In this document: in pieces, positions 1 to 64,000 of the stretch
How the letters are laid out: each line of letters opens with the position of its first letter
Numbering within the stretch: position 1 is the stretch's first letter
Assembly: GCF_037892425.1 (NCBI RefSeq)
Contig: NZ_JBBKTT010000001.1
Location: forward strand, 2,852,001-2,916,000
Origin: Lacibacter sp. H375
GTDB lineage: Bacteria > Bacteroidota > Bacteroidia > Chitinophagales > Chitinophagaceae
Length of the DNA: 64,000 nucleotides
Direction: 5' to 3'
Translations under genes and position numbers: made by a program
Notes under the pieces: generated by a model
The model's input: the letters and a program-made list of their open reading frames with translations, nothing else
Databases searched by the model: none
What the model was told of the DNA's origin: nothing

Positions 1-2
1 AT

Positions 3-1316
3 GGTTGAGCCCGTACATGCAATTACGTCTGTATGCGGAATCACATGAATGTTCGGCGTGTTGCTGACATTTTCTACTAAATAATTTGCAGCCACCTGCG
101 ACAGTTTATCTTTCCGGATAAGAATGTTTACTTCTTTGGCGAACTTGCTCATATACATAGCTGCCTGGCAAGCTGAGTTGCCACCACCAACAATATAAAT
201 ACTTTCATTACGGCATGCTTGTGCTTCAACTGCTGCTGCGCCATAATACACACCTGCACCTGTAAACGAATCCAATCCTTCCACTTCTAATTTTTTATAA
301 GCCACACCTGTTGCAATGACGATTGCTTTACTATGTATCTGTGAACCATCCATCAACTCTGTGATCTTATAACCATCTTTTATCGTGATGGCTTTTACTT
401 CCTGCGGTGTAAGAATTTCTGTTCCAAAACGAAGTGTTTGTGTAATGGCTCTTCTGCTTAACTCTGCTCCGGATAAACCTGTTGGAAAACCTAGATAATT
501 TTCAATACGTGCACTGCTGCTTGCTTGTCCACCGGGATTACTACGTTCGATCAGCAATGTTTTTAATCCTTCGCATGAACCATACACGGATGCTGCAAGT
601 CCTGCAGGTCCTGCACCAATGATGAGTACATCATACATTTCTTTGGTTGCTTTTTGTTGCAGGCCAACACGCTCAGCAAGTACAGGTAGAGTGGGGTCTG
701 AAATGAATGATCCATCTTTTAAGATCACCAATGGCAGATCTGATCTTGACGCATTGGCACTGATCAGATATTTTTCTGCTTCTTCATCACTCTCCACATC
801 CATCCAGATATAAGGAACCAAATTGCCGGAAAGAAATTCTTTGAGTTGATGACTTTTGGGCGACCATTGAAAACCGATGATCCTTGTTGCTTCATGATCG
901 GGCTTGTATAACGCCTGCCATTCATCTAACAGATCATTTACTACAGGAAATAATTTTTCTTCAGGAGGATGCCAGGGCTTTAATAAATAGTAATCAAGCT
1001 TTACATTGTTGATAGCACGAATAGCTGCTTCAATATCGGAATAAGCAGTAAGCAATACTTTCTTCGCTTCAGGAAAAACTTCATTGGCCAATTCAAGAAA
1101 AGCAATGCCTTCCATTTCAGGCATACGTTGATCGGAAATAAATAAAGCAACTACTTCGTTTTTCAACTTCAACTCTTTGATGAGCTCCAATGCTTCCGTT
1201 GCTGATTCGGTTGCTGCAATTTTATAATCATCACGGTATTGATTCCGGATATCACGCTGAATAGCACGAAGCACCTGTACATCGTCGTCAATTAAAATGA
1301 TATAAGGAAGTTTCAT
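3..1316 (-). CDS. Response-regulator receiver fused to thioredoxin-reductase-like FAD oxidoreductase (3' end outside window)
   Basis: The reading frame starts at the ATG on the minus strand at 1316 and stays open to the window edge (at least 438 codons), so the C-terminus is missing. Residues 1-125 form a receiver domain: acidic pocket D10-D12, phospho-acceptor D62 in ISDQRMPE, the LLTAY motif near residue 91 and the LLKPW lysine near 115. A linker with a thioredoxin-like look follows. From about residue 227 there is a pyridine-nucleotide-disulfide oxidoreductase fold with the FAD motif GAGPAG (about 234-239) and the NADPH motif IVGGGNSA. At the place where thioredoxin reductase carries CxxC the sequence reads YYGAAAVEA (357-365), so the redox cysteines are absent. 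It lies 112 bp downstream of the histidine kinase gene on the same strand and is its probable partner. The output is therefore likely an oxidoreductase or redox sensor rather than DNA binding; the substrate is unknown. Confidence 0.88.
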   Translation of the reverse strand, partial: MKLPYIILIDDDVQVLRAIQRDIRNQYRDDYKIAATESATEALELIKELKLKNEVVALFISDQRMPEMEGIAFLELANEVFPEAKKVLLTAYSDIEAAIRAINNVKLDYYLLKPWHPPEEKLFPVVNDLLDEWQALYKPDHEATRIIGFQWSPKSHQLKEFLSGNLVPYIWMDVESDEEAEKYLISANASRSDLPLVILKDGSFISDPTLPVLAERVGLQQKATKEMYDVLIIGAGPAGLAASVYGSCEGLKTLLIERSNPGGQASSSARIENYLGFPTGLSGAELSRRAITQTLRFGTEILTPQEVKAITIKDGYKITELMDGSQIHSKAIVIATGVAYKKLEVEGLDSFTGAGVYYGAAAVEAQACRNESIYIVGGGNSACQAAMYMSKFAKEVNILIRKDKLSQVAANYLVENVSNTPNIHVIPHTDVIACTGST

Positions 1317-1428
1317 GTGTTTCTTTTTTGTTTGATTTTTGGCCACATGTTATTCGCCATAAAAATTAACATCGCTGTATGTTATAAATTGCTCGTTAAT
1401 TTTTATGGCTCATTTCATCTGTTTTGGT

Positions 1429-2859
1429 TTATGGCTCCTGGTTATGTGATATGATTTGTTGCGACAATGGGATACAAACTTTAAAAACTGTTCTGCCCGT
1501 AGTTGATTCAACTTTAATATCGCCGTTATGACGTTTGATAATTCTGTTGACAATGTCTAACCCAATCCCTGTTCCTTCGCCAACTTTCTTCGTTGTGAAG
1601 AAAGGATCAAAAATGCGGGTGATGATTTCTTTGGGGATACCTTTTCCGTTATCAATAATGGCAACTGTTACGTCTTTTGTTGTACAGGTTGTTTCAATGG
1701 TTAGTATGCCGTTTTGATCCAACGCCGAAATGGCGTTGTCAATTAAGTTGGTCCACACCTGGTTTAGTTCGCCTACATAAGCAGGCACTACCGGCATATC
1801 GGCACAAAACTTTTTCACTACGTCAATATTCTTCCCACGCAATTTAAAACCCAGCAGCGTTAAAGTGTTTTCAATATCAATGTGAACATTGGTTGTTTGC
1901 AGATCGTTTGTACGATCCATGTGCACATGACTTTTTATAGATGCAACTAGTTTAGAAATACGGTCTGACGCATCGCCCAGATCTTTGATCATTTTTTGTG
2001 AGCTGATCAAATTTTCCAGCCATGGAGCCACACGTGTAAATGCTTCTGCCCCCGCATCGTTACGTATCTGTTCCAGTTCTTCCACCGTGAATCCATATTC
2101 AGCAAATGTTTCAGCTGCTTCCCGTTGTTTAATACCGCTGCTCTCCAGCCAATCTTCAATATCATCTTCTGCCTGCATGCGTTGCATGGTACTGCGTTTA
2201 GTTGTTTCTGCTGCAGCACTTTCTTTTTTCTCTACAATTGAATGAATGGTTTGAATATGCTCAGCTGTCATATTACATTCGAGCAGTTGTTTGGTGAGTA
2301 TATAATTACGTGTAACACGTTTTGTTAATTCATCTGCAATACCACTGATAGCTGCTGCCGGATTATTTAATTCATGTGCTATGCCTGCTGCAAGATTGCC
2401 TAATGCATCAATTTTTTCATGTTGCAGTTGTGTAGTGGCAAATGCTTTGGCCCGTTCAGTCATATAACCAATGAGCCGTTGAATGAGTTCAGGGTTCAAT
2501 ACTTCCAGATCATGAAAATGATCTTTATGCAAACGCAGCATCTTTACTTCCCCTAATGCATAGGAATAACCTGGCATCGTTTTCATTCTGGAATAGGGGA
2601 GCAGGCCGCCTACACCTCCAGTCATGCTGCTGTTTTCAAATGTGAAATAATATACCTGCCTGCCGTTGATATACATGTAAAAAGTTACTTTGCCTTGCAA
2701 TGCAATCCACATTACTTCGGCAGGGTCGCCATACTTAACAATCAGATCTCCATCCTGGTATTCGACATAGTTCGAACGATCGAGAATCCATTGGAGATGT
2801 TCGTCGGACAGGTTGTTAAAAGCAATCACGTTTCTAAGGTCTTCAATTGATGCTTGCAT
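1429..2859 (-). CDS. Sensor histidine kinase with N-terminal cyclic-nucleotide-binding-like domain
   Basis: 476 residues with no membrane segment, so a cytoplasmic kinase. Residues 10-135 resemble a Crp/cNMP-binding beta-barrel (YGDPAEVMWIALQGKV near 43-58). The phospho-acceptor H162 lies in the H box AGIAHELNNP; an N box NLIDNAISAL, G1 DNGKGI, F box FDPFFTTK and G2 GEGTGIGL follow in the C-terminal ATPase domain. Everything needed for autophosphorylation is present. The gene is 112 bp upstream of the receiver-flavoprotein gene on the same strand, and both are probably cotranscribed. Whether the sensor domain binds a cyclic nucleotide cannot be told from sequence; it may only sense protein or redox state. 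Confidence 0.9.
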   Translation of the reverse strand: MQASIEDLRNVIAFNNLSDEHLQWILDRSNYVEYQDGDLIVKYGDPAEVMWIALQGKVTFYMYINGRQVYYFTFENSSMTGGVGGLLPYSRMKTMPGYSYALGEVKMLRLHKDHFHDLEVLNPELIQRLIGYMTERAKAFATTQLQHEKIDALGNLAAGIAHELNNPAAAISGIADELTKRVTRNYILTKQLLECNMTAEHIQTIHSIVEKKESAAAETTKRSTMQRMQAEDDIEDWLESSGIKQREAAETFAEYGFTVEELEQIRNDAGAEAFTRVAPWLENLISSQKMIKDLGDASDRISKLVASIKSHVHMDRTNDLQTTNVHIDIENTLTLLGFKLRGKNIDVVKKFCADMPVVPAYVGELNQVWTNLIDNAISALDQNGILTIETTCTTKDVTVAIIDNGKGIPKEIITRIFDPFFTTKKVGEGTGIGLDIVNRIIKRHNGDIKVESTTGRTVFKVCIPLSQQIISHNQEP

Positions 2860-2965
2860 ACTGCATTTACTTTGTGATAAATAATATTGAAGAATAATGG
2901 AAATGTAGTCAGGCGTTGGTCAAGGTCTGTTTGCTTAAATATACAACAGTATTTTGCAAACACAA

Positions 2966-2988
2966 ACGCCACTGCATGGCAGTGGCGT
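2966..2988 (-). terminator. Hairpin between GH105 gene and histidine kinase gene
   Basis: Perfect 10-bp inverted repeat (ACGCCACTGC / GCAGTGGCGT) with a 3-nt loop, lying just after the stop of the minus-strand GH105 gene. The T-tract on the minus side is weak (TTGTGTTTG), so termination efficiency is uncertain. It separates the carbohydrate pair from the two-component pair. Confidence 0.6.
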
Positions 2989-3012
2989 CGTGTTTATTTC
3001 TTTTTGGTATTG

Positions 3013-4374
3013 CTATTTCTTTCTTATCAAAAAGAACTTACTGCTTCCCGGAGTAAATGCTGTTTCAAAAACAATCGATGCAGGTTTTTTTTGATGATTA
3101 GTAATTACTTCATACGGGATTTGTTCTCCCGTTACTGCATCTTCTACTATTACCTTTTTTGCTTTTACTTTTTTTATTTCAGCTGTCAACAACGACCACT
3201 CTACAGTAACCTTTTCTGTTTTAGTTGAGGAGGTAAGATTAACAGCTTCAACCATGGCAGTGTTCTTTTGTTGATCAATGGTCATGCGTAGCATTTCGCT
3301 GCCTGCTAACAGAAATGCACCAACACCATAAACATCGGTATCGTCATACGTGACTTTATCAGGTGCAGCTCCCTGTGCCTGCACAAAACCTAATTTGCCA
3401 TTGGGGTGAACCGAAGTTGTAAGTGCATGCCATGCTTTTTTTACAACTGGCGAATATTTTTTATAAGGAAGAATGCCTTCGTTTACTCCCCAGCTTAATG
3501 CATAGCAGAAAAAACCTGTTCCACTGGTTTCTTTTACGGGATACGATACCGGATCTAATAAACTTGCATGCCAGCTTCCATCGGGCTGTTGAATAGCGGC
3601 CACCTTAGCCGACATGTCTTTAAACAACTGAATAAATTTTTCTCTATCCGGATGCTCTTTCGGCATTACTGACAACACTCTTACCAGACCACCCATTACC
3701 CAGCCATTGCCACGGCTCCAGAAAACTTTCGTTCCATTCTTTTCTTTTTTGTTGAAATAACGACTGTCTCTGTAATATAAATGCTCATCCTTATCGTATA
3801 AATATTCTGTAGACTTCCACCACAATTCAGATGAAGTATTCAAATACTTTGGATCGCCGGTTGCCTGTGTTAGATAAGCCAATGCAGGTGGGCCCATAAA
3901 GAGTGCATCACACCATGCCCATTCACGCAAATGAATACGGTCTTTCCATTCAAGACTTTCTGTATGCGGTATCATCGTCAGCGTATCGGCAAGGCTCTTA
4001 AAATCTTCAATGTACTTCGGGTCCTTGTAAATAGAGTAGAGCTGCGAATAAAGTTGTCCCACACAATAATCATCCGCAAAATGACGGTACTTGCCAATCT
4101 GCCATTTATTATCTTCTCCAACCTGTATCAGTTTTTTATAATAGGTTTCGTCATTCGCAAGTTTGCTCCAGGCCATCATACCTGCATACATGGCACCACT
4201 GGTCCAGTCTTTTTTCGGATTTTTCCAACCTTGTGTTTCAAGTGTTGTCCATTGCCAGTCAGCAACTTTTTTCATTTGATGGTGGATGCTGTCTGCACGT
4301 AAGTTCGATTGTTGAGCATTGGTTGCACAAACAAAAAAAAGTACAAGGAGTGATAACAATAATTGTTTTCGCAT
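3013..4374 (-). CDS. Secreted glycoside hydrolase family 105 (unsaturated rhamnogalacturonyl hydrolase-like)
   Basis: 453 residues with a Sec signal peptide (1-20, ending ATNA). The body matches the YteR/RhiN (alpha/alpha)6-barrel family: repeated W/Y-rich helices, and the signature WCDALFMGPP whose Asp (D156) corresponds to the catalytic general acid/base of GH88/GH105 enzymes. Family members hydrate the terminal unsaturated uronic acid left by polysaccharide lyases, such as in rhamnogalacturonan disaccharides. The extra 80 residues at the C-terminus look like a beta-sandwich appendage. It lies 48 bp downstream of an uncharacterised secreted protein and probably shares its transcript. The exact substrate is not readable from sequence. 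Confidence 0.88.
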   Translation of the reverse strand: MRKQLLLSLLVLFFVCATNAQQSNLRADSIHHQMKKVADWQWTTLETQGWKNPKKDWTSGAMYAGMMAWSKLANDETYYKKLIQVGEDNKWQIGKYRHFADDYCVGQLYSQLYSIYKDPKYIEDFKSLADTLTMIPHTESLEWKDRIHLREWAWCDALFMGPPALAYLTQATGDPKYLNTSSELWWKSTEYLYDKDEHLYYRDSRYFNKKEKNGTKVFWSRGNGWVMGGLVRVLSVMPKEHPDREKFIQLFKDMSAKVAAIQQPDGSWHASLLDPVSYPVKETSGTGFFCYALSWGVNEGILPYKKYSPVVKKAWHALTTSVHPNGKLGFVQAQGAAPDKVTYDDTDVYGVGAFLLAGSEMLRMTIDQQKNTAMVEAVNLTSSTKTEKVTVEWSLLTAEIKKVKAKKVIVEDAVTGEQIPYEVITNHQKKPASIVFETAFTPGSSKFFLIRKK

Positions 4375-4422
4375 TTATTGATGAAATTCGTTTGAGTGAT
4401 ACTTGTTTATTTCGGTAATTGT

Positions 4423-5826
4423 TTATTCAGTAATAGCGTTGTTGTTGTAAACAACAGGTTTTTGTTGCTGCAACAAAAGAGTCATCCATGCCGATCCCAT
4501 GCGTGAAGCAATGGCTTCTTCTTTACCGAGGTAACTGTTTTCTTTATCGTTGGCATACGTATGTCCGTCTGTAAATCGTTTTTGCTGCGCCAGTACTTTA
4601 TTGATGTGCAGCTTCGCCCAATATTTTCCTTTGTTTTTTTTCGCAAGCTTATCCCAGCCATAAGAAAAAGCAGCAATATCAAGGTTGGCAAAATTATCAT
4701 ACACAGCAAGTCCCCAATCGGAACCTTCGGGGTAATAAACTTCGGCAGAGCCAACCTGGTACATGGTGCCGCCGGGAGATTTATAAGGTGGCGATGAAAA
4801 CTTATGTGCTGTTACTGCGTAATAAATTTTATCAAGATTAAAACGTGCAGCTTCCGGTGTAACTTTTCCTGCCAGTGAAAATACAATGGGTGCATTGATC
4901 ATGGAAGCAAGTGCATTGTATTGCGGATGAATGATACCATGGTTGATCACAACACCCGGCTCTTCGAGATTGTAACCTTTTACCCAACTGCTAACGGGGC
5001 GGCCGTGTATAATTCTATCGTTCTGCAGATCTGATGGCAGCGAAGTTGCAGCGATCATGTATTCAACAGCTTTCTGCAACCATTTATTTGAATGCGGATG
5101 ATTGGGCAACATTACTGCAGCGAGGTAAAGCAATTCAGCATTCCATGCATCTTCTTCAATTTTAGAATCACCAACAAAAAGTATTTTTCCTGTACTGTCT
5201 TTATAGTAGAGTGGGGCAGTAGTAAGAAAACGATCTGCTTCTGCAATCGTCATTTGTATTACATAAGATCGATCTTCCGGAGTAAGGTCGTCCCATAAAA
5301 GCCAGGCTGTATAACTTGCATAATAAGCCCAATGAGCTGCCTGCCAATCGCCGCCCCAAACTTTGCGGCTGTTGTTTACTTTATGATCATAAGCAATAGC
5401 AGCTGTCATAGACACGGCTTTGTTTTTTGCTTCCTGTAACGACACGCCTGTTACAGTTGCATCATAAATACCTGTCTTTATTGATATAGCAATGCCAAAT
5501 GCCATTGCTCCGGGAAAACGATACCTGTATTCATTCACCTTTGATTTGCTTTTCAAATCAAGGTAGCCGGTGGAATCTGCCTGATATTTTTTTGTTTGAT
5601 GATACCAGGTAGTAAGCGCAAACTTATTCGCATTCAGTAAGGCTGCCTTTACGGTATTGGCTATTTTAGTACGTGGAGTTTTCTTTTTAAAACTGTTCCA
5701 GTGAATAGGGGCTACACTTGTTGCATCACCGTTTTTTTCAGCAACAGTTGTTGTTTGGCTATATGCATAGTTAATACATGTGGCAACGAATAAAATAAGT
5801 ACTGCTGCTTTCAAATTGTAATTCAT
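4423..5826 (-). CDS. Uncharacterised secreted protein, probable helical-toroid carbohydrate-active protein
   Basis: 467 residues with a signal peptide (about 1-23). I do not recognise a named family. The mature part is rich in aromatic residues spaced along predicted helices (WGGDWQAAHWAYYASYTAWLLWDD around 160-185, SDWGLAVYDNFANLDIAAF near 378-396), the texture of (alpha/alpha)n-toroid glycosidases and lyases. It is the first gene of a probable two-gene operon with the GH105 hydrolase downstream, which suggests the two act on the same uronic-acid-containing glycan: one making or presenting fragments, the other removing the terminal unsaturated uronate. No SusC/SusD pair or regulator is beside it in this window. 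Enzymatic activity is inferred from context only. Confidence 0.7.
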   Translation of the reverse strand: MNYNLKAAVLILFVATCINYAYSQTTTVAEKNGDATSVAPIHWNSFKKKTPRTKIANTVKAALLNANKFALTTWYHQTKKYQADSTGYLDLKSKSKVNEYRYRFPGAMAFGIAISIKTGIYDATVTGVSLQEAKNKAVSMTAAIAYDHKVNNSRKVWGGDWQAAHWAYYASYTAWLLWDDLTPEDRSYVIQMTIAEADRFLTTAPLYYKDSTGKILFVGDSKIEEDAWNAELLYLAAVMLPNHPHSNKWLQKAVEYMIAATSLPSDLQNDRIIHGRPVSSWVKGYNLEEPGVVINHGIIHPQYNALASMINAPIVFSLAGKVTPEAARFNLDKIYYAVTAHKFSSPPYKSPGGTMYQVGSAEVYYPEGSDWGLAVYDNFANLDIAAFSYGWDKLAKKNKGKYWAKLHINKVLAQQKRFTDGHTYANDKENSYLGKEEAIASRMGSAWMTLLLQQQKPVVYNNNAITE

Positions 5827-5956
5827 GTTTAGTTCAACTCAAACCATTTTTTAGAATATCCAGATTTGATCGAATGAAGCAACGAAATTACTATTGTTTA
5901 CAGGGCGGTAATCAACAATGGCTTTTTTGAACAAACGGTTGCACCACTTTACAAAA

Positions 5957-5999
5957 ATGCCCCGGCTGCTAAAGTCTTTCAACTTAGCAGCCGGGGCAT
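5957..5999 (-). terminator. Strong rho-independent terminator for the 6018-6524 gene
   Basis: A perfect 16-bp inverted repeat (5957-5972 and 5984-5999; core CCCCGGCTGC / GCAGCCGGGG) lies 18 bp past the stop codon. On the minus strand it is followed by TTTTTG, the classic terminator arrangement. Confidence 0.88.
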
Positions 6000-6017
6000 C
6001 TAAATACTCTTAGTTTC

Positions 6018-6524
6018 TTATTTACTGTAAACTGCCTTTGTTGTAGACTCACCACGTGATGATGAGGTATTTGTAACAACAGAAAGCAAGCCTTCTTTTG
6101 TTAATGACCATGTTTCAGTTGATTTGATCTCCATACTCTCACCATTCCGTTCAAAGACCATTACACTGCTGATCGTAAAAGTTTGCTCATCAGCCGACCA
6201 CTTACCAGTTGATTTACGTTTTGATCCGCCAAAACCTGCTGACTCTGTTTCCTTGCCATCATACGTCACAGTATACGTTGTGGTAACCGGGTCGCCACCA
6301 TTAAAACCGGGTGTTGTTCGGCTGATGGTAATGTCGTTGTCTTTTTGTTCTGCTTTTAATGATCGTGCAACACGTCCTGCTGCATTGCCTAATTCACTTT
6401 TTGATTCATCTAATTTCCACTCGCCTGAGAAATTTGCCTTTTGAGGAATTGTAGTAAACGAGAAAAGTAGAAGGCAGGGGATCGTTAATGCATAAAAGAT
6501 GTTGCTGAGAAATTTCTTTTTCAT
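6018..6524 (-). CDS. Secreted lipocalin-like small protein, function unknown
   Basis: 168 residues with a signal peptide ending before NFSGEW. The mature segment begins FSGEWKLDESKSELG, a start seen in many exported Bacteroidota and Acidobacteriota proteins of lipocalin-like appearance, and continues as alternating beta strands (TYTVTYDGKE, STGKWSADEQTFTISS). No catalytic motif is visible. It stands alone with its own strong terminator. Upstream, on the opposite strand, is the lactonase-like lipoprotein. A structural or binding role in the periplasm is the most that can be said. Confidence 0.7.
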   Translation of the reverse strand: MKKKFLSNIFYALTIPCLLLFSFTTIPQKANFSGEWKLDESKSELGNAAGRVARSLKAEQKDNDITISRTTPGFNGGDPVTTTYTVTYDGKETESAGFGGSKRKSTGKWSADEQTFTISSVMVFERNGESMEIKSTETWSLTKEGLLSVVTNTSSSRGESTTKAVYSK

Positions 6525-6761
6525 ATAAATTGTTTTAAGACACTAAATGTAAAGAGAAACAGATATCGTTGTTGTTTGAGGAACAACCGTTCAAATAAAT
6601 CTTAACCTCATTTCATCAAGACTAAAAGACGCTGTTGTTGTTTAAAATTCTTCAGCGGTATCTTTTGGTAGCTTTTACTTTTAAACTTAGATAGCTTTCG
6701 AATTAATGCAGCATTCTGCATGGTTGTTATCTATATTTTAAATCTAAAATTGTTTGCTGGT

Positions 6762-7844
6762 ATGAAAAAGAAAATGATTTTTTCTCTGGCTGTGCTATGT
6801 GCCACAGGGCTGTTGTCCTGTTCAAAAAACATGCTTCATTCCGAAAACGATACCCTCAATGAATCAGCACCTGAAAGGTCATCTGTTAGTCTGCGTCCTT
6901 CGGGCAGCAATTTTTTCGATCCCACTGGTCTTGTTTCAGCAAGTCAGCATGGAGTGTTAGACACTGTTCAAAAAGGATTTCGATTTACAGAAGGGCCCGC
7001 TGTTGACAAAGACGGAAATGTATTTTTTACTGATCAGCCCAATGATAAAATTTATAAGTGGACTGCATCAACCGGACAGATTACTACATTTTTAACCGGC
7101 ACCGGTCGTTCTAATGGAATGGCGTTTGATAGAGATGGCTATCTTATTGCCTGCGCAGATATGCATGGAGAACTTTGGAAGATTGCTCCCGATGGTTCGC
7201 ATACTGTATTGGTGAATAATTACAATGGCAAATTATTAAACGGCCCCAATGATGTTTGGATCAATCCTAAAAATGGCGGTATCTATATTACTGATCCTAT
7301 ATTTCCAAGAGATTATTGGGATGCGTCTGATCCACGCAAACAAGGTTGGGAGCCAACACACTCTGAACAGGCTGCAACCGGTAAAGGCGGCCATGTATAT
7401 TATTTAGCACCGGGTGCAAGTACACTTGTAAGAGTTACTACAATGGCCGGATGGAATGCTGATATATGGCCAAACGGAATTACAGGAACTCCTGATGGTA
7501 AAAAATTGTATGTGAACAATTGGACTTATGATGGTACAGGACAAATCAAAGCTTTTACTATTAATACAGATGGTACACTTTCCAATATGCAGACGTTGGT
7601 TAGCAATCTGAATTTCTGTGATGGTATGTCTCTTGATGAAAAAGGAAATATTTATGTTAGCGGCGGACCTGGATTAAACGCTTATGATAAAAATGGGAAT
7701 AAAGTGCTGACAATTCCCGGTGGTGGTGGCACCAATAATGTTTTTGCAGGGTCAAACAATAAAATATTATTTATGACAAGCCCCGACAGAATTACTTCAA
7801 TAAAGATGAATGTGAAAGGTGTAGAAAAATTCTACACTTATTAA
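6762..7844 (+). CDS. SMP-30/gluconolactonase-family lipoprotein
   Basis: The frame is open from 6720, but ATG 6762 is chosen because it opens a lipoprotein signal (KKKMIFSLAVL...GLLSC, lipobox LLSC) that a longer start would bury. The 360-residue product is a six-bladed beta-propeller of the SMP-30/gluconolactonase/LRE family: FTEGPAVDKDGNVFFTD carries the metal-binding Glu, GPNDVWI the Asn, NGITGTPDGKKLYV and DGMSLDEKGNIYV the remaining Asn/Asp positions. Known relatives open sugar 1,4- or 1,5-lactones in a divalent-metal-dependent way. It is followed at 33 bp by a small secreted protein on the same strand. The sugar lactone is unknown. Confidence 0.87.
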   Translation: MKKKMIFSLAVLCATGLLSCSKNMLHSENDTLNESAPERSSVSLRPSGSNFFDPTGLVSASQHGVLDTVQKGFRFTEGPAVDKDGNVFFTDQPNDKIYKWTASTGQITTFLTGTGRSNGMAFDRDGYLIACADMHGELWKIAPDGSHTVLVNNYNGKLLNGPNDVWINPKNGGIYITDPIFPRDYWDASDPRKQGWEPTHSEQAATGKGGHVYYLAPGASTLVRVTTMAGWNADIWPNGITGTPDGKKLYVNNWTYDGTGQIKAFTINTDGTLSNMQTLVSNLNFCDGMSLDEKGNIYVSGGPGLNAYDKNGNKVLTIPGGGGTNNVFAGSNNKILFMTSPDRITSIKMNVKGVEKFYTY

Positions 7845-7877
7845 ACCGGTAAATTTTTAATCATTAAAACAAATTAC

Positions 7878-8213
7878 ATGAAATACATTTTTAGTTTATT
7901 ATTCATCCTTGGATGTTACACAGCTTTTGCTCAAAATCCTATAGATGGTAAATGGAAAGGAACCCGTGAAACACCGAACGGTACTTTTGAAGTTGAATAC
8001 ACATTTAAAGTTGAAGGAAAAGTAGTGACAGGTACCTGGAAAACTCAATTCGGTGAGGTAAAATTAGAAGATGGTAAAATTGATGGGAAAAAGTTCTCTT
8101 ATAGTATTTCCTTCAACGACACGAAGATGGCCAGTACTGCTGAACTGATCAATGAAAATGAAATATTGGTTAAGAATGAAAGAGGAGAAATGAAGCTTAC
8201 AAGAGTTAAATAG
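7878..8213 (+). CDS. Small secreted beta-rich protein, function unknown
   Basis: 111 residues; signal peptide 1-18 ending AFAQ. The mature part (PIDGKWKGTRETPNGTFEVEYTF...) is a compact series of beta strands with alternating charged residues, similar to short lipocalin-like proteins that Bacteroidota often encode beside carbohydrate enzymes. It lies 33 bp after the lactonase lipoprotein and before a terminator, so the two probably form an operon. No active-site pattern is seen. Confidence 0.72.
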   Translation: MKYIFSLLFILGCYTAFAQNPIDGKWKGTRETPNGTFEVEYTFKVEGKVVTGTWKTQFGEVKLEDGKIDGKKFSYSISFNDTKMASTAELINENEILVKNERGEMKLTRVK

Positions 8214-8232
8214 TTCCGGATTGTTTTTTTGC

Positions 8233-8268
8233 ATCCCAGGTAGTATTTGAAAAGTGTTTACCTGGGAT
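8233..8268 (+). terminator. Terminator of the lactonase operon
   Basis: 10-bp perfect stem (ATCCCAGGTA / TACCTGGGAT) with a 16-nt loop, followed by TTTTTTA. Forward orientation only; the reverse strand has no T-run after the stem. Confidence 0.85.
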
Positions 8269-8322
8269 TTTTTTATTTCCTCTGCCTGCTGCTAATGGCG
8301 AGCCCATGTAACCAGCTTTGCT

Positions 8323-9048
8323 TTACTTCGTCAGTTTAATAGCATCATCAAGGCGTTGTGCTGAGTTGTCCCAATTGATAATGTTGAACAATGCGTCAAC
8401 GAAATCGCCACGTTTGTTTTTATACTTTAAATAGTATGAGTGTTCCCATACGTCAATTACAAGCAGAGGAATTACTCCCCATTGTGTCAATTTTTCGTGA
8501 TTTTCACATTGCAAAATGGTCAGCTTATCGGTGTAAGGTTGATAGCCTAAAATACCCCATCCGTTTCCATCGACGTTTTTTGATGTTATTGCTAAATAAG
8601 ATTTCAACTTATCATAGCTGCCAAAATCTTTCTCAATTCTTTTCAGTAAGTCACCTTTTGGGCTTGTCGATTTGTTGGCAAGATTTGTCCAGAATATTGA
8701 ATGCAATATATGTGAAGATAAGTGGTAGGATAGTTTCTTCGTCCAATAGTCAGATGTTTCATAGTTGTTAGAATCCATTGCCTCTTTTATTTTAGCTAAA
8801 TCTGTATTGGCAGCTTTTGTAGCACCACCGTGATGAAACGTATAATGTAAATGCAGCGTTTCGCTGTCCATATAGGGCTCTAAGTAGTTCTCAGCATATG
8901 GAAGCGGTTGTTGAACAAAGTTTCCGTTAGCGTCTACTAATTTATCAATATTGTTGTTTGTCAGGTTTTGGCTAAACGCATTGTCAGAAACAAAAATTGA
9001 TGCGGCAGTTGTCAAGCCTCCAAATTTTAAAAAATCTTTTCTTTCCAT
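8323..9048 (-). CDS. Exported Fe/Mn-type superoxide dismutase with atypical active site
   Basis: 241 residues with an N-terminal export signal (MERKDFLKFGG..., ending FSQ about residue 27), which would place the enzyme in the periplasm or envelope. The four metal ligands of the SodFM family are all present: H68 (LHYTFHH), H116 (HILHSIFW), D199 and H203 (DVWEHSYY). Two second-sphere positions depart from the usual. The gateway tyrosine (Y34 in E. coli FeSOD) is A76 in HHGGATKAAN, and the outer-sphere Gln of the MnSOD NQD motif is H174 in CENHEKL. The position two before the Asp ligand, which tunes metal preference, is V197. Superoxide dismutation with Fe or Mn is likely, but altered metal use or activity is possible. 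Confidence 0.87.
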   Translation of the reverse strand: MERKDFLKFGGLTTAASIFVSDNAFSQNLTNNNIDKLVDANGNFVQQPLPYAENYLEPYMDSETLHLHYTFHHGGATKAANTDLAKIKEAMDSNNYETSDYWTKKLSYHLSSHILHSIFWTNLANKSTSPKGDLLKRIEKDFGSYDKLKSYLAITSKNVDGNGWGILGYQPYTDKLTILQCENHEKLTQWGVIPLLVIDVWEHSYYLKYKNKRGDFVDALFNIINWDNSAQRLDDAIKLTK

Positions 9049-9181
9049 ATTTTAAATAGTTTTAAAGTGCCTATCATACAGCAGGCCACACTAGTTTATA
9101 TATCCTAGCTAGACAACTTGTGAGAGTGATTGCAAATCAAAGTTTTGATTTTTCGAATTTTATGGTTTTGCATTTCTCCCT

Positions 9182-10327
9182 CTACCTCATCACATTGTCC
9201 ACCAACCCCTTCAACTCTTTATACTTTTCATGTCTTCCTTTGTTCTTCAGATTGTACACAAATAAAAACGCACAATACTTTTTATCATTATCGATCCAGG
9301 GGAAACTTCCAAACAATCCCGGACTGCTTACAGCAACGCCACGTTTCGATACAGGCATGGCATCTTTCTTTTCGCTTACCGCTAATGGTGCATCCATGAT
9401 CCATTCACCAAAACCATAACCCCAGTTCATTGTTTCATCTGGTGTGTAAGCCAGTTCTACATCACGGCCTAAGCGGTTCTTCTGCATTTCATTCACCAAA
9501 GCTTTGCTGATGATGCGTTTGCCTTTAAATTCACCTTCATTTAACAGCATGATCAAAAAATTCATGTAATCTTCTGTTGTGCTGAAGGCTCCGCCTGCTG
9601 CAAGTGGCACACCGTTCTTTCCAAAATCTGTATTCTTCATTTCAAGCGGATCAGCAATACGTTCTTTAAAAGCAGTTTCAAAATCCTTCTCACTTACTTT
9701 TTCAATAATGCCTGCAATAATTTGTAAACCTGTATTGCTGTAATGAAAATATTTTCCCGGTGTGCCTTCCATCGGCAGCATAGCGATCTGTTCAATGGAT
9801 TGAAACATGCTGGTTACATTCTTCATGCCGTTGAGCATATCACGTAATCCGCCACTCTTAATTCCTGTTGTATGATTCAGGCATTGCCATACTTTGATAC
9901 CACCTTTGCCATACTTCGTCATCACGGGTAAAAATTTTCCAACTGAGTCGGTTAGCCGAACTTTGTTTTCATCAATATAGGTCATCAGTAATGCAGCTGT
10001 AAACCATTTACTACTGCTGGCAACACGTTCACGTGTAGTGGTTGTATAATCCTGCAACACTTCTTCCACATCCTTGCCTTGTACTTTTGCTTTGATCTTT
10101 CCACGGTTCTGCTGGCCCTTTGTTAAATTGTTAAAGTTCTGCGTGTACACAAATTTCCCGTCCTTATAAACCATTAACACTGCTCTGCCGCCGAGATCGG
10201 TTAAATTCTTATTTACCCATTCATCTACCTTACTGAAATCCTGTTGGGCAAATCCCAACTGAAAGAATAACAGGAAAACGATGCTGGCACTGACTTTGGG
10301 GCGGATATTCAAGTGGTTAAATGACAT
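9182..10327 (-). CDS. Secreted serine hydrolase of the beta-lactamase (class C/DD-peptidase) fold
   Basis: 381 residues; signal peptide 1-28 (ending GFAQ). The catalytic SxxK tetrad is S104-S-S-K107 (VASSSKWFTA) and the second motif YxN is Y196-S-N198 (FHYSNTG). The KTG-type third motif is not obvious. This fold covers class C beta-lactamases, D-alanyl-D-alanine carboxypeptidases and esterases such as EstB; sequence alone does not decide among them. The start is well placed with the signal peptide and lies 59 bp from the divergent clpB gene. Confidence 0.85.
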   Translation of the reverse strand: MSFNHLNIRPKVSASIVFLLFFQLGFAQQDFSKVDEWVNKNLTDLGGRAVLMVYKDGKFVYTQNFNNLTKGQQNRGKIKAKVQGKDVEEVLQDYTTTTRERVASSSKWFTAALLMTYIDENKVRLTDSVGKFLPVMTKYGKGGIKVWQCLNHTTGIKSGGLRDMLNGMKNVTSMFQSIEQIAMLPMEGTPGKYFHYSNTGLQIIAGIIEKVSEKDFETAFKERIADPLEMKNTDFGKNGVPLAAGGAFSTTEDYMNFLIMLLNEGEFKGKRIISKALVNEMQKNRLGRDVELAYTPDETMNWGYGFGEWIMDAPLAVSEKKDAMPVSKRGVAVSSPGLFGSFPWIDNDKKYCAFLFVYNLKNKGRHEKYKELKGLVDNVMR

Positions 10328-10386
10328 TCTTACTGAATTTTTTAATTGGATTATGTTTTGAGCACAATGTTTAAACTATTCGAAAT

Positions 10387-13029
10387 ATGAATTTAGGAAA
10401 CTTCACTATAAAAGCAGCCGAAGCTGTGCAACAGGCACAGCAATTGGCGTTTAATGCACAGAACACAAATATCGAGACGGAGCATATCTTAAAAGCGTTG
10501 CTCGATCAGCAGGATAGTCCTGTTGAATACCTGTTGAAGAAAAATAATGTTACACTAAACCTTGTAGAAACAAAGCTCGATGAGGCCATCAATCGTTTAC
10601 CAAAAACAAGTGGAGAGCCAGCACAGTCCATTGGCCGTGAAGCAAACAACGTAGTGTTGCGTGCAGGTGCTTCGCTCAAAAGTTTTGGTGATGAGTTTGT
10701 AACACCTGAGCATTTATTGTTGGCAATTGTACAAGGCAACGATTCTACAGCCAAGCTGTTGAAAGATGCGGGTTTAACTGAAAAGGGATTGATCACGGCA
10801 ATTAAAGAGTTGCGTAAAGGTGATACGGTAAAAAGCCAAACACAGGAAACACAGTTCAATGCACTCAACAAGTATGCAAAGAACTTAATTGAAATGGCAA
10901 GACAAGGCAAACTTGATCCTGTAATTGGTCGTGATGAAGAGATACGCCGCACATTACACATCTTAACACGCCGCAGTAAAAACAATCCCATTCTTGTTGG
11001 TGAACCCGGTGTTGGTAAAACAGCTATTGCAGAAGGATTGGCGATGCGTATTGTAAACGGCGATGTGCCGGAAAATCTAAAATCGAAAGTTATTTATGCG
11101 TTGGATATGGGGCAACTTATTGCCGGTGCAAAATATAAAGGTGAGTTTGAAGAACGTTTGAAAAGTGTGGTGAAGGAAGTAACAACCAGCGATGGTGAAA
11201 TTATTCTGTTCATTGATGAAATTCATACGCTTGTTGGTGCAGGCGGCGGAGAGGGTGCAATGGATGCAGCTAACATTCTCAAGCCTGCACTGGCAAGAGG
11301 TGAACTCCGTGCCATTGGTGCAACCACCTTAAATGAGTATCAGAAATTCTTTGAAAAAGATAAAGCACTAGAACGTCGTTTCCAGAAAGTGATGATCGAT
11401 GAACCAAGCTTGGAAGATGCAGTTTCGATTTTACGTGGTTTGAAAGACCGTTATGAAACACATCACCATGTGCGTATTAAAGATGAAGCAATTATTGCAG
11501 CAGTTGAATTAAGCGTTCGCTACATCACCGATCGTTTCCTGCCAGATAAAGCAATTGATCTTATTGATGAAAGTGCAGCCAAGCTTCGTTTGGAAATGAA
11601 CAGTATGCCCGAAGAGTTAGATAAACTTGAACGGCAGATACGTCAATTGGAAATTGAACGTGAAGCGATCAAACGTGAAAGCGATGAATTCAAATTGAAA
11701 GAACTCAACACGGAGATCGCAAATCTTTCTGTTGACCGGGATACGCTGAAAGCAAAATGGAAGGAAGAAAAAGAACTGGTAGAGAAAGTGCAAAATGCAA
11801 AAGCGGAAATCGAAAATCTCAAGTTGCAAGCCGAACGTGCAGAGCGTGAAGGTAACTACGGGCTCGTTGCAGAGATCCGATATGGTAAAGTGAAGGAACA
11901 GGAACAAATCATTAGCGATTTCAGCAAAAAGCTTGCAGCAAGCAGTGAAAAACGTTTGTTGAAGGAAGAAGTAGATGCAGAAGATATTGCAGAGAATGTT
12001 GCAAAGATGACGGGTATTCCTGTTGCCAAGATGTTGCAGAGCGAGCGTGAAAAATTATTGCACCTGGAAGATGAACTGCACAACCGTGTAATCGGTCAGG
12101 ACGAAGCCATTACTGCTGTTGCGGATGCTATTCGCAGAAGCAGGGCAGGGTTGAGTGATCCAAAAAAACCGATCGGTTCATTCATTTTTCTGGGTACAAC
12201 CGGCGTGGGTAAAACCGAACTCGCAAAAGCATTGGCCGAATACCTGTTTGATGATGAGGGAATGATGACGAGGATCGACATGAGTGAATACCAGGAAAAG
12301 CATACTGTTTCAAGATTGGTGGGTGCGCCTCCAGGATATGTGGGTTATGACGAAGGTGGTCAATTGACCGAAGCAGTTCGACGCAAACCCTACAGTGTGG
12401 TATTACTCGACGAGATCGAAAAAGCTCATCCTGATGTATGGAATGTGTTGTTACAGGTACTCGACGATGGTCGCCTGACAGATAATAAGGGCAGGGTTGT
12501 GAACTTTAAGAACACAATCATCATCATGACCAGCAATATTGGTAGTCATCTTATCAGCGAAGCTTATGAAGGCGTAAGCACTGAAAATGAAATAGATAAG
12601 GCGGCAGAGCGGGCAAAATTGGAAGTTATGACGTTGCTTAGACAAACCATTCGGCCTGAATTCTTGAATCGTGTGGATGAAATCATTATGTTTGCACCAT
12701 TACTTCGAAAGGAAATCAAATCCATTATTCGCATTCAGCTGAACAATCTCAAGCAACTCGTTGCCCAAAGCGGAATACAGCTGGAATTTTCTGACTACAC
12801 CCTTGAATTCCTTGCCGAACATGGTTTCGATCCCCAGTTTGGTGCAAGACCCTTAAAGCGATTGATCCAGAAGGAGATCGTAAATGGGCTAAGCCGAAAG
12901 ATTTTATCAGGCGATATCGAAAAAAGCCGCAAAGTACTTGTGGATGTGTTTGATGGCGTAGTTGTTTTCAGAAATGAGAACGATGAAACATCATCAACAA
13001 AGGAAAAGAACAAAGCGGCGACTACTTGA
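10387..13029 (+). CDS. clpB: ATP-dependent disaggregase ClpB (Hsp100)
   Basis: 880 residues, the usual ClpB length. An N-terminal Clp repeat domain (1-145) is followed by nucleotide-binding domain 1 with Walker [10 protein letters not shown] and Walker [11 protein letters not shown], a long coiled-coil M-domain (about 400-530, rich in K/E/R, the mark of ClpB rather than ClpA/C), and domain 2 with Walker [10 protein letters not shown], Walker [11 protein letters not shown] and C-terminal arginine-finger region [10 protein letters not shown]. It works with the DnaK system to solubilise aggregates. No CIRCE operator is visible in the 59-bp spacer to the divergent gene. A DsbA-like gene follows by 49 bp. 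Confidence 0.98.
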
Positions 13030-13078
13030 GATTAACAGTTGATAGGTTATTTGATCATTAAATAAAAAAGGAAAGGTT

Positions 13079-13660
13079 ATGGCACACAAAGCAGTAGAAA
13101 TAGAAATTATCCCACCGAAAGATATATGGGTTGGCAATAAACAGGCGCCGGTTAAATTAGTGATGTATGGCGATTATGAAAGCGAAGCCTGTGCAAAAGC
13201 AAACGAAGTAATAAACCAGTTAATGGGCAAATACGAAGATAAATTACAGTTTAACTTCCGTCATTTTCCGTTGACACGTATTCACCAGCGTGCACAAAAA
13301 GCAGCAGAAGCTTCAATTGGTGCAGCGCAGGAAGGCGAGGGTAAGTTTTGGGATATGCATAATATCCTCTTTGCCCACCGTCGTCAGCTGGGTACCATTA
13401 GCCTGAAGGGATATGCAAAAGAAGCCGGCGTAACAGATAAAAACTTTTTAACCAAGCTGGTTGATTCAGTTTATGGCTGGAGTGTTCGTGCCGATCTTCT
13501 TGAAGGTGCTGATAAGGGTATCAGAGACGTGCCGTTCTTCTACATCAATGGTGAAGTGTACAATGGCCCGGTGAATGTAAATGCATTCAGCAAGGTGATT
13601 GATTTGCTGGCAAGCGCTAAAAAGCCTGCAGCAAAAGCTGCAACGAAAAAAAGAGCATAA
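13079..13660 (+). CDS. DsbA-family thioredoxin-fold protein with incomplete CxxC
   Basis: 193 residues, no signal peptide, so cytoplasmic. The DsbA/FrnE/NhaA-C-like thioredoxin fold is recognisable: KLVMYGDYESEACAKA at the position of the active site, FRHFPL, and the cis-Pro loop RDVPFFYINGE. In place of CPxC the active site is S35-E-A-C38, so only the second cysteine remains. Oxidase or isomerase activity by the usual dithiol mechanism is therefore unlikely; a one-cysteine peroxidase, glutathione-linked or binding role is possible. The C-terminus is a Lys/Ala-rich tail. It lies 49 bp after clpB and ends before a terminator, suggesting cotranscription with the disaggregase. Confidence 0.83.
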   Translation: MAHKAVEIEIIPPKDIWVGNKQAPVKLVMYGDYESEACAKANEVINQLMGKYEDKLQFNFRHFPLTRIHQRAQKAAEASIGAAQEGEGKFWDMHNILFAHRRQLGTISLKGYAKEAGVTDKNFLTKLVDSVYGWSVRADLLEGADKGIRDVPFFYINGEVYNGPVNVNAFSKVIDLLASAKKPAAKAATKKRA

Positions 13661-13681
13661 ATAAGCCGGTTAACTTATACC

Positions 13682-13707
13682 AAGGCAATGGAGAAATCCA
13701 TTGCCTT
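13682..13707 (+). terminator. Terminator after the DsbA-like gene
   Basis: 10-bp perfect stem (AAGGCAATGG / CCATTGCCTT) with a 6-nt loop followed by TTTTATTTT. Forward orientation. Confidence 0.9.
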
Positions 13708-13784
13708 TTTTATTTTCAACATCCGTCAAAAAATCTTAGCTATATCTCAGGCAAAAAATCATCTTTGCACCTCAATTTTAATCT

Positions 13785-15008
13785 ATGGCTTCCGGCAAAT
13801 CCGCTGCAATTGGTTTCATCTTTATCACCTTGTTGATCGATGTTATCGGCTTTGGAATCATTATTCCAGTAATGCCAAAACTTATTGAAGAGTTAGGGCA
13901 TGCAAATATTAGCCAGGCATCAAAGATCGGCGGCTGGTTGTTGTTTGCGTTTGCCATTACACAGTTTTTGTTTTCTCCATTAATGGGTAATCTAAGTGAC
14001 CGTTTTGGACGTCGCCCCATTATTCTTGCCTCGTTATTTGGTTTTGCTATTGATTATTTATTTCTGGCATTTGCACCTACTATCGGGTGGTTATTTGTAG
14101 GTCGTGTTGTTGCTGGTATTACAGGCGCAAGTTTTACTGCAGCTTCTGCATATATCGCTGATATCAGCTTGCCTGAAGAAAGGGCAAAGAATTTTGGAAT
14201 GATAGGTGCAGCCTTTGGTTTAGGCTTTATAATTGGTCCGGCTTTAGGTGGTTTGTTGGGCGACTTTGGCCCACGAGTGCCATTTATGGTTGCAGCGGGA
14301 TTGTGCTTATTGAATTTTTTGTACGGATTGTTTGTTTTGCCTGAATCATTAACACCTGAAAACAGAAGGCCATTTGAATGGGTGAGGGCTATCCCCGGCG
14401 TAACACTTATAAAACTAAGAAAGTATCCTTCAATTGGTGGACTGGTAATTGCTTTATTCCTTGTCTATCTCGGTAGTCATGCTGTTCATAGTAACTGGAG
14501 CTTTTTTACTATCGAAAGGTTTAAGTGGGACTCAAAAATGATTGGCATTTCATTGGCCGTAGTGGGTTTATTGGTTGGCGCCGTGCAGGCTGGTTTAACA
14601 AGAGTTATTAATCCTCGCATTGGCAATGAAAAAAGCATTTATGCAGGATTGTTGCTGTATGCAGTTGGTATGTTCCTGTTTGCACTGGCATCGCAAAGCT
14701 GGATGATGTTTGCTTTCTTAGTACCGTATTGCCTCGGAGGCATTTGCGGACCGGCATTACAATCAATCATGGCAGGACTTGTGCCTTCAAACGAACAGGG
14801 TGAATTACAAGGGTCACTCTCTGCCCTTATGAGCTTTAGCTCAATCTTAGGCCCGGTAATGATGACAAACATATTTGCTGCATTTACAAAGACAGGTACT
14901 GCGGTGTATTTCCCCGGAGCACCTTTTGTATTGGGTTCAGTATTTATGCTTGCAAGTGCCGGCGTTGCGTATTATTCACTCCATCATAAAAAGGCTTTGA
15001 AGGCATAG
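13785..15008 (+). CDS. MFS transporter of the TetA (DHA1) drug-exporter group
   Basis: 407 residues with about 12 hydrophobic segments. The MFS motif A sits between helices 2 and 3 ([14 protein letters not shown]), and the N-terminus [21 protein letters not shown] is the TetA-type start with the conserved acidic residue in helix 1. Motif C of antiporters ([15 protein letters not shown]) is in helix 5. It therefore most likely exports a small molecule by proton antiport; the substrate is not predictable and no TetR-type regulator is adjacent. The upstream CATCTTTG resembles a -7 element. Confidence 0.9.
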
Positions 15009-15059
15009 AATTGACATGACAGATATGAAACTGTCGTTGATCCTGGCCTGGAAAGTATT

Positions 15060-15497
15060 TTATTTTCGATTACGCCTGAAATAATGATCATCCAGTGAAA
15101 GCGGCCCGCCTCCTTCTGCAAAGAAGAAACAAAGCAATACAAGAATGATTAACGAAAGACCAAACTCAGAGGACTGACCGGCAAACACTCCTTGTCTTGT
15201 ATTAACAAAGAACACTGCACCCACGAGAATAGGAATTTGTACAAGCACCGCCCATCGGGTAAACAATCCAGCAACGATAAATGCACCTCCCAGCAGATGG
15301 AACCACGGAATGGCCGTACTTAACCAACCTTGCGAAGAGAGATTGCTTCTCAGCAAAATATCCTGCAACGAAATATTATTACTGATGAAAGAAATGCCTT
15401 TTAAAATAAGGCTGAAACCCAGTGCAACACGCAGTATCACCAACCACTTGGGGTGATGGGTGATGCTCCATTGCTGAAGTTGATGTAACATACCCAT
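15060..15497 (-). CDS. DoxX family membrane protein
   Basis: 145 residues with four hydrophobic helices and the DoxX features RVALGFSLILKGI near the N-terminus and an LLGGAFIVAGLFTRWA segment. DoxX proteins are small inner-membrane proteins; some are linked to thiosulfate:quinone oxidation or redox stress, but most members have no assigned role. It stands alone, convergent with the MFS gene (51 bp apart) and divergent from pdhA. Confidence 0.85.
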   Translation of the reverse strand: MGMLHQLQQWSITHHPKWLVILRVALGFSLILKGISFISNNISLQDILLRSNLSSQGWLSTAIPWFHLLGGAFIVAGLFTRWAVLVQIPILVGAVFFVNTRQGVFAGQSSEFGLSLIILVLLCFFFAEGGGPLSLDDHYFRRNRK

Positions 15498-15671
15498 AAC
15501 ATAAGATTGAATGAAAAGAACTGAAACTCTACATCTATAAGTTACGCAATTATAAGGATGATGCCAAAAGAAAGAGCAGTTCAGGGCAGGTTGGTTTTAA
15601 AGCCTTCAAACTGAGGGTTTTTGAGAAATCCACAATCTAAAATCGCCCATCTGAAATTAACCCTGTCCCCT

Positions 15672-15679
15672 TATCTTTG
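15672..15679 (+). promoter_or_regulatory. Promoter -7 element TATCTTTG of pdhA operon
   Basis: Exact match to the Bacteroidota -7 consensus TAnnTTTG, 21 nt before the GTG start. The surrounding 15 bases (TCCCCTTATCTTTGC) are identical to those before the tRNA-Val gene at about 24438. A clear -33 TTG is not seen. Confidence 0.75.
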
Positions 15680-15700
15680 CCACTCTAAAAAAATTAAGAC

Positions 15701-16693
15701 GTGGCCACTAAATTCACGAAAGAAACTTATCTCTACTGGTATGAGTTAATGCTGCTCCTTCGCCGTTTCGAAGAAAAAGCCGGACAATTATATGGTATGC
15801 AAAAGATCCGAGGTTTCTGCCACCTCTACATTGGCCAGGAAGCCATAGCTGCCGGATGCATGACGGCAACCAAACCTGAAGACAAAATGATCACAGCTTA
15901 TCGTGATCATGGTTTAGCAATTGCAAAGGGTGTAAGTGCAAAAAGCTGTATGGCTGAATTGTACGGTAAAGCTACCGGTTGTTCAAAAGGCAAGGGTGGT
16001 AGTATGCACTTCTTTGGTGTGGATGTTGGTTTTTATGGTGGACATGGTATTGTGGGTGCACAAATTGGTACCGGTGCCGGATTGGCTTTTGCTGAAAAGT
16101 ATAAAGGAACTGATGCTGTATGTCTTACCTTCTTTGGTGATGGTGCTGCACGTCAAGGTATGCTTCACGAAACATTCAATCTTGCAATGTTGTGGAAATT
16201 GCCGGTGATTTTCATCTGCGAAAACAACAACTACGCAATGGGTACATCTGTAACACGTACAAGTAATGTAGTTGATATCTATAAGTTGGCAGATGCATAT
16301 GAAATGCCTGCTGATAGTGTTGATGGTATGGATCCTGAAGCTGTACACGAAGCAGTAGCCCGTGCGGTGAAACGTGGAAGAAGTGGTGAAGGTCCAACTT
16401 TACTCGAGATCAAAACCTACCGTTACAAAGGCCACTCAATGAGTGATCCTCAGAAATACCGTTCAAAGGACGAAGTAGAAGAATACAAACAACGTGATCC
16501 AATTGAAACTTCTAAAAAGAAATTGCTGGAAGTGTTTGGTGTAAGTGAAGCAGAAATTGAAGTGATCAACGAACGTGTACGTTTAGAAGTTGAAGAGTGT
16601 GTGAAGTTCTCTGAAGAAAGTCCATACCCTGATGCAGATGAATTACTGAAAGATGTGTACGTTGATCAAAACTATCCGTTCATTGTTGACTAA
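15701..16693 (+). CDS. pdhA: Pyruvate dehydrogenase E1 component, alpha subunit
   Basis: 330 residues beginning at a GTG codon; the first residues (KFTKETYLYWYELMLLLRRFEEKAGQ) match the conserved start of the family, and no ATG gives a better fit. The thiamine-pyrophosphate motif is GDGAARQGMLHE...CENN, and the phosphorylation-loop region YRYKGHSMSDP is conserved. The enzyme decarboxylates pyruvate and transfers the acetyl group to lipoyl-E2. E1-beta and E2 genes are not adjacent: the next genes are a TPR protein, ribH and an Fe-S protein. TPP dependence links it loosely to the thiamine uptake gene at the other end of the window. Confidence 0.95.
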   Translation: MATKFTKETYLYWYELMLLLRRFEEKAGQLYGMQKIRGFCHLYIGQEAIAAGCMTATKPEDKMITAYRDHGLAIAKGVSAKSCMAELYGKATGCSKGKGGSMHFFGVDVGFYGGHGIVGAQIGTGAGLAFAEKYKGTDAVCLTFFGDGAARQGMLHETFNLAMLWKLPVIFICENNNYAMGTSVTRTSNVVDIYKLADAYEMPADSVDGMDPEAVHEAVARAVKRGRSGEGPTLLEIKTYRYKGHSMSDPQKYRSKDEVEEYKQRDPIETSKKKLLEVFGVSEAEIEVINERVRLEVEECVKFSEESPYPDADELLKDVYVDQNYPFIVD

Positions 16694-16743
16694 TGAAACG
16701 TGATTGAAAATAGTGAACGTTTATAACAAGAATCCATATTAAA

Positions 16744-17433
16744 ATGTCTGAAACAAAAAAAACAACAGCACAGGAATTGAACGAAGTGCATGCCATCAAA
16801 CAAGCGAAAGATTTCTGGGGTCGGTTCTCAAAACCCATTACCTATATTGGTGGATTGGTGATCTTGCTTGCAGGTGGTTACCTGGTGTATAAGAATTTCT
16901 TTATTGGCCCGAAAGAAACAAAGGGTAATGAAGCAATCAGTCGTGCACAACAATATTTTGCACAGGATTCATTGGATCTGGCTTTGAATGGTGATGGTTC
17001 AGCAGCAGGTTTCCTGAAGATCGCTAAAACTTACAGCGGTACAAAAGCAGCAAATCTTGCTCACTACTATGCAGGTGCTATCTATCTCCGCAAAGAAGAT
17101 TATAACAATGCCATCAAACATCTTGAAGATTTTTCAACTGATGCTACACAGGTACAAAGTGCAGCATGGCGCATGTTGGGCGATGCATACATGAGTACAG
17201 ATAAAAAAGAGAAAGGCGCTTCTTACTACGAGAAAGCAGGTACACTTAATGATAAAGATGAATACACTTCATCTGAAAATCTTTATCGTGCTGCAATGGC
17301 TTATGAAGTAGCAGGAAAAAAAGAAAAAGCAACAGAGCTGTTAAAGGCATTGAAAGAAAAATATCCAAAGTCAACCGCAGCAGGACAAGCTGAAAAATAT
17401 CTTGCCCGACTTGGTGTTGTTGGTAATGAATAA
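16744..17433 (+). CDS. Membrane-anchored tetratricopeptide-repeat protein
   Basis: 229 residues: a short cytoplasmic N-terminus, one membrane segment (about 31-50, ITYIGGLVILLAGGYLVYK), then a periplasmic region with three to four TPR-like helical repeats (ANLAHYYAGAIYLRKEDYNNAIKHLEDF, AAWRMLGDAYMSTDKKEKGASYYEKA, LYRAAMAYEVAGKKEKATELL). The architecture resembles YfgM-type periplasmic chaperone partners. It lies 50 bp after pdhA and 20 bp before ribH, so all three are probably one transcript. The binding partner is unknown. Confidence 0.85.
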   Translation: MSETKKTTAQELNEVHAIKQAKDFWGRFSKPITYIGGLVILLAGGYLVYKNFFIGPKETKGNEAISRAQQYFAQDSLDLALNGDGSAAGFLKIAKTYSGTKAANLAHYYAGAIYLRKEDYNNAIKHLEDFSTDATQVQSAAWRMLGDAYMSTDKKEKGASYYEKAGTLNDKDEYTSSENLYRAAMAYEVAGKKEKATELLKALKEKYPKSTAAGQAEKYLARLGVVGNE

Positions 17434-17453
17434 ACAGGTTAACCAATCATATT

Positions 17454-17960
17454 ATGGCAGAGGTTAGCAATAGTAACTTATACCAGTTAAATGCAGGCAC
17501 TCACGATTTTTCGGGTGCCTGTGTTGTGTTAGTACGTACTGAGTGGAATGCTGCAGTGATCGATGAACTCGAAAAAGGCTGCAGAAAAATTCTCGACGAA
17601 TTTGGCGTGAATGAAATAGTAACCGTAACAGTGCCCGGCGCTGTTGAAATTGGATTTGCGGTTAAGGCTTACTGGGAAAGTAAATCGAGGCATATCAAAA
17701 CAAGACCACATGCATTTGTTACATTTGGTTGTATTGTGCGTGGTGATACACCTCATTTCGATTATGTATGCAAAGCCGTTACTGATTCCGTAACACAACT
17801 GAATCTTATGCTGGATGTGCCGGTGATCTTTGGTGTGCTCACTGTTGAAAATCAACAGCAGGCCATTGAGCGTATTGGCGGTAAACATGGACATAAAGGT
17901 GAAGAAGCAGCCATTACTGCGTTAAAAATGATCTTACTCAATACCTCATTAAAAAAATAA
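17454..17960 (+). CDS. ribH: 6,7-dimethyl-8-ribityllumazine synthase
   Basis: 168 residues. Conserved features: VVRTEWNAAVIDEL near the N-terminus (substrate pocket with the WN pair), VPGAVEIGFAVKA, the FGCIVRGDTPHFDYV segment with the catalytic His, and PVIFGVLTVENQQQAIER. It condenses 5-amino-6-ribitylamino-uracil with 3,4-dihydroxy-2-butanone 4-phosphate in riboflavin synthesis and assembles as a pentamer or icosahedral capsid. No other rib genes are here and no FMN riboswitch precedes it. Confidence 0.97.
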   Translation: MAEVSNSNLYQLNAGTHDFSGACVVLVRTEWNAAVIDELEKGCRKILDEFGVNEIVTVTVPGAVEIGFAVKAYWESKSRHIKTRPHAFVTFGCIVRGDTPHFDYVCKAVTDSVTQLNLMLDVPVIFGVLTVENQQQAIERIGGKHGHKGEEAAITALKMILLNTSLKK

Positions 17961-17982
17961 GCGCTCAACACATTGTTGGCTT

Positions 17983-18702
17983 ATGACTATACAACTGTTT
18001 ATACCTTGTTTTGTTGATCAGCTTTATCCGGACACAGCCTTTAACATGGTGAAGGTGCTCGAGAAGTTTGGTTGTAATGTTAAGTACAACGCTAATCAAA
18101 CCTGTTGTGGTCAGCCCGCTTTTAATGCAGGTTTCCAGAATGAGTGTAAAGATGTAGCATCAAAATTCATTAAAGATTTTTCCGGAAGCGAATACATTGT
18201 TACACCAAGTGCATCTTGCGCTGGCTTTGTTCGAAATTACTACGGCAAAATATTCGATAACTCATCGATGCATAACGAAGTAAGGGATATGGGGAAGCGT
18301 CTGTACGAATTCAGCGAGTTTCTTACTGATGTGCTGAAGGTTGAAGATGTGGGTGCTAGGCTCGAAGGCAAAGCAACCTATCATGATAGTTGTGCAGCGT
18401 TACGTGAATGTAAGATCAAAGATGGCCCACGTAAGTTGTTGCAAAACGTCCAGGGCTTAGAGCTTGTTGAAATGAATGATGTGGAAACATGCTGTGGTTT
18501 CGGCGGCACCTTTGCAGTAAAGTTTGAACCCATCTCTATTGCAATGGCCGATCAGAAAGTGAACAATGCAATAGCCACCGGTGCTCAATACATGATCTCT
18601 ACTGACATCAGTTGTTTGATGCACCTCGAAGGTTATATCAAACAAAAGGGGCACAATCTCCGAACATTGCACCTTGCTGATGTGTTAGCAAATGGATGGT
18701 GA
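17983..18702 (+). CDS. (Fe-S)-binding protein with two CCG domains (LutA/GlpC-like)
   Basis: 239 residues made of two cysteine-rich CCG repeats: C9...NQTCCGQPAFNAG in the first half and YHDSCAALRE...VETCCGFGGTFAVKF in the second. This is the layout of LutA (YkgE), one of three proteins for L-lactate oxidation, and of the C-terminal domain of GlpC and heterodisulfide reductase HdrB. The LutB and LutC partners are not in this window, so the electron donor or acceptor is unclear. It lies 22 bp after ribH and probably ends that operon. Confidence 0.88.
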   Translation: MTIQLFIPCFVDQLYPDTAFNMVKVLEKFGCNVKYNANQTCCGQPAFNAGFQNECKDVASKFIKDFSGSEYIVTPSASCAGFVRNYYGKIFDNSSMHNEVRDMGKRLYEFSEFLTDVLKVEDVGARLEGKATYHDSCAALRECKIKDGPRKLLQNVQGLELVEMNDVETCCGFGGTFAVKFEPISIAMADQKVNNAIATGAQYMISTDISCLMHLEGYIKQKGHNLRTLHLADVLANGW

Positions 18703-18729
18703 TGCAATTTGAAGATCGGTGATTTGAAG

Positions 18730-18810
18730 ATTTGAAAATTTAAGTTTCACCGACTACATGAGTTGCGTAGATTTCATAATTTCAAATTCTTAATCTTCTA
18801 ATTTTCAAAT
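18730..18810. repeat. AT-rich inverted repeat before the EVE-domain gene
   Basis: ATTTGAAAATT (18730-18740) and its exact complement (18800-18810) flank a 59-nt spacer. Both arms sit within longer runs of degenerate GATTTGAAGATTTGAA / TTCAAATTCTTAATCTTC sequence. It could fold in the leader of the downstream gene or be simple-repeat drift. Confidence 0.5.
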
Positions 18811-18815
18811 TACCT

Positions 18816-19223
18816 ATGGCTCATTGGTTAATCAAATCAGAACCGTTTAAATACAGTTGGGATCAGTTTGTAAAAGACAAACAAACTTTTTGGGATGGCG
18901 TGCGCAACTATGCGGCACGTAATAATCTCCGTGATATGAAGAAGGGAGATGAAGTGTTTTTTTATCATAGTAATGAAGGCTTAGAGATAGTGGGTATTGC
19001 AAAAGTGGTGAAGGAAGCTTACCAGGACCCAACAACAGAGGAAGATGCATGGGTAGTGGTTGATTTTAAACCCGTGCGTAAACTGAAAAAGCCGGTCACA
19101 CTTGCACAAATGAAAACAGATAAACGTTTAGCAAATATGGATCTGTTACGTTTGGGTCGTTTGAGCGTAGGCAAAGTAACAGATGCAGAGTGGGATGTGG
19201 TGTTGGAGTTGGCGGGGGAGTGA
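18816..19223 (+). CDS. EVE domain-containing protein (thymocyte nuclear protein 1-like)
   Basis: 135 residues, the full length of a single EVE domain: starts AHWLIKSEPFKYSWDQF and contains WDGVRNYAARNNLRDMKKGDEVFFYHS, the hallmark of the family, with GIAKVVKEAYQDPT and the WVVVDFKPVRKL strand. EVE belongs to the PUA-like superfamily and is thought to bind modified bases in nucleic acids. The protein is a stand-alone version, common outside defence loci. An AT-rich inverted repeat precedes it. Confidence 0.92.
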   Translation: MAHWLIKSEPFKYSWDQFVKDKQTFWDGVRNYAARNNLRDMKKGDEVFFYHSNEGLEIVGIAKVVKEAYQDPTTEEDAWVVVDFKPVRKLKKPVTLAQMKTDKRLANMDLLRLGRLSVGKVTDAEWDVVLELAGE

Positions 19224-19258
19224 GCTAAGAGTTTAAAGAATTAAAAAGAGTAAAGGAG

Positions 19259-19678
19259 ATGCGAAATCAAATTCTCGACACTGCAAAAGTTTTACCCTTA
19301 CTTTTCTGCGTTTATCTTAATGTTAGTTCGTGGATTCAGCTTAGAAGCATGGGACCTGAATACAGCTTAGCGAATATTCACTACGTCAGCCTTGTTTTTT
19401 TATATGTATCTATTGTCTTGTATTTTATCAAACGAAGGATATTTTTGTTTGTAAGTATTATAACAATTGTTCTTTTGTTATTTGATGTATTGTCTATTAT
19501 GCCAATTCAGTATGCAACCCGGACTGAATTTACCCTAAACTCCTGGTCAATAGAAATAAGATATGTTCAGCCGTATTTTTGGGTTCTTGCTTTTCATGTT
19601 GGTTTAAATTTCAAAGGCTATCGGTCCATGTTTGTTGATTTGAAAAGAATCAATAAGTCGGAAGATACTCTCTCTTGA
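19259..19678 (+). CDS. Small integral membrane protein, function unknown
   Basis: 139 residues with about four hydrophobic segments and no recognisable motif: AKVLPLLFCVYLNVSSWIQL, IHYVSLVFLYVSIVLYFI, IFLFVSIITIVLLLFDVL, VQPYFWVLAFHVGL. Tandem short helices and the SWIQL start resemble transmembrane proteins of the Tmem220 type, but the match is weak. It follows the EVE gene by 35 bp. The A/T content is higher than in neighbouring genes. Confidence 0.6.
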   Translation: MRNQILDTAKVLPLLFCVYLNVSSWIQLRSMGPEYSLANIHYVSLVFLYVSIVLYFIKRRIFLFVSIITIVLLLFDVLSIMPIQYATRTEFTLNSWSIEIRYVQPYFWVLAFHVGLNFKGYRSMFVDLKRINKSEDTLS

Positions 19679-19852
19679 TTTTCTTTAACAAATTTTGAAG
19701 GTTACATTTTACAGTTAGCGGTATCAATCCTTACTATACTATGAATGATACATCAGCAGTTGAATGATTTGCACGCCGGCAAATGAATTCAGCAAGTACT
19801 TCGCTGCTACTGCATCTTGCTTCTCATTTCAAACAATCAAAAACATTTCAAA

Positions 19853-20287
19853 ATGAAAAAGATCATTTTGGCTGTCATTCTACTGGCAGCCGTTGGCGGA
19901 GCTGTGTACTTATTTACGCAACGTAACCGAAACATTGAACCTCTCCCTGAAACTTCTTACAAAGAAACGATCATCGGTGATTGGAAAATTGATTCTATTG
20001 CTTCAAAAGATTCAAACAGTATTGGTTTGTTATTGTTGTCGCTTGATTCAAATTTGACAAACTACACGTTTCGCTTTGCTGCAGATGGCGGTATTACACA
20101 GTTACTGAACGATAGTATTGTGCCGCAGAAAAGTAAGTATGAATGGAAAGACAGTTCGCAGCTTGTCATACTCGAAGGCGATTCAGTAACTGATAAAGAG
20201 TTGATGCATGTAGTTTCACTTACACCTGAGCAACTTAATTTAATGAGTGCCGATAGTGCAGTGATCTATTTTAAGAAAAAGAAATAA
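19853..20287 (+). CDS. Membrane-anchored small protein, function unknown
   Basis: The frame opens at 19817, but ATG 19853 starts a normal signal anchor (KKIILAVILLAAVGGAVYLF). The 144-residue product has a periplasmic part with the pattern IIGDWKIDSI...YTFRFAADGGITQLL...KSKYEWKDSSQLVIL, typical of lipocalin-like beta-barrel proteins of this phylum. No catalytic motif. A terminator follows directly, so it is likely monocistronic. Confidence 0.68.
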   Translation: MKKIILAVILLAAVGGAVYLFTQRNRNIEPLPETSYKETIIGDWKIDSIASKDSNSIGLLLLSLDSNLTNYTFRFAADGGITQLLNDSIVPQKSKYEWKDSSQLVILEGDSVTDKELMHVVSLTPEQLNLMSADSAVIYFKKKK

Positions 20288-20296
20288 ACGATCAAG

Positions 20297-20324
20297 ACCG
20301 GCTGATGATTTTTAATCAGCCGGT
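20297..20324 (+). terminator. Hairpin after the 19853-20287 gene
   Basis: 10-bp perfect stem (ACCGGCTGAT / ATCAGCCGGT), 8-nt loop, then TTATGT. The stem is strong but the T-tract short. Confidence 0.7.
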
Positions 20325-20368
20325 TTATGTATTTAGAACTATTCTGCATCTGAAATAAAAATACTTTT

Positions 20369-21277
20369 ATGAGTAAACTAATCTTTGCAGGAATATCATT
20401 CCTGCTCCTGGCAACATCATGCAAGCATGAGAATGAAAAAGTAAAAGTTCACGATGTGACTCTTGCTAATATTGAAACTGAACGCAGTCTAATGACTGAT
20501 ACCGCTGTTGGGGTCTTTGAACAATCACCCGCAATTCCAGGCCAGGAAAAACCAAAACAACCAACAAAACAACCTTCGCAATTACCCGAAAGCCGACCCG
20601 ATTGGAATAAGAAGATCATTAAAACGGCAACATTAAATGTTGAGGTAAAAGAATATGCAAAGTTCAACCAGGTAGTGCATCTGTCAGCTGAAAAGTTTGG
20701 CGGTTATATTGCTGATGAACAGCAAACAGAAACGGAGTATAAAATTGAAAACACAATTACTATTAAAGTGCCTGTTGATCAGTTTCAATCTGCTGTTAAT
20801 TTTCTTACGAGTGGTGATGGAAAGATCAACGAAAAGAAAATATCTTCTGAAGATGTAACAACACAGGTAGTTGATACTAAATCAAGACTGGAAGCAAAGA
20901 AACAAGTGAGGGTACGTTATCTCGATCTGTTGAAGCAGGCAAAGAATATGGAAGAGATATTGCAGGTACAAACTGAGATCAACGATATACAGGAAGAGAT
21001 TGAAAGTGCCACTGGCAGAATCAACTATTTATCGAATGCTTCGGCAATGAGTACGATTAATCTTACCTATTATCAGGTTGTCAATGCCTCAGCAAAAGAA
21101 ACAGAAACCGTAAGCATTTGGGAGAAAACTAAATATGCTTTTCTCAGCGGTTGGAATCGATTGGTCGAAGTGCTGATCGGGTTGCTTAACATCTGGCCAT
21201 TGGCATTGATCGTGGGTATTGTTGTCTGGACAGTTAAGCGTTCAGTCTTTAAAAAAGCGAAATCGCATCAAGCATGA
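20369..21277 (+). CDS. DUF4349 lipoprotein
   Basis: 302 residues: lipoprotein signal with lipobox ATSC (residues 14-17), a Pro/Lys/Gln-rich linker (55-75), a DUF4349 domain (KKIIKTATLNVEVKEYAKF..., GGYIADEQQTE, TIKVPVDQFQSAVNFL), a coiled coil (about 170-220, EEILQVQTEINDIQEEIESATGRI) and a C-terminal transmembrane helix (about 266-288). Proteins with this layout occur widely but have no settled role; they are thought to sit in the envelope, held at both ends. The gene is monocistronic, flanked by hairpins. Confidence 0.85.
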   Translation: MSKLIFAGISFLLLATSCKHENEKVKVHDVTLANIETERSLMTDTAVGVFEQSPAIPGQEKPKQPTKQPSQLPESRPDWNKKIIKTATLNVEVKEYAKFNQVVHLSAEKFGGYIADEQQTETEYKIENTITIKVPVDQFQSAVNFLTSGDGKINEKKISSEDVTTQVVDTKSRLEAKKQVRVRYLDLLKQAKNMEEILQVQTEINDIQEEIESATGRINYLSNASAMSTINLTYYQVVNASAKETETVSIWEKTKYAFLSGWNRLVEVLIGLLNIWPLALIVGIVVWTVKRSVFKKAKSHQA

Positions 21278-21282
21278 TTTGA

Positions 21283-21320
21283 AGCGAACATGTGAGTGAA
21301 CTTGTACTCAAATGTTCGCT
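21283..21320. terminator. Bidirectional hairpin between DUF4349 gene and aat
   Basis: 9-bp perfect stem (AGCGAACAT / ATGTTCGCT) lies between two convergent genes and overlaps the last codons of aat. T-runs on both sides are poor, so it may be only partly active. Confidence 0.6.
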
Positions 21321-21952
21321 TTCACAATTTTCATAAAATCGACTCTTGGAATCATCCGTGCACCTAAACTTTCAAGATGTGGTGTGTAGATCTGGCAATC
21401 GATCAGTACAATGCCTTCTTTCTGTAATTGCTGAACAAAAGAGATGAATGCATACTTACTTGCATTCGGAACTTTGCTGAACATGCTTTCACCAAAAAAA
21501 ATATTACCAAGCCGAATACCATACAAGCCGCCAACCAATTCATTGTTCTGCCAGGCTTCAGCACTAACGGCTTTGCCCAGCTGGTGCAAATGAGTATAAG
21601 CCTGTTCAATTTCTGTGGTAATCCATGTGCCTTCTTTCAGCTTTCTTGTTTGCGCACAGAGATGAATAACGTCGGCAAATGCTTTGTTGGTAGTAACTGT
21701 AAACGCATTGCGTTTAAATAACTGTCTCATGCTTTTACTGATGTATAATTCATCAGGAAATAAAACACATCGGGGATCAGGGCACCACCACAGAGGCGGT
21801 TCGTCGTCGTTATACCAAGGGAAAATGCCACTGCGGTAGGCAAGCAGCAAACGTTCAGTGCTTAAATCGCCACCAATAGCAACTAAACCATCAGCTGCTG
21901 CTTTTTCAACAGGTGGGAACCAAAGCTTGTCAGTTAAAACCGTAAGTGGCAT
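21308..21952 (-). CDS. aat: Leucyl/phenylalanyl-tRNA--protein transferase
   Basis: 214 residues with the family's conserved order: FPPVEKAAADGLVAIGGDLS, YRSGIFPWYNDDEPPLWWCPDPRCVLFP, the GIRLGNIFFGESMFSKVPNASKYAF acyl-tRNA-binding core, and IDCQIYTPHLESLGA. It transfers Leu or Phe from tRNA to proteins with N-terminal Lys or Arg, making primary N-degrons. The gene lies 35 bp downstream of clpS in the same orientation, pairing degron writer and reader in one transcript. Confidence 0.97.
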   Translation of the reverse strand: MPLTVLTDKLWFPPVEKAAADGLVAIGGDLSTERLLLAYRSGIFPWYNDDEPPLWWCPDPRCVLFPDELYISKSMRQLFKRNAFTVTTNKAFADVIHLCAQTRKLKEGTWITTEIEQAYTHLHQLGKAVSAEAWQNNELVGGLYGIRLGNIFFGESMFSKVPNASKYAFISFVQQLQKEGIVLIDCQIYTPHLESLGARMIPRVDFMKIVKANI

Positions 21953-21987
21953 GTGTAAAATAAAGGTATCGGAATGTAAACAGCAAA

Positions 21988-22281
21988 TCAGGCAATTACT
22001 TCAACAGTGGCACCAATGCCACGTTCAGTAATTGCATCGCATAAAGGTTTCAGATCGTCGTATGATCCGTTCTTCACTGCATATTTTCCTTTGCTGTGTA
22101 TAAGCCAGGCACATTGCTCTGCCTGCTCCGGTGCGTGATCGCAAATGTCAATTAATGTTTCAATCACCCATTCAAATGTATTCACCTCATCATTCCACAT
22201 AATAAGATGACAGGGCTCTTCCAGATCAGTAAGAACATCTGTTTCAATTAACTCTTTTGTATGTGTGGATAAGTTTGGCAT
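21988..22281 (-). CDS. clpS: ClpS, N-degron adaptor of ClpAP/ClpCP
   Basis: The frame is open from 22326, but ATG 22281 is preferred: it gives the usual short adaptor (97 residues), and a promoter (-33 TTG and -7 TAATTTTG) lies just upstream, inside any longer reading. Conserved parts: PCHLIMWNDEVNTFEWVIETL (the N-degron pocket with the N-D pair), and a C-terminal strand GIGATVEVI. ClpS binds N-terminal Leu, Phe, Tyr or Trp and hands the protein to Clp protease. aat follows by 35 bp. ClpB, not the ClpS partner, is 9 kb away. Confidence 0.94.
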   Translation of the reverse strand: MPNLSTHTKELIETDVLTDLEEPCHLIMWNDEVNTFEWVIETLIDICDHAPEQAEQCAWLIHSKGKYAVKNGSYDDLKPLCDAITERGIGATVEVIA

Positions 22282-22287
22282 CTGCTG

Positions 22288-22317
22288 CAAAATTAACCAT
22301 AGAAAAGAAAAAAACAA
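22288..22317 (-). promoter_or_regulatory. Promoter of clpS-aat, close to the start codon
   Basis: On the minus strand a TTG (22315-22317), 19-nt spacer and TAATTTTG (22288-22295) match the Bacteroidota sigma-ABfr-type promoter. The last G is only 6 nt from the clpS ATG at 22281, so the mRNA would have almost no leader. Confidence 0.72.
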
Positions 22318-22389
22318 TTTCTTCATTTTAGGAAAGCAACTTTAGTGGTATAATACTTGTCATTGTTGAGTCGAAGTGCCGGAAATCAA

Positions 22390-24396
22390 ATGAAATTCAG
22401 ACTACTGCCTAAAAAGAAAGCCGAAGAACCAGCCGAACAGGGGCAGGCCATTGTGCTTTCCATTAACAGTAACAATCGTGGGCTCGATTTTCTGGCTGAA
22501 ATCTTCCAAAAGATACGTCCGGCTGATGTAACTGATAAGGAAGCAGCTGAGTTGAAATTCAAAGCATTCTTGTTTCAACTGCAGGAAGACCGGTCATTAC
22601 TTTTTTCTTTAAGGAAAGCCCTGTTATCTCAATTTGCTAATAGTGATCTTACCACTGCACTTACTGAAAGTGGTTTGCTGAGTTCAAGAGGATTTATCCA
22701 GGAACTTGGTTCAAAGCTCAAGCACAAAATTATTCCGGCTTTACTGGAGCCTGCTGATTTTCTTTTTGTGATCGAACGTCTCTTTTACAAAAAGAATGAT
22801 TATGTATGGATCGAAAAGATCGATACTGATTTATGGAAATCTTTTTTCGGCAGGATTGGGATTGAAGTGAATCTGAACGAGCCTGCATTGAATAATCAGT
22901 TGCTGCAATCAATGCAAACCCTATCGTACAGGTTGGCCATGATGGGGCTTGAAAAAGAAATTACCCGATTGCATGATGCCAGAAACGATGCCGTGTTCCC
23001 TTTCCTTGAGCAAAACCGTTTGGTGAATATGTTGCTGGAGAGAAAGAAAAATACACACAACATACAGGATGAAAAAGTTATTGCAGCAGGTATTTATGAA
23101 GCCCTGCATAACTGTTTACAAAGTGTAAGATATATTAAAGAGCAACGTAAGAGTGTTGGTACAAGTTTAGCGGAAACATTTTTGCTCACCCGTATGGAGC
23201 AGCATGTGGAACGCATTCTTTTAATTCTAGATGCAGTTGATAATGACAAACGTTTCGATATAGAGCGATTCATTACCTATTTCATTACCGTAGTGCGCAA
23301 CCAAAACAGGAAAAACAGTATAAGTGAATTCCTGTCGCAGAATGTTGGGTTATTGGCCTACCAGATATCGGAACATGGTGGAAGGAGAGGAGAAACGTTC
23401 ATCACCAAAACAAGAAAAGAATTTAATCTTCTTTTTCTTAGCGCAATGGGTGGCGGTTTTATTATTTCGTTTATTGCGATTTTCAAAAACCTATTGGGCA
23501 AAGTAACACTCGCACCCTTCTGGCAAGGTGTGGCCTATAGTACGAATTACAGTATCGGTTTTTTATTAATTCAATCCACAGGTTCAACATTGGCTACCAA
23601 GCAACCTGCATTCACTGCATCAGCTGTTGCAAGTTCCCTCGATAGTTCAAAGTTGAAAGGACGGCCTGATCTTGATAATCTTGCAGTAACTGTGTCGCAG
23701 GTATCAAGAAGTCAGTTGGCATCTTTTGCAGGTAACCTGCTTGTTGTTTTCCCGATGACCTATTTATTGGCGATGTTGTTTTTCGAAATCACAGGTTCTA
23801 AGATCGCTGCAGGCGAACAAGCATTGGCATTGCTGCAGGCACAACATCCTTTTCAAACACTGGCATTGTTATTTGCCTGTTTCACGGGCTTCTTTTTATT
23901 CCTGAGTGGATTGATTGCAGGTTGGGTAGAAAATTATGTAGTGTATGCACAACTGCCGCAACGAATAAGGCTGCATCCGGTATTGCATCATTCACTTGGT
24001 AAGAAGCAATTGAACTGGCTGGTGAATCTTGTTCAGAACAAACTGGGATCAATAGCGGGTAGTGTTTCGCTGGGTTTTTTCCTGGGCATGGCGGCGTTTA
24101 TTGGAAAGATGTTCGGTATTCCCTTCGATATCAGACATATCACCATTTCTGCAGGTAATACAGCTATTGGCTTCTTTGGATTGGAAGGGCCGATTGATTA
24201 TCGTTATCTCGGCACCATTCTGCTTGGCGTAAGCTTAATTGGTTTTCTGAACTTTTTTGTAAGCTTCGGTTTTGCATTTTTTGTGGCGGTAAAGTCAAGA
24301 GGCATTAAGTTGAGAGACTATCCTGAGTTTCTTGGAATATTGTGGCGCTATCTGCTAAAACGCCCTTTGGATTTCTTTATGCCGCTAAAAAAATAA
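22390..24396 (+). CDS. Gcr-like 'site-specific recombinase' family membrane protein
   Basis: The frame opens with a TTG at 22357; ATG 22390 (KFRLLPKKKAEEPAEQ) is the likelier start, giving 668 residues. The sequence matches the family annotated site-specific recombinase after gonococcal gcr: a helical N-terminal half with NRKNSISEFLSQNVGLLAYQISEHGGRRGETFIT, then about seven hydrophobic segments (MGGGFIISFIAIFKNLL, GVAYSTNYSIGFLLIQ, LLVVFPMTYLLAMLFF, LFACFTGFFLFLSGLIAGWV and later). The membrane topology and lack of any Ser/Tyr recombinase catalytic motif argue against recombination; a membrane function is more plausible. It is divergent from clpS and ends just before the tRNA gene. Confidence 0.83.
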   Translation: MKFRLLPKKKAEEPAEQGQAIVLSINSNNRGLDFLAEIFQKIRPADVTDKEAAELKFKAFLFQLQEDRSLLFSLRKALLSQFANSDLTTALTESGLLSSRGFIQELGSKLKHKIIPALLEPADFLFVIERLFYKKNDYVWIEKIDTDLWKSFFGRIGIEVNLNEPALNNQLLQSMQTLSYRLAMMGLEKEITRLHDARNDAVFPFLEQNRLVNMLLERKKNTHNIQDEKVIAAGIYEALHNCLQSVRYIKEQRKSVGTSLAETFLLTRMEQHVERILLILDAVDNDKRFDIERFITYFITVVRNQNRKNSISEFLSQNVGLLAYQISEHGGRRGETFITKTRKEFNLLFLSAMGGGFIISFIAIFKNLLGKVTLAPFWQGVAYSTNYSIGFLLIQSTGSTLATKQPAFTASAVASSLDSSKLKGRPDLDNLAVTVSQVSRSQLASFAGNLLVVFPMTYLLAMLFFEITGSKIAAGEQALALLQAQHPFQTLALLFACFTGFFLFLSGLIAGWVENYVVYAQLPQRIRLHPVLHHSLGKKQLNWLVNLVQNKLGSIAGSVSLGFFLGMAAFIGKMFGIPFDIRHITISAGNTAIGFFGLEGPIDYRYLGTILLGVSLIGFLNFFVSFGFAFFVAVKSRGIKLRDYPEFLGILWRYLLKRPLDFFMPLKK

Positions 24397-24420
24397 TCTT
24401 CAAATATTTTTTTAGATTTT

Positions 24421-24451
24421 TTTGTCTGAATAAGTCATCCCCTTATCTTTG
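24421..24451 (+). promoter_or_regulatory. Promoter of tRNA-Val
   Basis: TTTG (24421-24424), 19-nt spacer, TATCTTTG (24444-24451): a full match to the Bacteroidota -33/-7 consensus, 12 nt before the mature tRNA 5' end. Confidence 0.88.
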
Positions 24452-24463
24452 CACTCCCCAAAC

Positions 24464-24538
24464 GGGAGCATAGCTCAGTTGGTTCAGAGCATCTGCCTTA
24501 CAAGCAGAGGGTCCGCGGTTCGAGCCCGTGTGCTCCCA
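24464..24538 (+). tRNA. trnV: tRNA-Val (anticodon TAC)
   Basis: 75-nt cloverleaf. The acceptor GGGAGCA pairs with TGCTCCC (24531-24537), followed by discriminator A. The D-arm is in AGCTCAGTTGGTTCAGAGC; the anticodon arm has stem CTGC/GCAG and loop CTTACAA with anticodon TAC (Val, GTA codons). The T-arm is CGCGGTTCGAGCCCGTG. The CCA end is not fully encoded (CACAG follows). Confidence 0.97.
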
Positions 24539-24541
24539 CAG

Positions 24542-24571
24542 AAAAAACCTCCGAAATTTCGGAGGTTTTTT
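24542..24571 (+). terminator. Terminator of tRNA-Val
   Basis: 15-bp perfect inverted repeat (AACCTCCGAAA / TTTCGGAGGTT core) with a T7 run, starting 4 nt after the tRNA. The A-tract on the 5' side makes it symmetrical, so it can also stop transcription from the minus side. Confidence 0.93.
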
Positions 24572-24609
24572 TATGCGTATACCTAATGATTGGTGGATAT
24601 AGATTCTCA

Positions 24610-25719
24610 TCAATTCACATCCTTTCCTTCTTTCAGTTTATTGATCATCGTCTGCACATTATTTTTATTAGGTTGATCAGGTGCTAATGGCAAAGCCAGG
24701 TTTGCATACTTCAATGCATTTTTGAAATCAGCGTTAGCAGAATAACCTCTCACCAAACCCATCAATGTAGTAAACTGGTTAGGATTCTTATCATGATTTT
24801 GTTTGAACACTTCCAATGCTTCTTTTGATTTCTTCAACTGCAATAATTGACGGCCGTATTGATGCAAATCCTGCATGTTGCCAAAGGTCATTGCCTGTTT
24901 CATCACAGCGGTGGCATCATTTGCACGACCAAGCTTTTCCAATAGCTGAGCTTTTACTGCCCATGCTCCAAATACACGATCACCCCCAAAGCCACGGCTT
25001 GTTGCGGAGTCGGCCCATAGTAATGCTTCTTCTAAATTCGTATTGCGTTGCAAACACCAGCTTGCTGCCTGGTTCCAGCTTTGCCAGATAAATCCTTTCT
25101 CGGTACGTAACTCACGTCTGAAAGATGCGATCTGCTCTTTTACATAATCTGTTTCAATACGAAAAGGGAACATGAGTTTTTCCCATTGTAAGGCAACGGT
25201 AGCACCAGTTTCACTCTCATTCATGAATTCATATTTCAACCATTCAACTGATTTGTCAAGTGCAACTGCTTTTACCGGAACACGTAATGCATCTTCCTTG
25301 GCATCATAATAATAATGCCCCCATGAAGTAGAGTTGTTCGATAAGATCAAGGTTGATCCGTTTGGATCATACGAAAGAAATAAACCATACCTGCCGGCCT
25401 TCACTGGTTTGCCTTCCACTGTAACATCGGTGCTGAATTCGATGGTTGTATTTTCATTGGCACCTGCACGCCATGGAGCAGATTTGCTGCTGCCAAAACC
25501 GGGATCGGTAAAACCAACGGGAACAAGTTCGCCCCATACTTTTCCTTCACGACCCTTCACTGCCGGACGATCATAACGAATGGTTACATCAGTTAAACCA
25601 ATACGTTCACTTACCGATGCTTTTTTATTGCCGCCACTTGGAGCAACAGTCAACGGAATTTGAGCAAAGGAAGAAAGGCAGAGTGCGCTGCTGAATAACA
25701 GTAAACATAATTTTTTCAT
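24610..25719 (-). CDS. Secreted DUF2911 protein with TPR-like C-terminus
   Basis: 369 residues; signal peptide 1-19 (ending SFAQ). DUF2911 domain at about 30-185 (ASVSERIGLTDVTIRYDRPAVKGREGKVWGELVP, APWRAGANENTTIEFSTDV, GRYGLFL), followed by helical TPR-like repeats (about 230-365: WAVKAQLLEKLGRANDATAVMKQA, YGRQLLQLKKSKEALEVF, GLVRGYSANADFKNALKYANLAL). Periplasmic or outer-membrane-associated; the function of DUF2911 is unknown. Monocistronic as far as can be seen. Confidence 0.88.
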   Translation of the reverse strand: MKKLCLLLFSSALCLSSFAQIPLTVAPSGGNKKASVSERIGLTDVTIRYDRPAVKGREGKVWGELVPVGFTDPGFGSSKSAPWRAGANENTTIEFSTDVTVEGKPVKAGRYGLFLSYDPNGSTLILSNNSTSWGHYYYDAKEDALRVPVKAVALDKSVEWLKYEFMNESETGATVALQWEKLMFPFRIETDYVKEQIASFRRELRTEKGFIWQSWNQAASWCLQRNTNLEEALLWADSATSRGFGGDRVFGAWAVKAQLLEKLGRANDATAVMKQAMTFGNMQDLHQYGRQLLQLKKSKEALEVFKQNHDKNPNQFTTLMGLVRGYSANADFKNALKYANLALPLAPDQPNKNNVQTMINKLKEGKDVN

Positions 25720-25908
25720 GAATGATAAGTTTTAAGCTTGTAATCTAATGAAGGGGTAAGTTATACTTCAGTTGATTATGATTAATGAAGATAGCAATGG
25801 ATAGGCGGAGTATTTTCTTTGTTTACAAGATCCGGGAACGGCAGTTTATTACAATTCTTTGAAGTGCCGACCGTTGCTAAAATAGGGGGGGATGCTATTT
25901 TGGGTTCG

Positions 25909-26142
25909 TTATGTTTTGTCAATAGATCGGTCCTGATAACCCCAGTGTTCATTATCCTTAAGGTCCTTGCCATTATAGTGCCCATAACGGAGTATGCTGT
26001 ATGCAAGCGTTAGCACAAGGAAAGGAGAAAGGAAAAACATGATCATTGTTACATTCGGCAAAATGTTCAGTTGCAGCATTACAACATATGCAACCAGATA
26101 ACTTGTAGCAAGTGCAGCCAATGTATAAGGACGCTTCAACAT
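25909..26142 (-). CDS. Small two-helix membrane protein, function unknown
   Basis: 77 residues with two hydrophobic helices (YTLAALATSYLVAYVVMLQLNI and MIMFFLSPFLVLTLAYSILRYG) and a polar C-terminus (KDLKDNEHWGYQDRS). It is 27 bp downstream of the MBL-fold hydrolase and in the same direction, so probably cotranscribed. No motif recognised. Confidence 0.6.
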   Translation of the reverse strand: MLKRPYTLAALATSYLVAYVVMLQLNILPNVTMIMFFLSPFLVLTLAYSILRYGHYNGKDLKDNEHWGYQDRSIDKT

Positions 26143-26169
26143 GTCTGTTTGTTTAGTTGTACGTAATCG

Positions 26170-26952
26170 TCATGCAGGTTTTGCTGAAACCTGTTTATAT
26201 CGTATCAACAATTGTTCCAGTTGGTTGGGAATATTTTTTTGCACTAAACCACCATGATAACAGATCATCTGATCAATTTCAAGTTGGTTTAGTTTTCTTA
26301 CAGATCGCACTGCTTCATCAAGATCTAAAGTGAACTGCGGGTTGGCAATTTCTAATCTGCCGTTTTCAGTTACTATTGCATCTGCGGCAATCAATGTTTT
26401 GTTTTGCGGGATGTAGAGTGAAATATGGCCAGGCATATGTCCGGGAGTATGTATAACCTCAATGCCGCTGAGCCAATCAATTTCACGATCTAATGCTAAA
26501 AAATGATCAACAGGAACAGCTTGCAAAGTTTTGAGTAATTCAATAAACTGCAAAGCGCCCGGTTTATATTCTTCCGCTATTGTATCAAGCATCTGTTCTG
26601 CCTGTACCAATCGTAACGATTTATGCTTGCCACTAATATAAGGTGCTTCAAGAGCAGAACTATAGACAGGTATTGATGGATATTTATTTTTCAATTCTGC
26701 CAAAGCCCCCATGTGATCAATATCATGATGGGTGATAATAATGCCGGTTAATTGATTTAATGAAAGCTGATGTTTTAAAAGGGCTTTCTCCAGCAACGGT
26801 AAAAAGCCGGCATAACCACAATCAACCAACACAAGTTGTTGATCAGTTTGCAGTACAACGGGGTATAAAACATTTATTTCTCCGTCGAATGGGAAATCTA
26901 TTTCAAGAATGTGGCATTGCATCAATTCAACTTGGGCTAACGTGAATTGCAA
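26170..26952 (-). CDS. MBL-fold metallo-hydrolase
   Basis: 260 residues. Metallo-beta-lactamase fold with the metal motif THHDIDHMG (an HHxDxDH form in which the usual second His is Asp, common in one branch of the superfamily), HTPGHMPGHISLY, the bridging Asp in ADAIVTENG and the final His in CYHGG. No signal peptide. Possible roles include glyoxalase II-like thioesterase or hydrolysis of lactones or phosphodiesters; the sequence does not choose among them. A small membrane protein follows in the same direction. Confidence 0.87.
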   Translation of the reverse strand: MQFTLAQVELMQCHILEIDFPFDGEINVLYPVVLQTDQQLVLVDCGYAGFLPLLEKALLKHQLSLNQLTGIIITHHDIDHMGALAELKNKYPSIPVYSSALEAPYISGKHKSLRLVQAEQMLDTIAEEYKPGALQFIELLKTLQAVPVDHFLALDREIDWLSGIEVIHTPGHMPGHISLYIPQNKTLIAADAIVTENGRLEIANPQFTLDLDEAVRSVRKLNQLEIDQMICYHGGLVQKNIPNQLEQLLIRYKQVSAKPA

Positions 26953-27170
26953 AGGTCAGAAATATTTATTTTTTTCGTTACATTGTTTAACGATCACTAA
27001 GTTTATGCGTGTGCATGAAGGGATGTAAGGCATAGGTATACAAATGCATAAGAGGTTGATTTAATATTTGGTTATTCCAGTGTTAAACCGGCAAATTTTC
27101 AAATTATACTTATCACAAAAAATAGATTGTACTACATTTCGTATTTGCAGATTTATGTATTTTCATTGAG

Positions 27171-28208
27171 ATGATCTCCCAAAGTTCCACTGAGTTTGAA
27201 CTCTCACCTTTTTTTGAACTCACTCCCGACCTGGTGTGTATTGCCCGGAAAGATGGTTATTTTCAGCAGGTAAACCCTGCAGTTATTAAAAAACTTGGCT
27301 ATACTGTTGAAGAGTTATACGCTCAGCCAATCAGTAATTTCATTCATCCAGAAGACAGGTTATTTACGCAGCAGCACCGCAATGAACTCATCGCCGGTAA
27401 ACCGCTTGTAAATTTTCAAAACAGGTACGTTTCAAAAGAGGGTACAATTATCTGGCTCGACTGGACTTCTGTTTTTCTGCCAGGGAAAGAAGTAGTGTTT
27501 GCCATTGCCAAGGATGTAACTGAACGAAAACTGGCTGAACTTGCAGTGGAAGAAAAATACAAACGCTTTAAAGGATTAGCCAATCATTTTAAAGGTAGTA
27601 TTGAACGTGATAGGAAATATCTTTCTGTTGAACTGCATGAAGAACTGGCGCAGTTACTGGCCGTATTGAAGATTGACATTGACTGGATAAAAGCGAAAGA
27701 AACGGAGCTCCCTGATGCAGTTGCTAAACGACTTGAGCATGCTGCTGTAATTACTGAAATGTTGATAAAAACTATTCAACGGATTTCGTTTACCATCAGC
27801 CCCGGTATGTTAAATGATCTTGGTTTGGTTGAAACATTGAGATGGCATTGTAATGAGTTTTCGATGCTCAGTTCAATCGATTGTCAACTTGAGGGCGGTT
27901 GTAACGATGACGCACTAAGCAGGGAAGTGCAGCTTGATATTTTCCGTATTTGCCAGGAAGCTTTGCACAATGTGCTTTATCATTCTGAAGCACGAAACGC
28001 AACAGTAAGCATTACAGAAACTGACATTGAGCTTTCTTTTGTTATTACTGATGACGGAAAAGGATTTGATGTTACAAGTTTACAGCATAGCAATGGTTTA
28101 ACCGTTATAAAAGAACGTGCCGCTTCCATTAATGCCGATGTCACTGTTGCAAGCACGCCCGGTGAAGGAACAGAAGTGAGTGTGAAGATGAAAAAAATAG
28201 CAGCTTAG
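27171..28208 (+). CDS. PAS-domain sensor histidine kinase, HisKA_3 (NarX/DesK-like) type
   Basis: 345 residues with no membrane segment. A PAS domain at about 12-125 (FFELTPDLVCIARKDGYFQQVNPAVIKKLGY, WLDWTSVFLPGKEVVFAIAKDVTERK), then a HisKA_3-like dimerisation region with the likely phosphohistidine in SVELHEELAQLL (about 160), and an ATPase domain (FRICQEALHNVLYHSEA, DDGKGFD, HSNGLTVIKERA). Kinases of this class normally act on a NarL-type response regulator. None is adjacent, so it is an orphan. The stop overlaps the convergent DUF1080 gene by 4 bp. Confidence 0.88.
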   Translation: MISQSSTEFELSPFFELTPDLVCIARKDGYFQQVNPAVIKKLGYTVEELYAQPISNFIHPEDRLFTQQHRNELIAGKPLVNFQNRYVSKEGTIIWLDWTSVFLPGKEVVFAIAKDVTERKLAELAVEEKYKRFKGLANHFKGSIERDRKYLSVELHEELAQLLAVLKIDIDWIKAKETELPDAVAKRLEHAAVITEMLIKTIQRISFTISPGMLNDLGLVETLRWHCNEFSMLSSIDCQLEGGCNDDALSREVQLDIFRICQEALHNVLYHSEARNATVSITETDIELSFVITDDGKGFDVTSLQHSNGLTVIKERAASINADVTVASTPGEGTEVSVKMKKIAA

Positions 28209-29017
28209 TACTTTTTATATTCCTTCGAAAGATCCCTGATACGGATATTCCTGAAATCAATTGGTTGTCCTTCGCTTTGCAAGGCAATGAAACCACTGCT
28301 CAATAACTTTCCATCCTGTTTTATTTTTGGATCATAACGTGCAACTACGCCGCCGCCAATTTGTGGTTTTGAATATTGCAATACCGTATCGCCATTGATG
28401 ATATGTGTGATTAACGAATCGCCCAACACAATTAACTCTGCACTTACCCATTGTTCACCATCATATGTTTTTGAAGTTGAATTGATGCAATGCGATGGAA
28501 CAATTGTACCCTTTTGCACAACCTCAGTTCCTGGTGAACACATATTGCCTGTTGATCTTGGCTTGCCATCACTCAATCCGCCGAGGAATTGCATTTCAAC
28601 AGAGATCGGCCAATCCTGCTCCTTTGGCATAGTGCGTGGATCTTGTGAATGAAACATCACGCCACTGTTACGCAAAGTATAGGAAGGTGCTGTTTTGAAC
28701 CATTCGCCTACGAAACGATATTCCAGTTTGAGATGATAGTAAGAGTAGGGCGTATTGTAATAAAGATGACCAAACTGCTCATTGAAATTATCGTATTGGT
28801 CATAACGAACTTTGATCATGTTATCTTCCACACGAAAAGTATTGCCGAAGTTAACACCCACATCATGATGATGGATCTTAACGGTCCAGTCGTTCATGTT
28901 CTTGCCGTTGAAGAGTGGTTTCCATTCATCAGTTGATTGGGTTTTGTTGCTGCTGCTGCAACTGTTGATAATGAATGATGAGAGAAGAACGATAATGATT
29001 GAAGATGGATGACGCAT
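28205..29017 (-). CDS. DUF1080 (3-keto-disaccharide hydrolase domain) lipoprotein
   Basis: 270 residues; lipoprotein signal with the Cys at residue 20 (IINSC). The rest is one DUF1080 domain: WKPLFNGKNMNDWTVKI, DNMIKVRYDQYDNF, GHLYYNTPYSYYHLKLEYRF, NSGVMFHSQDP, ISVEMQFLGG, FIALQSEGQPIDFRNIRIRDL. The fold is a concanavalin-like beta-sandwich; some family members cleave 3-keto-glucosides, others only bind sugars. It may continue the hbd transcript (82 bp gap). Confidence 0.88.
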   Translation of the reverse strand: MRHPSSIIIVLLSSFIINSCSSSNKTQSTDEWKPLFNGKNMNDWTVKIHHHDVGVNFGNTFRVEDNMIKVRYDQYDNFNEQFGHLYYNTPYSYYHLKLEYRFVGEWFKTAPSYTLRNSGVMFHSQDPRTMPKEQDWPISVEMQFLGGLSDGKPRSTGNMCSPGTEVVQKGTIVPSHCINSTSKTYDGEQWVSAELIVLGDSLITHIINGDTVLQYSKPQIGGGVVARYDPKIKQDGKLLSSGFIALQSEGQPIDFRNIRIRDLSKEYKKY

Positions 29018-29099
29018 TGTTATTATAGGAATGTGTTTCGAAGATAAGGCATGTTTAGATTACAACTGTTCTCTCCCTTAGATTGAACAATCGGTTGTT

Positions 29100-29690
29100 C
29101 TATCTCTTAAAAGAAGATTTTTTCCATGCGCTCATCATCATCATTCCTTTTTCTTCATCAACAAACATCATATTTATAGTTAGTTCCTTGTTGCCGAACG
29201 GCCTGCTGTACATGTAGATCCGAATGACCATGTTATTGGGCAAACTGATGCTAATCCTGAACTTTTGGAAAGTAAGACCATCAATCAATTCTTCTGTTGA
29301 TGCAGTGTCAATTGTTGCATTTGGTATTTGCTCCTTAAAGGTGGTATAAAGCACTTCGTTTACGCTTCGGAAATAAGCAGGATAATCTGGGTCACTAATC
29401 GAATCATACGGTTGTTGATTTGCTTCTAAATAATTACGGTCGTCGTATTTTACCACAAAAATTGTGGTGGCTTGACTCTCAATTTTTTCGCCATAGGTTT
29501 TTTCGATTGCGGCCGCACCTTTTTCTTCAAGCTTATTCCATTCTTCGTTTGATACCGTCTTCGTTCCTTCCGGGATCACAATTTTCCATTTCAGTGGTTT
29601 GAAAAAATATTCTTTACCGGGCTCTGCCTGCGCATACAAACTGAGGGTTGTAAAAAATACAGCAACTGTTACCAATATATTTTTGATCAT
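29100..29690 (-). CDS. Secreted protein, function unknown
   Basis: 196 residues; signal peptide 1-20 (ending LYAQ). The mature sequence (KPLKWKIVIPEGTKTVSNEEWNKLEEKGAAAIEKTYGEKI...) resembles exported proteins of the PsbP or DUF1795 shape but the match is not firm. Met-rich end (MMFVDEEKGMMMMSAWKK). It lies 17 bp after hbd in the same direction. A short inverted repeat (GAACAA / TTGTTC) overlaps its stop codon. Confidence 0.65.
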   Translation of the reverse strand: MIKNILVTVAVFFTTLSLYAQAEPGKEYFFKPLKWKIVIPEGTKTVSNEEWNKLEEKGAAAIEKTYGEKIESQATTIFVVKYDDRNYLEANQQPYDSISDPDYPAYFRSVNEVLYTTFKEQIPNATIDTASTEELIDGLTFQKFRISISLPNNMVIRIYMYSRPFGNKELTINMMFVDEEKGMMMMSAWKKSSFKR

Positions 29691-29707
29691 TTAAAAAGAA
29701 TCAGCTT

Positions 29708-30598
29708 TTATTTTTTAAAACTATTACTCACCACCAATTCCTTACTTCCTCCTGCATAACTATAAAATCCCTCACCACTCTTTACACCTAACTTACCTGC
29801 AGTAACCATATTCACCAATAATGGACAAGGCGCATATTTGGGGTTTCCGAATCCATCCTGCAACACACGCAAAATAGCAAGACAAACATCCAGCCCAATA
29901 AAATCTGCCAACTGCAATGGACCCATCGGGTGAGCCATACCTAATTTCATAACGGTATCAATTTCCTCCACGCCTGCAACCCCTTCATGCAAACTGCAAA
30001 TAGCTTCGTTGATCATGGGCATTAAAATACGGTTGGCAATAAAACCCGGGTAATCGTTTACCACGCATGGCACTTTGCCAAGTTGTTTACTCAACTCTAC
30101 GATGGTATCTGTTACTTCTTTCTTTGTTGCATAGCCATTAATGATCTCTACCAGTTTCATCACCGGTACAGGATTCATAAAATGCATACCGATCACCATG
30201 CCCGGTCGTTTGGTTACCGCAGCAATTATTGTAATGGAAATAGACGAAGTGTTTGTTGCAAGAATACATCCTGCCGGAGCTGCTTTATCGATCTCTTCAA
30301 AAATATCGAGTTTCAACTCTACATTTTCTGTTGCTGCTTCAACAATGAGTTCGGCATTGGCTACACCTTTCAACAGATCATGTGTAGTGCTGATATTTTT
30401 TAAGGTGCTTTGTTTTTGATCTTCGGTAAGTGTTCCTTTAGCGATCTGTCGGTCGAGATTTTTACCAATGCTTTCGATAGCCTTTGTGAGTTGACCTGGA
30501 TTTACATCAATGAGAGTTACGCTAAAACCTGTTTGGGCAAATATGTGTGCAATTCCATTTCCCATGGTTCCTGCACCAACGACAGCAATCTGTTTCAT
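29708..30598 (-). CDS. hbd: 3-hydroxybutyryl-CoA dehydrogenase
   Basis: 296 residues, the usual length of the single-function enzyme. NAD-binding GAGTMGNGIAHIFAQTG at the N-terminus with Asp at the end of the second strand (LIDVNPG), the catalytic His in GMHFMNPVPVMKLVE, Glu in IVEAATENVELK and the C-terminal domain NDYPGFIANRILMPMINEA, GMAHPMGPLQLADFIGLD. It oxidises (S)-3-hydroxyacyl-CoA in fatty-acid or butanoate metabolism, cytoplasmic. No other beta-oxidation gene is adjacent; an acyl-CoA dehydrogenase is 8 kb away. Confidence 0.94.
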   Translation of the reverse strand: MKQIAVVGAGTMGNGIAHIFAQTGFSVTLIDVNPGQLTKAIESIGKNLDRQIAKGTLTEDQKQSTLKNISTTHDLLKGVANAELIVEAATENVELKLDIFEEIDKAAPAGCILATNTSSISITIIAAVTKRPGMVIGMHFMNPVPVMKLVEIINGYATKKEVTDTIVELSKQLGKVPCVVNDYPGFIANRILMPMINEAICSLHEGVAGVEEIDTVMKLGMAHPMGPLQLADFIGLDVCLAILRVLQDGFGNPKYAPCPLLVNMVTAGKLGVKSGEGFYSYAGGSKELVVSNSFKK

Positions 30599-30845
30599 TT
30601 CTATGCTTTTTTATTGGGCACAATATAGGAAAAGACAATTGTTGAATGTATGACTTGTATTAGAAAAAATGCTGATAGAAGACAAAGGCAAGTTGCCAGC
30701 AATGCACAAAGGCTAAAAGTAACATAAAGGAAAAAGTTCAATAATGAAATGAATGTACAAGCGAGCGTGGCAACAAAAGCTACATTGTTGTAAGAAAGCT
30801 CACTACAAAAAAATAACTCTGTGTCTTTGTAACTCTGTTGTAAAC

Positions 30846-31487
30846 CTAATTTTTCTTCTTAAAATCTCCCCGTTTCCATGCCTGTATAAATTCATTCCAG
30901 GCAACTGGGTTAAAGATGTTCTGCGGACGGAACTGTCCATTGTAGTATTGCGTTTGTGCGTATTGATTCTGCACATACCTCGAGTTCTCACTTCCATCTC
31001 TCGGTAACGATTGTTGCAGTATTCTTGATTGTGCTGTTCGGGTATTTTGCCGGGCCACTTCAATTTTATCGGCAGGTACATCGGCAGCTAAAAATTCCCG
31101 TTCAAACTGTTCACGTCGGGGTCTTGCTTTAATGATCGTGGCTGGAAGGTAAACAGTATCAACCACCATCAACTGAATAATACTGAAAGAATTTCCTTCG
31201 ATGTTTGATGGTATCACCACTTCTTTTGGTTTGAAACCGACATAGGTGAAATCGATAATATCGCCTTTCAATACCACAATGCTGAATACACCTTGCTCGT
31301 TGGTGAACGTACCACGGTTCTGGTTACGCAGTTTCACGGTAACTCCGGGGAGGCCACGAAGGCTGTCGGCCGTCATCACCACACCATATAACTGAACAAT
31401 GGAATCTTTAAAGGACTCGAACTGAGCTTTTACAGCAATAGGGGCAAGCAAACCAAGCAGCAGCGAAAGGAGTAGAAATTTCTTCAT
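30846..31487 (-). CDS. Secreted protein with CarboxypepD_reg-like beta-sandwich domain
   Basis: The frame is open from 31538, but ATG 31487 gives a proper signal peptide (KKFLLLSLLLGLLAPIAVKAQ) and 213 residues. Residues 30-115 form the carboxypeptidase-regulatory-like domain common in TonB receptors (LYGVVMTADSLRGLPGVTVKLRNQNRGTFTNEQGVFSIVV). The second half (PRREQFEREFLAADVPADKIEVARQ..., NPVAWNEFIQAWKRGDFKKKN) is unlike any domain I know. Divergent from mrp with about 100 bp between the starts. Confidence 0.78.
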   Translation of the reverse strand: MKKFLLLSLLLGLLAPIAVKAQFESFKDSIVQLYGVVMTADSLRGLPGVTVKLRNQNRGTFTNEQGVFSIVVLKGDIIDFTYVGFKPKEVVIPSNIEGNSFSIIQLMVVDTVYLPATIIKARPRREQFEREFLAADVPADKIEVARQNTRTAQSRILQQSLPRDGSENSRYVQNQYAQTQYYNGQFRPQNIFNPVAWNEFIQAWKRGDFKKKN

Positions 31488-31546
31488 CTGCATCAAAAAT
31501 AAGTGGAAAACATGATTTGCCTCACCAATCGGAAGCAATCTATGGT

Positions 31547-31554
31547 TAATTTTG
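31547..31554 (+). promoter_or_regulatory. Promoter -7 element TAATTTTG of mrp
   Basis: Perfect TAnnTTTG, 35 nt before ATG 31590 and within the longer reading frame that opens at 31503. It supports 31590 as the true start. The context GGTTAATTTTGCAGC is also found on the minus strand before clpS. Confidence 0.65.
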
Positions 31555-31589
31555 CAGCCGGATCAGCTTTTTTAACAAATACTACAAAC

Positions 31590-32684
31590 ATGACAAAGGA
31601 ACAAGTGCTGCAGGCATTGAGTAACGTACAGGAACCAGACTTGGGTAAAGACCTCGTTACGCTGAATATGATTAAAGACATTGAAATTGATGGTAATAAA
31701 GTCTCTTTTACGATCGTATTGACCACACCTGCCTGTCCCATGAAGGATATGATGGGACGTGCCGCCACCAATGCTATTGAATTACTGGTGAATAAAGATG
31801 CTGTGGTGATCGTGAATTTTACATCGAATACCAGCAGCAACAGGAAAGATCCAAGATCAGTACTGCCGAATGTAAAAAATATTATTGCAGTTGTGAGTGG
31901 TAAAGGCGGAGTGGGCAAAAGCACAGTTAGTGCTAACCTCGCTATTGCATTGGCACAAAGCGGTGCAAAAGTTGGTTTGATGGATGCTGATATTTACGGA
32001 CCAAGTGTTCCGATGATGTTTGGTGTAAGAGGTGAACGTCCGAAAATGACAGAAGTGAATGGTAAAGGCATGATCGTTCCAATGGAGAAGTATGGTATCA
32101 AATTCATGAGCATTGGTTTATTGGTGAATGAAAAGGATGCGATTGTTTGGCGTGGACCAATGGCCAGCAGCGCTATTCGCCAGTTTGTAACAGATGTGTT
32201 GTGGGAAGAATTGGATTACCTTGTAATTGATATGCCGCCGGGTACTGGTGATATTCATTTAACGTTGGTGCAAACAGTTCCTGTTACAGGTGCAATTGTT
32301 GTAACAACTCCACAGGATATTGCATTAGCCGATGCGAAGAAAGCAGTGGCGATGTTTGGACAGGCGCAAATAAAAGTGCCGATCATTGGCTTGGTGGAGA
32401 ATATGGCTTATTTCACACCGGCAGAGTTACCAAACAACAAGTATTACATTTTTGGAAAAGATGGTGGTAAACGTTTGGCCGATGAATTTGAATTGACATT
32501 CCTCGGACAAATTCCGTTGGTGCAAAGTATACGTGAAGGTGGAGATTATGGTAAGCCCATCATGGCAGGTGATGATGAAGTAACAAAAAAAGCATTTGAA
32601 GAATTTACAGATGCAGCTGTGCGGAGTATTTCTATGCGTAATGCAGAAATACCTGCAACCCAAACGCTTGAAATTGTCTCTTAA
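31590..32684 (+). CDS. mrp: Mrp/NBP35 family Fe-S cluster carrier ATPase
   Basis: 364 residues from ATG 31590 (TKEQVLQALSNVQEPDLGKDLV), the usual N-terminus; a start at 31503 would precede the likely promoter. An N-terminal MIP18/DUF59 domain (1-90) is fused to the P-loop ATPase: VSGKGGVGKSTVSANLA, DADIYGPSVPMMFG, DMPPGTGDIHLT. The usual C-terminal CxxC of scaffold members is not evident in LVENMAYFTPAELPNNKYYIFGKDGG, where many Mrp proteins have MSYF-C-x-C-G; cluster binding may therefore differ. It acts in Fe-S protein maturation, cytoplasmic. Confidence 0.93.
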   Translation: MTKEQVLQALSNVQEPDLGKDLVTLNMIKDIEIDGNKVSFTIVLTTPACPMKDMMGRAATNAIELLVNKDAVVIVNFTSNTSSNRKDPRSVLPNVKNIIAVVSGKGGVGKSTVSANLAIALAQSGAKVGLMDADIYGPSVPMMFGVRGERPKMTEVNGKGMIVPMEKYGIKFMSIGLLVNEKDAIVWRGPMASSAIRQFVTDVLWEELDYLVIDMPPGTGDIHLTLVQTVPVTGAIVVTTPQDIALADAKKAVAMFGQAQIKVPIIGLVENMAYFTPAELPNNKYYIFGKDGGKRLADEFELTFLGQIPLVQSIREGGDYGKPIMAGDDEVTKKAFEEFTDAAVRSISMRNAEIPATQTLEIVS

Positions 32685-32706
32685 GAGTATACTGTTTTGA
32701 TTTTTG

Positions 32707-32731
32707 TGATGGCGGGCCGAAGGCCCGCCAT
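32707..32731 (+). terminator. Terminator of mrp
   Basis: 11-bp perfect GC-rich stem (GATGGCGGGCC / GGCCCGCCATC) with a GAA loop followed by TTTTTT. Shares the core GGCGGGCYGAARGYCCGCC with the hairpin at 33071. Confidence 0.93.
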
Positions 32732-32801
32732 CTTTTTTGGCACGATAATTTTAGGGGCTGTAGTGCTAATCATTATTCATCATTTGCAAAAAATCAATTG
32801 T

Positions 32802-33053
32802 ATGGAAATTATTGCAACATTATTGATTGGTGCCATTGCAGGATGGCTCGGCAGTCAATTATTCAAAGGAAGAGGCCTCGGTTTACTGGGTAATATTGTG
32901 GTGGGTATTCTTGGAAGTTTTGTTGGTTATTAGTTGCTCGGTAAAGTGGGTGTGAGTTTTGGTGCCGGGTGGATAGGTGCCATTTTAACCGGTGCACTTG
33001 GTGCCATTATTATTTTAGCAATTACGAATGCGTTGTTCAGAAGCAGCACATAA
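32802..33053 (+). pseudogene. GlsB/YeaQ/YmgE-family membrane protein gene interrupted by an in-frame TAG
   Basis: ATG 32802 opens a small three-helix protein (EIIATLLIGAIAGWLGSQLFKGRGLGLLGNIVVGILGSFVGY) matching the GlsB/transglycosylase-associated family. TAG at 32931-32933 stops it after 43 residues. The same frame continues without a break for 39 more codons to TAA at 33051 (LLGKVGVSFGAGWIGAILTGALGAIIILAITNALF), which supplies the missing last helices. The full 83-residue length and the GAGWIGAILTGALGA end are normal for the family. A single TGG or TAT-type change would restore it. It is either a recent nonsense mutation, a read error, or a truncated but still expressed protein. Confidence 0.82.
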
Positions 33054-33070
33054 GTTGGCTGCATTTGTGT

Positions 33071-33097
33071 TAACGGCGGGCTGAAAGTCCGCCGTTA
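33071..33097 (+). terminator. Hairpin after the GlsB gene
   Basis: 12-bp stem with one G-T wobble (TAACGGCGGGCT / AGTCCGCCGTTA), GAA loop, then ATTTTTAT. Acts as the terminator of the GlsB unit and shares its core with the mrp terminator. Confidence 0.85.
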
Positions 33098-33146
33098 ATT
33101 TTTATGTAACCTGGGTGTTTATAGTCTTCTTGTTTTTACAGAACCT

Positions 33147-33154
33147 TACCTTTG
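33147..33154 (+). promoter_or_regulatory. Promoter -7 element TACCTTTG four bases before paiB-like start
   Basis: Perfect TAnnTTTG; the start ATG (33159) comes after only four bases, so transcription should begin at or next to the start codon (leaderless mRNA). Confidence 0.7.
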
Positions 33155-33158
33155 GCGC

Positions 33159-33791
33159 ATGTATAACTTCAGTCATTTTAAAGAACCTGATGAACAGGTT
33201 GTTGTTGAATTTATGAAACAGCATCCTTTTGCGATGCTTATAGGTAATGCCGACGGACGTTCGGTTGCAACACAGTTGCCATTGATGATTGAAGAACGGG
33301 AAAGTAAATTGTTTTTACTTGGACATGTTACAAGGAAACAGGACCATCATCTTGTGTTTGAAAAAAATACAGAAGCGTTAGTGATCTTTACGGGAGCACA
33401 TGCATACGTAAGTGCAACCTGGTACGAAAATCAGCAGAATGTAAGTACATGGAATTATAGCAGTGTACATGCACGTGGGCAACTTCGTTTTTTAGACGAA
33501 AATGGATTGGCTGATGCGTTGCGGAAACTGTCGCTGCACTACGAGCATAACAATGTGCACTCTGCTACAATATTTGATAACTTACCTGAAGAATATACTG
33601 CACGTTTAATGAAAGCCATTGCTGGGTTTGAAATTGAAGTGACATCATTGGAACATGTATTTAAACTGAGCCAGAACAGGGATGAGAAAAGTTATCATAA
33701 CATCATTGACCATTTGAAGGCAGAAGGTAGCGAAGCTGCTGAAGTGGCGAAGGTGATGGAAGAGCGAAAAGATAAAGTGTTTCCGTCATGA
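33159..33791 (+). CDS. FMN-binding negative transcriptional regulator, PaiB family
   Basis: 210 residues. The start MYNFSHFKEPDEQVVVEFMKQHPFAMLIG matches the conserved PaiB beginning; other marks are THLP-like ATQLPLMIEE, GHVTRKQDHH, ALVIFTGAHAYVSATWYE, NVSTWNYSSVHARGQ and ARLMKAIAGFEIEV. The fold is a split-barrel flavin-binding domain. In Bacillus PaiB is linked to repression of sporulation and protease genes, but most homologues may be flavin enzymes. The gene overlaps the next one by 4 bp (ATGA), so translation is probably coupled. Confidence 0.9.
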   Translation: MYNFSHFKEPDEQVVVEFMKQHPFAMLIGNADGRSVATQLPLMIEERESKLFLLGHVTRKQDHHLVFEKNTEALVIFTGAHAYVSATWYENQQNVSTWNYSSVHARGQLRFLDENGLADALRKLSLHYEHNNVHSATIFDNLPEEYTARLMKAIAGFEIEVTSLEHVFKLSQNRDEKSYHNIIDHLKAEGSEAAEVAKVMEERKDKVFPS

Positions 33792-34687
33792 AAAATTATT
33801 GCTGTTATACACTGATCATACTTTTAATAAGTTGCTCCAATATGAAAACTGTTACTGGCCCATCTGCAGATGATATGGGTTTTGATAAACAAGGCCATCG
33901 TGGCTGTAGGGGTTTAATGCCGGAGAATACAATTCCTGCAATGCTGCATGCATTGGATTTAAATGTAACAACACTCGAGCTTGATGTAGTGATCACAAAA
34001 GATAAACAGGTGATTGTTTCGCATGAGCCTTTTTTTAATCATGATATTACAACAAAGCCAAACGGGGAAGCAGTCTCTTTAGCAGAAGAAAGAGGGTTGA
34101 ACATTTTTCAGATGATGTATGCGCAGGTGAAGACGTATGATGTGGGATTGAAATCTCACCCTAGGTTTCCGCAGCAGAAAAAAATCGCTGCTGTAAAACC
34201 TTTGTTGTGTGATCTGTTTGATAGTGTGGCAGTTTATATGCAATCGCACAGTCGTCCGCAACCTTATTTCAACATCGAAACAAAATGTTTACCCATTGGT
34301 GATGGTCTTTATCATCCCAAGCCCGATGAATTTGTTGAGTTGTTGATGACAGTGATCAAAGAAAAGAAACTGGAAGAGCGTGTGATCATCCAGTCATTCG
34401 ATTTTCGCACATTGCAATACCTGCATCAACATTATCCCGCAATGAAAACAGCTATGCTCATTGAAGATGATGATAAACGTGGAATAGAAAAGCAAATTGA
34501 AGCATTAGGCTTTCAGCCAACGATATACAGTCCACATTATTCCTTGGTGAATGCTGAGTTGATCAGTTATTGCCATTCAAAAAAGATCAAAGTAATTCCG
34601 TGGACAGTAAATACAAAAGAAGAAATTGAACAATTGAAGAAAATGGGTGTTGATGGCATCATCAGCGATTACCCGAATTTATTTTAA
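33788..34687 (+). CDS. Glycerophosphodiester phosphodiesterase lipoprotein
   Basis: 299 residues; lipoprotein signal with Cys at residue 16 (IILLISC). GDPD-family TIM barrel: GHRGCRGLMPENTIPAMLHAL with the catalytic His and Arg, TLELDVVITKD, VSHEPFFN with the second His, and the later FNIETK and PWTVNTKEEIEQLKKMGVDGIISDYP. It hydrolyses glycerophosphodiesters to glycerol-3-phosphate and an alcohol outside the cytoplasm. Its ATG overlaps the PaiB-like stop. kynU follows by 23 bp. Confidence 0.93.
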   Translation: MKNYCCYTLIILLISCSNMKTVTGPSADDMGFDKQGHRGCRGLMPENTIPAMLHALDLNVTTLELDVVITKDKQVIVSHEPFFNHDITTKPNGEAVSLAEERGLNIFQMMYAQVKTYDVGLKSHPRFPQQKKIAAVKPLLCDLFDSVAVYMQSHSRPQPYFNIETKCLPIGDGLYHPKPDEFVELLMTVIKEKKLEERVIIQSFDFRTLQYLHQHYPAMKTAMLIEDDDKRGIEKQIEALGFQPTIYSPHYSLVNAELISYCHSKKIKVIPWTVNTKEEIEQLKKMGVDGIISDYPNLF

Positions 34688-34710
34688 ACTCCGTTACAGT
34701 AGCTATAATT

Positions 34711-35988
34711 ATGCAGTTTCAACCAACGCTTGCGTTTGCTCAACAACTCGACCAGCAGGATCCGTTAAGATCATTCCGTCAGCAATTTATTATTCCATCA
34801 GCCAATGAAACGGAGAAAGTTTATTTTCTGGGCAATTCACTTGGCTTGCAACCAAAGCGAACAAAAGATAAACTCCAAACCATTCTTGATGATTGGGGAA
34901 AGCTGGGTGTTGAATCATTCTTTCATGCAGAACAACCCTGGATGGATTATCACGACAGGTTGGTTGGTCCGTTAAGCAAGATCGTTGGTTGTTTACCACA
35001 TGAAGTAACGGTGATGAACAACCTCAGCGTGAACCTGCATTTAATGCTGGTGAGTTTTTATCGTCCGCAAGGCAAACGAATTAAGATTCTTTGCGAAGCA
35101 AAAGCATTTCCCAGCGATCAATACATGATGGAAACACATGTAAGGCATCATGGGTTCGATCCTACAGATGCGATCATTGAAGTAAAACCAAGAGAAGGCG
35201 AACATACCATTCGTAATGAAGACCTGTTGCAGATTATTGTTCAACACAGAGAAGAATTGGCATTGGTATTATTCGGCGGCATCAATTATTACAGCGGACA
35301 GTTATTCGATATGCAAACCATTACGCAACTGGCAAAACAAGCCGGTGCCAAAGTTGGTTTCGACCTGGCGCATGCTGCCGGGAATATTGAACTGAACCTG
35401 CACGACTGGAATGTTGATTTTGCCTGCTGGTGTAATTACAAATATTTAAACTCCGGTCCCGGTGCCGTGGCAGCTGCCTATGTGCATGAGCGTTATCATA
35501 CTGACCCGTCGATACAACGTTTTGCAGGTTGGTGGGGTTATGAAAAAGCCACCCGTTTTCAAATGGAAAAGGGATTCAAACCGGTTCAATCGGCCGAAGG
35601 TTGGCAATTGGGGACACCAGCTTTGTTGTTGTATGCATCACAACTGGCTGCATTGGAAATTGTGGAAGAGGCTGGCTGGGAAAATATCAACCGCAAACGA
35701 AAATTACTCACTGAATATTTGTGGTATATCCTCGATGAAGTAAATGCCTCGCAGAAAGAACCCATCATTGAATTTATTACTCCACGTAACGAAAGCGAAC
35801 ATGGTTGCCAGGTAAGCATGAACATGCTGCAACGGGGCAAAGAAATTTACAATGCGTTGATGGAGCAGGATTTTTTTGTTGATTGGCGGGAGCCATCAGT
35901 GATCCGTTTAGCGCCTGTGCCTTTGTATAATACATTTGAAGAAGTGTGGAAATTCGGTGAAGCGATGAGGAATATCTTAGAGGTTTAA
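34711..35988 (+). CDS. kynU: Kynureninase
   Basis: 425 residues, typical length. PLP enzyme of the aminotransferase V type: substrate-loop start FLGNSLGLQPKRTKD, VTVMNNLSVNLHLMLVSFY, the PLP-Asp in GAKVGFDLAHAAGN, and the Lys in WCNYKYLNSGPGAVAAAYVHE. It splits kynurenine to anthranilate (or 3-hydroxykynurenine to 3-hydroxyanthranilate) plus alanine. No kynurenine monooxygenase, tryptophan dioxygenase or formamidase is in this window, so the pathway context must lie elsewhere. It probably shares a transcript with the GDPD gene. Confidence 0.96.
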   Translation: MQFQPTLAFAQQLDQQDPLRSFRQQFIIPSANETEKVYFLGNSLGLQPKRTKDKLQTILDDWGKLGVESFFHAEQPWMDYHDRLVGPLSKIVGCLPHEVTVMNNLSVNLHLMLVSFYRPQGKRIKILCEAKAFPSDQYMMETHVRHHGFDPTDAIIEVKPREGEHTIRNEDLLQIIVQHREELALVLFGGINYYSGQLFDMQTITQLAKQAGAKVGFDLAHAAGNIELNLHDWNVDFACWCNYKYLNSGPGAVAAAYVHERYHTDPSIQRFAGWWGYEKATRFQMEKGFKPVQSAEGWQLGTPALLLYASQLAALEIVEEAGWENINRKRKLLTEYLWYILDEVNASQKEPIIEFITPRNESEHGCQVSMNMLQRGKEIYNALMEQDFFVDWREPSVIRLAPVPLYNTFEEVWKFGEAMRNILEV

Positions 35989-36037
35989 AATTACGCAAGA
36001 TTCATACCCCGTACTTCTTACATCATACATCTTTCTA

Positions 36038-36045
36038 TATCTTCG
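36038..36045 (+). promoter_or_regulatory. Near-consensus -7 element TATCTTCG before pyrF
   Basis: One mismatch to TAnnTTTG; four bases separate it from the pyrF ATG at 36050, again predicting an mRNA with little or no leader. Confidence 0.5.
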
Positions 36046-36049
36046 CCGC

Positions 36050-36880
36050 ATGACGAGGCAGCAACTTATTGAGCAGATCAATCAAAAGCAATCATACCTG
36101 TGTGTTGGCTTAGATACTGATCTTACCAAGATCCCAAAACATTTACAATCGCATCCCGATGCGATGTTTGAATTCAATAAAGCCATCATTGATGCTACGT
36201 TGCCGCATTGTGTGAGTTACAAGATCAACACTGCGTTTTATGAGGCCATGGGTGTGAAGGGATGGGAGGTGATGGAACGCACTGTAAATTATATTCCCGA
36301 CACACATTTTAAAATTGCAGATGCCAAGCGTGGCGATATCGGCAATACATCTACACAATATGCACGTGCTTTTTTTGAAGCCATGAATTTTGATGCAGTT
36401 ACTGTTGCGCCATACATGGGTGAAGACAGTGTGCGTCCCTTTTTGGAATACGAAGGAAAGTGGGCGATCGTTCTTGGACTGACTTCAAACAAAGGCGCCA
36501 ATGATTTTGAATTGAAACAACTCCTCAGTGAAAATGGCGAAACACATCTCCGTGCTGAGTTTTTATATGAACGTGTATTACGCACTGTTGCTAAATGGGG
36601 TACGCCAGATAATTTAATGTTTGTAGTTGGTGCAACACAACCTGAAGAATTTGTCAACATCCGCAGCATTATTCCCGATCATTTTTTATTGGTGCCGGGT
36701 GTTGGTGCACAGGGTGGAAGTTTAAAAGATATTTCAGAAAAAGCCATGAACAATGATTGTGGGTTATTGGTAAATGCAAGCCGTGCAGTTATCTACGCTT
36801 CCGGTAAAGAAGATTTTGCAACAGAAGCAAAGGCAATTGCAGAGCAATATCAATTTGAAATGAAGAGTTATTTAAAGTAA
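36050..36880 (+). CDS. pyrF: Orotidine 5'-phosphate decarboxylase
   Basis: 276 residues, the longer type-2 subfamily. Catalytic motif DAKRGDIGNT (the Asp-Lys-Asp array), with LCVGLDTDLTKIP at the N-terminus, VTVAPYMGEDSVRPFL, LGLTSNKGANDFE and VGATQPEEF, VPGVGAQGGSLKDI for phosphate binding. It makes UMP from OMP, the last step of de novo pyrimidine synthesis. Monocistronic, with its own near-start promoter. Confidence 0.97.
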   Translation: MTRQQLIEQINQKQSYLCVGLDTDLTKIPKHLQSHPDAMFEFNKAIIDATLPHCVSYKINTAFYEAMGVKGWEVMERTVNYIPDTHFKIADAKRGDIGNTSTQYARAFFEAMNFDAVTVAPYMGEDSVRPFLEYEGKWAIVLGLTSNKGANDFELKQLLSENGETHLRAEFLYERVLRTVAKWGTPDNLMFVVGATQPEEFVNIRSIIPDHFLLVPGVGAQGGSLKDISEKAMNNDCGLLVNASRAVIYASGKEDFATEAKAIAEQYQFEMKSYLK

Positions 36881-36907
36881 GCTACTTAAGTTTTAAAGTT
36901 GGTGAAT

Positions 36908-37363
36908 ATGGCTTCAGCGTTTTGGACACTAGATGATGGAAGAGTGATTGCGAGAAGATGGACCGGGATGGCTGGCATGTTGGAACTGATAACTTGCGAG
37001 CTGAAAAATATTGAAGGCGCAGACGACTTTTATAAATATCTTGACGTATTTGTATATCGAGAAGAAAATGGAGACTACCCCAATGGATACGGAGGATTCA
37101 TTCGAAAAGATGAGAGTATATTGTTCAACCTGGATTTGAGAACGTTTGCTCCTCAAAATCGTTTGTTTTTTTGGCAAGCAGCTCAAGGTGCTTTAGTAAA
37201 ACTGAAAGTAAAGACTGGGGATAAGAATGAAGGTATTGAATCGCTCTTTATTCTTTTGTTAGATATGCATAAGCGATTTAAAAAAGGAGAGGACCCAATG
37301 TTATTGACTGACGTTAAAAGTATTCAACCTGAGCCATTAGAAAAATTAGGGCCTGGATGGTGA
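36908..37363 (+). CDS. Hypothetical protein, unrecognised
   Basis: The frame opens with TTG at 36899; ATG 36908 is preferred and gives 151 residues. No signal peptide, no membrane segment, no motif I recognise. The composition (SAFWTLDDGRVIARRWTGM..., VYREENGDYPNGYGGFIRKDESILFNLD) resembles small soluble proteins such as those used as toxin immunity proteins, but no toxin gene is next to it. It follows pyrF by 27 bp. Codon use is a little richer in AGA/GGA than in pyrF, a weak hint of separate origin. Confidence 0.6.
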   Translation: MASAFWTLDDGRVIARRWTGMAGMLELITCELKNIEGADDFYKYLDVFVYREENGDYPNGYGGFIRKDESILFNLDLRTFAPQNRLFFWQAAQGALVKLKVKTGDKNEGIESLFILLLDMHKRFKKGEDPMLLTDVKSIQPEPLEKLGPGW

Positions 37364-37409
37364 GACAATGTATAACCAGCGTAAATGAAATTTCTCTTCT
37401 TATTTTTTA

Positions 37410-38096
37410 TCATTTAATTTCCTTTATCATCAGATCCGTCACCTTCTCAGCCCATCTTGCATAGTCTTTTGCTGATGGATGCAATCCATCTTCAGCAACC
37501 AATGATTTATCTGTTGCGGCTTCTCTTGTAAACGGAGTGATATTGATGTAATGAACATTATATTTCTTTGCTATCTTTTCATTGATGGCATTAAATGCAT
37601 CGATCTCGTTAGCAATTTCAGCTCTATTTCGGTCTTTGGCAAATGGAGTTACACCCCAATCAGGAATACTCAAAACAATTACATGATTCGCTTTGTCAGC
37701 AGCATAGCCAAGTGCCTGTTGCAATAGTTCTTCAAACTGCTGTGCATATTCTTCTTTACTCCGGCCACGGTATTGATTGTTTACACCAATGAGTAGTGTT
37801 ACAAAGTCAAACGGCACAGCTAAACGCACACGGCTTAACTGTTCCTGTAGCTCATCCGTTGTCCAGCCTGTTTTAGCAATGATTGCCGGTTCATCGATAT
37901 TTATTTTTTCTTTACTTAAAAGTGAAACAACCTGGTGCGGAAAGTTTTTTTCTGAAGGAACACTTTCTCCGATAGTATAAGAATCGCCAAGGGCGAGATA
38001 AGTATATTTTTTTTGGGATGTGTTTGCTGGCATCTTACTGATGTTACATGAAATGTTTAAAATGAAAATAAGAATGATCGGGTAAAGGAATTGCAT
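37410..38096 (-). CDS. SGNH/GDSL-type hydrolase lipoprotein
   Basis: The frame is open to 38195, but ATG 38096 begins a lipoprotein signal (QFLYPIILIFILNISC) and avoids overlap with the upstream gene, giving 228 residues. SGNH blocks: YLALGDSYTIGE (Ser nucleophile), TGWTTDEL, LLIGVNNQYRG (Asn) and DGLHPSAKDYARWA (Asp and His). It is an esterase or lipase-type hydrolase, possibly deacetylating glycans. Convergent with the unknown 36908 gene. Confidence 0.9.
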   Translation of the reverse strand: MQFLYPIILIFILNISCNISKMPANTSQKKYTYLALGDSYTIGESVPSEKNFPHQVVSLLSKEKINIDEPAIIAKTGWTTDELQEQLSRVRLAVPFDFVTLLIGVNNQYRGRSKEEYAQQFEELLQQALGYAADKANHVIVLSIPDWGVTPFAKDRNRAEIANEIDAFNAINEKIAKKYNVHYINITPFTREAATDKSLVAEDGLHPSAKDYARWAEKVTDLMIKEIK

Positions 38097-38160
38097 AATG
38101 CTTATTGATGTTTTATAGAAGTGCAAATTGAAAAAACGCTTTATGCATGTTGCTGTGAGT

Positions 38161-38577
38161 TTAATTTTCAGGAATGCCCGTTTTAAAACTACCACTTCCC
38201 ATCGTCCACCATGGACGAATATCGTAGGTTAGTCGGCCTGCAATAATTGCAGGATCTGTTTTTACCAACAACTCGATCTCTTCTTTTGTTTTACAACCCG
38301 GTGCGTACGCATCAAAAATAAAAAGCCCAACCCAGTCTCCACCATCGCCAAAAGGTCCTGCAACTTTCAGTTTTCCTTCTTTATGCAGTCTCGCCATATT
38401 TGCCATATGGCCTTCCTGAATTTTTGCAGCAGTTGCAGAATCCTGCGAACGGTTAGTGCCTTTCAGCAACATCACAAACCAATATGGCTGAATTTTTTCT
38501 TTCGGTTTCTCGGCTTCCTGTTGGGCATAAACAGTGCATGTCGTAACCAGTAAAATGAAAAGAAGAAATTGTTTCAT
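38161..38577 (-). CDS. Secreted YciI-like protein
   Basis: 138 residues; signal peptide 1-18 (ending VYAQ). The mature part resembles the YciI/YCII ferredoxin-like fold: KIQPYWFVMLLKGTNRSQDSATAAKIQEGHMANMARLHKEGKLKVAGPFGDGGDWVGLFIFDA. Cytosolic YciI proteins have a conserved His-Asp pair; here the HMANM and AGPFGD pieces are present. Role unknown. It is followed by the SGNH hydrolase gene. Confidence 0.83.
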   Translation of the reverse strand: MKQFLLFILLVTTCTVYAQQEAEKPKEKIQPYWFVMLLKGTNRSQDSATAAKIQEGHMANMARLHKEGKLKVAGPFGDGGDWVGLFIFDAYAPGCKTKEEIELLVKTDPAIIAGRLTYDIRPWWTMGSGSFKTGIPEN

Positions 38578-38668
38578 ACATAAATCGTTTGATAGGCGAA
38601 AAAGTACAACTTTTTTGTGTGGATGCGCACACGTACATTTGTTATCTTTTAAAACGAACGTCTTTGCT

Positions 38669-39853
38669 ATGTCAGTGAAACAAGACCTTTTTCAAAGCCC
38701 CGATTATTTTTTAGTAGATGAATTGTTAACCGAAGAACATAAGTTGATTCGTGATGCAGTTCGCAGCTACGTGAAGAAAGAAATTTCTCCAATCATTGAA
38801 GACTATGCACAGAAAGCAGAGTTTCCTCAACAGATCGTAAAACAAATGGGCGACTTAGGTTGCTTTGGTCCAACAGTACCCGTTGAATATGGCGGAGGCG
38901 GTTTGGATTATATCAGTTATGGATTGATGATGCAGGAATTGGAACGTGGCGATAGTGGAGTGCGTTCAACTGCAAGTGTGCAAGGGAGTTTAGTGATGTA
39001 TCCAATCTATGCTTATGGTAACGAAGAGCAACGCAACAAATATTTACCCAAGCTTGCAAGTGGTGAATGGTTGGGTTGTTTTGGTTTAACAGAACCAAAT
39101 CATGGTAGTGATCCCAGCAGTATGTTGACAAACATAAAAGATGCAGGTGATCATGTGATATTGAACGGTGCAAAAATGTGGATTAGCAATGCACCTTATT
39201 CACAGGTGGCTGTTGTTTGGGCAAAGGATGAAGAAGGAATTGTGCGTGGTGTAATTGTGGAAAGAGGAATGGAAGGTTTTTCTACGCCAACAACACATGG
39301 TAAGTGGAGTTTGCGTGCAAGCGCAACGGGTGAATTGGTTTTTGATAATGTAAAAGTGCCCAAAGAAAATATTTTGCCAAACGTAAAAGGATTGAAAGGT
39401 CCGTTGGGTTGTTTAACCAAAGCTCGTTACGGAATAGCATGGGGTGTGTTAGGTGCTGCAATGGATTGTTACGATACTGCTTTGCGTTACAGTAAAGAGC
39501 GTATTCAGTTCGACAGGCCTATCGCAGGATTTCAGTTGCAACAAAAAAAGTTGGCAGAAATGATCACCGAAATAACCAAAGCACAATTATTAAACTGGCG
39601 TCTTGGTGTATTGATGAGTGAAGGAAGAGCTACACCGCAACAGGTGAGCATGGCTAAGCGTAACAGTTGTGAAATTGCAACAAATATTTGCAGAGATGCA
39701 AGGCAGATGCTTGGGGGAATGGGTATAACAGGTGAATATTCTGTTATGCGTCACATGATGAACCTTGAAAGTGTGATCACTTATGAAGGCACACACGACA
39801 TTCATTTACTCATCACAGGTATGGATGTTACGGGTATTAATGCGTTTAAATAA
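38669..39853 (+). CDS. Acyl-CoA dehydrogenase, glutaryl-CoA dehydrogenase-like
   Basis: The frame is open from 38534, but ATG 38669 gives the normal N-terminus (SVKQDLFQSPDYFLVDELLTEEHKLIRDAVRSY) and 394 residues. FAD and substrate motifs: CFGLTEPNHGSDP, MWISNAPYSQVAVVWAK, LGGMGITGEYSVMRHMMNLES and the catalytic Glu in ITYEGTHDIHLLI. The start and the TEPNHGSDP pattern are those of glutaryl-CoA dehydrogenases, which oxidise and decarboxylate glutaryl-CoA from lysine and tryptophan degradation. With kynU 3 kb away a link to tryptophan breakdown is tempting, but not shown. An electron-transfer flavoprotein partner is not here. Confidence 0.9.
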   Translation: MSVKQDLFQSPDYFLVDELLTEEHKLIRDAVRSYVKKEISPIIEDYAQKAEFPQQIVKQMGDLGCFGPTVPVEYGGGGLDYISYGLMMQELERGDSGVRSTASVQGSLVMYPIYAYGNEEQRNKYLPKLASGEWLGCFGLTEPNHGSDPSSMLTNIKDAGDHVILNGAKMWISNAPYSQVAVVWAKDEEGIVRGVIVERGMEGFSTPTTHGKWSLRASATGELVFDNVKVPKENILPNVKGLKGPLGCLTKARYGIAWGVLGAAMDCYDTALRYSKERIQFDRPIAGFQLQQKKLAEMITEITKAQLLNWRLGVLMSEGRATPQQVSMAKRNSCEIATNICRDARQMLGGMGITGEYSVMRHMMNLESVITYEGTHDIHLLITGMDVTGINAFK

Positions 39854-39873
39854 ATATTATTTATTTTAAAAGG

Positions 39874-39900
39874 AAAGGATATCCCCAAAGGATATCCTTT
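39874..39900 (+). terminator. Terminator of acyl-CoA dehydrogenase gene
   Basis: 11-bp perfect stem (AAAGGATATCC / GGATATCCTTT), 5-nt loop, then TTTTATG. Confidence 0.93.
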
Positions 39901-40098
39901 TTTTATGTTTAACTTTCTATCGAAAATAATTTAAAACTGATTCTCAATAACAAATGGGAAAATTCTGTTTGTTTTTGATGCAACTATTTTTTTGTGGCAT
40001 TCATCTTGCAATACACCCGGCGGAATTTCTCTTTTCTGTCTTCTATGTAGACTAACTGTAATTCACCCCGAATTCTAACCAAAAAAAATTGTATCTGT

Positions 40099-41475
40099 AT
40101 GGTAACAGTAATTATTCCGGTATTGAATGAAGCTGAAACAGTTGAGAGCGTGATCAGGTTTGCCTTCAAAAATGCATATGTAAATGAAGTAATTGTGGTA
40201 GACGATAAGTCGTTTGATGATACGGTGAGCAGATCACTTGCAGCAGGCGCCAAAGTTATTACAAGTACAAAACTGGGCAAAGGTGCATCCATGAAAGAGG
40301 GCATGCTTTGTGCAACAAATGATATCCTCATTTTTCTTGATGGCGACATTGATCCATATCCGCCAAATACTATTTGTAATCTTGTTGATCCGATCATTAA
40401 CGACACACATGATTTTGTAAAAGCAACCTTTGAGCGTAATGCAGGTCGTGTAACGGAACTTGTTGCAAAACCATTGCTCAACATTTTGTTTCCTGATCTC
40501 TCAGAATTTGACCAGCCTTTAAGTGGTATGATTGCAGGCCGTAAACAATTTTTTGAGAAGATCGATTTTTATGATGATTATGGAGTTGATATCGGTATAC
40601 TCATCGATATGTATTTGCAGAAAGCACGAATTACAGAGGTGAACATTGGTTACCTCGATAATAAAAGTAAACCATGGCAGGCGTTGGGGAAGATGAGTAA
40701 AGAAGTGTCGAGAGCAATTATTCAAAAAGCCATGCAGGAAAATAAACCGAAAATAAATCTGGAGGAGTTACAATCTTATTCTGAGATAAGAGACCAGATG
40801 GATTTTGCCATTCGTGAAAGCTTAATGGGGCTAGATAAGATTGCCATTTTTGATATGGATAATACCGTTTTACGTGGACGTTTTATTGATACATGTGCCA
40901 AACTATACGGTTTTGAAAAAGAATTGCTAGATATACGCACCAGCGGAAGTGATGCAACAAGTGTTACAAAGAATGTAGCCAGGTTGTTGAAGGGATTAAA
41001 TCTGTCGCAGATACTTGCAGTAGTTGAAAGCATTCCGGTTGTGAACAATACCCAACAAGTTGTGAAAGAATTGAAAAGAAGAGGTTATGTTGTTGGAATC
41101 ATCAGCGATAGTTATGATGTGGTGGCCAATCACGTTAAAACAAAAATAGGAGCTGATTTTTCATTGGCTAATGAACTGGAGTTTTCAAAAAGTGTGGCAA
41201 CTGGCGAAGTGAAACTGCCATCTTTCTTTTTTAATACACAACATTCACTTTGCAAACACACTATTTGTAAAACAAATGCAGTGCAGCATATTCTCAAGCA
41301 TTACAATATAGATATCAACAATGCTATTGCAGTTGGTGATGGTGAAAATGATCTTTGCATGATCAAACATGTAGGAGTTGGAATTTCTTTCTGCTCATCA
41401 AACGAATTATTAAATTACCTTGCCGACAGGCAGATTACTGTTCCCTCATTTGATGAACTGCTTGAATTTGCCTGA
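40099..41475 (+). CDS. Fused GpgS-like glycosyltransferase and SerB-like HAD phosphatase
   Basis: 458 residues in two domains. Residues 1-215 are a GT-A glycosyltransferase (VTVIIPVLNEAETVESVI, DGD at 81-83) that follows mycobacterial glucosyl-3-phosphoglycerate synthase (GpgS, GT81) closely: GRVTELVAKPLLNIL, QPLSGMIAGRK, YGVDIGILIDMY, NKSKPWQALGKMSKEV. Residues 240-458 are a HAD-IB phosphatase with FDMDNTV (D252, D254), the Ser of motif II in IISDSYD, and GDGENDL (D414, D418). A single chain that makes and then dephosphorylates glucosyl-3-phosphoglycerate would yield glucosylglycerate, a compatible solute. The sugar donor and acceptor are inferred from homology. The stop is 5 bp before a ClC-type transporter gene. 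Confidence 0.85.
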   Translation: MVTVIIPVLNEAETVESVIRFAFKNAYVNEVIVVDDKSFDDTVSRSLAAGAKVITSTKLGKGASMKEGMLCATNDILIFLDGDIDPYPPNTICNLVDPIINDTHDFVKATFERNAGRVTELVAKPLLNILFPDLSEFDQPLSGMIAGRKQFFEKIDFYDDYGVDIGILIDMYLQKARITEVNIGYLDNKSKPWQALGKMSKEVSRAIIQKAMQENKPKINLEELQSYSEIRDQMDFAIRESLMGLDKIAIFDMDNTVLRGRFIDTCAKLYGFEKELLDIRTSGSDATSVTKNVARLLKGLNLSQILAVVESIPVVNNTQQVVKELKRRGYVVGIISDSYDVVANHVKTKIGADFSLANELEFSKSVATGEVKLPSFFFNTQHSLCKHTICKTNAVQHILKHYNIDINNAIAVGDGENDLCMIKHVGVGISFCSSNELLNYLADRQITVPSFDELLEFA

Positions 41476-41480
41476 TCACT

Positions 41481-43259
41481 ATGACTATAAGGTCGGTTGT
41501 AAAAAATATTAATCAATACAGGGTAGCACACATCAGCGACAGGAATTTTCTTTTGGTCGCAAGTGTTATAGTGGGTGTAGCAGTGGGGTTGGTTGCAGTG
41601 GCGTTGAAGAAATCAGTACATGCTGTTCAATATCTTTTACGTGAAGGATTCAAAGGCAACGACTGGCCATATCTATATTATCTTCTCCCGCTCATTGGTA
41701 TTCTCGTCACTGTTTTTTTTGTGCAGAAGATCAGGAAGGGAAAAATAGGCAATGGCATCAGTAATATTATTCAATCGATCTCTAAACGGCACGGGAATAT
41801 TTCACCAGATAACATGTACAGCCATATGGTGAGCAGTGCTGTTACCGTTGGCTTTGGTGGGTCAGTAGGTTTGGAAGCGCCGATCGTTATTACTGGTTCA
41901 GCTGTTGGTTCAAACATTGCACGTATTTTTTTATTGAGTCATAAAGAGCGTGTTGTATTACTTGCGTGTGGTGCAGCAGCCGGTATAGCTGCAGTGTTTA
42001 ATACGCCGGTTGCAGGCGTGCTGTTTGCAATGGAAGTATTACTGGCTGAATTTTCTATTCCCACTTTCATTCCGGTATTGATCGCTTCTGCAAGTGGTGC
42101 AGTAGTATCCCGTTTACTTTACCAGGAGCATTTATTTTATTTACTTACGAAGGAATGGAGAACCGATGCAATTCCATTTTATCTTTTGCTTGGAGGTTTG
42201 TGCGGATTGGTATCAGTTTATTTCATGCGTGTTTATTTCTGGACCGAAAAGAAATTTGCATCGGCAACGAGGATCTTGCCAAAAGCAATTGGAGGAGGTT
42301 TATTGTTGGGTTTGTTGATCTTTTTATTCCCGGTTTTATATGGAGAAGGTTATTCAACCATTGCTGCATTGTTTAAAAGTGATACATCTAAATTAATAAG
42401 TAATACATTTTACGAAGAATGGGCAAGTAATCCTTATGTGTTACTGTTGATTGTTACAGGTATTGTATTGTTCAAGGTCATTGCGTCGGCAGTTACCATT
42501 CATGCGGGAGGTAATGGTGGCATTTTTGCTCCAACATTATTTACCGGTGCTGTCACGGGTTTTGCATTTGCTCATTTCTTCAATACAACAGGCTGGAAGG
42601 AGTTGCTCACTGTGAATTTTGTGGCGGCAGGCATGGCTGGTATTCTTAGTGGTGTAGTGCATGCGCCACTCACTGCTATATTTTTAATTGCAGAAGTGAC
42701 GGGTGGTTACACACTGTTTGTTCCGTTGATGATCGTTGCAGCAGTAAGTTATTTTATTACCCGTGCGTTTGAACCGTATTCCATTTACACAGAGAAACTG
42801 GCGCAGAAAGGATTTAAAGTGGATGATAAAGAACTTGTGCTGTTGAATAATATTAAACCGGAAGCGATTGTGGAACGTAACTGTATTGCTTTGCGTTCGA
42901 GTGATCTTTTTCGTAAACTATCCGATGCGTTTTTAGTGACCGATCAAACAGTATTTCCGGTGCTCAATGATGAAAGGAAGCTCATCGGCCTTGTTTATAT
43001 TGATGATGTGAAATCATTATTATTGAAAGAGGATATGTTGGATAAAAAACAGATCGCTGAAGTGATGGTAAAACCACAGTACACTATTTCTGTGAAAGAT
43101 GATATTCAAAAGATCATGCGATTGTTTGATATCTCCGGCTTATGGTATATGCCGGTAATAAATACTGATGGGAGTTTTACTGGCTTTGCTGATAAACGTA
43201 AATTGCTGGCGCTCCTTCGTGAAACTCTCACCTCCCATCAATTGATGGAGCAATTATAA
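41481..43259 (+). CDS. ClC-family chloride channel/transporter with CBS domain pair
   Basis: 592 residues. About ten to twelve membrane helices with the ClC ion-path motifs: GFGGSVGLEAPIVITGSAVGS (the gating Glu in GLEAP is kept, pointing to transporter-like behaviour), NTPVAGVLFAMEVLL, HAGGNGGIFAPTLFTGA and AGMAGILSGVVHAPLTA. From about 445 a pair of CBS domains (ALRSSDLFRKLSDAFLVTDQTVFPVLNDE..., MVKPQYTISVKDDIQKIMRLF) would bind adenine nucleotides and regulate gating. It lies 5 bp after the synthase-phosphatase fusion and probably shares its transcript. Overlaps the convergent HAD gene by 6 bp. Confidence 0.94.
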   Translation: MTIRSVVKNINQYRVAHISDRNFLLVASVIVGVAVGLVAVALKKSVHAVQYLLREGFKGNDWPYLYYLLPLIGILVTVFFVQKIRKGKIGNGISNIIQSISKRHGNISPDNMYSHMVSSAVTVGFGGSVGLEAPIVITGSAVGSNIARIFLLSHKERVVLLACGAAAGIAAVFNTPVAGVLFAMEVLLAEFSIPTFIPVLIASASGAVVSRLLYQEHLFYLLTKEWRTDAIPFYLLLGGLCGLVSVYFMRVYFWTEKKFASATRILPKAIGGGLLLGLLIFLFPVLYGEGYSTIAALFKSDTSKLISNTFYEEWASNPYVLLLIVTGIVLFKVIASAVTIHAGGNGGIFAPTLFTGAVTGFAFAHFFNTTGWKELLTVNFVAAGMAGILSGVVHAPLTAIFLIAEVTGGYTLFVPLMIVAAVSYFITRAFEPYSIYTEKLAQKGFKVDDKELVLLNNIKPEAIVERNCIALRSSDLFRKLSDAFLVTDQTVFPVLNDERKLIGLVYIDDVKSLLLKEDMLDKKQIAEVMVKPQYTISVKDDIQKIMRLFDISGLWYMPVINTDGSFTGFADKRKLLALLRETLTSHQLMEQL

Positions 43260-43913
43260 AAATAACCGCAATTTCTCTTCATCAAATTCAGTAAGTGAAC
43301 GTAACTTAATATCCGCCGCATTCCATTTTGGGTGATCATGATCTTGCAGCGCAGGCACAATCACACATTTCATACGTGCAGCCTTTGCGGCGATCATCCC
43401 ATTGAACGAATCTTCAAATGCAATACATTCCATTCCTGCCACACCTAGTTCAGCGGCGCAGTTGAGATACACTTCAGGATGTGGTTTACCGAATGGCAAT
43501 TTTTCTGCCGATGTTATTGCATCGAAACTGTTTTGCAGGTCAAGTTTTTTCAGCACCACTTCAACTAAAGAAATGGGAGAGGATGTTGCAAGTCCAACCT
43601 TCAGCGAATGTGCTTTCATGAAAGGGATAATCTGATCAACTCCTGCAAAGGCAATTCCTTTTTCGTCTATTTTGGAAATGGCTTTACTGATGATGGTATC
43701 TATTGCAGTTGCAGAATGCTCCATCGAAATATCAAAATAATGGAACCAATGCTGGATCCATTCTTCCGTACGTAAACCTGTAGATGAATGATATTGTTCA
43801 AGTGTAAGTTCTTTGCCAAAGTCTGCAAGGGTTTCGCTGCCGGCTTCCTGCCATAAAGGCTCACTGTCAATGAGTAAACCATCCATATCGAAAATAACCG
43901 CCTTCAATTTCAT
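43254..43913 (-). CDS. HAD-superfamily sugar-phosphate phosphatase (beta-phosphoglucomutase/HxpB-like)
   Basis: 219 residues. HAD motifs: FDMDGLLIDSEPLW (I; DxD then LIDSEP typical of the beta-PGM branch), ATSSP (II), Lys in FGKPHPEVYL (III) and FEDSFNGMIAAKAA (IV). The cap domain is the helical C1 type. The N-terminus resembles hexitol phosphatase HxpB and 2-deoxyglucose-6-phosphate phosphatase; a role in sugar-phosphate housekeeping is likely. Convergent with the ClC gene. Confidence 0.9.
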   Translation of the reverse strand: MKLKAVIFDMDGLLIDSEPLWQEAGSETLADFGKELTLEQYHSSTGLRTEEWIQHWFHYFDISMEHSATAIDTIISKAISKIDEKGIAFAGVDQIIPFMKAHSLKVGLATSSPISLVEVVLKKLDLQNSFDAITSAEKLPFGKPHPEVYLNCAAELGVAGMECIAFEDSFNGMIAAKAARMKCVIVPALQDHDHPKWNAADIKLRSLTEFDEEKLRLFL

Positions 43914-44102
43914 GTGATTTCTTGCTAATGCGCCGCTCGGCGGCTGTTTTTATTTGCCACATAATTTGCCCAAATAATCCACTTTGACTGGTATATCTTT
44001 TATGGGCATTTCATGGCGCAAAAGTAGGGGCAATTAACGTTGTAGTAATAACCCGACAACCTAAAATTAATGATTGCCAATATTACCAAATTGTTATCTT
44101 GC

Positions 44103-44120
44103 ACGTCCCTTCGGGGACGT
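44103..44120 (+). promoter_or_regulatory. UUCG-tetraloop hairpin in the plsC-like leader
   Basis: ACGTCCC-TTCG-GGGACGT, a 7-bp stem with a very stable cUUCGg tetraloop, 16 nt before ATG 44136. The sequence TTATCTTGC directly upstream (44090-44098) resembles a -7 element, so the hairpin could lie at the 5' end of the transcript and protect it or control initiation. Confidence 0.55.
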
Positions 44121-44135
44121 CAATCAACTTTAACC

Positions 44136-44906
44136 ATGTCAACTTTCTTCGAACGAATAAAGAATTTTAATTTATTGCGTCGTGTGGTGTACGGTGTTGT
44201 TGGAGCAATCACTTATCCGGGCATTGCCCTCATTAATAAGCTTCAGGTAAATGGCGCAGAACGGTTAAAAGATCTTCCCAAGCGAAATGTGTTGTTTGTA
44301 AGTAACCATCAGACTTATTTTGCTGATGTGATCACGTTTCTTCATATCTTTTTTGCTGCCAAATGGGGTAAGTATAAAGGTTTAGGCATTCCATATTACT
44401 TGCTGAATCCGATTACTAAAATTTACTATGTAGCCGCTGCAGAAACCATGAAAGATACATGGCTCACCCGTTTATTTGCCAAAGCAGGTGCACTAACGGT
44501 AAAGCGTACATGGCGTGCAGAAGGTAAAGAAGTGCAGCGTGGTCTCGATCCGGGTGATACAAGAAAAATTGCCAGAGCGTTGAATGATAGCTGGGTAATT
44601 ACCTTCCCACAGGGAACAACAAAACCTTTTGCTCCCGGGCGTAAAGGAACGGCGTATATCATTAAACAGAACCAGCCAATTGTTGTACCGATAGTGATCA
44701 ATGGATTTTGGCGTGCATTCAATAAAAAAGGGTTGAAGTTTAAAAAGAGAGGAAGTCTTCTTTCCGTTACAATTAAAGAACCCATGAACATTGATTACAA
44801 TGCACCTGTTGAAGAAATTCTTGACCAGGTAATGGATGCAATTGAACAAAGTAAAAAATACATGCTCAAAGGTAAACACCACCTGATGAGTGTGATTGAT
44901 AAATAA
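44136..44906 (+). CDS. PlsC-type 1-acyl-sn-glycerol-3-phosphate acyltransferase
   Basis: The frame opens at 44070, but ATG 44136 (STFFERIKNFNLLRRVVY) follows the UUCG hairpin and is the likely start, giving 256 residues. Acyltransferase block I is NHQTYFAD (NHx4D), block III FPQGTTKPF in place of the usual FPEGT, and the later PIVVPIVINGF. A hydrophobic N-terminal stretch suggests membrane association. It acylates lysophosphatidate or another lysolipid in phospholipid synthesis. The Glu-to-Gln change in block III (PQGT) is notable, though seen in several members. Confidence 0.88.
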   Translation: MSTFFERIKNFNLLRRVVYGVVGAITYPGIALINKLQVNGAERLKDLPKRNVLFVSNHQTYFADVITFLHIFFAAKWGKYKGLGIPYYLLNPITKIYYVAAAETMKDTWLTRLFAKAGALTVKRTWRAEGKEVQRGLDPGDTRKIARALNDSWVITFPQGTTKPFAPGRKGTAYIIKQNQPIVVPIVINGFWRAFNKKGLKFKKRGSLLSVTIKEPMNIDYNAPVEEILDQVMDAIEQSKKYMLKGKHHLMSVIDK

Positions 44907-44920
44907 TTCTGGAAGCAGAC

Positions 44921-44958
44921 AAAACAAAAGGATGAATAACAATTCATCCTTTTGTTTT
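44921..44958 (+). terminator. Terminator of the plsC-like gene
   Basis: 17-bp perfect inverted repeat with a 4-nt loop (44921-44937 and 44942-44958; core AAAAGGATGAAT / ATTCATCCTTTT), T-run on the 3' side. Confidence 0.93.
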
Positions 44959-45029
44959 TTTAAGCTGTATGAGAACGGGTTGTAGTACTTGTATTATTCA
45001 TTAACTTTAAAACTGCCAAAACCCGCTGC

Positions 45030-45860
45030 ATGTATCACGCAACCAGGAAAAAAGTACATATTCTTCTTCATCCCGAACTGGGCGAAACCAAATGGGATAA
45101 GATCATTAACGCATTCATCATCTTTCTCATTATTTCAAACGTACTGGTTGTTATTCTTGAAACAGTGCCGTCGTTGCATGATGAATACGAGACATTTTTT
45201 TATTATTTTGATCTGATCTCCGTTATCATTTTTACGATCGAGTATTTGTTACGAGTTTGGAGTTGCGATCATGATCCACGATACAGACATAATTTTTTTG
45301 GACGGATCAAGTATATGTTCTCAGCTGAGGGTTTGATCGATCTGCTGGCCATTCTTCCCTTTTACGTGCATGTTGTTGTTGGGCTCGATCTGCGGATGCT
45401 TCGTATTCTTCGGCTGTTGCGATTTCTTCGTTTGTTCCGACTTACGGCTTACATGAAGTCGGCCAAAATGATCAGGAATGTATTTGTAAAGCGAGCCAAC
45501 GATTTAAAACTGAGTGTGGTGCTCATTCTTATTCTAATCATTATCGCATCAAGTGTAATGTATTTTGCTGAGCACACCGCACAACCTGCTGTATTCTCCA
45601 GCATACCGGCAACATTATGGTATGCAATTGTGACTCTTACAACAGTTGGCTATGGTGATATGATACCCGTTACAATAGTCGGCAAAGTGATGACGGGTGT
45701 TATTATGCTGAGTGGCGTTGCCATTTTTGCTTTACCTGCCGGCATCATCACAGCGGGTTTCCTGGAGGAGGTGCAGCACCTTCGTGGAAAGAAAACAGTT
45801 AAATGTCCGCATTGCGGCGAGAGTTTTCACCCGGATGAACATGATCGTCATCATGCATAA
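45030..45860 (+). CDS. Voltage-gated potassium channel with Cys/His-rich C-terminal tail
   Basis: 276 residues with six membrane helices. S4 is the repeated-Arg segment DLRMLRILRLLRFLRLFRL; the pore carries the K+ filter TTVGYGD (TLTTVGYGDMIP), and S6 is TGVIMLSGVAIFALPAGII. After S6 a short tail ends VKCPHCGESFHPDEHDRHH, with two Cys in CPHC and four His in the last nine residues, suitable for one Zn or other metal ion. The family is Kv-type, tetrameric in the inner membrane, and moves K+ in response to membrane potential. The tail might set metal or redox regulation; this part is inference. Confidence 0.93.
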   Translation: MYHATRKKVHILLHPELGETKWDKIINAFIIFLIISNVLVVILETVPSLHDEYETFFYYFDLISVIIFTIEYLLRVWSCDHDPRYRHNFFGRIKYMFSAEGLIDLLAILPFYVHVVVGLDLRMLRILRLLRFLRLFRLTAYMKSAKMIRNVFVKRANDLKLSVVLILILIIIASSVMYFAEHTAQPAVFSSIPATLWYAIVTLTTVGYGDMIPVTIVGKVMTGVIMLSGVAIFALPAGIITAGFLEEVQHLRGKKTVKCPHCGESFHPDEHDRHHA

Positions 45861-45870
45861 CTGACCAGTA

Positions 45871-47010
45871 ATGTTTTCAATTTTTAAGCTTATCATCATT
45901 TGTCTGTTTGTACAGAGTAATTTAATTGCACAATCTCTTTATATCCGTGGTAAGGTTATAGATGCAGAAACAGGATTCCCACTTTCCAATGCAAGTATAT
46001 TTATTAATAATTCCACCACAGGAACTGTCAGCAATGCAACAGGCGAATTTCAACTGGGACCCTTTGCTCCAGGCAGTTATGAAGTGATCGCCTCTTTTGT
46101 TGGTTATGGCAGATTGCTTTATGCGGCGGATCTGCAAACAACATCGCTTCGCATTACATTTCAAATGACAAAGAAAGATAGTGAGATGCGTGAGCTGCTC
46201 ATCTTACCTGAAGAAACCCGTATGCAATATCTCGAAGCATTTAAAAGAAACCTTTTAGGAGAAACAAGCGCCGCAAAACGGGCAAGAATCCGGAACCTGA
46301 AAGATGTACAATTTGCAGCTACGCAGGATAAAAATGAAATTGTTGCTTATTGTGATACAACAATTGTAGTTGATAACCCTGAGCTGGGTTACGTGGTTCA
46401 TTTTGACCTGGTTGATTTTTATTTGAATCGCCGTACCGGTGAATCGAGGTTCTATGGTTATACCCGCTTCCAGGAAAAAGATGAAGATGGAACTGTAAAA
46501 CGAAGATGGTTGAAACGTCGACGAGAGGCTTACGAGGGTAGTAGTATGCATTTTTTCAGGAGCCTTGTGGCGTGCACCTTAAAACAGGAAGGGTTTGCTA
46601 TGCAAAATGTCTATAAAAAAGAAATGAAGCCACAACCTGGTCAACCGGTAGTCATACAAGCATCGCCTGCAGGAATCAATAATAGTTTCAACATTGCAGT
46701 GCCGGTAACAGAAGACAGCGTCTTGCGTATTTATAAAGATTCGGGTTATAAAATCTATCAGTTAAACACTGCAGATTGGTTGAGGATAGTTTATAATAAA
46801 GACACAGAACTGAAAGAAGATATCATGCATAACAGGATTATTGGTGGCCAGCCACGAACAGGGACTGTTACAGGTCTTCGCCCTTTCCGTCCTCCAATAC
46901 TTGTTGATAACCGTGGCAGGGTGCTTTCAGCAATGGGATTTTATTATGAAGGCATGTGGTCGTATGAACGGTTGGCTAATATGCTTCCGGAAGATTATGT
47001 GCCGGAATGA
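45871..47010 (+). CDS. Secreted CarboxypepD_reg-like domain protein
   Basis: 379 residues; signal peptide 1-20 (ending IAQS). Residues 22-100 are the carboxypeptidase regulatory-like beta-sandwich (LYIRGKVIDAETGFPLSNASIFINNSTTGTVSNATGEFQLGPFAPGSYEVIASFVGY). The remainder has the pattern of proteins that carry this domain in the outer membrane of Bacteroidota without a TonB barrel (REAYEGSSMHFFRSLVACTLKQEGFAMQNVYKK). No enzymatic motif. It starts 10 bp after the K+ channel gene, so both are probably cotranscribed. Confidence 0.82.
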   Translation: MFSIFKLIIICLFVQSNLIAQSLYIRGKVIDAETGFPLSNASIFINNSTTGTVSNATGEFQLGPFAPGSYEVIASFVGYGRLLYAADLQTTSLRITFQMTKKDSEMRELLILPEETRMQYLEAFKRNLLGETSAAKRARIRNLKDVQFAATQDKNEIVAYCDTTIVVDNPELGYVVHFDLVDFYLNRRTGESRFYGYTRFQEKDEDGTVKRRWLKRRREAYEGSSMHFFRSLVACTLKQEGFAMQNVYKKEMKPQPGQPVVIQASPAGINNSFNIAVPVTEDSVLRIYKDSGYKIYQLNTADWLRIVYNKDTELKEDIMHNRIIGGQPRTGTVTGLRPFRPPILVDNRGRVLSAMGFYYEGMWSYERLANMLPEDYVPE

Positions 47011-47104
47011 AATCTAAGAGCTAGCACTAAACGAAACAAAGGTTGTTTATGTTAAAAACAACCTTTGTCTCAAATACTGCTGCTGGTGAAATAGAGAATA
47101 TATT

Positions 47105-47620
47105 TTATTCCTCCGCAAACAAAGCCTTCAATTCTGCTGCATCATTAGGCTTCATCTTACCACCAAGAATTAAACGCAATTGCCTGCGGCGCAATGCGCC
47201 TTCAAACAATTTTATTTCTTCTTCTGTTTCAGGAATCAGTTGTGCTACCGGTTTAGGCTTGCGATTAGGATCAAGTGCTACAAAGGTGTAATATGCTTCG
47301 TTGCTTTTGTAACGGTATTGTTGTACTGTATCTTCACCCCACACTTTCATATGTACTTCCATTGAGCTGTTGAATGCTCTAGAAACTTTTGCTTCAATAT
47401 GCACTACATTCCCCAGCTTGATCGGGTTCTCAAACGAAATATTATCAACACTTGCCGTAACAACGGGTGAGTTGCAATGTTTACCTGCTGCAAGTGCAGA
47501 GGCAATATCCATCCAGTACATTAAACGTCCACCCATGAGGTTGCCAAATACATTGGTATCATTAGGAAGTACCAACTCTGTCATTACAATAAATGATTCT
47601 TTTGCTGTTTTACTATTCAT
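47105..47620 (-). CDS. Acyl-CoA thioesterase, hotdog fold (YciA/ACOT-type)
   Basis: 171 residues. Single hotdog domain with the family's NDTNVFGNLMGGRLMYWMDIASALAAGKH helix and active-site Asp, ITASVDNISF-like VTASVDNISFENPIKLGNVV, and a C-terminal basic extension. It hydrolyses acyl-CoA to free acid and CoA in the cytoplasm. Monocistronic, between the CarboxypepD_reg protein and queA. Confidence 0.9.
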   Translation of the reverse strand: MNSKTAKESFIVMTELVLPNDTNVFGNLMGGRLMYWMDIASALAAGKHCNSPVVTASVDNISFENPIKLGNVVHIEAKVSRAFNSSMEVHMKVWGEDTVQQYRYKSNEAYYTFVALDPNRKPKPVAQLIPETEEEIKLFEGALRRRQLRLILGGKMKPNDAAELKALFAEE

Positions 47621-47671
47621 TCAAATAAATTTTAATCACAATGACACTAAGGCGCAATTTACACTAAGAAA

Positions 47672-47697
47672 AATCCCTCTCGGTTGGGAGAGGGATT
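47672..47697 (-). terminator. Terminator of queA
   Basis: 10-bp perfect stem (AATCCCTCTC / GAGAGGGATT) with a 6-nt loop, just past the queA stop; on the minus strand it is followed by TTTTTC. Confidence 0.9.
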
Positions 47698-47703
47698 GTA
47701 TAA

Positions 47704-48753
47704 TTAGATTACCAACATCGCATCTCCATAACTGAAGAAACGGTATTTGTCTTTAATTGCTTTTTTATATGCTTCCATTGTAAGATCGTAACCGGCAAAT
47801 GCACAGGTCATAATCAACAAACTTGTTTTTGGCAAGTGGAAGTTTGTAACTAATGAATCAGCAATATTAAAATTGTAAGGAGGGTGAATGAATATATTCG
47901 TCCAGCCTTCGCTTGGTTTTAATAACTGCTGTGCCGTAAATGACGTTTCCAAAGCACGCATAGTTGTTGTGCCAATGGAACAGATGCGGTTTTTGCCTTC
48001 TTTTGCTTTGTTTACGATCTTGCAAGAGAACTCATCGATCTTATAATACTCTGCATCCATTTTATGTTTGCTCAGGTCTTCCACTTCAATAGGGCGGAAG
48101 GTTCCTAAACCTGTATGCAATGTAACTTCTGCAAAACGCACACCTTGAATTTCCAAACGTTTGATCAACTCCTGGCTAAAGTGCATGCCGGCAGTTGGAG
48201 CTGCAACAGCACCTTCATGTTTTGCAAACACTGTTTGGTAACGCTCACGGTCCTCATCATCTGGCTTACGCTTAATGTATTTTGGAAGTGGCGTTTCGCC
48301 CATTGTATACAATACCGTGCGGAACTCTTCATCAGTACCATCAAATAAGAAACGAATGGTACGTCCACGTGAAGTGGTATTGTCAATTACTTCAGCAACC
48401 AAATCTTCGGTATCGCCGAAATACAGTTTATTACCAACACGAATCTTTCTTGCGGGATCAACGATCACATCCCACAAACGGTTTTGCTTGTTTAATTCAC
48501 GGAGAAGAAAAACTTCGATCTTGGCACCTGTTTTTTCCTTGCGGCCATACATGCGGGCAGGAAATACTTTGGTGTTATTCACTACAAAAACATCCTTGTC
48601 ATCGAAGTATTCCATGATATCACGGAACTGACGGTTTTCAATTTGGCCTGTTTTGCGGTGAACCACCATTAAACGGCTGTCTTCACGTTTCTTTGTAGGG
48701 TTTTGAGCAATGAGGTTGAGGGGTAGATCGAACGTAAACTGTGATAACTTCAT
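47704..48753 (-). CDS. queA: S-adenosylmethionine:tRNA ribosyltransferase-isomerase
   Basis: 349 residues, usual length. Family motifs: [23 protein letters not shown] at the N-terminus, [44 protein letters not shown], and the C-terminal [18 protein letters not shown]. It transfers the ribosyl part of SAM to preQ1 at tRNA position 34, giving epoxyqueuosine. The gene is preceded by an unusually long, structured leader with its own promoter (48755-48880), described separately. No other queuosine genes are adjacent. Confidence 0.97.
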
Positions 48754-48754
48754 A

Positions 48755-48860
48755 CTGCGTTTTATAATTTTAGTAACGGGTGCAAACGCAGCGTTGAGGT
48801 GAGTATTCGGGAGTGACTCTCCAAACCCCGTCTTACGGCACCGGGTTTGAACCTGTTACT
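48755..48860 (-). promoter_or_regulatory. Structured 5' leader of queA, candidate cis-regulatory RNA
   Basis: The transcript from the promoter at 48873 has a leader that can fold into a closed multibranch element: AGTAAC (48855-48860) pairs with GTTACT (48772-48777), enclosing a hairpin with AAACC/GGTTT and CCGT/ACGG stems (48823-48848), a GGAG/CTCC hairpin (48810-48822) and an AACG/CGTT hairpin (48785-48795). A second, mutually exclusive pairing joins CTGCGTTT (48784-48791) with AAACGCAG (48755-48762), the latter just before the start codon. That is the arrangement of an aptamer with an expression platform. The ligand would plausibly be linked to queuosine or SAM. I do not recognise preQ1-I or a SAM class in it. 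Confidence 0.6.
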
Positions 48861-48872
48861 TTTTAATGCGTG

Positions 48873-48880
48873 CAAAGGTA
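48873..48880 (-). promoter_or_regulatory. Promoter -7 element TACCTTTG of queA
   Basis: Perfect TAnnTTTG on the minus strand, 120 nt upstream of the queA start codon. It fixes the leader as part of the transcript. Confidence 0.75.
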
Positions 48881-48917
48881 AGGAATTCAGGCGAAAACCG
48901 GGGAAACTTATCCACGG

Positions 48918-50654
48918 TTAACTAACCTGTGCTATCCGGCCGGGAATAGCAGCGAGTAATTGGCGGGTGTAGGCAGTCTGGGGACGGGAATAAATATCTT
49001 CTGCGTTACCCATTTCTTCAATTTGGCCTTTGTTCATCACAACAATACGGTCGCAGATATAACGCACCACCGAAAGATCATGGGAAATGAAGATAGAGGT
49101 GAAGTTGAATTCCTTTTTCAGATCGTTGAGCAGATTGAGTACCTGGGCCTGCACACTAACATCCAGAGCTGAAACAGATTCATCCCACACAATAAAGGAT
49201 GGATTCAAGGCCAAAGCTCTTGCTATTACGATCCGTTGCCGTTGACCACCACTGAATTCATGCGGATACCGATTGAAATGATCTGGAGTTAGATTTACTT
49301 TTTCCAACAACTCCATCACTTTTTCTTTCGCTTTCTTTTGGGTGGGTTGAAGTTGATGGACCAGCATTGGTTCCGCAATGGCATCGCCAATGGTTATACG
49401 TGGATTCAATGAAGAGTATGGATCCTGAAAAACGATCTGCAGGTCTTTGCGTTGTTGTTTGAATGCAGCAGAAGATTTACTGAGAATGTTTTCACCATTC
49501 AACAGAATACTGCCCGATGTTGCATCAACCAAACGAAGCAAGGCTCTGCCCAATGTTGTTTTACCGCAACCGCTTTCACCCACAAGCCCTAACGTTTCAC
49601 CGTTGTACACATCAAAACTTACATTGTTTACTGCCTTGATAAAGGATGATGATTTGCCAAATAGTTTCTTTTGTTCAGGAAACCAAACGTTCAGGTTTTT
49701 AATTTGAAGAAGAGGAGTGGGGAATTGGGAATTGGGGATTGGGAATTGTGAATTTGGATTTTGGATTTTGGAATTTGGATTTTGTACTTGGGGATTTTCA
49801 TTTTCCATTTCCAAGAAATCACTCACCACCGGTAACCGTTTTCCTTTTGGATGAAGTGCAGGCCGGCAAGCCAGCAATGCTTTGGTATAAGGATGTTGCG
49901 GATTGTTGAAAAGGTCTTTTACAGAACCTTGCTCCACAATTCGCCCTTTATACATCACCACAATCTTATCTGCAATATCATGCACCACACCAAGGTCATG
50001 GGTAATAAACAAAACGCCCATGCCCGTTTCCTGCTGCAATTCTTTTATAAGTTGAAGTATGGTATTCTGCACTGTTACATCCAACGCTGTTGTAGGTTCA
50101 TCAGCAATTAATAGTGATGGGTTACAACTCATCGCCATTGCGATCATCACCCGTTGCTTTTGTCCGCCACTTAGCTGATGCGGATAACGGCTAAGCATAG
50201 CTGCCGGGTTAGGAAGCTTAACTTTTTCAAATAGTTGCAGAGTTCTTTTTTTAGCTTCTTTATGATTTACTTTTTGATGAAGCTGAATTGCTTCCATCAC
50301 TTGCATACCACATGCAAAAACCGGGTTGAGTGATGTCATTGGCTCCTGGAAAATCATGGCAATTTCATTGCCACGTATGCCTTGTATTTCTTGTGCTGAA
50401 GCTTTCAGCAGATCAATAACAGAGCCGTCTTTTTTGGTGAAATGGATGCTGCCGTTGGGGTAAGAAACCGGAGGCTGTGGAATCAATTGCAGTGCAGAAA
50501 GTGCAGTAACAGATTTGCCAGAACCACTTTCACCCACCACTGCCACAGTTTCTCCTTTACCAACCGTGAATGAAATACCATGAATGGCTTTTACAATGCC
50601 TTCTTCTGTTTTGAAGTTTACGTCAAGGTTATTTATTTGAAGCAAATCTGTCAT
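48918..50654 (-). CDS. Peptide/nickel-type ABC transporter ATPase, two fused ATP-binding domains (DppD-DppF/YejF-like)
   Basis: 578 residues. The first ABC domain (1-265) has Walker A GESGSGKS, signature LSGGQKQR and Walker B LLIADEPTTALD; the second (about 325-575) has Walker A GESGCGKT, signature FSGGQRQR and Walker B FIVWDESVSALD. Oligopeptide-type OPP_C tails follow each. The linker (about 280-315) is a run of N/P/Q/S/F repeats (QNPNSKIQNPNSQFP...) coded by simple-sequence DNA. No permease or binding-protein gene is adjacent, so the cargo is unknown. The start shares one base with the amn stop (TAATG), so translation is coupled. Confidence 0.93.
   Translation of the reverse strand: MTDLLQINNLDVNFKTEEGIVKAIHGISFTVGKGETVAVVGESGSGKSVTALSALQLIPQPPVSYPNGSIHFTKKDGSVIDLLKASAQEIQGIRGNEIAMIFQEPMTSLNPVFACGMQVMEAIQLHQKVNHKEAKKRTLQLFEKVKLPNPAAMLSRYPHQLSGGQKQRVMIAMAMSCNPSLLIADEPTTALDVTVQNTILQLIKELQQETGMGVLFITHDLGVVHDIADKIVVMYKGRIVEQGSVKDLFNNPQHPYTKALLACRPALHPKGKRLPVVSDFLEMENENPQVQNPNSKIQNPNSQFPIPNSQFPTPLLQIKNLNVWFPEQKKLFGKSSSFIKAVNNVSFDVYNGETLGLVGESGCGKTTLGRALLRLVDATSGSILLNGENILSKSSAAFKQQRKDLQIVFQDPYSSLNPRITIGDAIAEPMLVHQLQPTQKKAKEKVMELLEKVNLTPDHFNRYPHEFSGGQRQRIVIARALALNPSFIVWDESVSALDVSVQAQVLNLLNDLKKEFNFTSIFISHDLSVVRYICDRIVVMNKGQIEEMGNAEDIYSRPQTAYTRQLLAAIPGRIAQVS
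49718..49787. repeat. Simple-sequence tract inside the ABC linker
   Basis: Degenerate tandem units of GGGAATTG / GGATTTTG type (GGGAATTGGGAATTGGGG, GATTTTGGATTTTGG), in frame and without stops. They code only for the linker between the two ABC domains. Confidence 0.75.
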
Positions 50655-51430
50655 TACTCTTCAAACCTCAGATGTTTTACCGTGTTGCCGTTGTTGATGA
50701 GTTGTTTCAAAGAATCAATTCCGATTTTAATATGCTTCTCAACAAAATGACTGGTTACTTTTTTATCACTCTCCTCTGTCTTTACACCTTCGGGAGTCAT
50801 TGGGCTATCACTCACTAGCAACAGAGCACCTGTTGGAATATGATTTGAGAAGCCTACCATAAAAATAGTAGCAGTTTCCATATCAATAGCCATGGCTCTT
50901 ACTTTTTCCAGGTAGGCTTTAAATTCCTGATCGTGTTCCCATACACGTCGGTTAGTAGTGTAAACAGTTCCTGTCCAGTAATCACTGTCGAAATCACGTA
51001 TGGTTGTTGATACTGCTTTTTGTAATGCGAAAGATGGTAGTGCCGGTACCTCTGGTGGAAAATAATCACGACTTGTACCTTCACCACGTATGGCAGCGAT
51101 GGGAAGAATCAGATCACCTATTTTGTTTTTTGCTTTCAACCCGCCACACTTGCCTAAAAACAAAACTGCTTTTGGTTGAATGGCTGATAAAAGATCCATT
51201 ACCGTAGCTGCGGTAGCACTTCCCATTCCGAAATTAATGATGGTGATACCATCTGCCGTTGCACATTGCATGGGTTTGTCCAGACCCGTTACTTCTACTT
51301 TGTTCCATTCTGCAAACATGTTTACATAATTGCTGAAATTTGTGAGCAGAATATATTCACCAAATTCTTTAAGTTGTTTACCAGTGTAGCGAGGCAGCCA
51401 GTTCTTAACAATGTCTTCTTTTGTTTTCAT
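50654..51430 (-). CDS. amn: AMP nucleosidase (short Bacteroidota type)
   Basis: 258 residues, much shorter than the 484-residue E. coli Amn; it is the catalytic nucleoside-phosphorylase-like domain only. Motifs: NFGMGSATAATVMDLL, FLGKCGGLK, GEGTSRDYFPPEVPA, AIDMETATIFMVGF (the EMExA-like active-site segment) and LLLVSDSPMTPEGVKTEESDKKV. It splits AMP into adenine and ribose-5-phosphate. The ABC ATPase gene follows with a one-base overlap. Confidence 0.92.
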   Translation of the reverse strand: MKTKEDIVKNWLPRYTGKQLKEFGEYILLTNFSNYVNMFAEWNKVEVTGLDKPMQCATADGITIINFGMGSATAATVMDLLSAIQPKAVLFLGKCGGLKAKNKIGDLILPIAAIRGEGTSRDYFPPEVPALPSFALQKAVSTTIRDFDSDYWTGTVYTTNRRVWEHDQEFKAYLEKVRAMAIDMETATIFMVGFSNHIPTGALLLVSDSPMTPEGVKTEESDKKVTSHFVEKHIKIGIDSLKQLINNGNTVKHLRFEE

Positions 51431-51477
51431 GCTTTCATCTTTTTGAATTCTGCTAAATTAATCATTTACTTTGGAGC

Positions 51478-51915
51478 ATGATAAAGGTTGATTTTCCTGC
51501 GCCAACATTTCGAATTAAAGAAGAAGAGGGAAAAGAGCTGATCTTTGATGACCTGCGGAAGCAATGGTTGCGATTAACTCCTGAAGAATGGGTACGGCAA
51601 AATCTTATTCAATACATGTTACAGGTAAAACACTACCCGGCGGCGTTTATTGGTATTGAAAAAGAAATTGTATTGGGTGAGTTAAAGAAACGATTTGATG
51701 TGTTGGTCTATGATCGTAATCATCAACCCTGGATGATGATCGAATGCAAAGCAATGGATGTGGAGTTAACAGAAAAAGTATTGGAGCAGATCATACGTTA
51801 TAATATGTCCGTTCCAGTAATTTATCTTGTGATCAGCAACGGAACATATACTTATGCATGGGTAAAAGAAAAAAACCGACTCATCAGTTTATCTGAGTTG
51901 CCGGTTTTTGATTAG
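51478..51915 (+). CDS. Stand-alone type I restriction HsdR N-terminal-like (HSDR_N_2) nuclease-domain protein
   Basis: 145 residues. Matches the HSDR_N_2 domain: TPEEWVRQNLIQYMLQVKHYP, GELKKRFDVLVYDRNHQPWMMIECKAMDVELTEKVLEQIIRYN. The PD-(D/E)xK residues are visible as the Asp of RFDVLVYD and the Glu-x-Lys of IECKA. No helicase domain, methylase or specificity gene is near, so it is not a restriction system. Many Bacteroidota carry one such copy, and its role is unknown. The -7-like element TTACTTTG lies four bases before the ATG. Confidence 0.88.
   Translation: MIKVDFPAPTFRIKEEEGKELIFDDLRKQWLRLTPEEWVRQNLIQYMLQVKHYPAAFIGIEKEIVLGELKKRFDVLVYDRNHQPWMMIECKAMDVELTEKVLEQIIRYNMSVPVIYLVISNGTYTYAWVKEKNRLISLSELPVFD
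51871..51909 (+). terminator. Terminator overlapping the end of the HsdR-N-like gene
   Basis: AAAAACCG (51871-51878) pairs with CGGTTTTT (51902-51909), with an inner CTCA/TGAG pair; the 3' arm supplies the T-run. The last codons (LISLSELPVFD) are part of the stem. Confidence 0.65.
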
Positions 51916-52110
51916 CTTATGATCGATTCTACAAGTGTTTCAGGTGTTCCGTTTGAAAATAGCTGTGTCGATTCTCTTTCAGGTTAGCAACGGCTATTTG
52001 ATAAAGCAAATCTACAGTTGCAGTAAAGCTTAAAAAAAGGTGTTTTAACGGATTCTTTGTCGAGTACAAACACCCGTATGTAAATCTCAAAAACATTTTT
52101 GAAGCAATTC

Positions 52111-52142
52111 TTGAATATGCTTTTGTTCCTCAGGTATCTTTG
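52111..52142 (+). promoter_or_regulatory. Promoter of cydAB
   Basis: TTG (52111-52113), 21-nt spacer, TATCTTTG (52135-52142). The expected transcript start is downstream of the first possible ATG (52145), which favours ATG 52187 for cydA. Confidence 0.78.
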
Positions 52143-52186
52143 CTTTGCTGTTTAATTTAAGCAGTGTTACATCAATCGCCACGCTC

Positions 52187-53566
52187 ATGGATGTAGAGAT
52201 TCTTTCCCGCATACAATTCGCTTTTACCATTGCATTTCATTACATCTATCCTCCCATGAGTATTGGTTTGGGGCTGATTCTTGTGATCATGGAGGGAATG
52301 TATCTAAAAACCGGTCGTAAGATCTATGAAGACGCAACCCGTTTCTGGATTAAAATATTTGCGCTCATTTTTGGTATTGGCGTGGCAACAGGCATCATCA
52401 TGGAATTTGAGTTTGGCACAAACTGGGCAACATATTCAAAATATGTAGGCGATATTTTCGGAAGTGCCCTTGCAGCGGAGGGCATTTTTGCCTTTGCACT
52501 TGAATCAGGTTTCCTCGGTATTCTCATCTTTGGTTGGAACAGGGTGAGCTCAAGAGTTCATTTCTTTTCCACCATCATGGTGTTTCTTGGTTCTTTGTTT
52601 TCTGCGATCTGGATCGTTGTTGCAAACTCCTGGCAGCAGACTCCCGCAGGTTATCATATTGTTGGCGATGGAATGAATGCAAGAGCAGAGATCACAGATT
52701 TCTGGGCAATGGTATTTAATCCATCTAGTGTTGATCGCTTAACACATGTGTGGATCGGAGCATTTCTTTCCGGTGCTTTTTTAGTGTTGAGCGTAAATGC
52801 CTATTACATTATCCGCAAACGTCATCTTGAAATCGCACGACCGTCTTTTAAAATAGCCTTGATTGTGGCTGCCGCCTGTTCCTTACTGCAATTAGTTGTT
52901 GGGCATCGAAGTGCAGATGGTGTAGCAAAAAATCAACCGGCTAAGCTTGCAGCAATTGAAGGGCATTACGATACGTTGGCGAAAGCTGATATGTTTCTGT
53001 TGGGATATGTGAACAACAAAACACAGGAGGTGAGTGGATTGAAAATTCCGGGTGGGCTTTCTTTTTTGCTGCACGGAAATTTTAATGAACCGGTAAAAGG
53101 GTTGAATGCGTTTCCTGAAGATGATCGTCCGAAACAGATCAATGCCATCTTCCAGTTCTATCATATGATGGTGGCATGTGGCATGAGTATGATTGCTCTG
53201 ACATTGTTCGCCGTTTGGCAATGGAAGCGCAATCGTTTATTTGAAACAAAATGGTTGATGTGGATATTTGTGTTCAGTGTAATATTACCTCAAATTGCAA
53301 ACCAGGCAGGATGGTTTGCAGCTGAAATGGGAAGGCAGCCATGGGTGGTGTATGGATTACTGCGCACTTCCGATGCATTGTCGAAAACAGTAACAGCTAA
53401 CCAGGTATTATTTTCATTGATCATGTTTACAGTTGTGTACATATTGCTATTGTTTTTATTTCTATACCTGTTGAACAAGAAAATAAAGCACGGCCCTGTA
53501 AGCGATCATGCAAAAGAAGAACTTGAAGAAGGCAGTAAACGTAACAACCCAATCATGAAACAGTAA
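52187..53566 (+). CDS. cydA: Cytochrome bd ubiquinol oxidase subunit I
   Basis: 459 residues from ATG 52187, which starts [29 protein letters not shown] as in family members; a longer reading from 52145 would begin before the predicted transcript start. About nine membrane helices; heme b558 ligand His in the N-terminal [21 protein letters not shown] (proton path), the Q-loop region ([55 protein letters not shown]; short Q loop) and [15 protein letters not shown] near the end. It reduces O2 to water with quinol as donor, with high oxygen affinity. cydB follows after two bases. Confidence 0.96.
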
Positions 53567-53568
53567 GT

Positions 53569-54603
53569 ATGGAAACTTTTCTCGGATTAGATTACAATGT
53601 TTGGTGGTTCCTCGTATTCGGTGGTGTTATCAGCGGATATGCAATTCTCGATGGGTTCGATCTTGGTGCCGGAGCTCTTCATTTGCTACTTAACAAAGAG
53701 CAAAGCCGCCGTATTGCTATGAATGCCATTGGTCCTGTTTGGGATGGTAACGAAGTTTGGTTGGTAATTGGTGGTGGTGCTTTGTTTGCCGGCTTCCCGG
53801 TGGCGTATGCTGCAATATTCTCTGCCTTTTATGTTCCATTCATGATCTTCATGGTAGGTTTGATCTTTCGTGCCGTTGCCATCGAATTTCGAAGTAAAGA
53901 ACCAATGCTTTGGTGGCGTAAAACATGGGATGTTGTTTATAATATTGCCTGCATCGTTATTTCACTTTCATTAGGATTGATGTTGGGAAACGTTGCATTT
54001 GGTATTCCATTAAATGCAGACAAAGAATTTGCAGGTAACTGGATGTCGTTCTTTCATCCGTTCCCGATCATGGTGTCGGTTACTACGTTGGCCCTCTTTC
54101 TGATGCATGGAGCTATTTATCTTACCATGAAAACCGAGAACCGGTTGTACACAAAAATGCATTTGCTGGCGAATAACTTCACCGTATTTTTTGTGTTGAG
54201 TTTTGTTATTACAACATTATACACGCTGCTTTATATTCCGCATTTGTGCGATCAGTTCAGGCAAAACCCAGGTTTGTTTTTATTGCCGGTATTGATGATA
54301 CTTGCCATTGCAAATATCCCAAGGCAGATCAAGAAAGGATTGTACCGTTATGCATTTCTGAGTTCAGCAATAACGATAGCTTTATTGCTGATCATGGTGG
54401 CAGTAGAAATATTTCCCTACCTTCTTTATGCCAGCAACGACATCAATAACAGCATCACCATTCACAATGCAGCAGCCTCTGCAAAAACAATGAAGATATT
54501 GCTCATCATTGCGCTTATTGGTACGCCGTTAGTTGGATTGTACACCGCATTCGTATTCTGGACGTTTAAAGGAAAGGTTAAGCTGGATGAGATGAGTTAC
54601 TAA
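53569..54603 (+). CDS. cydB: Cytochrome bd ubiquinol oxidase subunit II
   Basis: 344 residues with eight hydrophobic helices. Family features: ISGYAILDGFDLGAGALHLLL near the N-terminus, GPVWDGNEVWLVIGGGALFAGFPVAYA, and FHPFPIMVSVTTLALFLMHGAIYL. Forms the heterodimer with CydA. Two bases separate it from cydA, so translation is likely coupled. No cydX or cydCD genes are visible next to it. Confidence 0.96.
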   Translation: METFLGLDYNVWWFLVFGGVISGYAILDGFDLGAGALHLLLNKEQSRRIAMNAIGPVWDGNEVWLVIGGGALFAGFPVAYAAIFSAFYVPFMIFMVGLIFRAVAIEFRSKEPMLWWRKTWDVVYNIACIVISLSLGLMLGNVAFGIPLNADKEFAGNWMSFFHPFPIMVSVTTLALFLMHGAIYLTMKTENRLYTKMHLLANNFTVFFVLSFVITTLYTLLYIPHLCDQFRQNPGLFLLPVLMILAIANIPRQIKKGLYRYAFLSSAITIALLLIMVAVEIFPYLLYASNDINNSITIHNAAASAKTMKILLIIALIGTPLVGLYTAFVFWTFKGKVKLDEMSY

Positions 54604-54684
54604 AAGCAAACACACAACATTGTCACTTGCTGTTTGTTACAGAAAGAACATTTAATTCATGAAGCAGTTAGCGATGATTGTTTT

Positions 54685-55092
54685 TTAATCGTTATGATCG
54701 AAGTGGAGATGCTGTTTGTACGCCCCCGCAGCCACATGCAACGCAAACGCTGCAATCGCAGTATCCTTTAATAAATTGACGAGTGCCATTTGCCGCATTT
54801 CAGGTGCACCTGCATTCATCGAATTGGGGAAGTGGATAGTTAATACAAAAAAAAGCAGCATGCCTGCCAGCAGGTAACCGGCAACCTTCACAAATTTGTT
54901 TGTGAGAAAAGAAACACCTGCCAAAATAAAAGCAGTGCCCACAACATAAACCCAGATTACTCCGCCGGGTAAACCATCGGGAACAAATACCAATAAATCG
55001 TACGGATTCTTGTAGTGAAAAATACCAAATGCAATGAGGATTACGGACAGCAAATAAATAGCAATACGTGAGACGATGTGGTAATGTTTCAT
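54685..55092 (-). CDS. DoxX-like small membrane protein
   Basis: 135 residues with four hydrophobic helices (RIAIYLLSVILIAFGIFHY, PGGVIWVYVVGTAFILAGVSFLT, VAGYLLAGMLLFFVLTIH, LLKDTAIAAFALHVAAGAY). The YxxxIxxxxxGxxHF pattern is that of DoxX-like proteins of unknown function. Convergent with cydB, so not part of the oxidase operon. Confidence 0.72.
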   Translation of the reverse strand: MKHYHIVSRIAIYLLSVILIAFGIFHYKNPYDLLVFVPDGLPGGVIWVYVVGTAFILAGVSFLTNKFVKVAGYLLAGMLLFFVLTIHFPNSMNAGAPEMRQMALVNLLKDTAIAAFALHVAAGAYKQHLHFDHND

Positions 55093-55334
55093 AACAGAAG
55101 GCTTTTGATGAAAAAATATATGTCTGTCGTTAACTTCTTCTCAGTCAATAATACTAGGTGCTGTAATGAAACCGTTTCTTACAGTAATTTAAGAAATAAT
55201 TTGATGAATAAAAAAAGGAATTATTGGCAGGGATTAGAAGAATAAAAACTGCCGCCATTGATTTTTAGATCAGGTTTTTTGTTCAATGTTAATCGGAGCA
55301 ATCATAACTCTGTAGCAATTGTGAGCTTGCAGTT

Positions 55335-56480
55335 TTATTTGCGGATGTAGATCTGTCTTGAAATAGTTCGGCTTTTTGTATGTGCCTGCACAATCAAATG
55401 GCCTTCGGGCAAACTGCTCGCAGGCAAGGTAAATTGCGTATTACTTCCCTGGTTAGGAATAAATGAAATGAGCTTCCCACTTGGTTTAAAAATATTGCAA
55501 CGTAAAATTGGATCCGCTCCTTGAAACTCCACTGTTTTATTACTGCTATTTACTTTTATTAGCAGGTCTTCAGGCTCGTTTTGCAATTTTACCTGAATGA
55601 TCTCCGAATAGGAGACAGCACCGCTTACATCAACTATTTTCAACCTGTAATTATTATTTCGGGATGGTTGCTGATCGTAGGCCAGGAATTTTTTCTTTTG
55701 TCCAGGCACATCAGATGCATAAATGCTTTGCAGGTTTATCCAGTCGGAATTGTCGATCTTTCGTTCTACGGCAAATTCTTTGATCGTGTGATCCTGTTTT
55801 GTTTCCCAAGTCAATTCAACCGTATTATTCTTTGCTGTGCAGCTAAAACCTGCAAGGCCAACAGGGAGAACAATGTGTTGGTAATAAACAACGATCCTCA
55901 CATCATCAACATCGGCTGACAGGAACAGGCCCGCCAATCCGCTTTTTAATTCAGCTGTAAATGCAAGACCGAAATCTTCATCGTTCACATCTGCCGGTGT
56001 CCATGTTGTTCCCCATAGATCAGAGGAGCTGCCATAAGTAATGGTTGTAGCAGAACCTGTCCAGTTAGTTGAAGTGTTTGCTTTATTAGTGCCGACAATA
56101 CTACCATTTTTTACAAGTCGTAATGTGTGATCACGAACAGAGGCACCAAGAAGGCCAAGACCACTTGCTTTTCGCTCAATAATCACTTCGATACCACAGA
56201 TGGTTACTGCGCCCGGTATGCCAAGGTCAAAATCTTCCAACATCATGTAATTGGAATGAACGGTGGCAAGAATGCCTAACAAATACCCGGCACTTGCATA
56301 TTGATTGTTGGAGGTATAAACATTTGTAGCATTTGACCAGGAAAATATGCCGGTGGAATTATTATTGCTTACTGATCCCGCAGATCTGTCATCAGAAGCG
56401 TCGCATTGAGTCATGCCAAGTTGTGATGAAAAAATAAAAACAAGCAGTAATAAGAAGGGAATCCTATGTATGCTTTTCAT
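55335..56480 (-). CDS. Secreted protein with type IX secretion-like C-terminal domain
   Basis: 381 residues; signal peptide 1-24 (ending GMTQ). An N-terminal beta-rich adhesin-like region (CDASDDRSAGSVSNNNSTGIFSWSNATNVYTSNNQYASAGYLL..., VDDVRIVVYYQ) is followed by an FN3-like segment (VELTWETKQDHTIKEFAVERKIDNSDW) and a final 75 residues (EDLLIKVNSSNKTVEFQGADPILRCNIFKPSGKLISF...RTISRQIYIRK) that fit the sorting signal used by type IX secretion. It is likely exported to the cell surface. No catalytic motif. Confidence 0.8.
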   Translation of the reverse strand: MKSIHRIPFLLLLVFIFSSQLGMTQCDASDDRSAGSVSNNNSTGIFSWSNATNVYTSNNQYASAGYLLGILATVHSNYMMLEDFDLGIPGAVTICGIEVIIERKASGLGLLGASVRDHTLRLVKNGSIVGTNKANTSTNWTGSATTITYGSSSDLWGTTWTPADVNDEDFGLAFTAELKSGLAGLFLSADVDDVRIVVYYQHIVLPVGLAGFSCTAKNNTVELTWETKQDHTIKEFAVERKIDNSDWINLQSIYASDVPGQKKKFLAYDQQPSRNNNYRLKIVDVSGAVSYSEIIQVKLQNEPEDLLIKVNSSNKTVEFQGADPILRCNIFKPSGKLISFIPNQGSNTQFTLPASSLPEGHLIVQAHTKSRTISRQIYIRK

Positions 56481-56593
56481 GGTTGGATGTTTTGGATTTT
56501 GGTTAGATCCTGGTTAGCAGGAATCATAGTTAAATTACCAAATACACCTGTTAAATGCAAGTAACGAATGGAGTAACCTCGTAAAATAAAAAA

Positions 56594-56628
56594 AAACCCT
56601 TAGTTAAACGATGGTTATATAAGGGTTT
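56594..56628 (-). terminator. Terminator of the acyl-CoA reductase gene
   Basis: 9-bp perfect stem (AAACCCTTA / TAAGGGTTT) with a 17-nt loop; on the minus strand it is followed by a run of nine T. Confidence 0.82.
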
Positions 56629-56674
56629 ACATTTATGGATCCACGTTGGTTTATTATTGTAGGAGAACCTAAAA

Positions 56675-57670
56675 TTACAGGCTCAGCAAAAATGCCATAA
56701 CATCAATTCCATCTGCATAATCCATCAAACCCGGTTGTTGCGCCTCACCAAAGGGAAGAAAATCCTTCCCAACAATTGCCTGTACCTGTTCATTTCTTTT
56801 AAGACTGTTGATGACATCAGCTTGTTGCTCGTAATAGCTGTAGTGCAACGTGCCAATAGGAGAAAAAACCTGTTCATTCTCAATGAGCACAATACAATCG
56901 TTGGTCATGTAGTATATATTATTCATGAGGTAGATCGCCAACTGGTAGTCGTAATTATTGCGATACTTATGGTGATCAAACATCCAGCTGTATTTCCTGA
57001 GTGCATTTAGCAATGGCACAAAATCGTATCCGGTTGATACGTATAACTTGGTAATGTTGCGGCAACCAAGTCCAAAATATTGCATTATATCATCAGCTAA
57101 CAACGATAATTCAGTCTCTGTTTCACTGCCGGTTAATATGGCAACAGAAGTTCTGTTTTTTCTTATGATGGAAGGATAACGCCCAAAATAATAGTCAAAA
57201 TAACGGGCACTGTTATCACTACCTGTTGCAATGTAGGCATCACAATCTTTCAACATGCTGTTGAATTGCACACGCTCTGCAACAGCAGGATTCCACTCGG
57301 TCATCTTTGTTACAAGATGTTTCAGCAGCACATCATCTTTCGATGAAAGTTTACAAACCTGTTTATGACCGCTAACAAATACACATAGGAAATCGTGAAA
57401 GCCAACAAGAGGAATATTTCCGGCCATAACAATGCCAACAGTCTTTGGAATAATGTTATCATCGAGATGATAGTGATCAGCCCAGTTACGTAAAAGATCA
57501 TTGTTTAAAAAATTGTCGGCAACAGCTTCAGCTGCTGTTTGTATGAACCTTTGTGTAAACCAATTGTTTAGTTGCTCAGCCTGCCTGCAGGCATTTTGCC
57601 ATTCAGTTGGTTGTTCAGAAATATATTGTCTTAGTTGGTATAAAATTTCCAGTCTTTGTTGTAAATTCAT
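56675..57670 (-). CDS. LuxC-like acyl-CoA (fatty acyl) reductase
   Basis: 331 residues, shorter than LuxC (about 480). NADPH-dependent aldehyde-dehydrogenase-like fold: IVMAGNIPLVGFHDFLCVFVSGHKQVCKLSS, ATGSDNSARYFDYYFGRYPSIIRKNRTSVAIL, and the catalytic Cys in YFGLGCRNITKLYV. Such enzymes reduce activated acyl groups (acyl-CoA or acyl-protein) to aldehydes. The gene faces the ferredoxin gene across 67 bp. Confidence 0.87.
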   Translation of the reverse strand: MNLQQRLEILYQLRQYISEQPTEWQNACRQAEQLNNWFTQRFIQTAAEAVADNFLNNDLLRNWADHYHLDDNIIPKTVGIVMAGNIPLVGFHDFLCVFVSGHKQVCKLSSKDDVLLKHLVTKMTEWNPAVAERVQFNSMLKDCDAYIATGSDNSARYFDYYFGRYPSIIRKNRTSVAILTGSETETELSLLADDIMQYFGLGCRNITKLYVSTGYDFVPLLNALRKYSWMFDHHKYRNNYDYQLAIYLMNNIYYMTNDCIVLIENEQVFSPIGTLHYSYYEQQADVINSLKRNEQVQAIVGKDFLPFGEAQQPGLMDYADGIDVMAFLLSL

Positions 57671-57737
57671 TCAGAGCTTTGCTTTACATTTGAAATGCAA
57701 AAGTAATTCAAAACTAACCCTAAAATTTTCAAACAGT

Positions 57738-58088
57738 ATGGCTATAAAAATTACAGAAGAATGTATTAACTGCGGAGCCTGTGAACCAGAGTGTCCAAAT
57801 AATGCAATTTATGAAGGCGGTGTAGAATGGGCGATTGCAGACGGAACAACAGTAAAAGGATCTTATACCCTGATTGATGGTACCGTAGTAGATGCTGCTG
57901 CTAAAAATGCACCGGTAAGTATGGATACATATTATATCACACCGAATAAGTGTACAGAATGCCAGGGCTTTCATGAAGAGCCACAATGTGCTTCGGTTTG
58001 CCCGGTTGACTGCTGTGTCCCTGATGAAATGTATGTAGAAACCGTGGAAGATCTGTTGGCAAGAAAAGATCGTTTACACTTGGCATAA
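57738..58088 (+). CDS. Two-[4Fe-4S] ferredoxin
   Basis: The frame is open from 57501, but ATG 57738 starts a normal ferredoxin (MAIKITEECINCGACEPECPNNAIYEG), giving 116 residues. Cluster I: CINCGACEPEC..., cluster II: CTECQGFHEEPQCASVCPVDCC. A 45-residue insert lies between the two halves. It carries low-potential electrons in the cytoplasm. Divergent from the acyl-CoA reductase, which suggests it may serve it or share regulation; ends in its own terminator. Confidence 0.94.
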   Translation: MAIKITEECINCGACEPECPNNAIYEGGVEWAIADGTTVKGSYTLIDGTVVDAAAKNAPVSMDTYYITPNKCTECQGFHEEPQCASVCPVDCCVPDEMYVETVEDLLARKDRLHLA

Positions 58089-58160
58089 TTTTTCTCTCAG
58101 ATGGATGAGTTCCCGTAAGAACGATTCCGGAATACAGCGGGTGATATTTCCCGTTAAAAA

Positions 58161-58188
58161 AAGGTGAAGGCTTGAAAACCTTCACCTT
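58161..58188 (+). terminator. Terminator of the ferredoxin gene
   Basis: 10-bp perfect stem (AAGGTGAAGG / CCTTCACCTT), 8-nt loop, then GCTTTTTAT. Confidence 0.88.
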
Positions 58189-58196
58189 GCTTTTTA

Positions 58197-58203
58197 TATC
58201 TTG
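58197..58203 (+). promoter_or_regulatory. -7-like element TATCTTG before the DUF4440 gene
   Basis: TATCTTG lacks one T of TAnnTTTG and is 5 nt from the ATG at 58209; another near-leaderless arrangement, weaker than those at 22288 and 33147. Confidence 0.4.
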
Positions 58204-58208
58204 CACGC

Positions 58209-58694
58209 ATGAAGAAGTTATCGTTTGTAGCATTGTTGGTTGTGATTTTGGTTTCGTGTCGCTGGGAATTCAACAAAAAAGATAAGCCTGAAAATACCGA
58301 AGCATCAGAGCAGCAACTGAAAGAAATGGTTGATACCGACAAAGCCTTTTCTGCCGCCAGCGAAAAAAACGGTATGAAAAAGGCCTTTCTTGAATACATT
58401 GCTGACGATGCGGTATTGCTTCGCCCGGGTCTTTTACCAATTGTAGAAGGAGATGTGATCAAATTCCTGAATGCGCAGGAAGATACTTCCTTTACTATGA
58501 CATGGGATCCTAAAGGCGGAGACATTGCATCTTCAGGTGATATGGGTTACACCTACGGTGTATATAAAGTTGCAACAGCCGACACTACTTTAATGGGTAC
58601 TTACTTAAATGTATGGCGCAAACAAGACGACGGGAAATGGAAATTTGTGATCGACACCGGCAACCCCGGCGTTGACAAAGAAGGCATCGAATAA
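58209..58694 (+). CDS. SnoaL-like/DUF4440 lipoprotein
   Basis: 161 residues; lipoprotein signal with Cys at residue 17 (VILVSC). The mature part has a NTF2-like fold: LKEMVDTDKAFSAASEKNGMKKAFLEYIADDAVLLRPGLLPIVEGDVIKFLNAQ, GDIASSGDMGYTYGVYKV, YLNVWRKQDDGKWKFVIDTGNPG. Family members range from isomerases to non-catalytic binding proteins. Stands 103 bp before ddl and may be in its operon. Confidence 0.86.
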   Translation: MKKLSFVALLVVILVSCRWEFNKKDKPENTEASEQQLKEMVDTDKAFSAASEKNGMKKAFLEYIADDAVLLRPGLLPIVEGDVIKFLNAQEDTSFTMTWDPKGGDIASSGDMGYTYGVYKVATADTTLMGTYLNVWRKQDDGKWKFVIDTGNPGVDKEGIE

Positions 58695-58797
58695 TCTAAT
58701 TACTGGCAGGATTATTGACAAGAAAAGCCTGCCTGAAAATACAATACAAGCCCGGTTCATGAACAAAACCGACAGCAGCAATAAAACCATCCGGTAA

Positions 58798-59799
58798 ATG
58801 AATCAACCATTGAACATTGCCCTTGTAACGGGCGGGTATAGCGGCGAAGCAGTGATCTCTTATAAAAGCGCCACTACTATTTATAATCATCTTGACAAAT
58901 CGAAGTTTAATGTGTTTGTAATTGATGTTACAAACGAAGGCTGGTTTTATAAAGTGGGGGATAAGCATGTTTCAGCTGTAGATAAAAATGATTTTACCAT
59001 TACAGTTGACGACAAAAAGATAAGTTTTGATTGTGTGTTCATCGGCATGCATGGCACACCGGGTGAAGACGGAAAACTGCAAGGTTATTTTGATGTATTA
59101 GGATTGCCGTATACTTCGTGTAGTTCTGCAACATCCGCCATTACATTCAATAAACGATATACTGTGGCTGTTGCTGCTTTTGCAGGGATCAATGTGGCGA
59201 AGAGTGTGCACCTGTTCAAACATCAACCAATTAATGCAAGCGATATCAAACTGAAACTACCTGTATTTGTAAAACCGAATAACGGTGGCAGCAGTATTGG
59301 TATGAGTAAAGTGAGCAAGCAGGAAGATCTGTCTGCAGCAATTGAAAAAGCATTTAATGAGGATAGCCAGGTATTGGTAGAGGAAATGATCACCGGTCGT
59401 GAATTCACTATTGGTGTGTTTAAACATAAAGGTGAAATAGTAGCAATGCCAATGACTGAAGTCAAGGCAGATGCAGATATGGAGTTCTTCGATTTCGTTG
59501 CGAAGTACCAAGGTAAGAGTACCGAAATAACGCCAGCTGAGGCAAGTGATGAGGTTTATCAGAAGGTAAGTGATACGGCAAAGAAAGTTTATGCTGTATT
59601 TAACTGTGCAGGTGTAATAAGAATCGACTTTATTTACAATGAAGAACGGAATGAACCGTTTATGCTTGAGATCAATACCATTCCAGGGCAAAGTGATGCG
59701 AGTATTGTGCCACAACAAGTGAAAGCAATGGGTTGGAAACTCGATGATTTTTATGCAGCTTTAATTGATCAGGCAATGGCCGATCACCAAATAAGATAG
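58798..59799 (+). CDS. ddl: D-alanine--D-alanine ligase
   Basis: 333 residues. ATP-grasp ligase: the N-terminal ALVTGGYSGEAVISYKSA, the Glu-Gly pair site (HGTPGEDGKLQGYFD), SCSSATSAITFNKR, KPNNGGSSIGMSKV, VEEMITGREFTIGVF, IRIDFIY and the Mg-binding LEINTIPGQSDASIVPQQV. It makes D-Ala-D-Ala for peptidoglycan. PASTA and rhodanese genes follow on the same strand. Confidence 0.97.
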   Translation: MNQPLNIALVTGGYSGEAVISYKSATTIYNHLDKSKFNVFVIDVTNEGWFYKVGDKHVSAVDKNDFTITVDDKKISFDCVFIGMHGTPGEDGKLQGYFDVLGLPYTSCSSATSAITFNKRYTVAVAAFAGINVAKSVHLFKHQPINASDIKLKLPVFVKPNNGGSSIGMSKVSKQEDLSAAIEKAFNEDSQVLVEEMITGREFTIGVFKHKGEIVAMPMTEVKADADMEFFDFVAKYQGKSTEITPAEASDEVYQKVSDTAKKVYAVFNCAGVIRIDFIYNEERNEPFMLEINTIPGQSDASIVPQQVKAMGWKLDDFYAALIDQAMADHQIR

Positions 59800-59820
59800 T
59801 ATACATTAAATTCAATACCC

Positions 59821-60654
59821 GTGTTTCAATTCGTTACAAACCGTTCATTTTTTATCAACCTGCTTATCGCCATTGTACTTGGCTTTACAGTAGTGTTTAT
59901 ATTTTTTCAATTGCTTGATCGTATTACGCAGCATGGTAAATATGTGAAAGTGCCGGAGGTAAAAGGAAAGAGTATTGATGATGCACGTACATTATTGGAG
60001 CAACAGGGTTTCCAGGTGGAAGTACAGGATAGTATTTATTACGATAGCCTTCCACGCTTGTCAGTGGTAAAACAATCCCCGCTTCCGGAAGAATTGGTAA
60101 AAGTCAACCGCACCGTGTATCTCACAGTGAACAGAGCTCAACCACCGTTGGTTTCAATGCCCAACTTTGTTGGTCAAACATTCCGAAGTGTGCTGCTGCA
60201 ATTAAATGCTCTTGGATTAAAACTTGGCGATACTTCACAACGACCCGATTTTGCTGTGGGTTCTATACTTGAACAAACCTATAACGGTAACCAGATTAGA
60301 CAGGGAACTAAAATTCCAATGGGTAGCCGTATCAGTCTGGTTTTGGGAGGAGGTATTAAACAAACCGAAGTACCTGTTCCTGTATTATTGGGGCTTACCT
60401 TTGCGGAAGCAAAAGTATTACTTGAAAGTAACGATCTGTTGCTTGGTGCAGTGGTTGTTGATGGGGCAATAGCAGATAGTTCGGCTGCATATGTCATCAG
60501 GCAAAACCCGCCAGTACGTGATGATGAAGGCAGGCCGATTCGCATCAGGGGTGGACAGTTGATCGATCTCTGGATCAGTATGGATCGTTCAAAGATCGAC
60601 AGCATTCAACGACCTAAACCCGTAGTTGAACAAAAAGAAGGAAACGAATATTAA
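59821..60654 (+). CDS. PASTA-domain membrane protein without kinase domain
   Basis: 277 residues from a GTG start (FQFVTNRSFFINLLIAIVLGF). One N-terminal membrane helix (about 12-35) then three PASTA repeats (about 43-110, VKVPEVKGKSIDDARTLLEQQGFQVEVQ; 112-185, VSMPNFVGQTFRSVLLQLNALGLKLG; 188-260, EVPVPVLLGLTFAEAKVLLESNDLLLG) and a short tail. PASTA domains bind peptidoglycan or beta-lactams, as in PknB and PBP2x; here there is neither a kinase nor a transpeptidase. It lies 21 bp after ddl, which supports a cell-wall role. Confidence 0.93.
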   Translation: MFQFVTNRSFFINLLIAIVLGFTVVFIFFQLLDRITQHGKYVKVPEVKGKSIDDARTLLEQQGFQVEVQDSIYYDSLPRLSVVKQSPLPEELVKVNRTVYLTVNRAQPPLVSMPNFVGQTFRSVLLQLNALGLKLGDTSQRPDFAVGSILEQTYNGNQIRQGTKIPMGSRISLVLGGGIKQTEVPVPVLLGLTFAEAKVLLESNDLLLGAVVVDGAIADSSAAYVIRQNPPVRDDEGRPIRIRGGQLIDLWISMDRSKIDSIQRPKPVVEQKEGNEY

Positions 60655-60666
60655 AATAATAAAGAA

Positions 60667-60975
60667 ATGAAGACTATTACTGCTGAAGAATTAAAAGCAA
60701 GAATTGATGCAGGTGAACAACTGAATATTGTTGATGTGCGTGAGCCACATGAGCATTCAGATTTTAATATCGGCGGAACCTTGTATCCGCTCGGCCGCAT
60801 TTTGTCAATGGATGTGGATGAATTGGAAAGTTTAAAAGATCAGGAAGTGATCTTTTATTGCCGTAGCGGTAACCGCAGCGGACAAGCTTGCATGTTTGCA
60901 GAAACAATGGGCTTTACCAACGTAGTAAATCTTACTGGAGGAATGCTTAACTGGAGAGAAAAATTCAGCGTTTGA
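60667..60975 (+). CDS. Single-domain rhodanese-like protein
   Basis: 102 residues, one rhodanese domain (ITAEELKARIDAGEQLNIVDVREPHEHSDFNIGGTLYPLGRI). The active-site loop is CRSGNRSGQA, with the catalytic Cys in FYCRSGNRSG. It transfers sulfane sulfur, cytoplasmic. It follows the PASTA gene by 12 bp and closes the operon before a bidirectional terminator. Confidence 0.94.
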   Translation: MKTITAEELKARIDAGEQLNIVDVREPHEHSDFNIGGTLYPLGRILSMDVDELESLKDQEVIFYCRSGNRSGQACMFAETMGFTNVVNLTGGMLNWREKFSV

Positions 60976-60995
60976 TCTTATTGAATCGAAATAAA

Positions 60996-61027
60996 AAAGA
61001 AGGGCACTTTTTTAAGTGCCCTTCTTT
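60996..61027. terminator. Bidirectional terminator between rhodanese and TonB receptor genes
   Basis: 14-bp perfect stem (60996-61009 and 61014-61027; AAAGAAGGGCACTT / AAGTGCCCTTCTTT) with a 4-T loop. T-runs exist on both strands, so it can end both convergent transcripts. Confidence 0.93.
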
Positions 61028-61030
61028 CAT

Positions 61031-63451
61031 TTATAACTTAATGTTGATTCCGGCCATGAAATTTCTTCCGGCCATTGGATAGTAATAATTTTCAGTAACG
61101 GTTTGTGCAGCATAAATATAGCTGAAGCTATAACCATTTGTTTCATATATTCTGTCGAATAAATTGCTTAGCTGGAATGTAAGATTGATCTCTTTCACGC
61201 CTTTGAAATGTACTACGTAATTCAAACGAAGATCACTTACAAAAAACGGATCAATGCTTCTTGCTTTATTGCCGGTATTGTCAAGATATTGACGTGATAC
61301 ATATTTATTCAGCAAACTGATCTCGCCATTTTTAACAGGAATAAAATTGACTGTAAAGCCTGCAACTGCTGTTGGAGAAAACGAGAGGGCAGGTTTTTTA
61401 AAGAAGTTCTCTTTTTGCCCGCCATTATCATAGTCATCCACATATTCGGTAAAGTTGAGAATACGGTTATCGCTTAATGTGAGATTACCTGCAAAGTTGA
61501 ACCATGAAGCTGGCTTAACTCCTGCCTGCAATTCAACTCCTGCACGATAACTTTTAGCCACATTAATACGGTTGTAAGCACCAACATCGTTTACTTTTCC
61601 GGTAAGAACAAGCTGGTTGTTGTAATGCATGTAATAACCGGTAACACTCCAGTTATACAATGCTTTGCGTTGTTCAATATTTAATTCAAGATCATACAAT
61701 GTTTCATGCTTTGGCTGTTGGTTTACACCAGCTTCAAAATCATCACGGTTGGGTTCTTTGTTGCCAATGCTGAATGATGCAAAACCAAGCCAGCCATTTC
61801 CATCAGCATACGAAATACCGATCTTTGGATTAACAAAGTTGAAGTTGCCTCCCGATTGCAAGGTTGGGTTTTTGCGGAAACCTTTGATCACATGATTTAC
61901 ATTTCGGTATTGCACATCAGCAAATGCTTCCCAACGCCTGTTGATTCGACGCTGGTACTTTGTATAAAAATTGAAGTCGGTTTTATAAGCAGTAAGCTCG
62001 TACCATTTATAATCCTTTGAAACAGGCTCTTCACTCCAAATGATCTTGCCGTAATGCTTTCCATCATAACGTGTGAAAGCGCCGCCGAAAGTCAACTGAT
62101 CATTGTTGCGTTTGTATTGTGCCGAGAATGTTGATCCGTAAAACCAGTTGTCTAACCAAAGCTGACGAATGATATCCGATTCAACCGCAGCAAGTCCATA
62201 ATCATCCAATGATTCATTGCGTTTGTATTCTTCGTAATAACCAAGTCCACGTGTGGCGAATAACGCTGCATTGATATTCCAGCTTTTATTCAGTTCGTGA
62301 TTTAACAACAGTTGATAATGATCCTGGCGATAGTTATCAGTTTGATTATTATAACGGAAGTAGTTATAAGTACGATTATTGTCCTGTCTGAAAAGATTCA
62401 ACGAATCTTCCGGCGTATCGTACAAATAATAGTTGTTGTAATAGTGCTCCAACAGTTTTGCTTCATCTCCTCTGAGTTTTGCTTCAGGGATACCATTCCA
62501 CGATTGGTATGTTTTTTCTTTTCCCGTAAAAGCATTTAAGCGAAGAGAAGTTTTTTCATTAATGTAGGCTGCTGATAAATAAGCTGAACGCAGGTTTGAA
62601 GAACCTCTGTCAATGAAACCATCACTCTTAATTAATGATACACGACCATCGATGGTGAAATGTTTACCGATCAAACCAGAGCCAGCTTTGATTGTATGTC
62701 TCCAGCTGCTAAAAGTTCCGAAGCCATTGTTCAATTCAACATAAGGCTTTTCATTGAATTCATTTGTGCTCAAATTAAGTGTAGCACCAAAAGCACCTGC
62801 GCCATTCGATGAAGTGCCAACGCCACGCTGTATTTGAATAGAATTTACTGAAGAAGAAAAGTCGGGTAGGTTCACAAAAAACAAACCTTGACTTTCAGCA
62901 TCATTATAAGGTATGCCGTTCAATGTCATATTGATTCTTGTTGCATCTGTACCACGTATGCGGATACCTGTGTACCCAATTCCATTGCCTGCATCAGAAT
63001 TTATTACAACGGATGGAGTTTGATTAAGAATGAAGGGGAGGTCCTGTCCCAAATTCATCTTCTCAATTTCTTTTTTGTTCAGATTTGTTTTTGCAAACGG
63101 CATCCGATCGCCTGCACGAATGGCCGCAACTTCTACGGGTTTCAGGAACAAAGGCTGTGCTTCCAATGTTGCAGTGAGCCTGGTTTCTTTTTCCGTAATT
63201 GAAATTGTCTCTTCGAATTGTTTAAAGGCAACAGTGCTGATGCGTACGAGGTAGTTGCCTTTTTGCCTTAGTAAAATAGAGAATCTTCCTTCACTGTCGG
63301 TTTGTGTTGTTCCATTGCCTGCAACCTCAACAGTCGCACCTGAAACTACCTGGTCATTGTTTTTTTCTGTTACTTTTCCGCTCAGTTTATACTGAGCCAT
63401 TGCGAGTTGTTGTGAAATAATCATCAACATTCCCAGCATCAATTTTTTCAT
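61031..63451 (-). CDS. TonB-dependent outer-membrane receptor, probable thiamine or thiamine-precursor importer
   Basis: 806 residues; signal peptide 1-19 (ending AMAQ). An N-terminal carboxypeptidase-regulatory-like domain (20-105), a plug domain (VEVAAIRAGDRMPFAKTNLNKKEIEKMNLGQDLPFILNQTPSVVINSDAGNGIGYTGIRIRGTDATRINMTLNGIPYND) and a 22-strand barrel ending in YYYPMAGRNFMAGINIKL with the terminal aromatic pattern. The 5' leader carries a complete TPP riboswitch, so expression should fall when thiamine pyrophosphate is high; import of thiamine or a thiamine precursor is the obvious role. No SusD-like partner is beside it. The small in-frame leader ORF (63464-63520) is described separately. Confidence 0.93.
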   Translation of the reverse strand: MKKLMLGMLMIISQQLAMAQYKLSGKVTEKNNDQVVSGATVEVAGNGTTQTDSEGRFSILLRQKGNYLVRISTVAFKQFEETISITEKETRLTATLEAQPLFLKPVEVAAIRAGDRMPFAKTNLNKKEIEKMNLGQDLPFILNQTPSVVINSDAGNGIGYTGIRIRGTDATRINMTLNGIPYNDAESQGLFFVNLPDFSSSVNSIQIQRGVGTSSNGAGAFGATLNLSTNEFNEKPYVELNNGFGTFSSWRHTIKAGSGLIGKHFTIDGRVSLIKSDGFIDRGSSNLRSAYLSAAYINEKTSLRLNAFTGKEKTYQSWNGIPEAKLRGDEAKLLEHYYNNYYLYDTPEDSLNLFRQDNNRTYNYFRYNNQTDNYRQDHYQLLLNHELNKSWNINAALFATRGLGYYEEYKRNESLDDYGLAAVESDIIRQLWLDNWFYGSTFSAQYKRNNDQLTFGGAFTRYDGKHYGKIIWSEEPVSKDYKWYELTAYKTDFNFYTKYQRRINRRWEAFADVQYRNVNHVIKGFRKNPTLQSGGNFNFVNPKIGISYADGNGWLGFASFSIGNKEPNRDDFEAGVNQQPKHETLYDLELNIEQRKALYNWSVTGYYMHYNNQLVLTGKVNDVGAYNRINVAKSYRAGVELQAGVKPASWFNFAGNLTLSDNRILNFTEYVDDYDNGGQKENFFKKPALSFSPTAVAGFTVNFIPVKNGEISLLNKYVSRQYLDNTGNKARSIDPFFVSDLRLNYVVHFKGVKEINLTFQLSNLFDRIYETNGYSFSYIYAAQTVTENYYYPMAGRNFMAGINIKL

Positions 63452-63463
63452 TTCTGAATCACT

Positions 63464-63520
63464 TTAACGGTTAAAAAATTGAAATCGGAAATGCTGCGTA
63501 ACGGAGAGAGGAATATGCAT
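63464..63520 (-). other. Candidate 18-codon leader ORF between TPP riboswitch and the receptor gene
   Basis: ATG at 63520, 18 codons and TAA (63464-63466), ending 12 nt before the receptor start in the same frame. A GGAGG lies 6 nt before its ATG (63527-63531), ideal spacing, which is unusual here since strong Shine-Dalgarno sites are rare. The GGAGG abuts the 3' strand of riboswitch helix P1. It may be a real leader peptide or the remnant of an earlier receptor start. Confidence 0.4.
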
Positions 63521-63531
63521 GAAGAACCTCC

Positions 63532-63632
63532 TTCCCTGCGCAGGCATTACCCTGATCAGGTTCTACGGGTTTAATCTCAGCCTCCGTACTGGTTCCGGGC
63601 CCTGGAACCGACGGGTAAGCACCCCGGGGAAT
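63532..63632 (-). promoter_or_regulatory. TPP (thi-box) riboswitch
   Basis: On the minus strand the aptamer reads CCGGGGTGC at the 5' side, a P3 hairpin with a near-perfect palindrome (63591-63609, GGTTCC...GGAACC), the conserved CTGAGA (63575-63580), and ACCTGATCAGGGTAAT and GCC at 63543-63561, closing by a TTCCC/GGGAA P1. These are the invariant parts of the thiamine pyrophosphate aptamer. It lies 80 nt upstream of the TonB receptor. Confidence 0.96.
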
Positions 63633-63669
63633 CTGTGTCAAAAACCGGCTAACCGCTTTTTCGACGCTG

Positions 63670-63677
63670 CAAAGATA
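63670..63677 (-). promoter_or_regulatory. Promoter -7 element TATCTTTG of the TonB receptor
   Basis: Perfect TAnnTTTG on the minus strand, 37 nt upstream of the TPP aptamer; transcription would start just before it, so the full aptamer is transcribed. Confidence 0.78.
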
Positions 63678-63739
63678 AATTCTTTCAGGTTTGCTGTAAC
63701 ATTTTCTTAAGATGTATCGTATCACATAAAACAGAAATT

Positions 63740-64000
63740 ATGAAGAAGTGGATTTTCACCCTGTTTACCTTATCAATAGCCCTGTTTGCAACAGCACAGG
63801 AAACACAAATACAAGATGCCAACGCCGAAAAAAGAACCATTAAACCTTTTCATGCCATTAAAGTAGGAGATGGGATCGATCTTTTTTTATCACAGTCAAC
63901 CGAAGAATCCGTGGCGGCAAGTGCTTCACGTGATGAATTTCTCGGCCGTTTAAAAACGGAAGTGGAAGATGGTGTACTGAAGATCTATTACGATCGTGAA
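63740..64000 (+). CDS. GIN-domain (DUF2807) secreted protein, 5' part only
   Basis: ATG 63740; 87 codons are seen before the window ends. Signal peptide 1-20 (ending ATAQ). The mature start (EKRTIKPFHAIKVGDGIDLFLSQSTEESVAASASRDEFLGRLKTEVEDGVLKIYYDRE) is the beginning of a DUF2807/GIN head domain, an exported beta-helix-like domain of unknown function. Divergent from the TonB receptor. Confidence 0.82.
   Translation, partial: MKKWIFTLFTLSIALFATAQETQIQDANAEKRTIKPFHAIKVGDGIDLFLSQSTEESVAASASRDEFLGRLKTEVEDGVLKIYYDRE

Follow-up and report, generated by a model that had tools for sequence, protein, structure and literature searches.

The window analysed here is a stretch of 64,000 nucleotides from Lacibacter sp. 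H375, and the coordinates given for the locus refer to it. The gene downstream of the leader was confirmed as queA, as the first-pass annotation had read it, and it is preceded by the element TACCTTTG (48880-48873, minus strand), which we take to be a promoter of the Bacteroidota TAnnTTTG type. A site of the form TAnnTT[TC]G is located within 250 nt 5′ of queA in 280 of the 298 leaders compared below. The distance from TACCTTTG to the ATG agrees with the leader length of about 115 nt proposed earlier, counted from a predicted transcription start. The features of the gene and its promoter are as follows.

47704-48753, minus strand: queA, tRNA preQ1(34) S-adenosylmethionine ribosyltransferase-isomerase, 349 aa (NCBIfam NF001140 and TIGR00113, both above cut-off)
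48873-48880, minus strand: promoter element TACCTTTG, read from the sequence
48754-48868, minus strand: 5′ leader of the queA mRNA, its predicted transcription start placed by the distance from promoter element to ATG

Two further products are encoded upstream of queA on the same strand (both within 48918-51430, minus strand): an AMP nucleosidase (PRK07115 equivalog), and a protein of 578 aa that contains two ABC ATPase halves of the peptide-transporter type and scores above the PRK11308 cut-off. Elsewhere in the window, a TPP riboswitch scores above threshold at 63516-63636 on the minus strand.

The leader had been described as a multibranch junction with three inner hairpins, closed by an outer helix AGTAAC/GTTACT and opposed by an alternative helix of 8 bp that reaches the bases before the AUG. 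The elements of the fold, as read in the present analysis, are listed here.

48852-48860, minus strand: 5′ strand of the outer helix P1, AGUAACAGG, from the fold (all 14 leaders of the window's genus can form its duplex with the 3′ strand)
48772-48780, minus strand: 3′ strand of P1, CCCGUUACU, from the duplex with the 5′ strand
48822-48849, minus strand: CYGUAA hairpin H, CAAACCCGGUGCCGUAAGACGGGGUUUG, from homologous hairpins (with an internal mismatch in most of the window's genus)
48833-48838, minus strand: hexaloop CCGUAA, resembling positions 32-37 of the tRNA-Tyr anticodon loop
48783-48791, minus strand: switching strand CUGCGUUUG, which has two alternative partners, CAAAC in H and the bases before the AUG
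48755-48762, minus strand: AAACGCAG, target of the switching strand just 5′ of the AUG, exact complement of 48791-48784

The outer helix, whose two strands are exact complements, closes the predicted fold. The minimum-energy structure (-31.6 kcal/mol) is a single long imperfect helix, in which AGUAACAGG-CAAAC is paired with GUUUG-CACC-GUUACU. The second fold (-30.8 kcal/mol) contains a local hairpin CAAAC...GUUUG with a CCGUAA loop, together with CUGCGUUU paired to AAACGCAG before the AUG. The combination of the outer helix with the local hairpin reaches only -26.0 kcal/mol, and the multibranch junction was rejected, as the two alternative folds are more stable by 4.8 to 5.6 kcal/mol. Therefore, the switch part of the earlier observation holds and the junction part fails. 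The 8-bp helix is formed by the exact complements CTGCGTTT (48791-48784) and AAACGCAG (48762-48755), the latter being the bases before the AUG, and it is incompatible with the first fold, so that the two structures exclude each other. Each of the 14 genus leaders can form both pairings. On its own, the leader is more stable than shuffled versions of itself (z -2.34, matched by 5 of 200), whereas with coding sequence included z is only -1.24 and 24 of 200 shuffles match it.

The hairpin H, CAAACCCGGUGCCGUAAGACGGGGUUUG with its CCGUAA loop, had been overlooked in the first-pass annotation. Across the genus (14 leaders), little or no variation is found in the loop, apart from C or U at the second base, in much of the 5′ arm or in the two GUUUG copies, and the inner 3′ arm of H is variable. 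The comparison beyond the genus identifies the hallmark of the queA leader as this hairpin with a CYGUAA hexaloop, not the multibranch junction.

Searches for QueA succeeded in 38 of 39 relatives, 113 of 119 genomes of the order, 142 of 147 of the family and 245 of 247 of the phylum, and at least 80 named loci were added to the sample. The leader set consists of the DNA upstream of 300 queA genes, a subset of all QueA matches, and 298 of these provide at least 100 nt; two sequences start inside the gene (L070, L108) and two have too little upstream DNA (L061, L248). Thinning by shared 8-mers left 241 non-redundant leaders. When hexaloops on a stem of at least 5 bp were tallied, with one closing mismatch tolerated, CCGUAA occurred in 105 of the 241 leaders, CUGUAA in 6 and the next hexamer (ATATTT) in 5. 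When 20 sets were simulated with matching dinucleotide composition, counts stayed at or below 8 for every hexamer and at or below 2 for CYGTAA; these controls, like those for start-region complementarity and accessibility below, are first-order Markov simulations and not exact dinucleotide shuffles. With a stem of at least 4 bp, the CYGTAA hairpin is present in 119 of the 241 leaders and occurs twice or more in 11, although counts by the stem rule omit ten leaders of the window's genus (L001-L010) due to their internal stem mismatch. The enrichment also appears without pre-selection for stems: such a stem surrounds 120 of 140 CCGTAA occurrences in leaders compared to 9 of 312 in the remainder of these loci, and 8 of 28 CTGTAA occurrences compared to 13 of 367.

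The stem is maintained by compensatory change. In 91 hairpins, all eight stem pairs change on both sides, with 262 cells compared to a shuffled mean of 105. These hairpins had been pre-selected for stems of at least 4 bp, so that paired cells are over-represented among them, and the probable chance hairpins L124 and L264 were excluded. Sliding the stem partners abolishes the signal. The loop-closing pair is found as G-C, C-G, A-U and U-A, and the loop-flanking bases in 130 hairpins are GC in 41, GG in 37, CG in 22, AT in 14, TA in 11, AG in 3 and TG in 2. Thus, the covarying homologues 5′ of queA in related genomes, on which the first-pass annotation had made its switch depend, do exist. The loop is far less tolerant. 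Of its 18 possible single-base variants, only C to T at position two is seen repeatedly (in 6 leaders); three further variants appear a single time each and the remainder are absent. A minimal upstream reading frame AUG-CCG-UAA (start-Pro-stop) was considered and dropped, since the first triplet is unconserved (GCG, AUA, GAG and AUC occur). One queA leader (L121) carries the hairpin CTAGCC-CCAGTAA-GGCTAG, whose 7-nt loop corresponds to a hexaloop-like sequence with one added base.

The palindromic arms, often located just 3′ of promoter-like sites, could also be read as a DNA operator for a transcription factor. This reading is highly improbable, as the arms vary with compensation around a fixed, non-palindromic centre and the hairpins occur in one orientation only: of the 16 CYGTAA occurrences on the reverse strand of the leaders, none has such a stem. 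The element therefore acts as RNA and not as a DNA palindrome. Taken as a whole, the sequence comparison makes it almost certain that a conserved RNA hairpin is tied to queA.

The distribution was scored by a rule that accepts hairpins within 210 nt of queA if their stem has 4 bp or more or if they take the form of the window's genus. By this rule, the hairpin is present in 83 of 97 genomes of the window's family and in 58 of 77 named loci, in 25 of 67 genomes of the order's other families (L124 among these probably by chance), in 4 of 44 of the class's other families and in 0 of 13 of other classes. Two of the 14 family genomes scored as lacking it (L267, L273) bear GGTGCCGTAAGACC, which the rule overlooks. 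On a tree of 143 QueA proteins, 94 of them with the hairpin, its presence requires at least 12 changes; therefore, the hairpin was gained or lost repeatedly. The position relative to the gene also varies. In 25 of the 241 leaders, the loop ends at most 10 nt from the AUG, which places the start codon within the 3′ arm or next to it, as in TTCATA-CCGTAA-TATGAA of Chitinophaga filiformis (L084) and CATATC-CTGTAA-GATATG of Taibaiella (L100); the shortest such leader is only about 30 nt long. Among 130 hairpins, 16 are located at -11 to -40 and 89 further upstream.

The published queA-linked motif to which the first-pass annotation alluded does exist: Rfam contains the queA RNA (RF03093), reportedly described by Weinberg et al. 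in 2017. The leader in the window fails to match it. The covariance model has 59 positions and a threshold of 52.6 bits, and it finds nothing in window 48700-48960 at E up to 10, nor anywhere in the genome of the window at E up to 1. Over 147 family genomes, matches exceeded the cut-off in 10 and reached E 1 in 65, not all of them at queA, in a scan with stricter filters that lose weak matches. The leaders that the model recognises are those whose first hairpin is of the UUCAUGCCGUAACAUGAA type. Both RNAs lie in the queA leader, and the first hairpin of RF03093, UUCAUG-CCGUAA-CAUGAA, carries a hexaloop identical to that of the window (48833-48838), where the stem has an internal mismatch. RF03093 consists of two hairpins followed by AACUGAAUGUGGCUAU, whereas the window has one CYGUAA hairpin and a different tail; it lacks a first hairpin of the RF03093 type and has another outer helix and another distal strand. 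Five leaders (L019, L037, L038, L152, L156) are intermediate, combining a first hairpin of the RF03093 type with a second one of the window type. From these intermediates we infer homology, and the leader of the window is therefore called a divergent relative of RF03093, not a member by the Rfam test. It is a divergent variant of a motif wider than the Rfam model. Two queA leaders of other families (L171, L172) have CATGTGACC or CATGTGGCC with CACATG, as in the two-hairpin form, and no CYGUAA hairpin. A phrase search in a limited collection of papers returned no mention of the queA RNA motif or RF03093. At the locus itself, nothing in Rfam reached gathering thresholds, and at E up to 10 only two entries appeared, far below their thresholds and on the other strand.

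The hairpin is nearly restricted to queA among the loci examined. A hairpin model searched against 99 genomes of the order gave 19 matches at E up to 0.001, of which 11 are queA leaders, 3 belong to hairpin arrays or a pair, 1 is at a contig end (G416) and 4 are others. The 30 loci retrieved for matches in these genomes comprise 10 queA leaders, 5 arrays or a hairpin pair and 15 others; within the last group, 11 lie inside open frames, one at a contig end and none at a gene start. The tgt gene was found in 23 of 24 genomes, and 22 of the 23 stretches upstream of it contain no CYGTAA stem of at least 4 bp. The exception (L405, in genome G025) has a CTGTAA hairpin, its stem 5 bp long, 182 nt 5′ of tgt; in that genome, tgt and queA are separated by about 5 kb. 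Most relatives also have a second QueA-like protein of greater length (G000:C1:2399131-2400321, a 445-codon frame), with 31-39% identity across them, and its leader has no hairpin. Likewise, all 12 leaders of queA paralogues lack a CYGTAA stem of at least 4 bp (one further sequence, L414, lies inside a gene and was excluded). An element of the whole Q regulon was rejected on the absence of the hairpin from these 22 tgt and 12 paralogue leaders.

The consequences of the hairpin for the start site were modelled across leaders. Within the genus, the outer duplex is predicted at -11.4 to -19.2 kcal/mol and the start duplex at -9.9 to -13.2 kcal/mol in the 14 leaders, several of which are near-identical. 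For 6 of the 8 types, the cognate strands of P1 form a better duplex than the median obtained with swapped partners. RNAalifold applied to the 14 leaders selects the hairpin with the start helix and reports conservation with little covariation; that this helix is conserved rather than covarying counts against the switch. In the start-site test, the hairpin was given a bonus of 8 kcal/mol or a penalty, and the unpaired probability was read at -10 to +3. Stabilisation of H lowers the accessibility of the start site in 14 of 14 genus leaders, by -0.18 to -0.64, compared to changes of only -0.08 to +0.09 when the intervening strand is simulated at random. In five of them (L006, L008-L011), H is dominant and the start site is predicted to be mostly closed even without the bonus.

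The same test on 78 other long leaders, a set that includes L016 (also among the genus 14) and L124, gave a mean change of -0.13 against +0.02 in the control. The change was -0.2 or lower in 22 leaders and +0.2 or higher in none (1 and 5 in the control), and in 56 the effect stayed below 0.2. Among 76 long leaders, the best duplex of the start region with the upstream strand ranks in the top 5% of 100 simulations for 34, in the top 1% for 15 and outside the top 5% for 42. The 56 leaders with small effects, these 42 and the five genus leaders that are closed without a bonus count against the proposed switch. These models make it reasonably probable that holding the hairpin closes the start site, which would give the element an OFF sign. 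Where an effect exists, this sign is the likely one and matches the leaders whose hairpin covers the AUG; most other leaders have no clear modelled effect.

Mutually exclusive folds, elaborate leaders bearing further helices, and an enzyme that uses SAM and preQ1-RNA encoded downstream are what a small-molecule riboswitch would present, with preQ1, preQ0, SAM or queuosine as the ligand and the CYGUAA hairpin as part of the aptamer. This was the earlier reading of the locus, and it fits poorly. The nucleotides common to all forms are the six of one loop on an otherwise free stem, and the hairpins at the AUG (25 of 241 leaders) leave scant room for an aptamer in a leader of about 30 nt. As the first-pass annotation had already noted for preQ1-I and the common SAM classes, the hallmarks of such aptamers are missing: no Rfam preQ1 or SAM family matched at the loci scanned, and the near-complete absence of the hairpin from tgt leaders points the same way. 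A metabolite riboswitch is thus quite unlikely, and the small core together with the AUG hairpins argues for a protein operator over an aptamer.

Which protein would bind such an operator has to be considered in the light of the hairpin arrays. Three genomes of one genus contain 9, 10 and 9 tandem CYGUAA hairpins with differing stems 3′ of truA (TIGR00071 above cut-off), located at 1266-1590 of L351, 1225-1520 of L354 and 1509-1800 of L336; in the first two, the array also lies 3′ of a short ORF ending in FYGAYF. No Rfam family matched these truA-downstream arrays. Another array, with five CCGUAA hairpins, was found in genome G017 (L342 1500-1712, G017:C1:2425267 onward) in the interval between a gene and the thymidylate synthase gene, and its last hairpin is followed by a terminator-like T run. 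A search with CCCCGTAAGG for a dispersed repeat led to the rejection of that idea, with 231 matches in 117 genomes compared to 504 for the reversed pattern; the matches exceed the control in 17 genomes, the array genomes included.

Such arrays suggest that another RNA-binding protein may recognise CYGUAA hairpins, with queA as its main mRNA target and the tandem-hairpin RNAs as its sponge, in the way that CsrB is a sponge for CsrA. The three truA-array genomes (G426, G437, G467) agree with this, as their queA leaders (L206-L208) have no hairpin. The arrays, however, are rare: in the family, a two-copy pattern matches 13 of 147 genomes and forms hairpin arrays only in G017. The retrieved loci likewise speak against a regulator with further targets, as the 15 that are neither queA leaders nor arrays include none at a gene start. 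Overall, this reading is unlikely, though less so than that of a riboswitch.

The candidate binder favoured here is QueA itself, picked because the element is nearly confined to queA among the loci examined and because its loop resembles the tRNA site of the enzyme. In the genome of the window, the anticodon loop of tRNA-Tyr is CUGUAAA, and those of the other tRNAs examined are CUGUUAA (Asn), CUGUCAC (Asp) and UUGUGGU (His). Among these four, CYGUAA corresponds to positions 32-37 of tRNA-Tyr with C or U at position 33; CUGUAA is an exact copy, and the loop in the window is identical at five of six bases, with C at 33. The resemblance is a likeness in sequence, which may reflect mimicry of the anticodon loop. 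That QueA binds H is a tentative proposal, to which we give slightly less than an even chance. A search of the PDB by sequence returned three QueA entries (1vky, 1yy3, 1wdi), and the listing shows RNA in none of them.

In the proposed mechanism, the leader would be a cis-acting translational OFF switch, bound by QueA through anticodon mimicry. The CYGUAA loop would copy the anticodon loop of a queuosine tRNA (tRNA-Tyr), and surplus QueA, free of its preQ1-tRNA substrate, would bind and stabilise the hairpin. In the window's genus, the bound hairpin would take CAAAC from the switching strand GCGUUUG, and the freed GCGUUUG would pair with AAACGCAG, closing the start site. When substrate tRNA is abundant, QueA would depart, the long P1 helix could form and queA would be translated; the release of the hairpin by preQ1-tRNA is a deduction from this scheme. 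In leaders of the Chitinophaga type, the AUG would be held by the hairpin itself, so binding would block the start directly. The whole chain is plausible, at somewhat under even chances. The loop usually has C33 where the Q-tRNAs have U, and it is one base short of a 7-nt anticodon loop. The reported minimum for E. coli TGT is UGU, according to the title of Nakanishi 1994 as cited in PMC3660597. The arrays in genomes without a queA hairpin are left unexplained by a model in which QueA is the only binder.

The G of CYGUAA is at the equivalent of position 34, which would allow TGT to exchange it for preQ1 in the mRNA and QueA to read or modify the product, so that the leader would report the state of the whole Q pathway. 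A precedent for such an exchange is the virF mRNA, a G of which can be replaced by TGT according to PMC3660597. Most loops contain CGU, against the reported UGU minimum, and this route is very unlikely. An equally doubtful extension makes the queA leader itself a substrate: preQ1 inserted by TGT at the loop G would be recognised or completed by QueA, the marked hairpin would report free QueA against unfinished tRNA, and the tandem-hairpin RNAs would be sponges working by the same recognition.

With these results, an Rfam entry covering few genomes is extended to an element that covaries widely and has a core of six bases, for which a plausible binder and a concrete mechanism of the OFF type are predicted. 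Should QueA bind, the tRNA-modification enzymes would join the aminoacyl-tRNA synthetases as self-regulators by anticodon mimicry, and queuosine levels would come under a kind of control distinct from both preQ1 riboswitches and transcription factors. If the leader is indeed a substrate, it would be an mRNA operator for a tRNA-modifying enzyme that works by anticodon mimicry, and we know of no earlier one.

Three known systems are close to the proposed one. The preQ1 riboswitches I-III likewise control a gene of the queuosine pathway from its leader; they differ from the queA leader in their conserved bases, and none has an Rfam match here. In the virF mRNA of the Shigella virulence regulator, a G of an mRNA is reportedly exposed to an enzyme of the Q pathway, as is proposed for the queA leader. 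It is not a conserved queA operator, and the queA loops have CGU more often than UGU. The thrS operator imitates an anticodon arm. According to PMC6542539, E. coli ThrRS (at the thrS operator) and yeast HisRS each bind their own mRNA and repress its translation, and the contact of HisRS is a mimic of the anticodon loop. Both are aminoacyl-tRNA synthetases with demonstrated binding, whereas QueA is a tRNA-modifying enzyme and a putative binder. The queA case is like theirs in that the loop of the leader is identical or near to the anticodon loop of the substrate tRNA.
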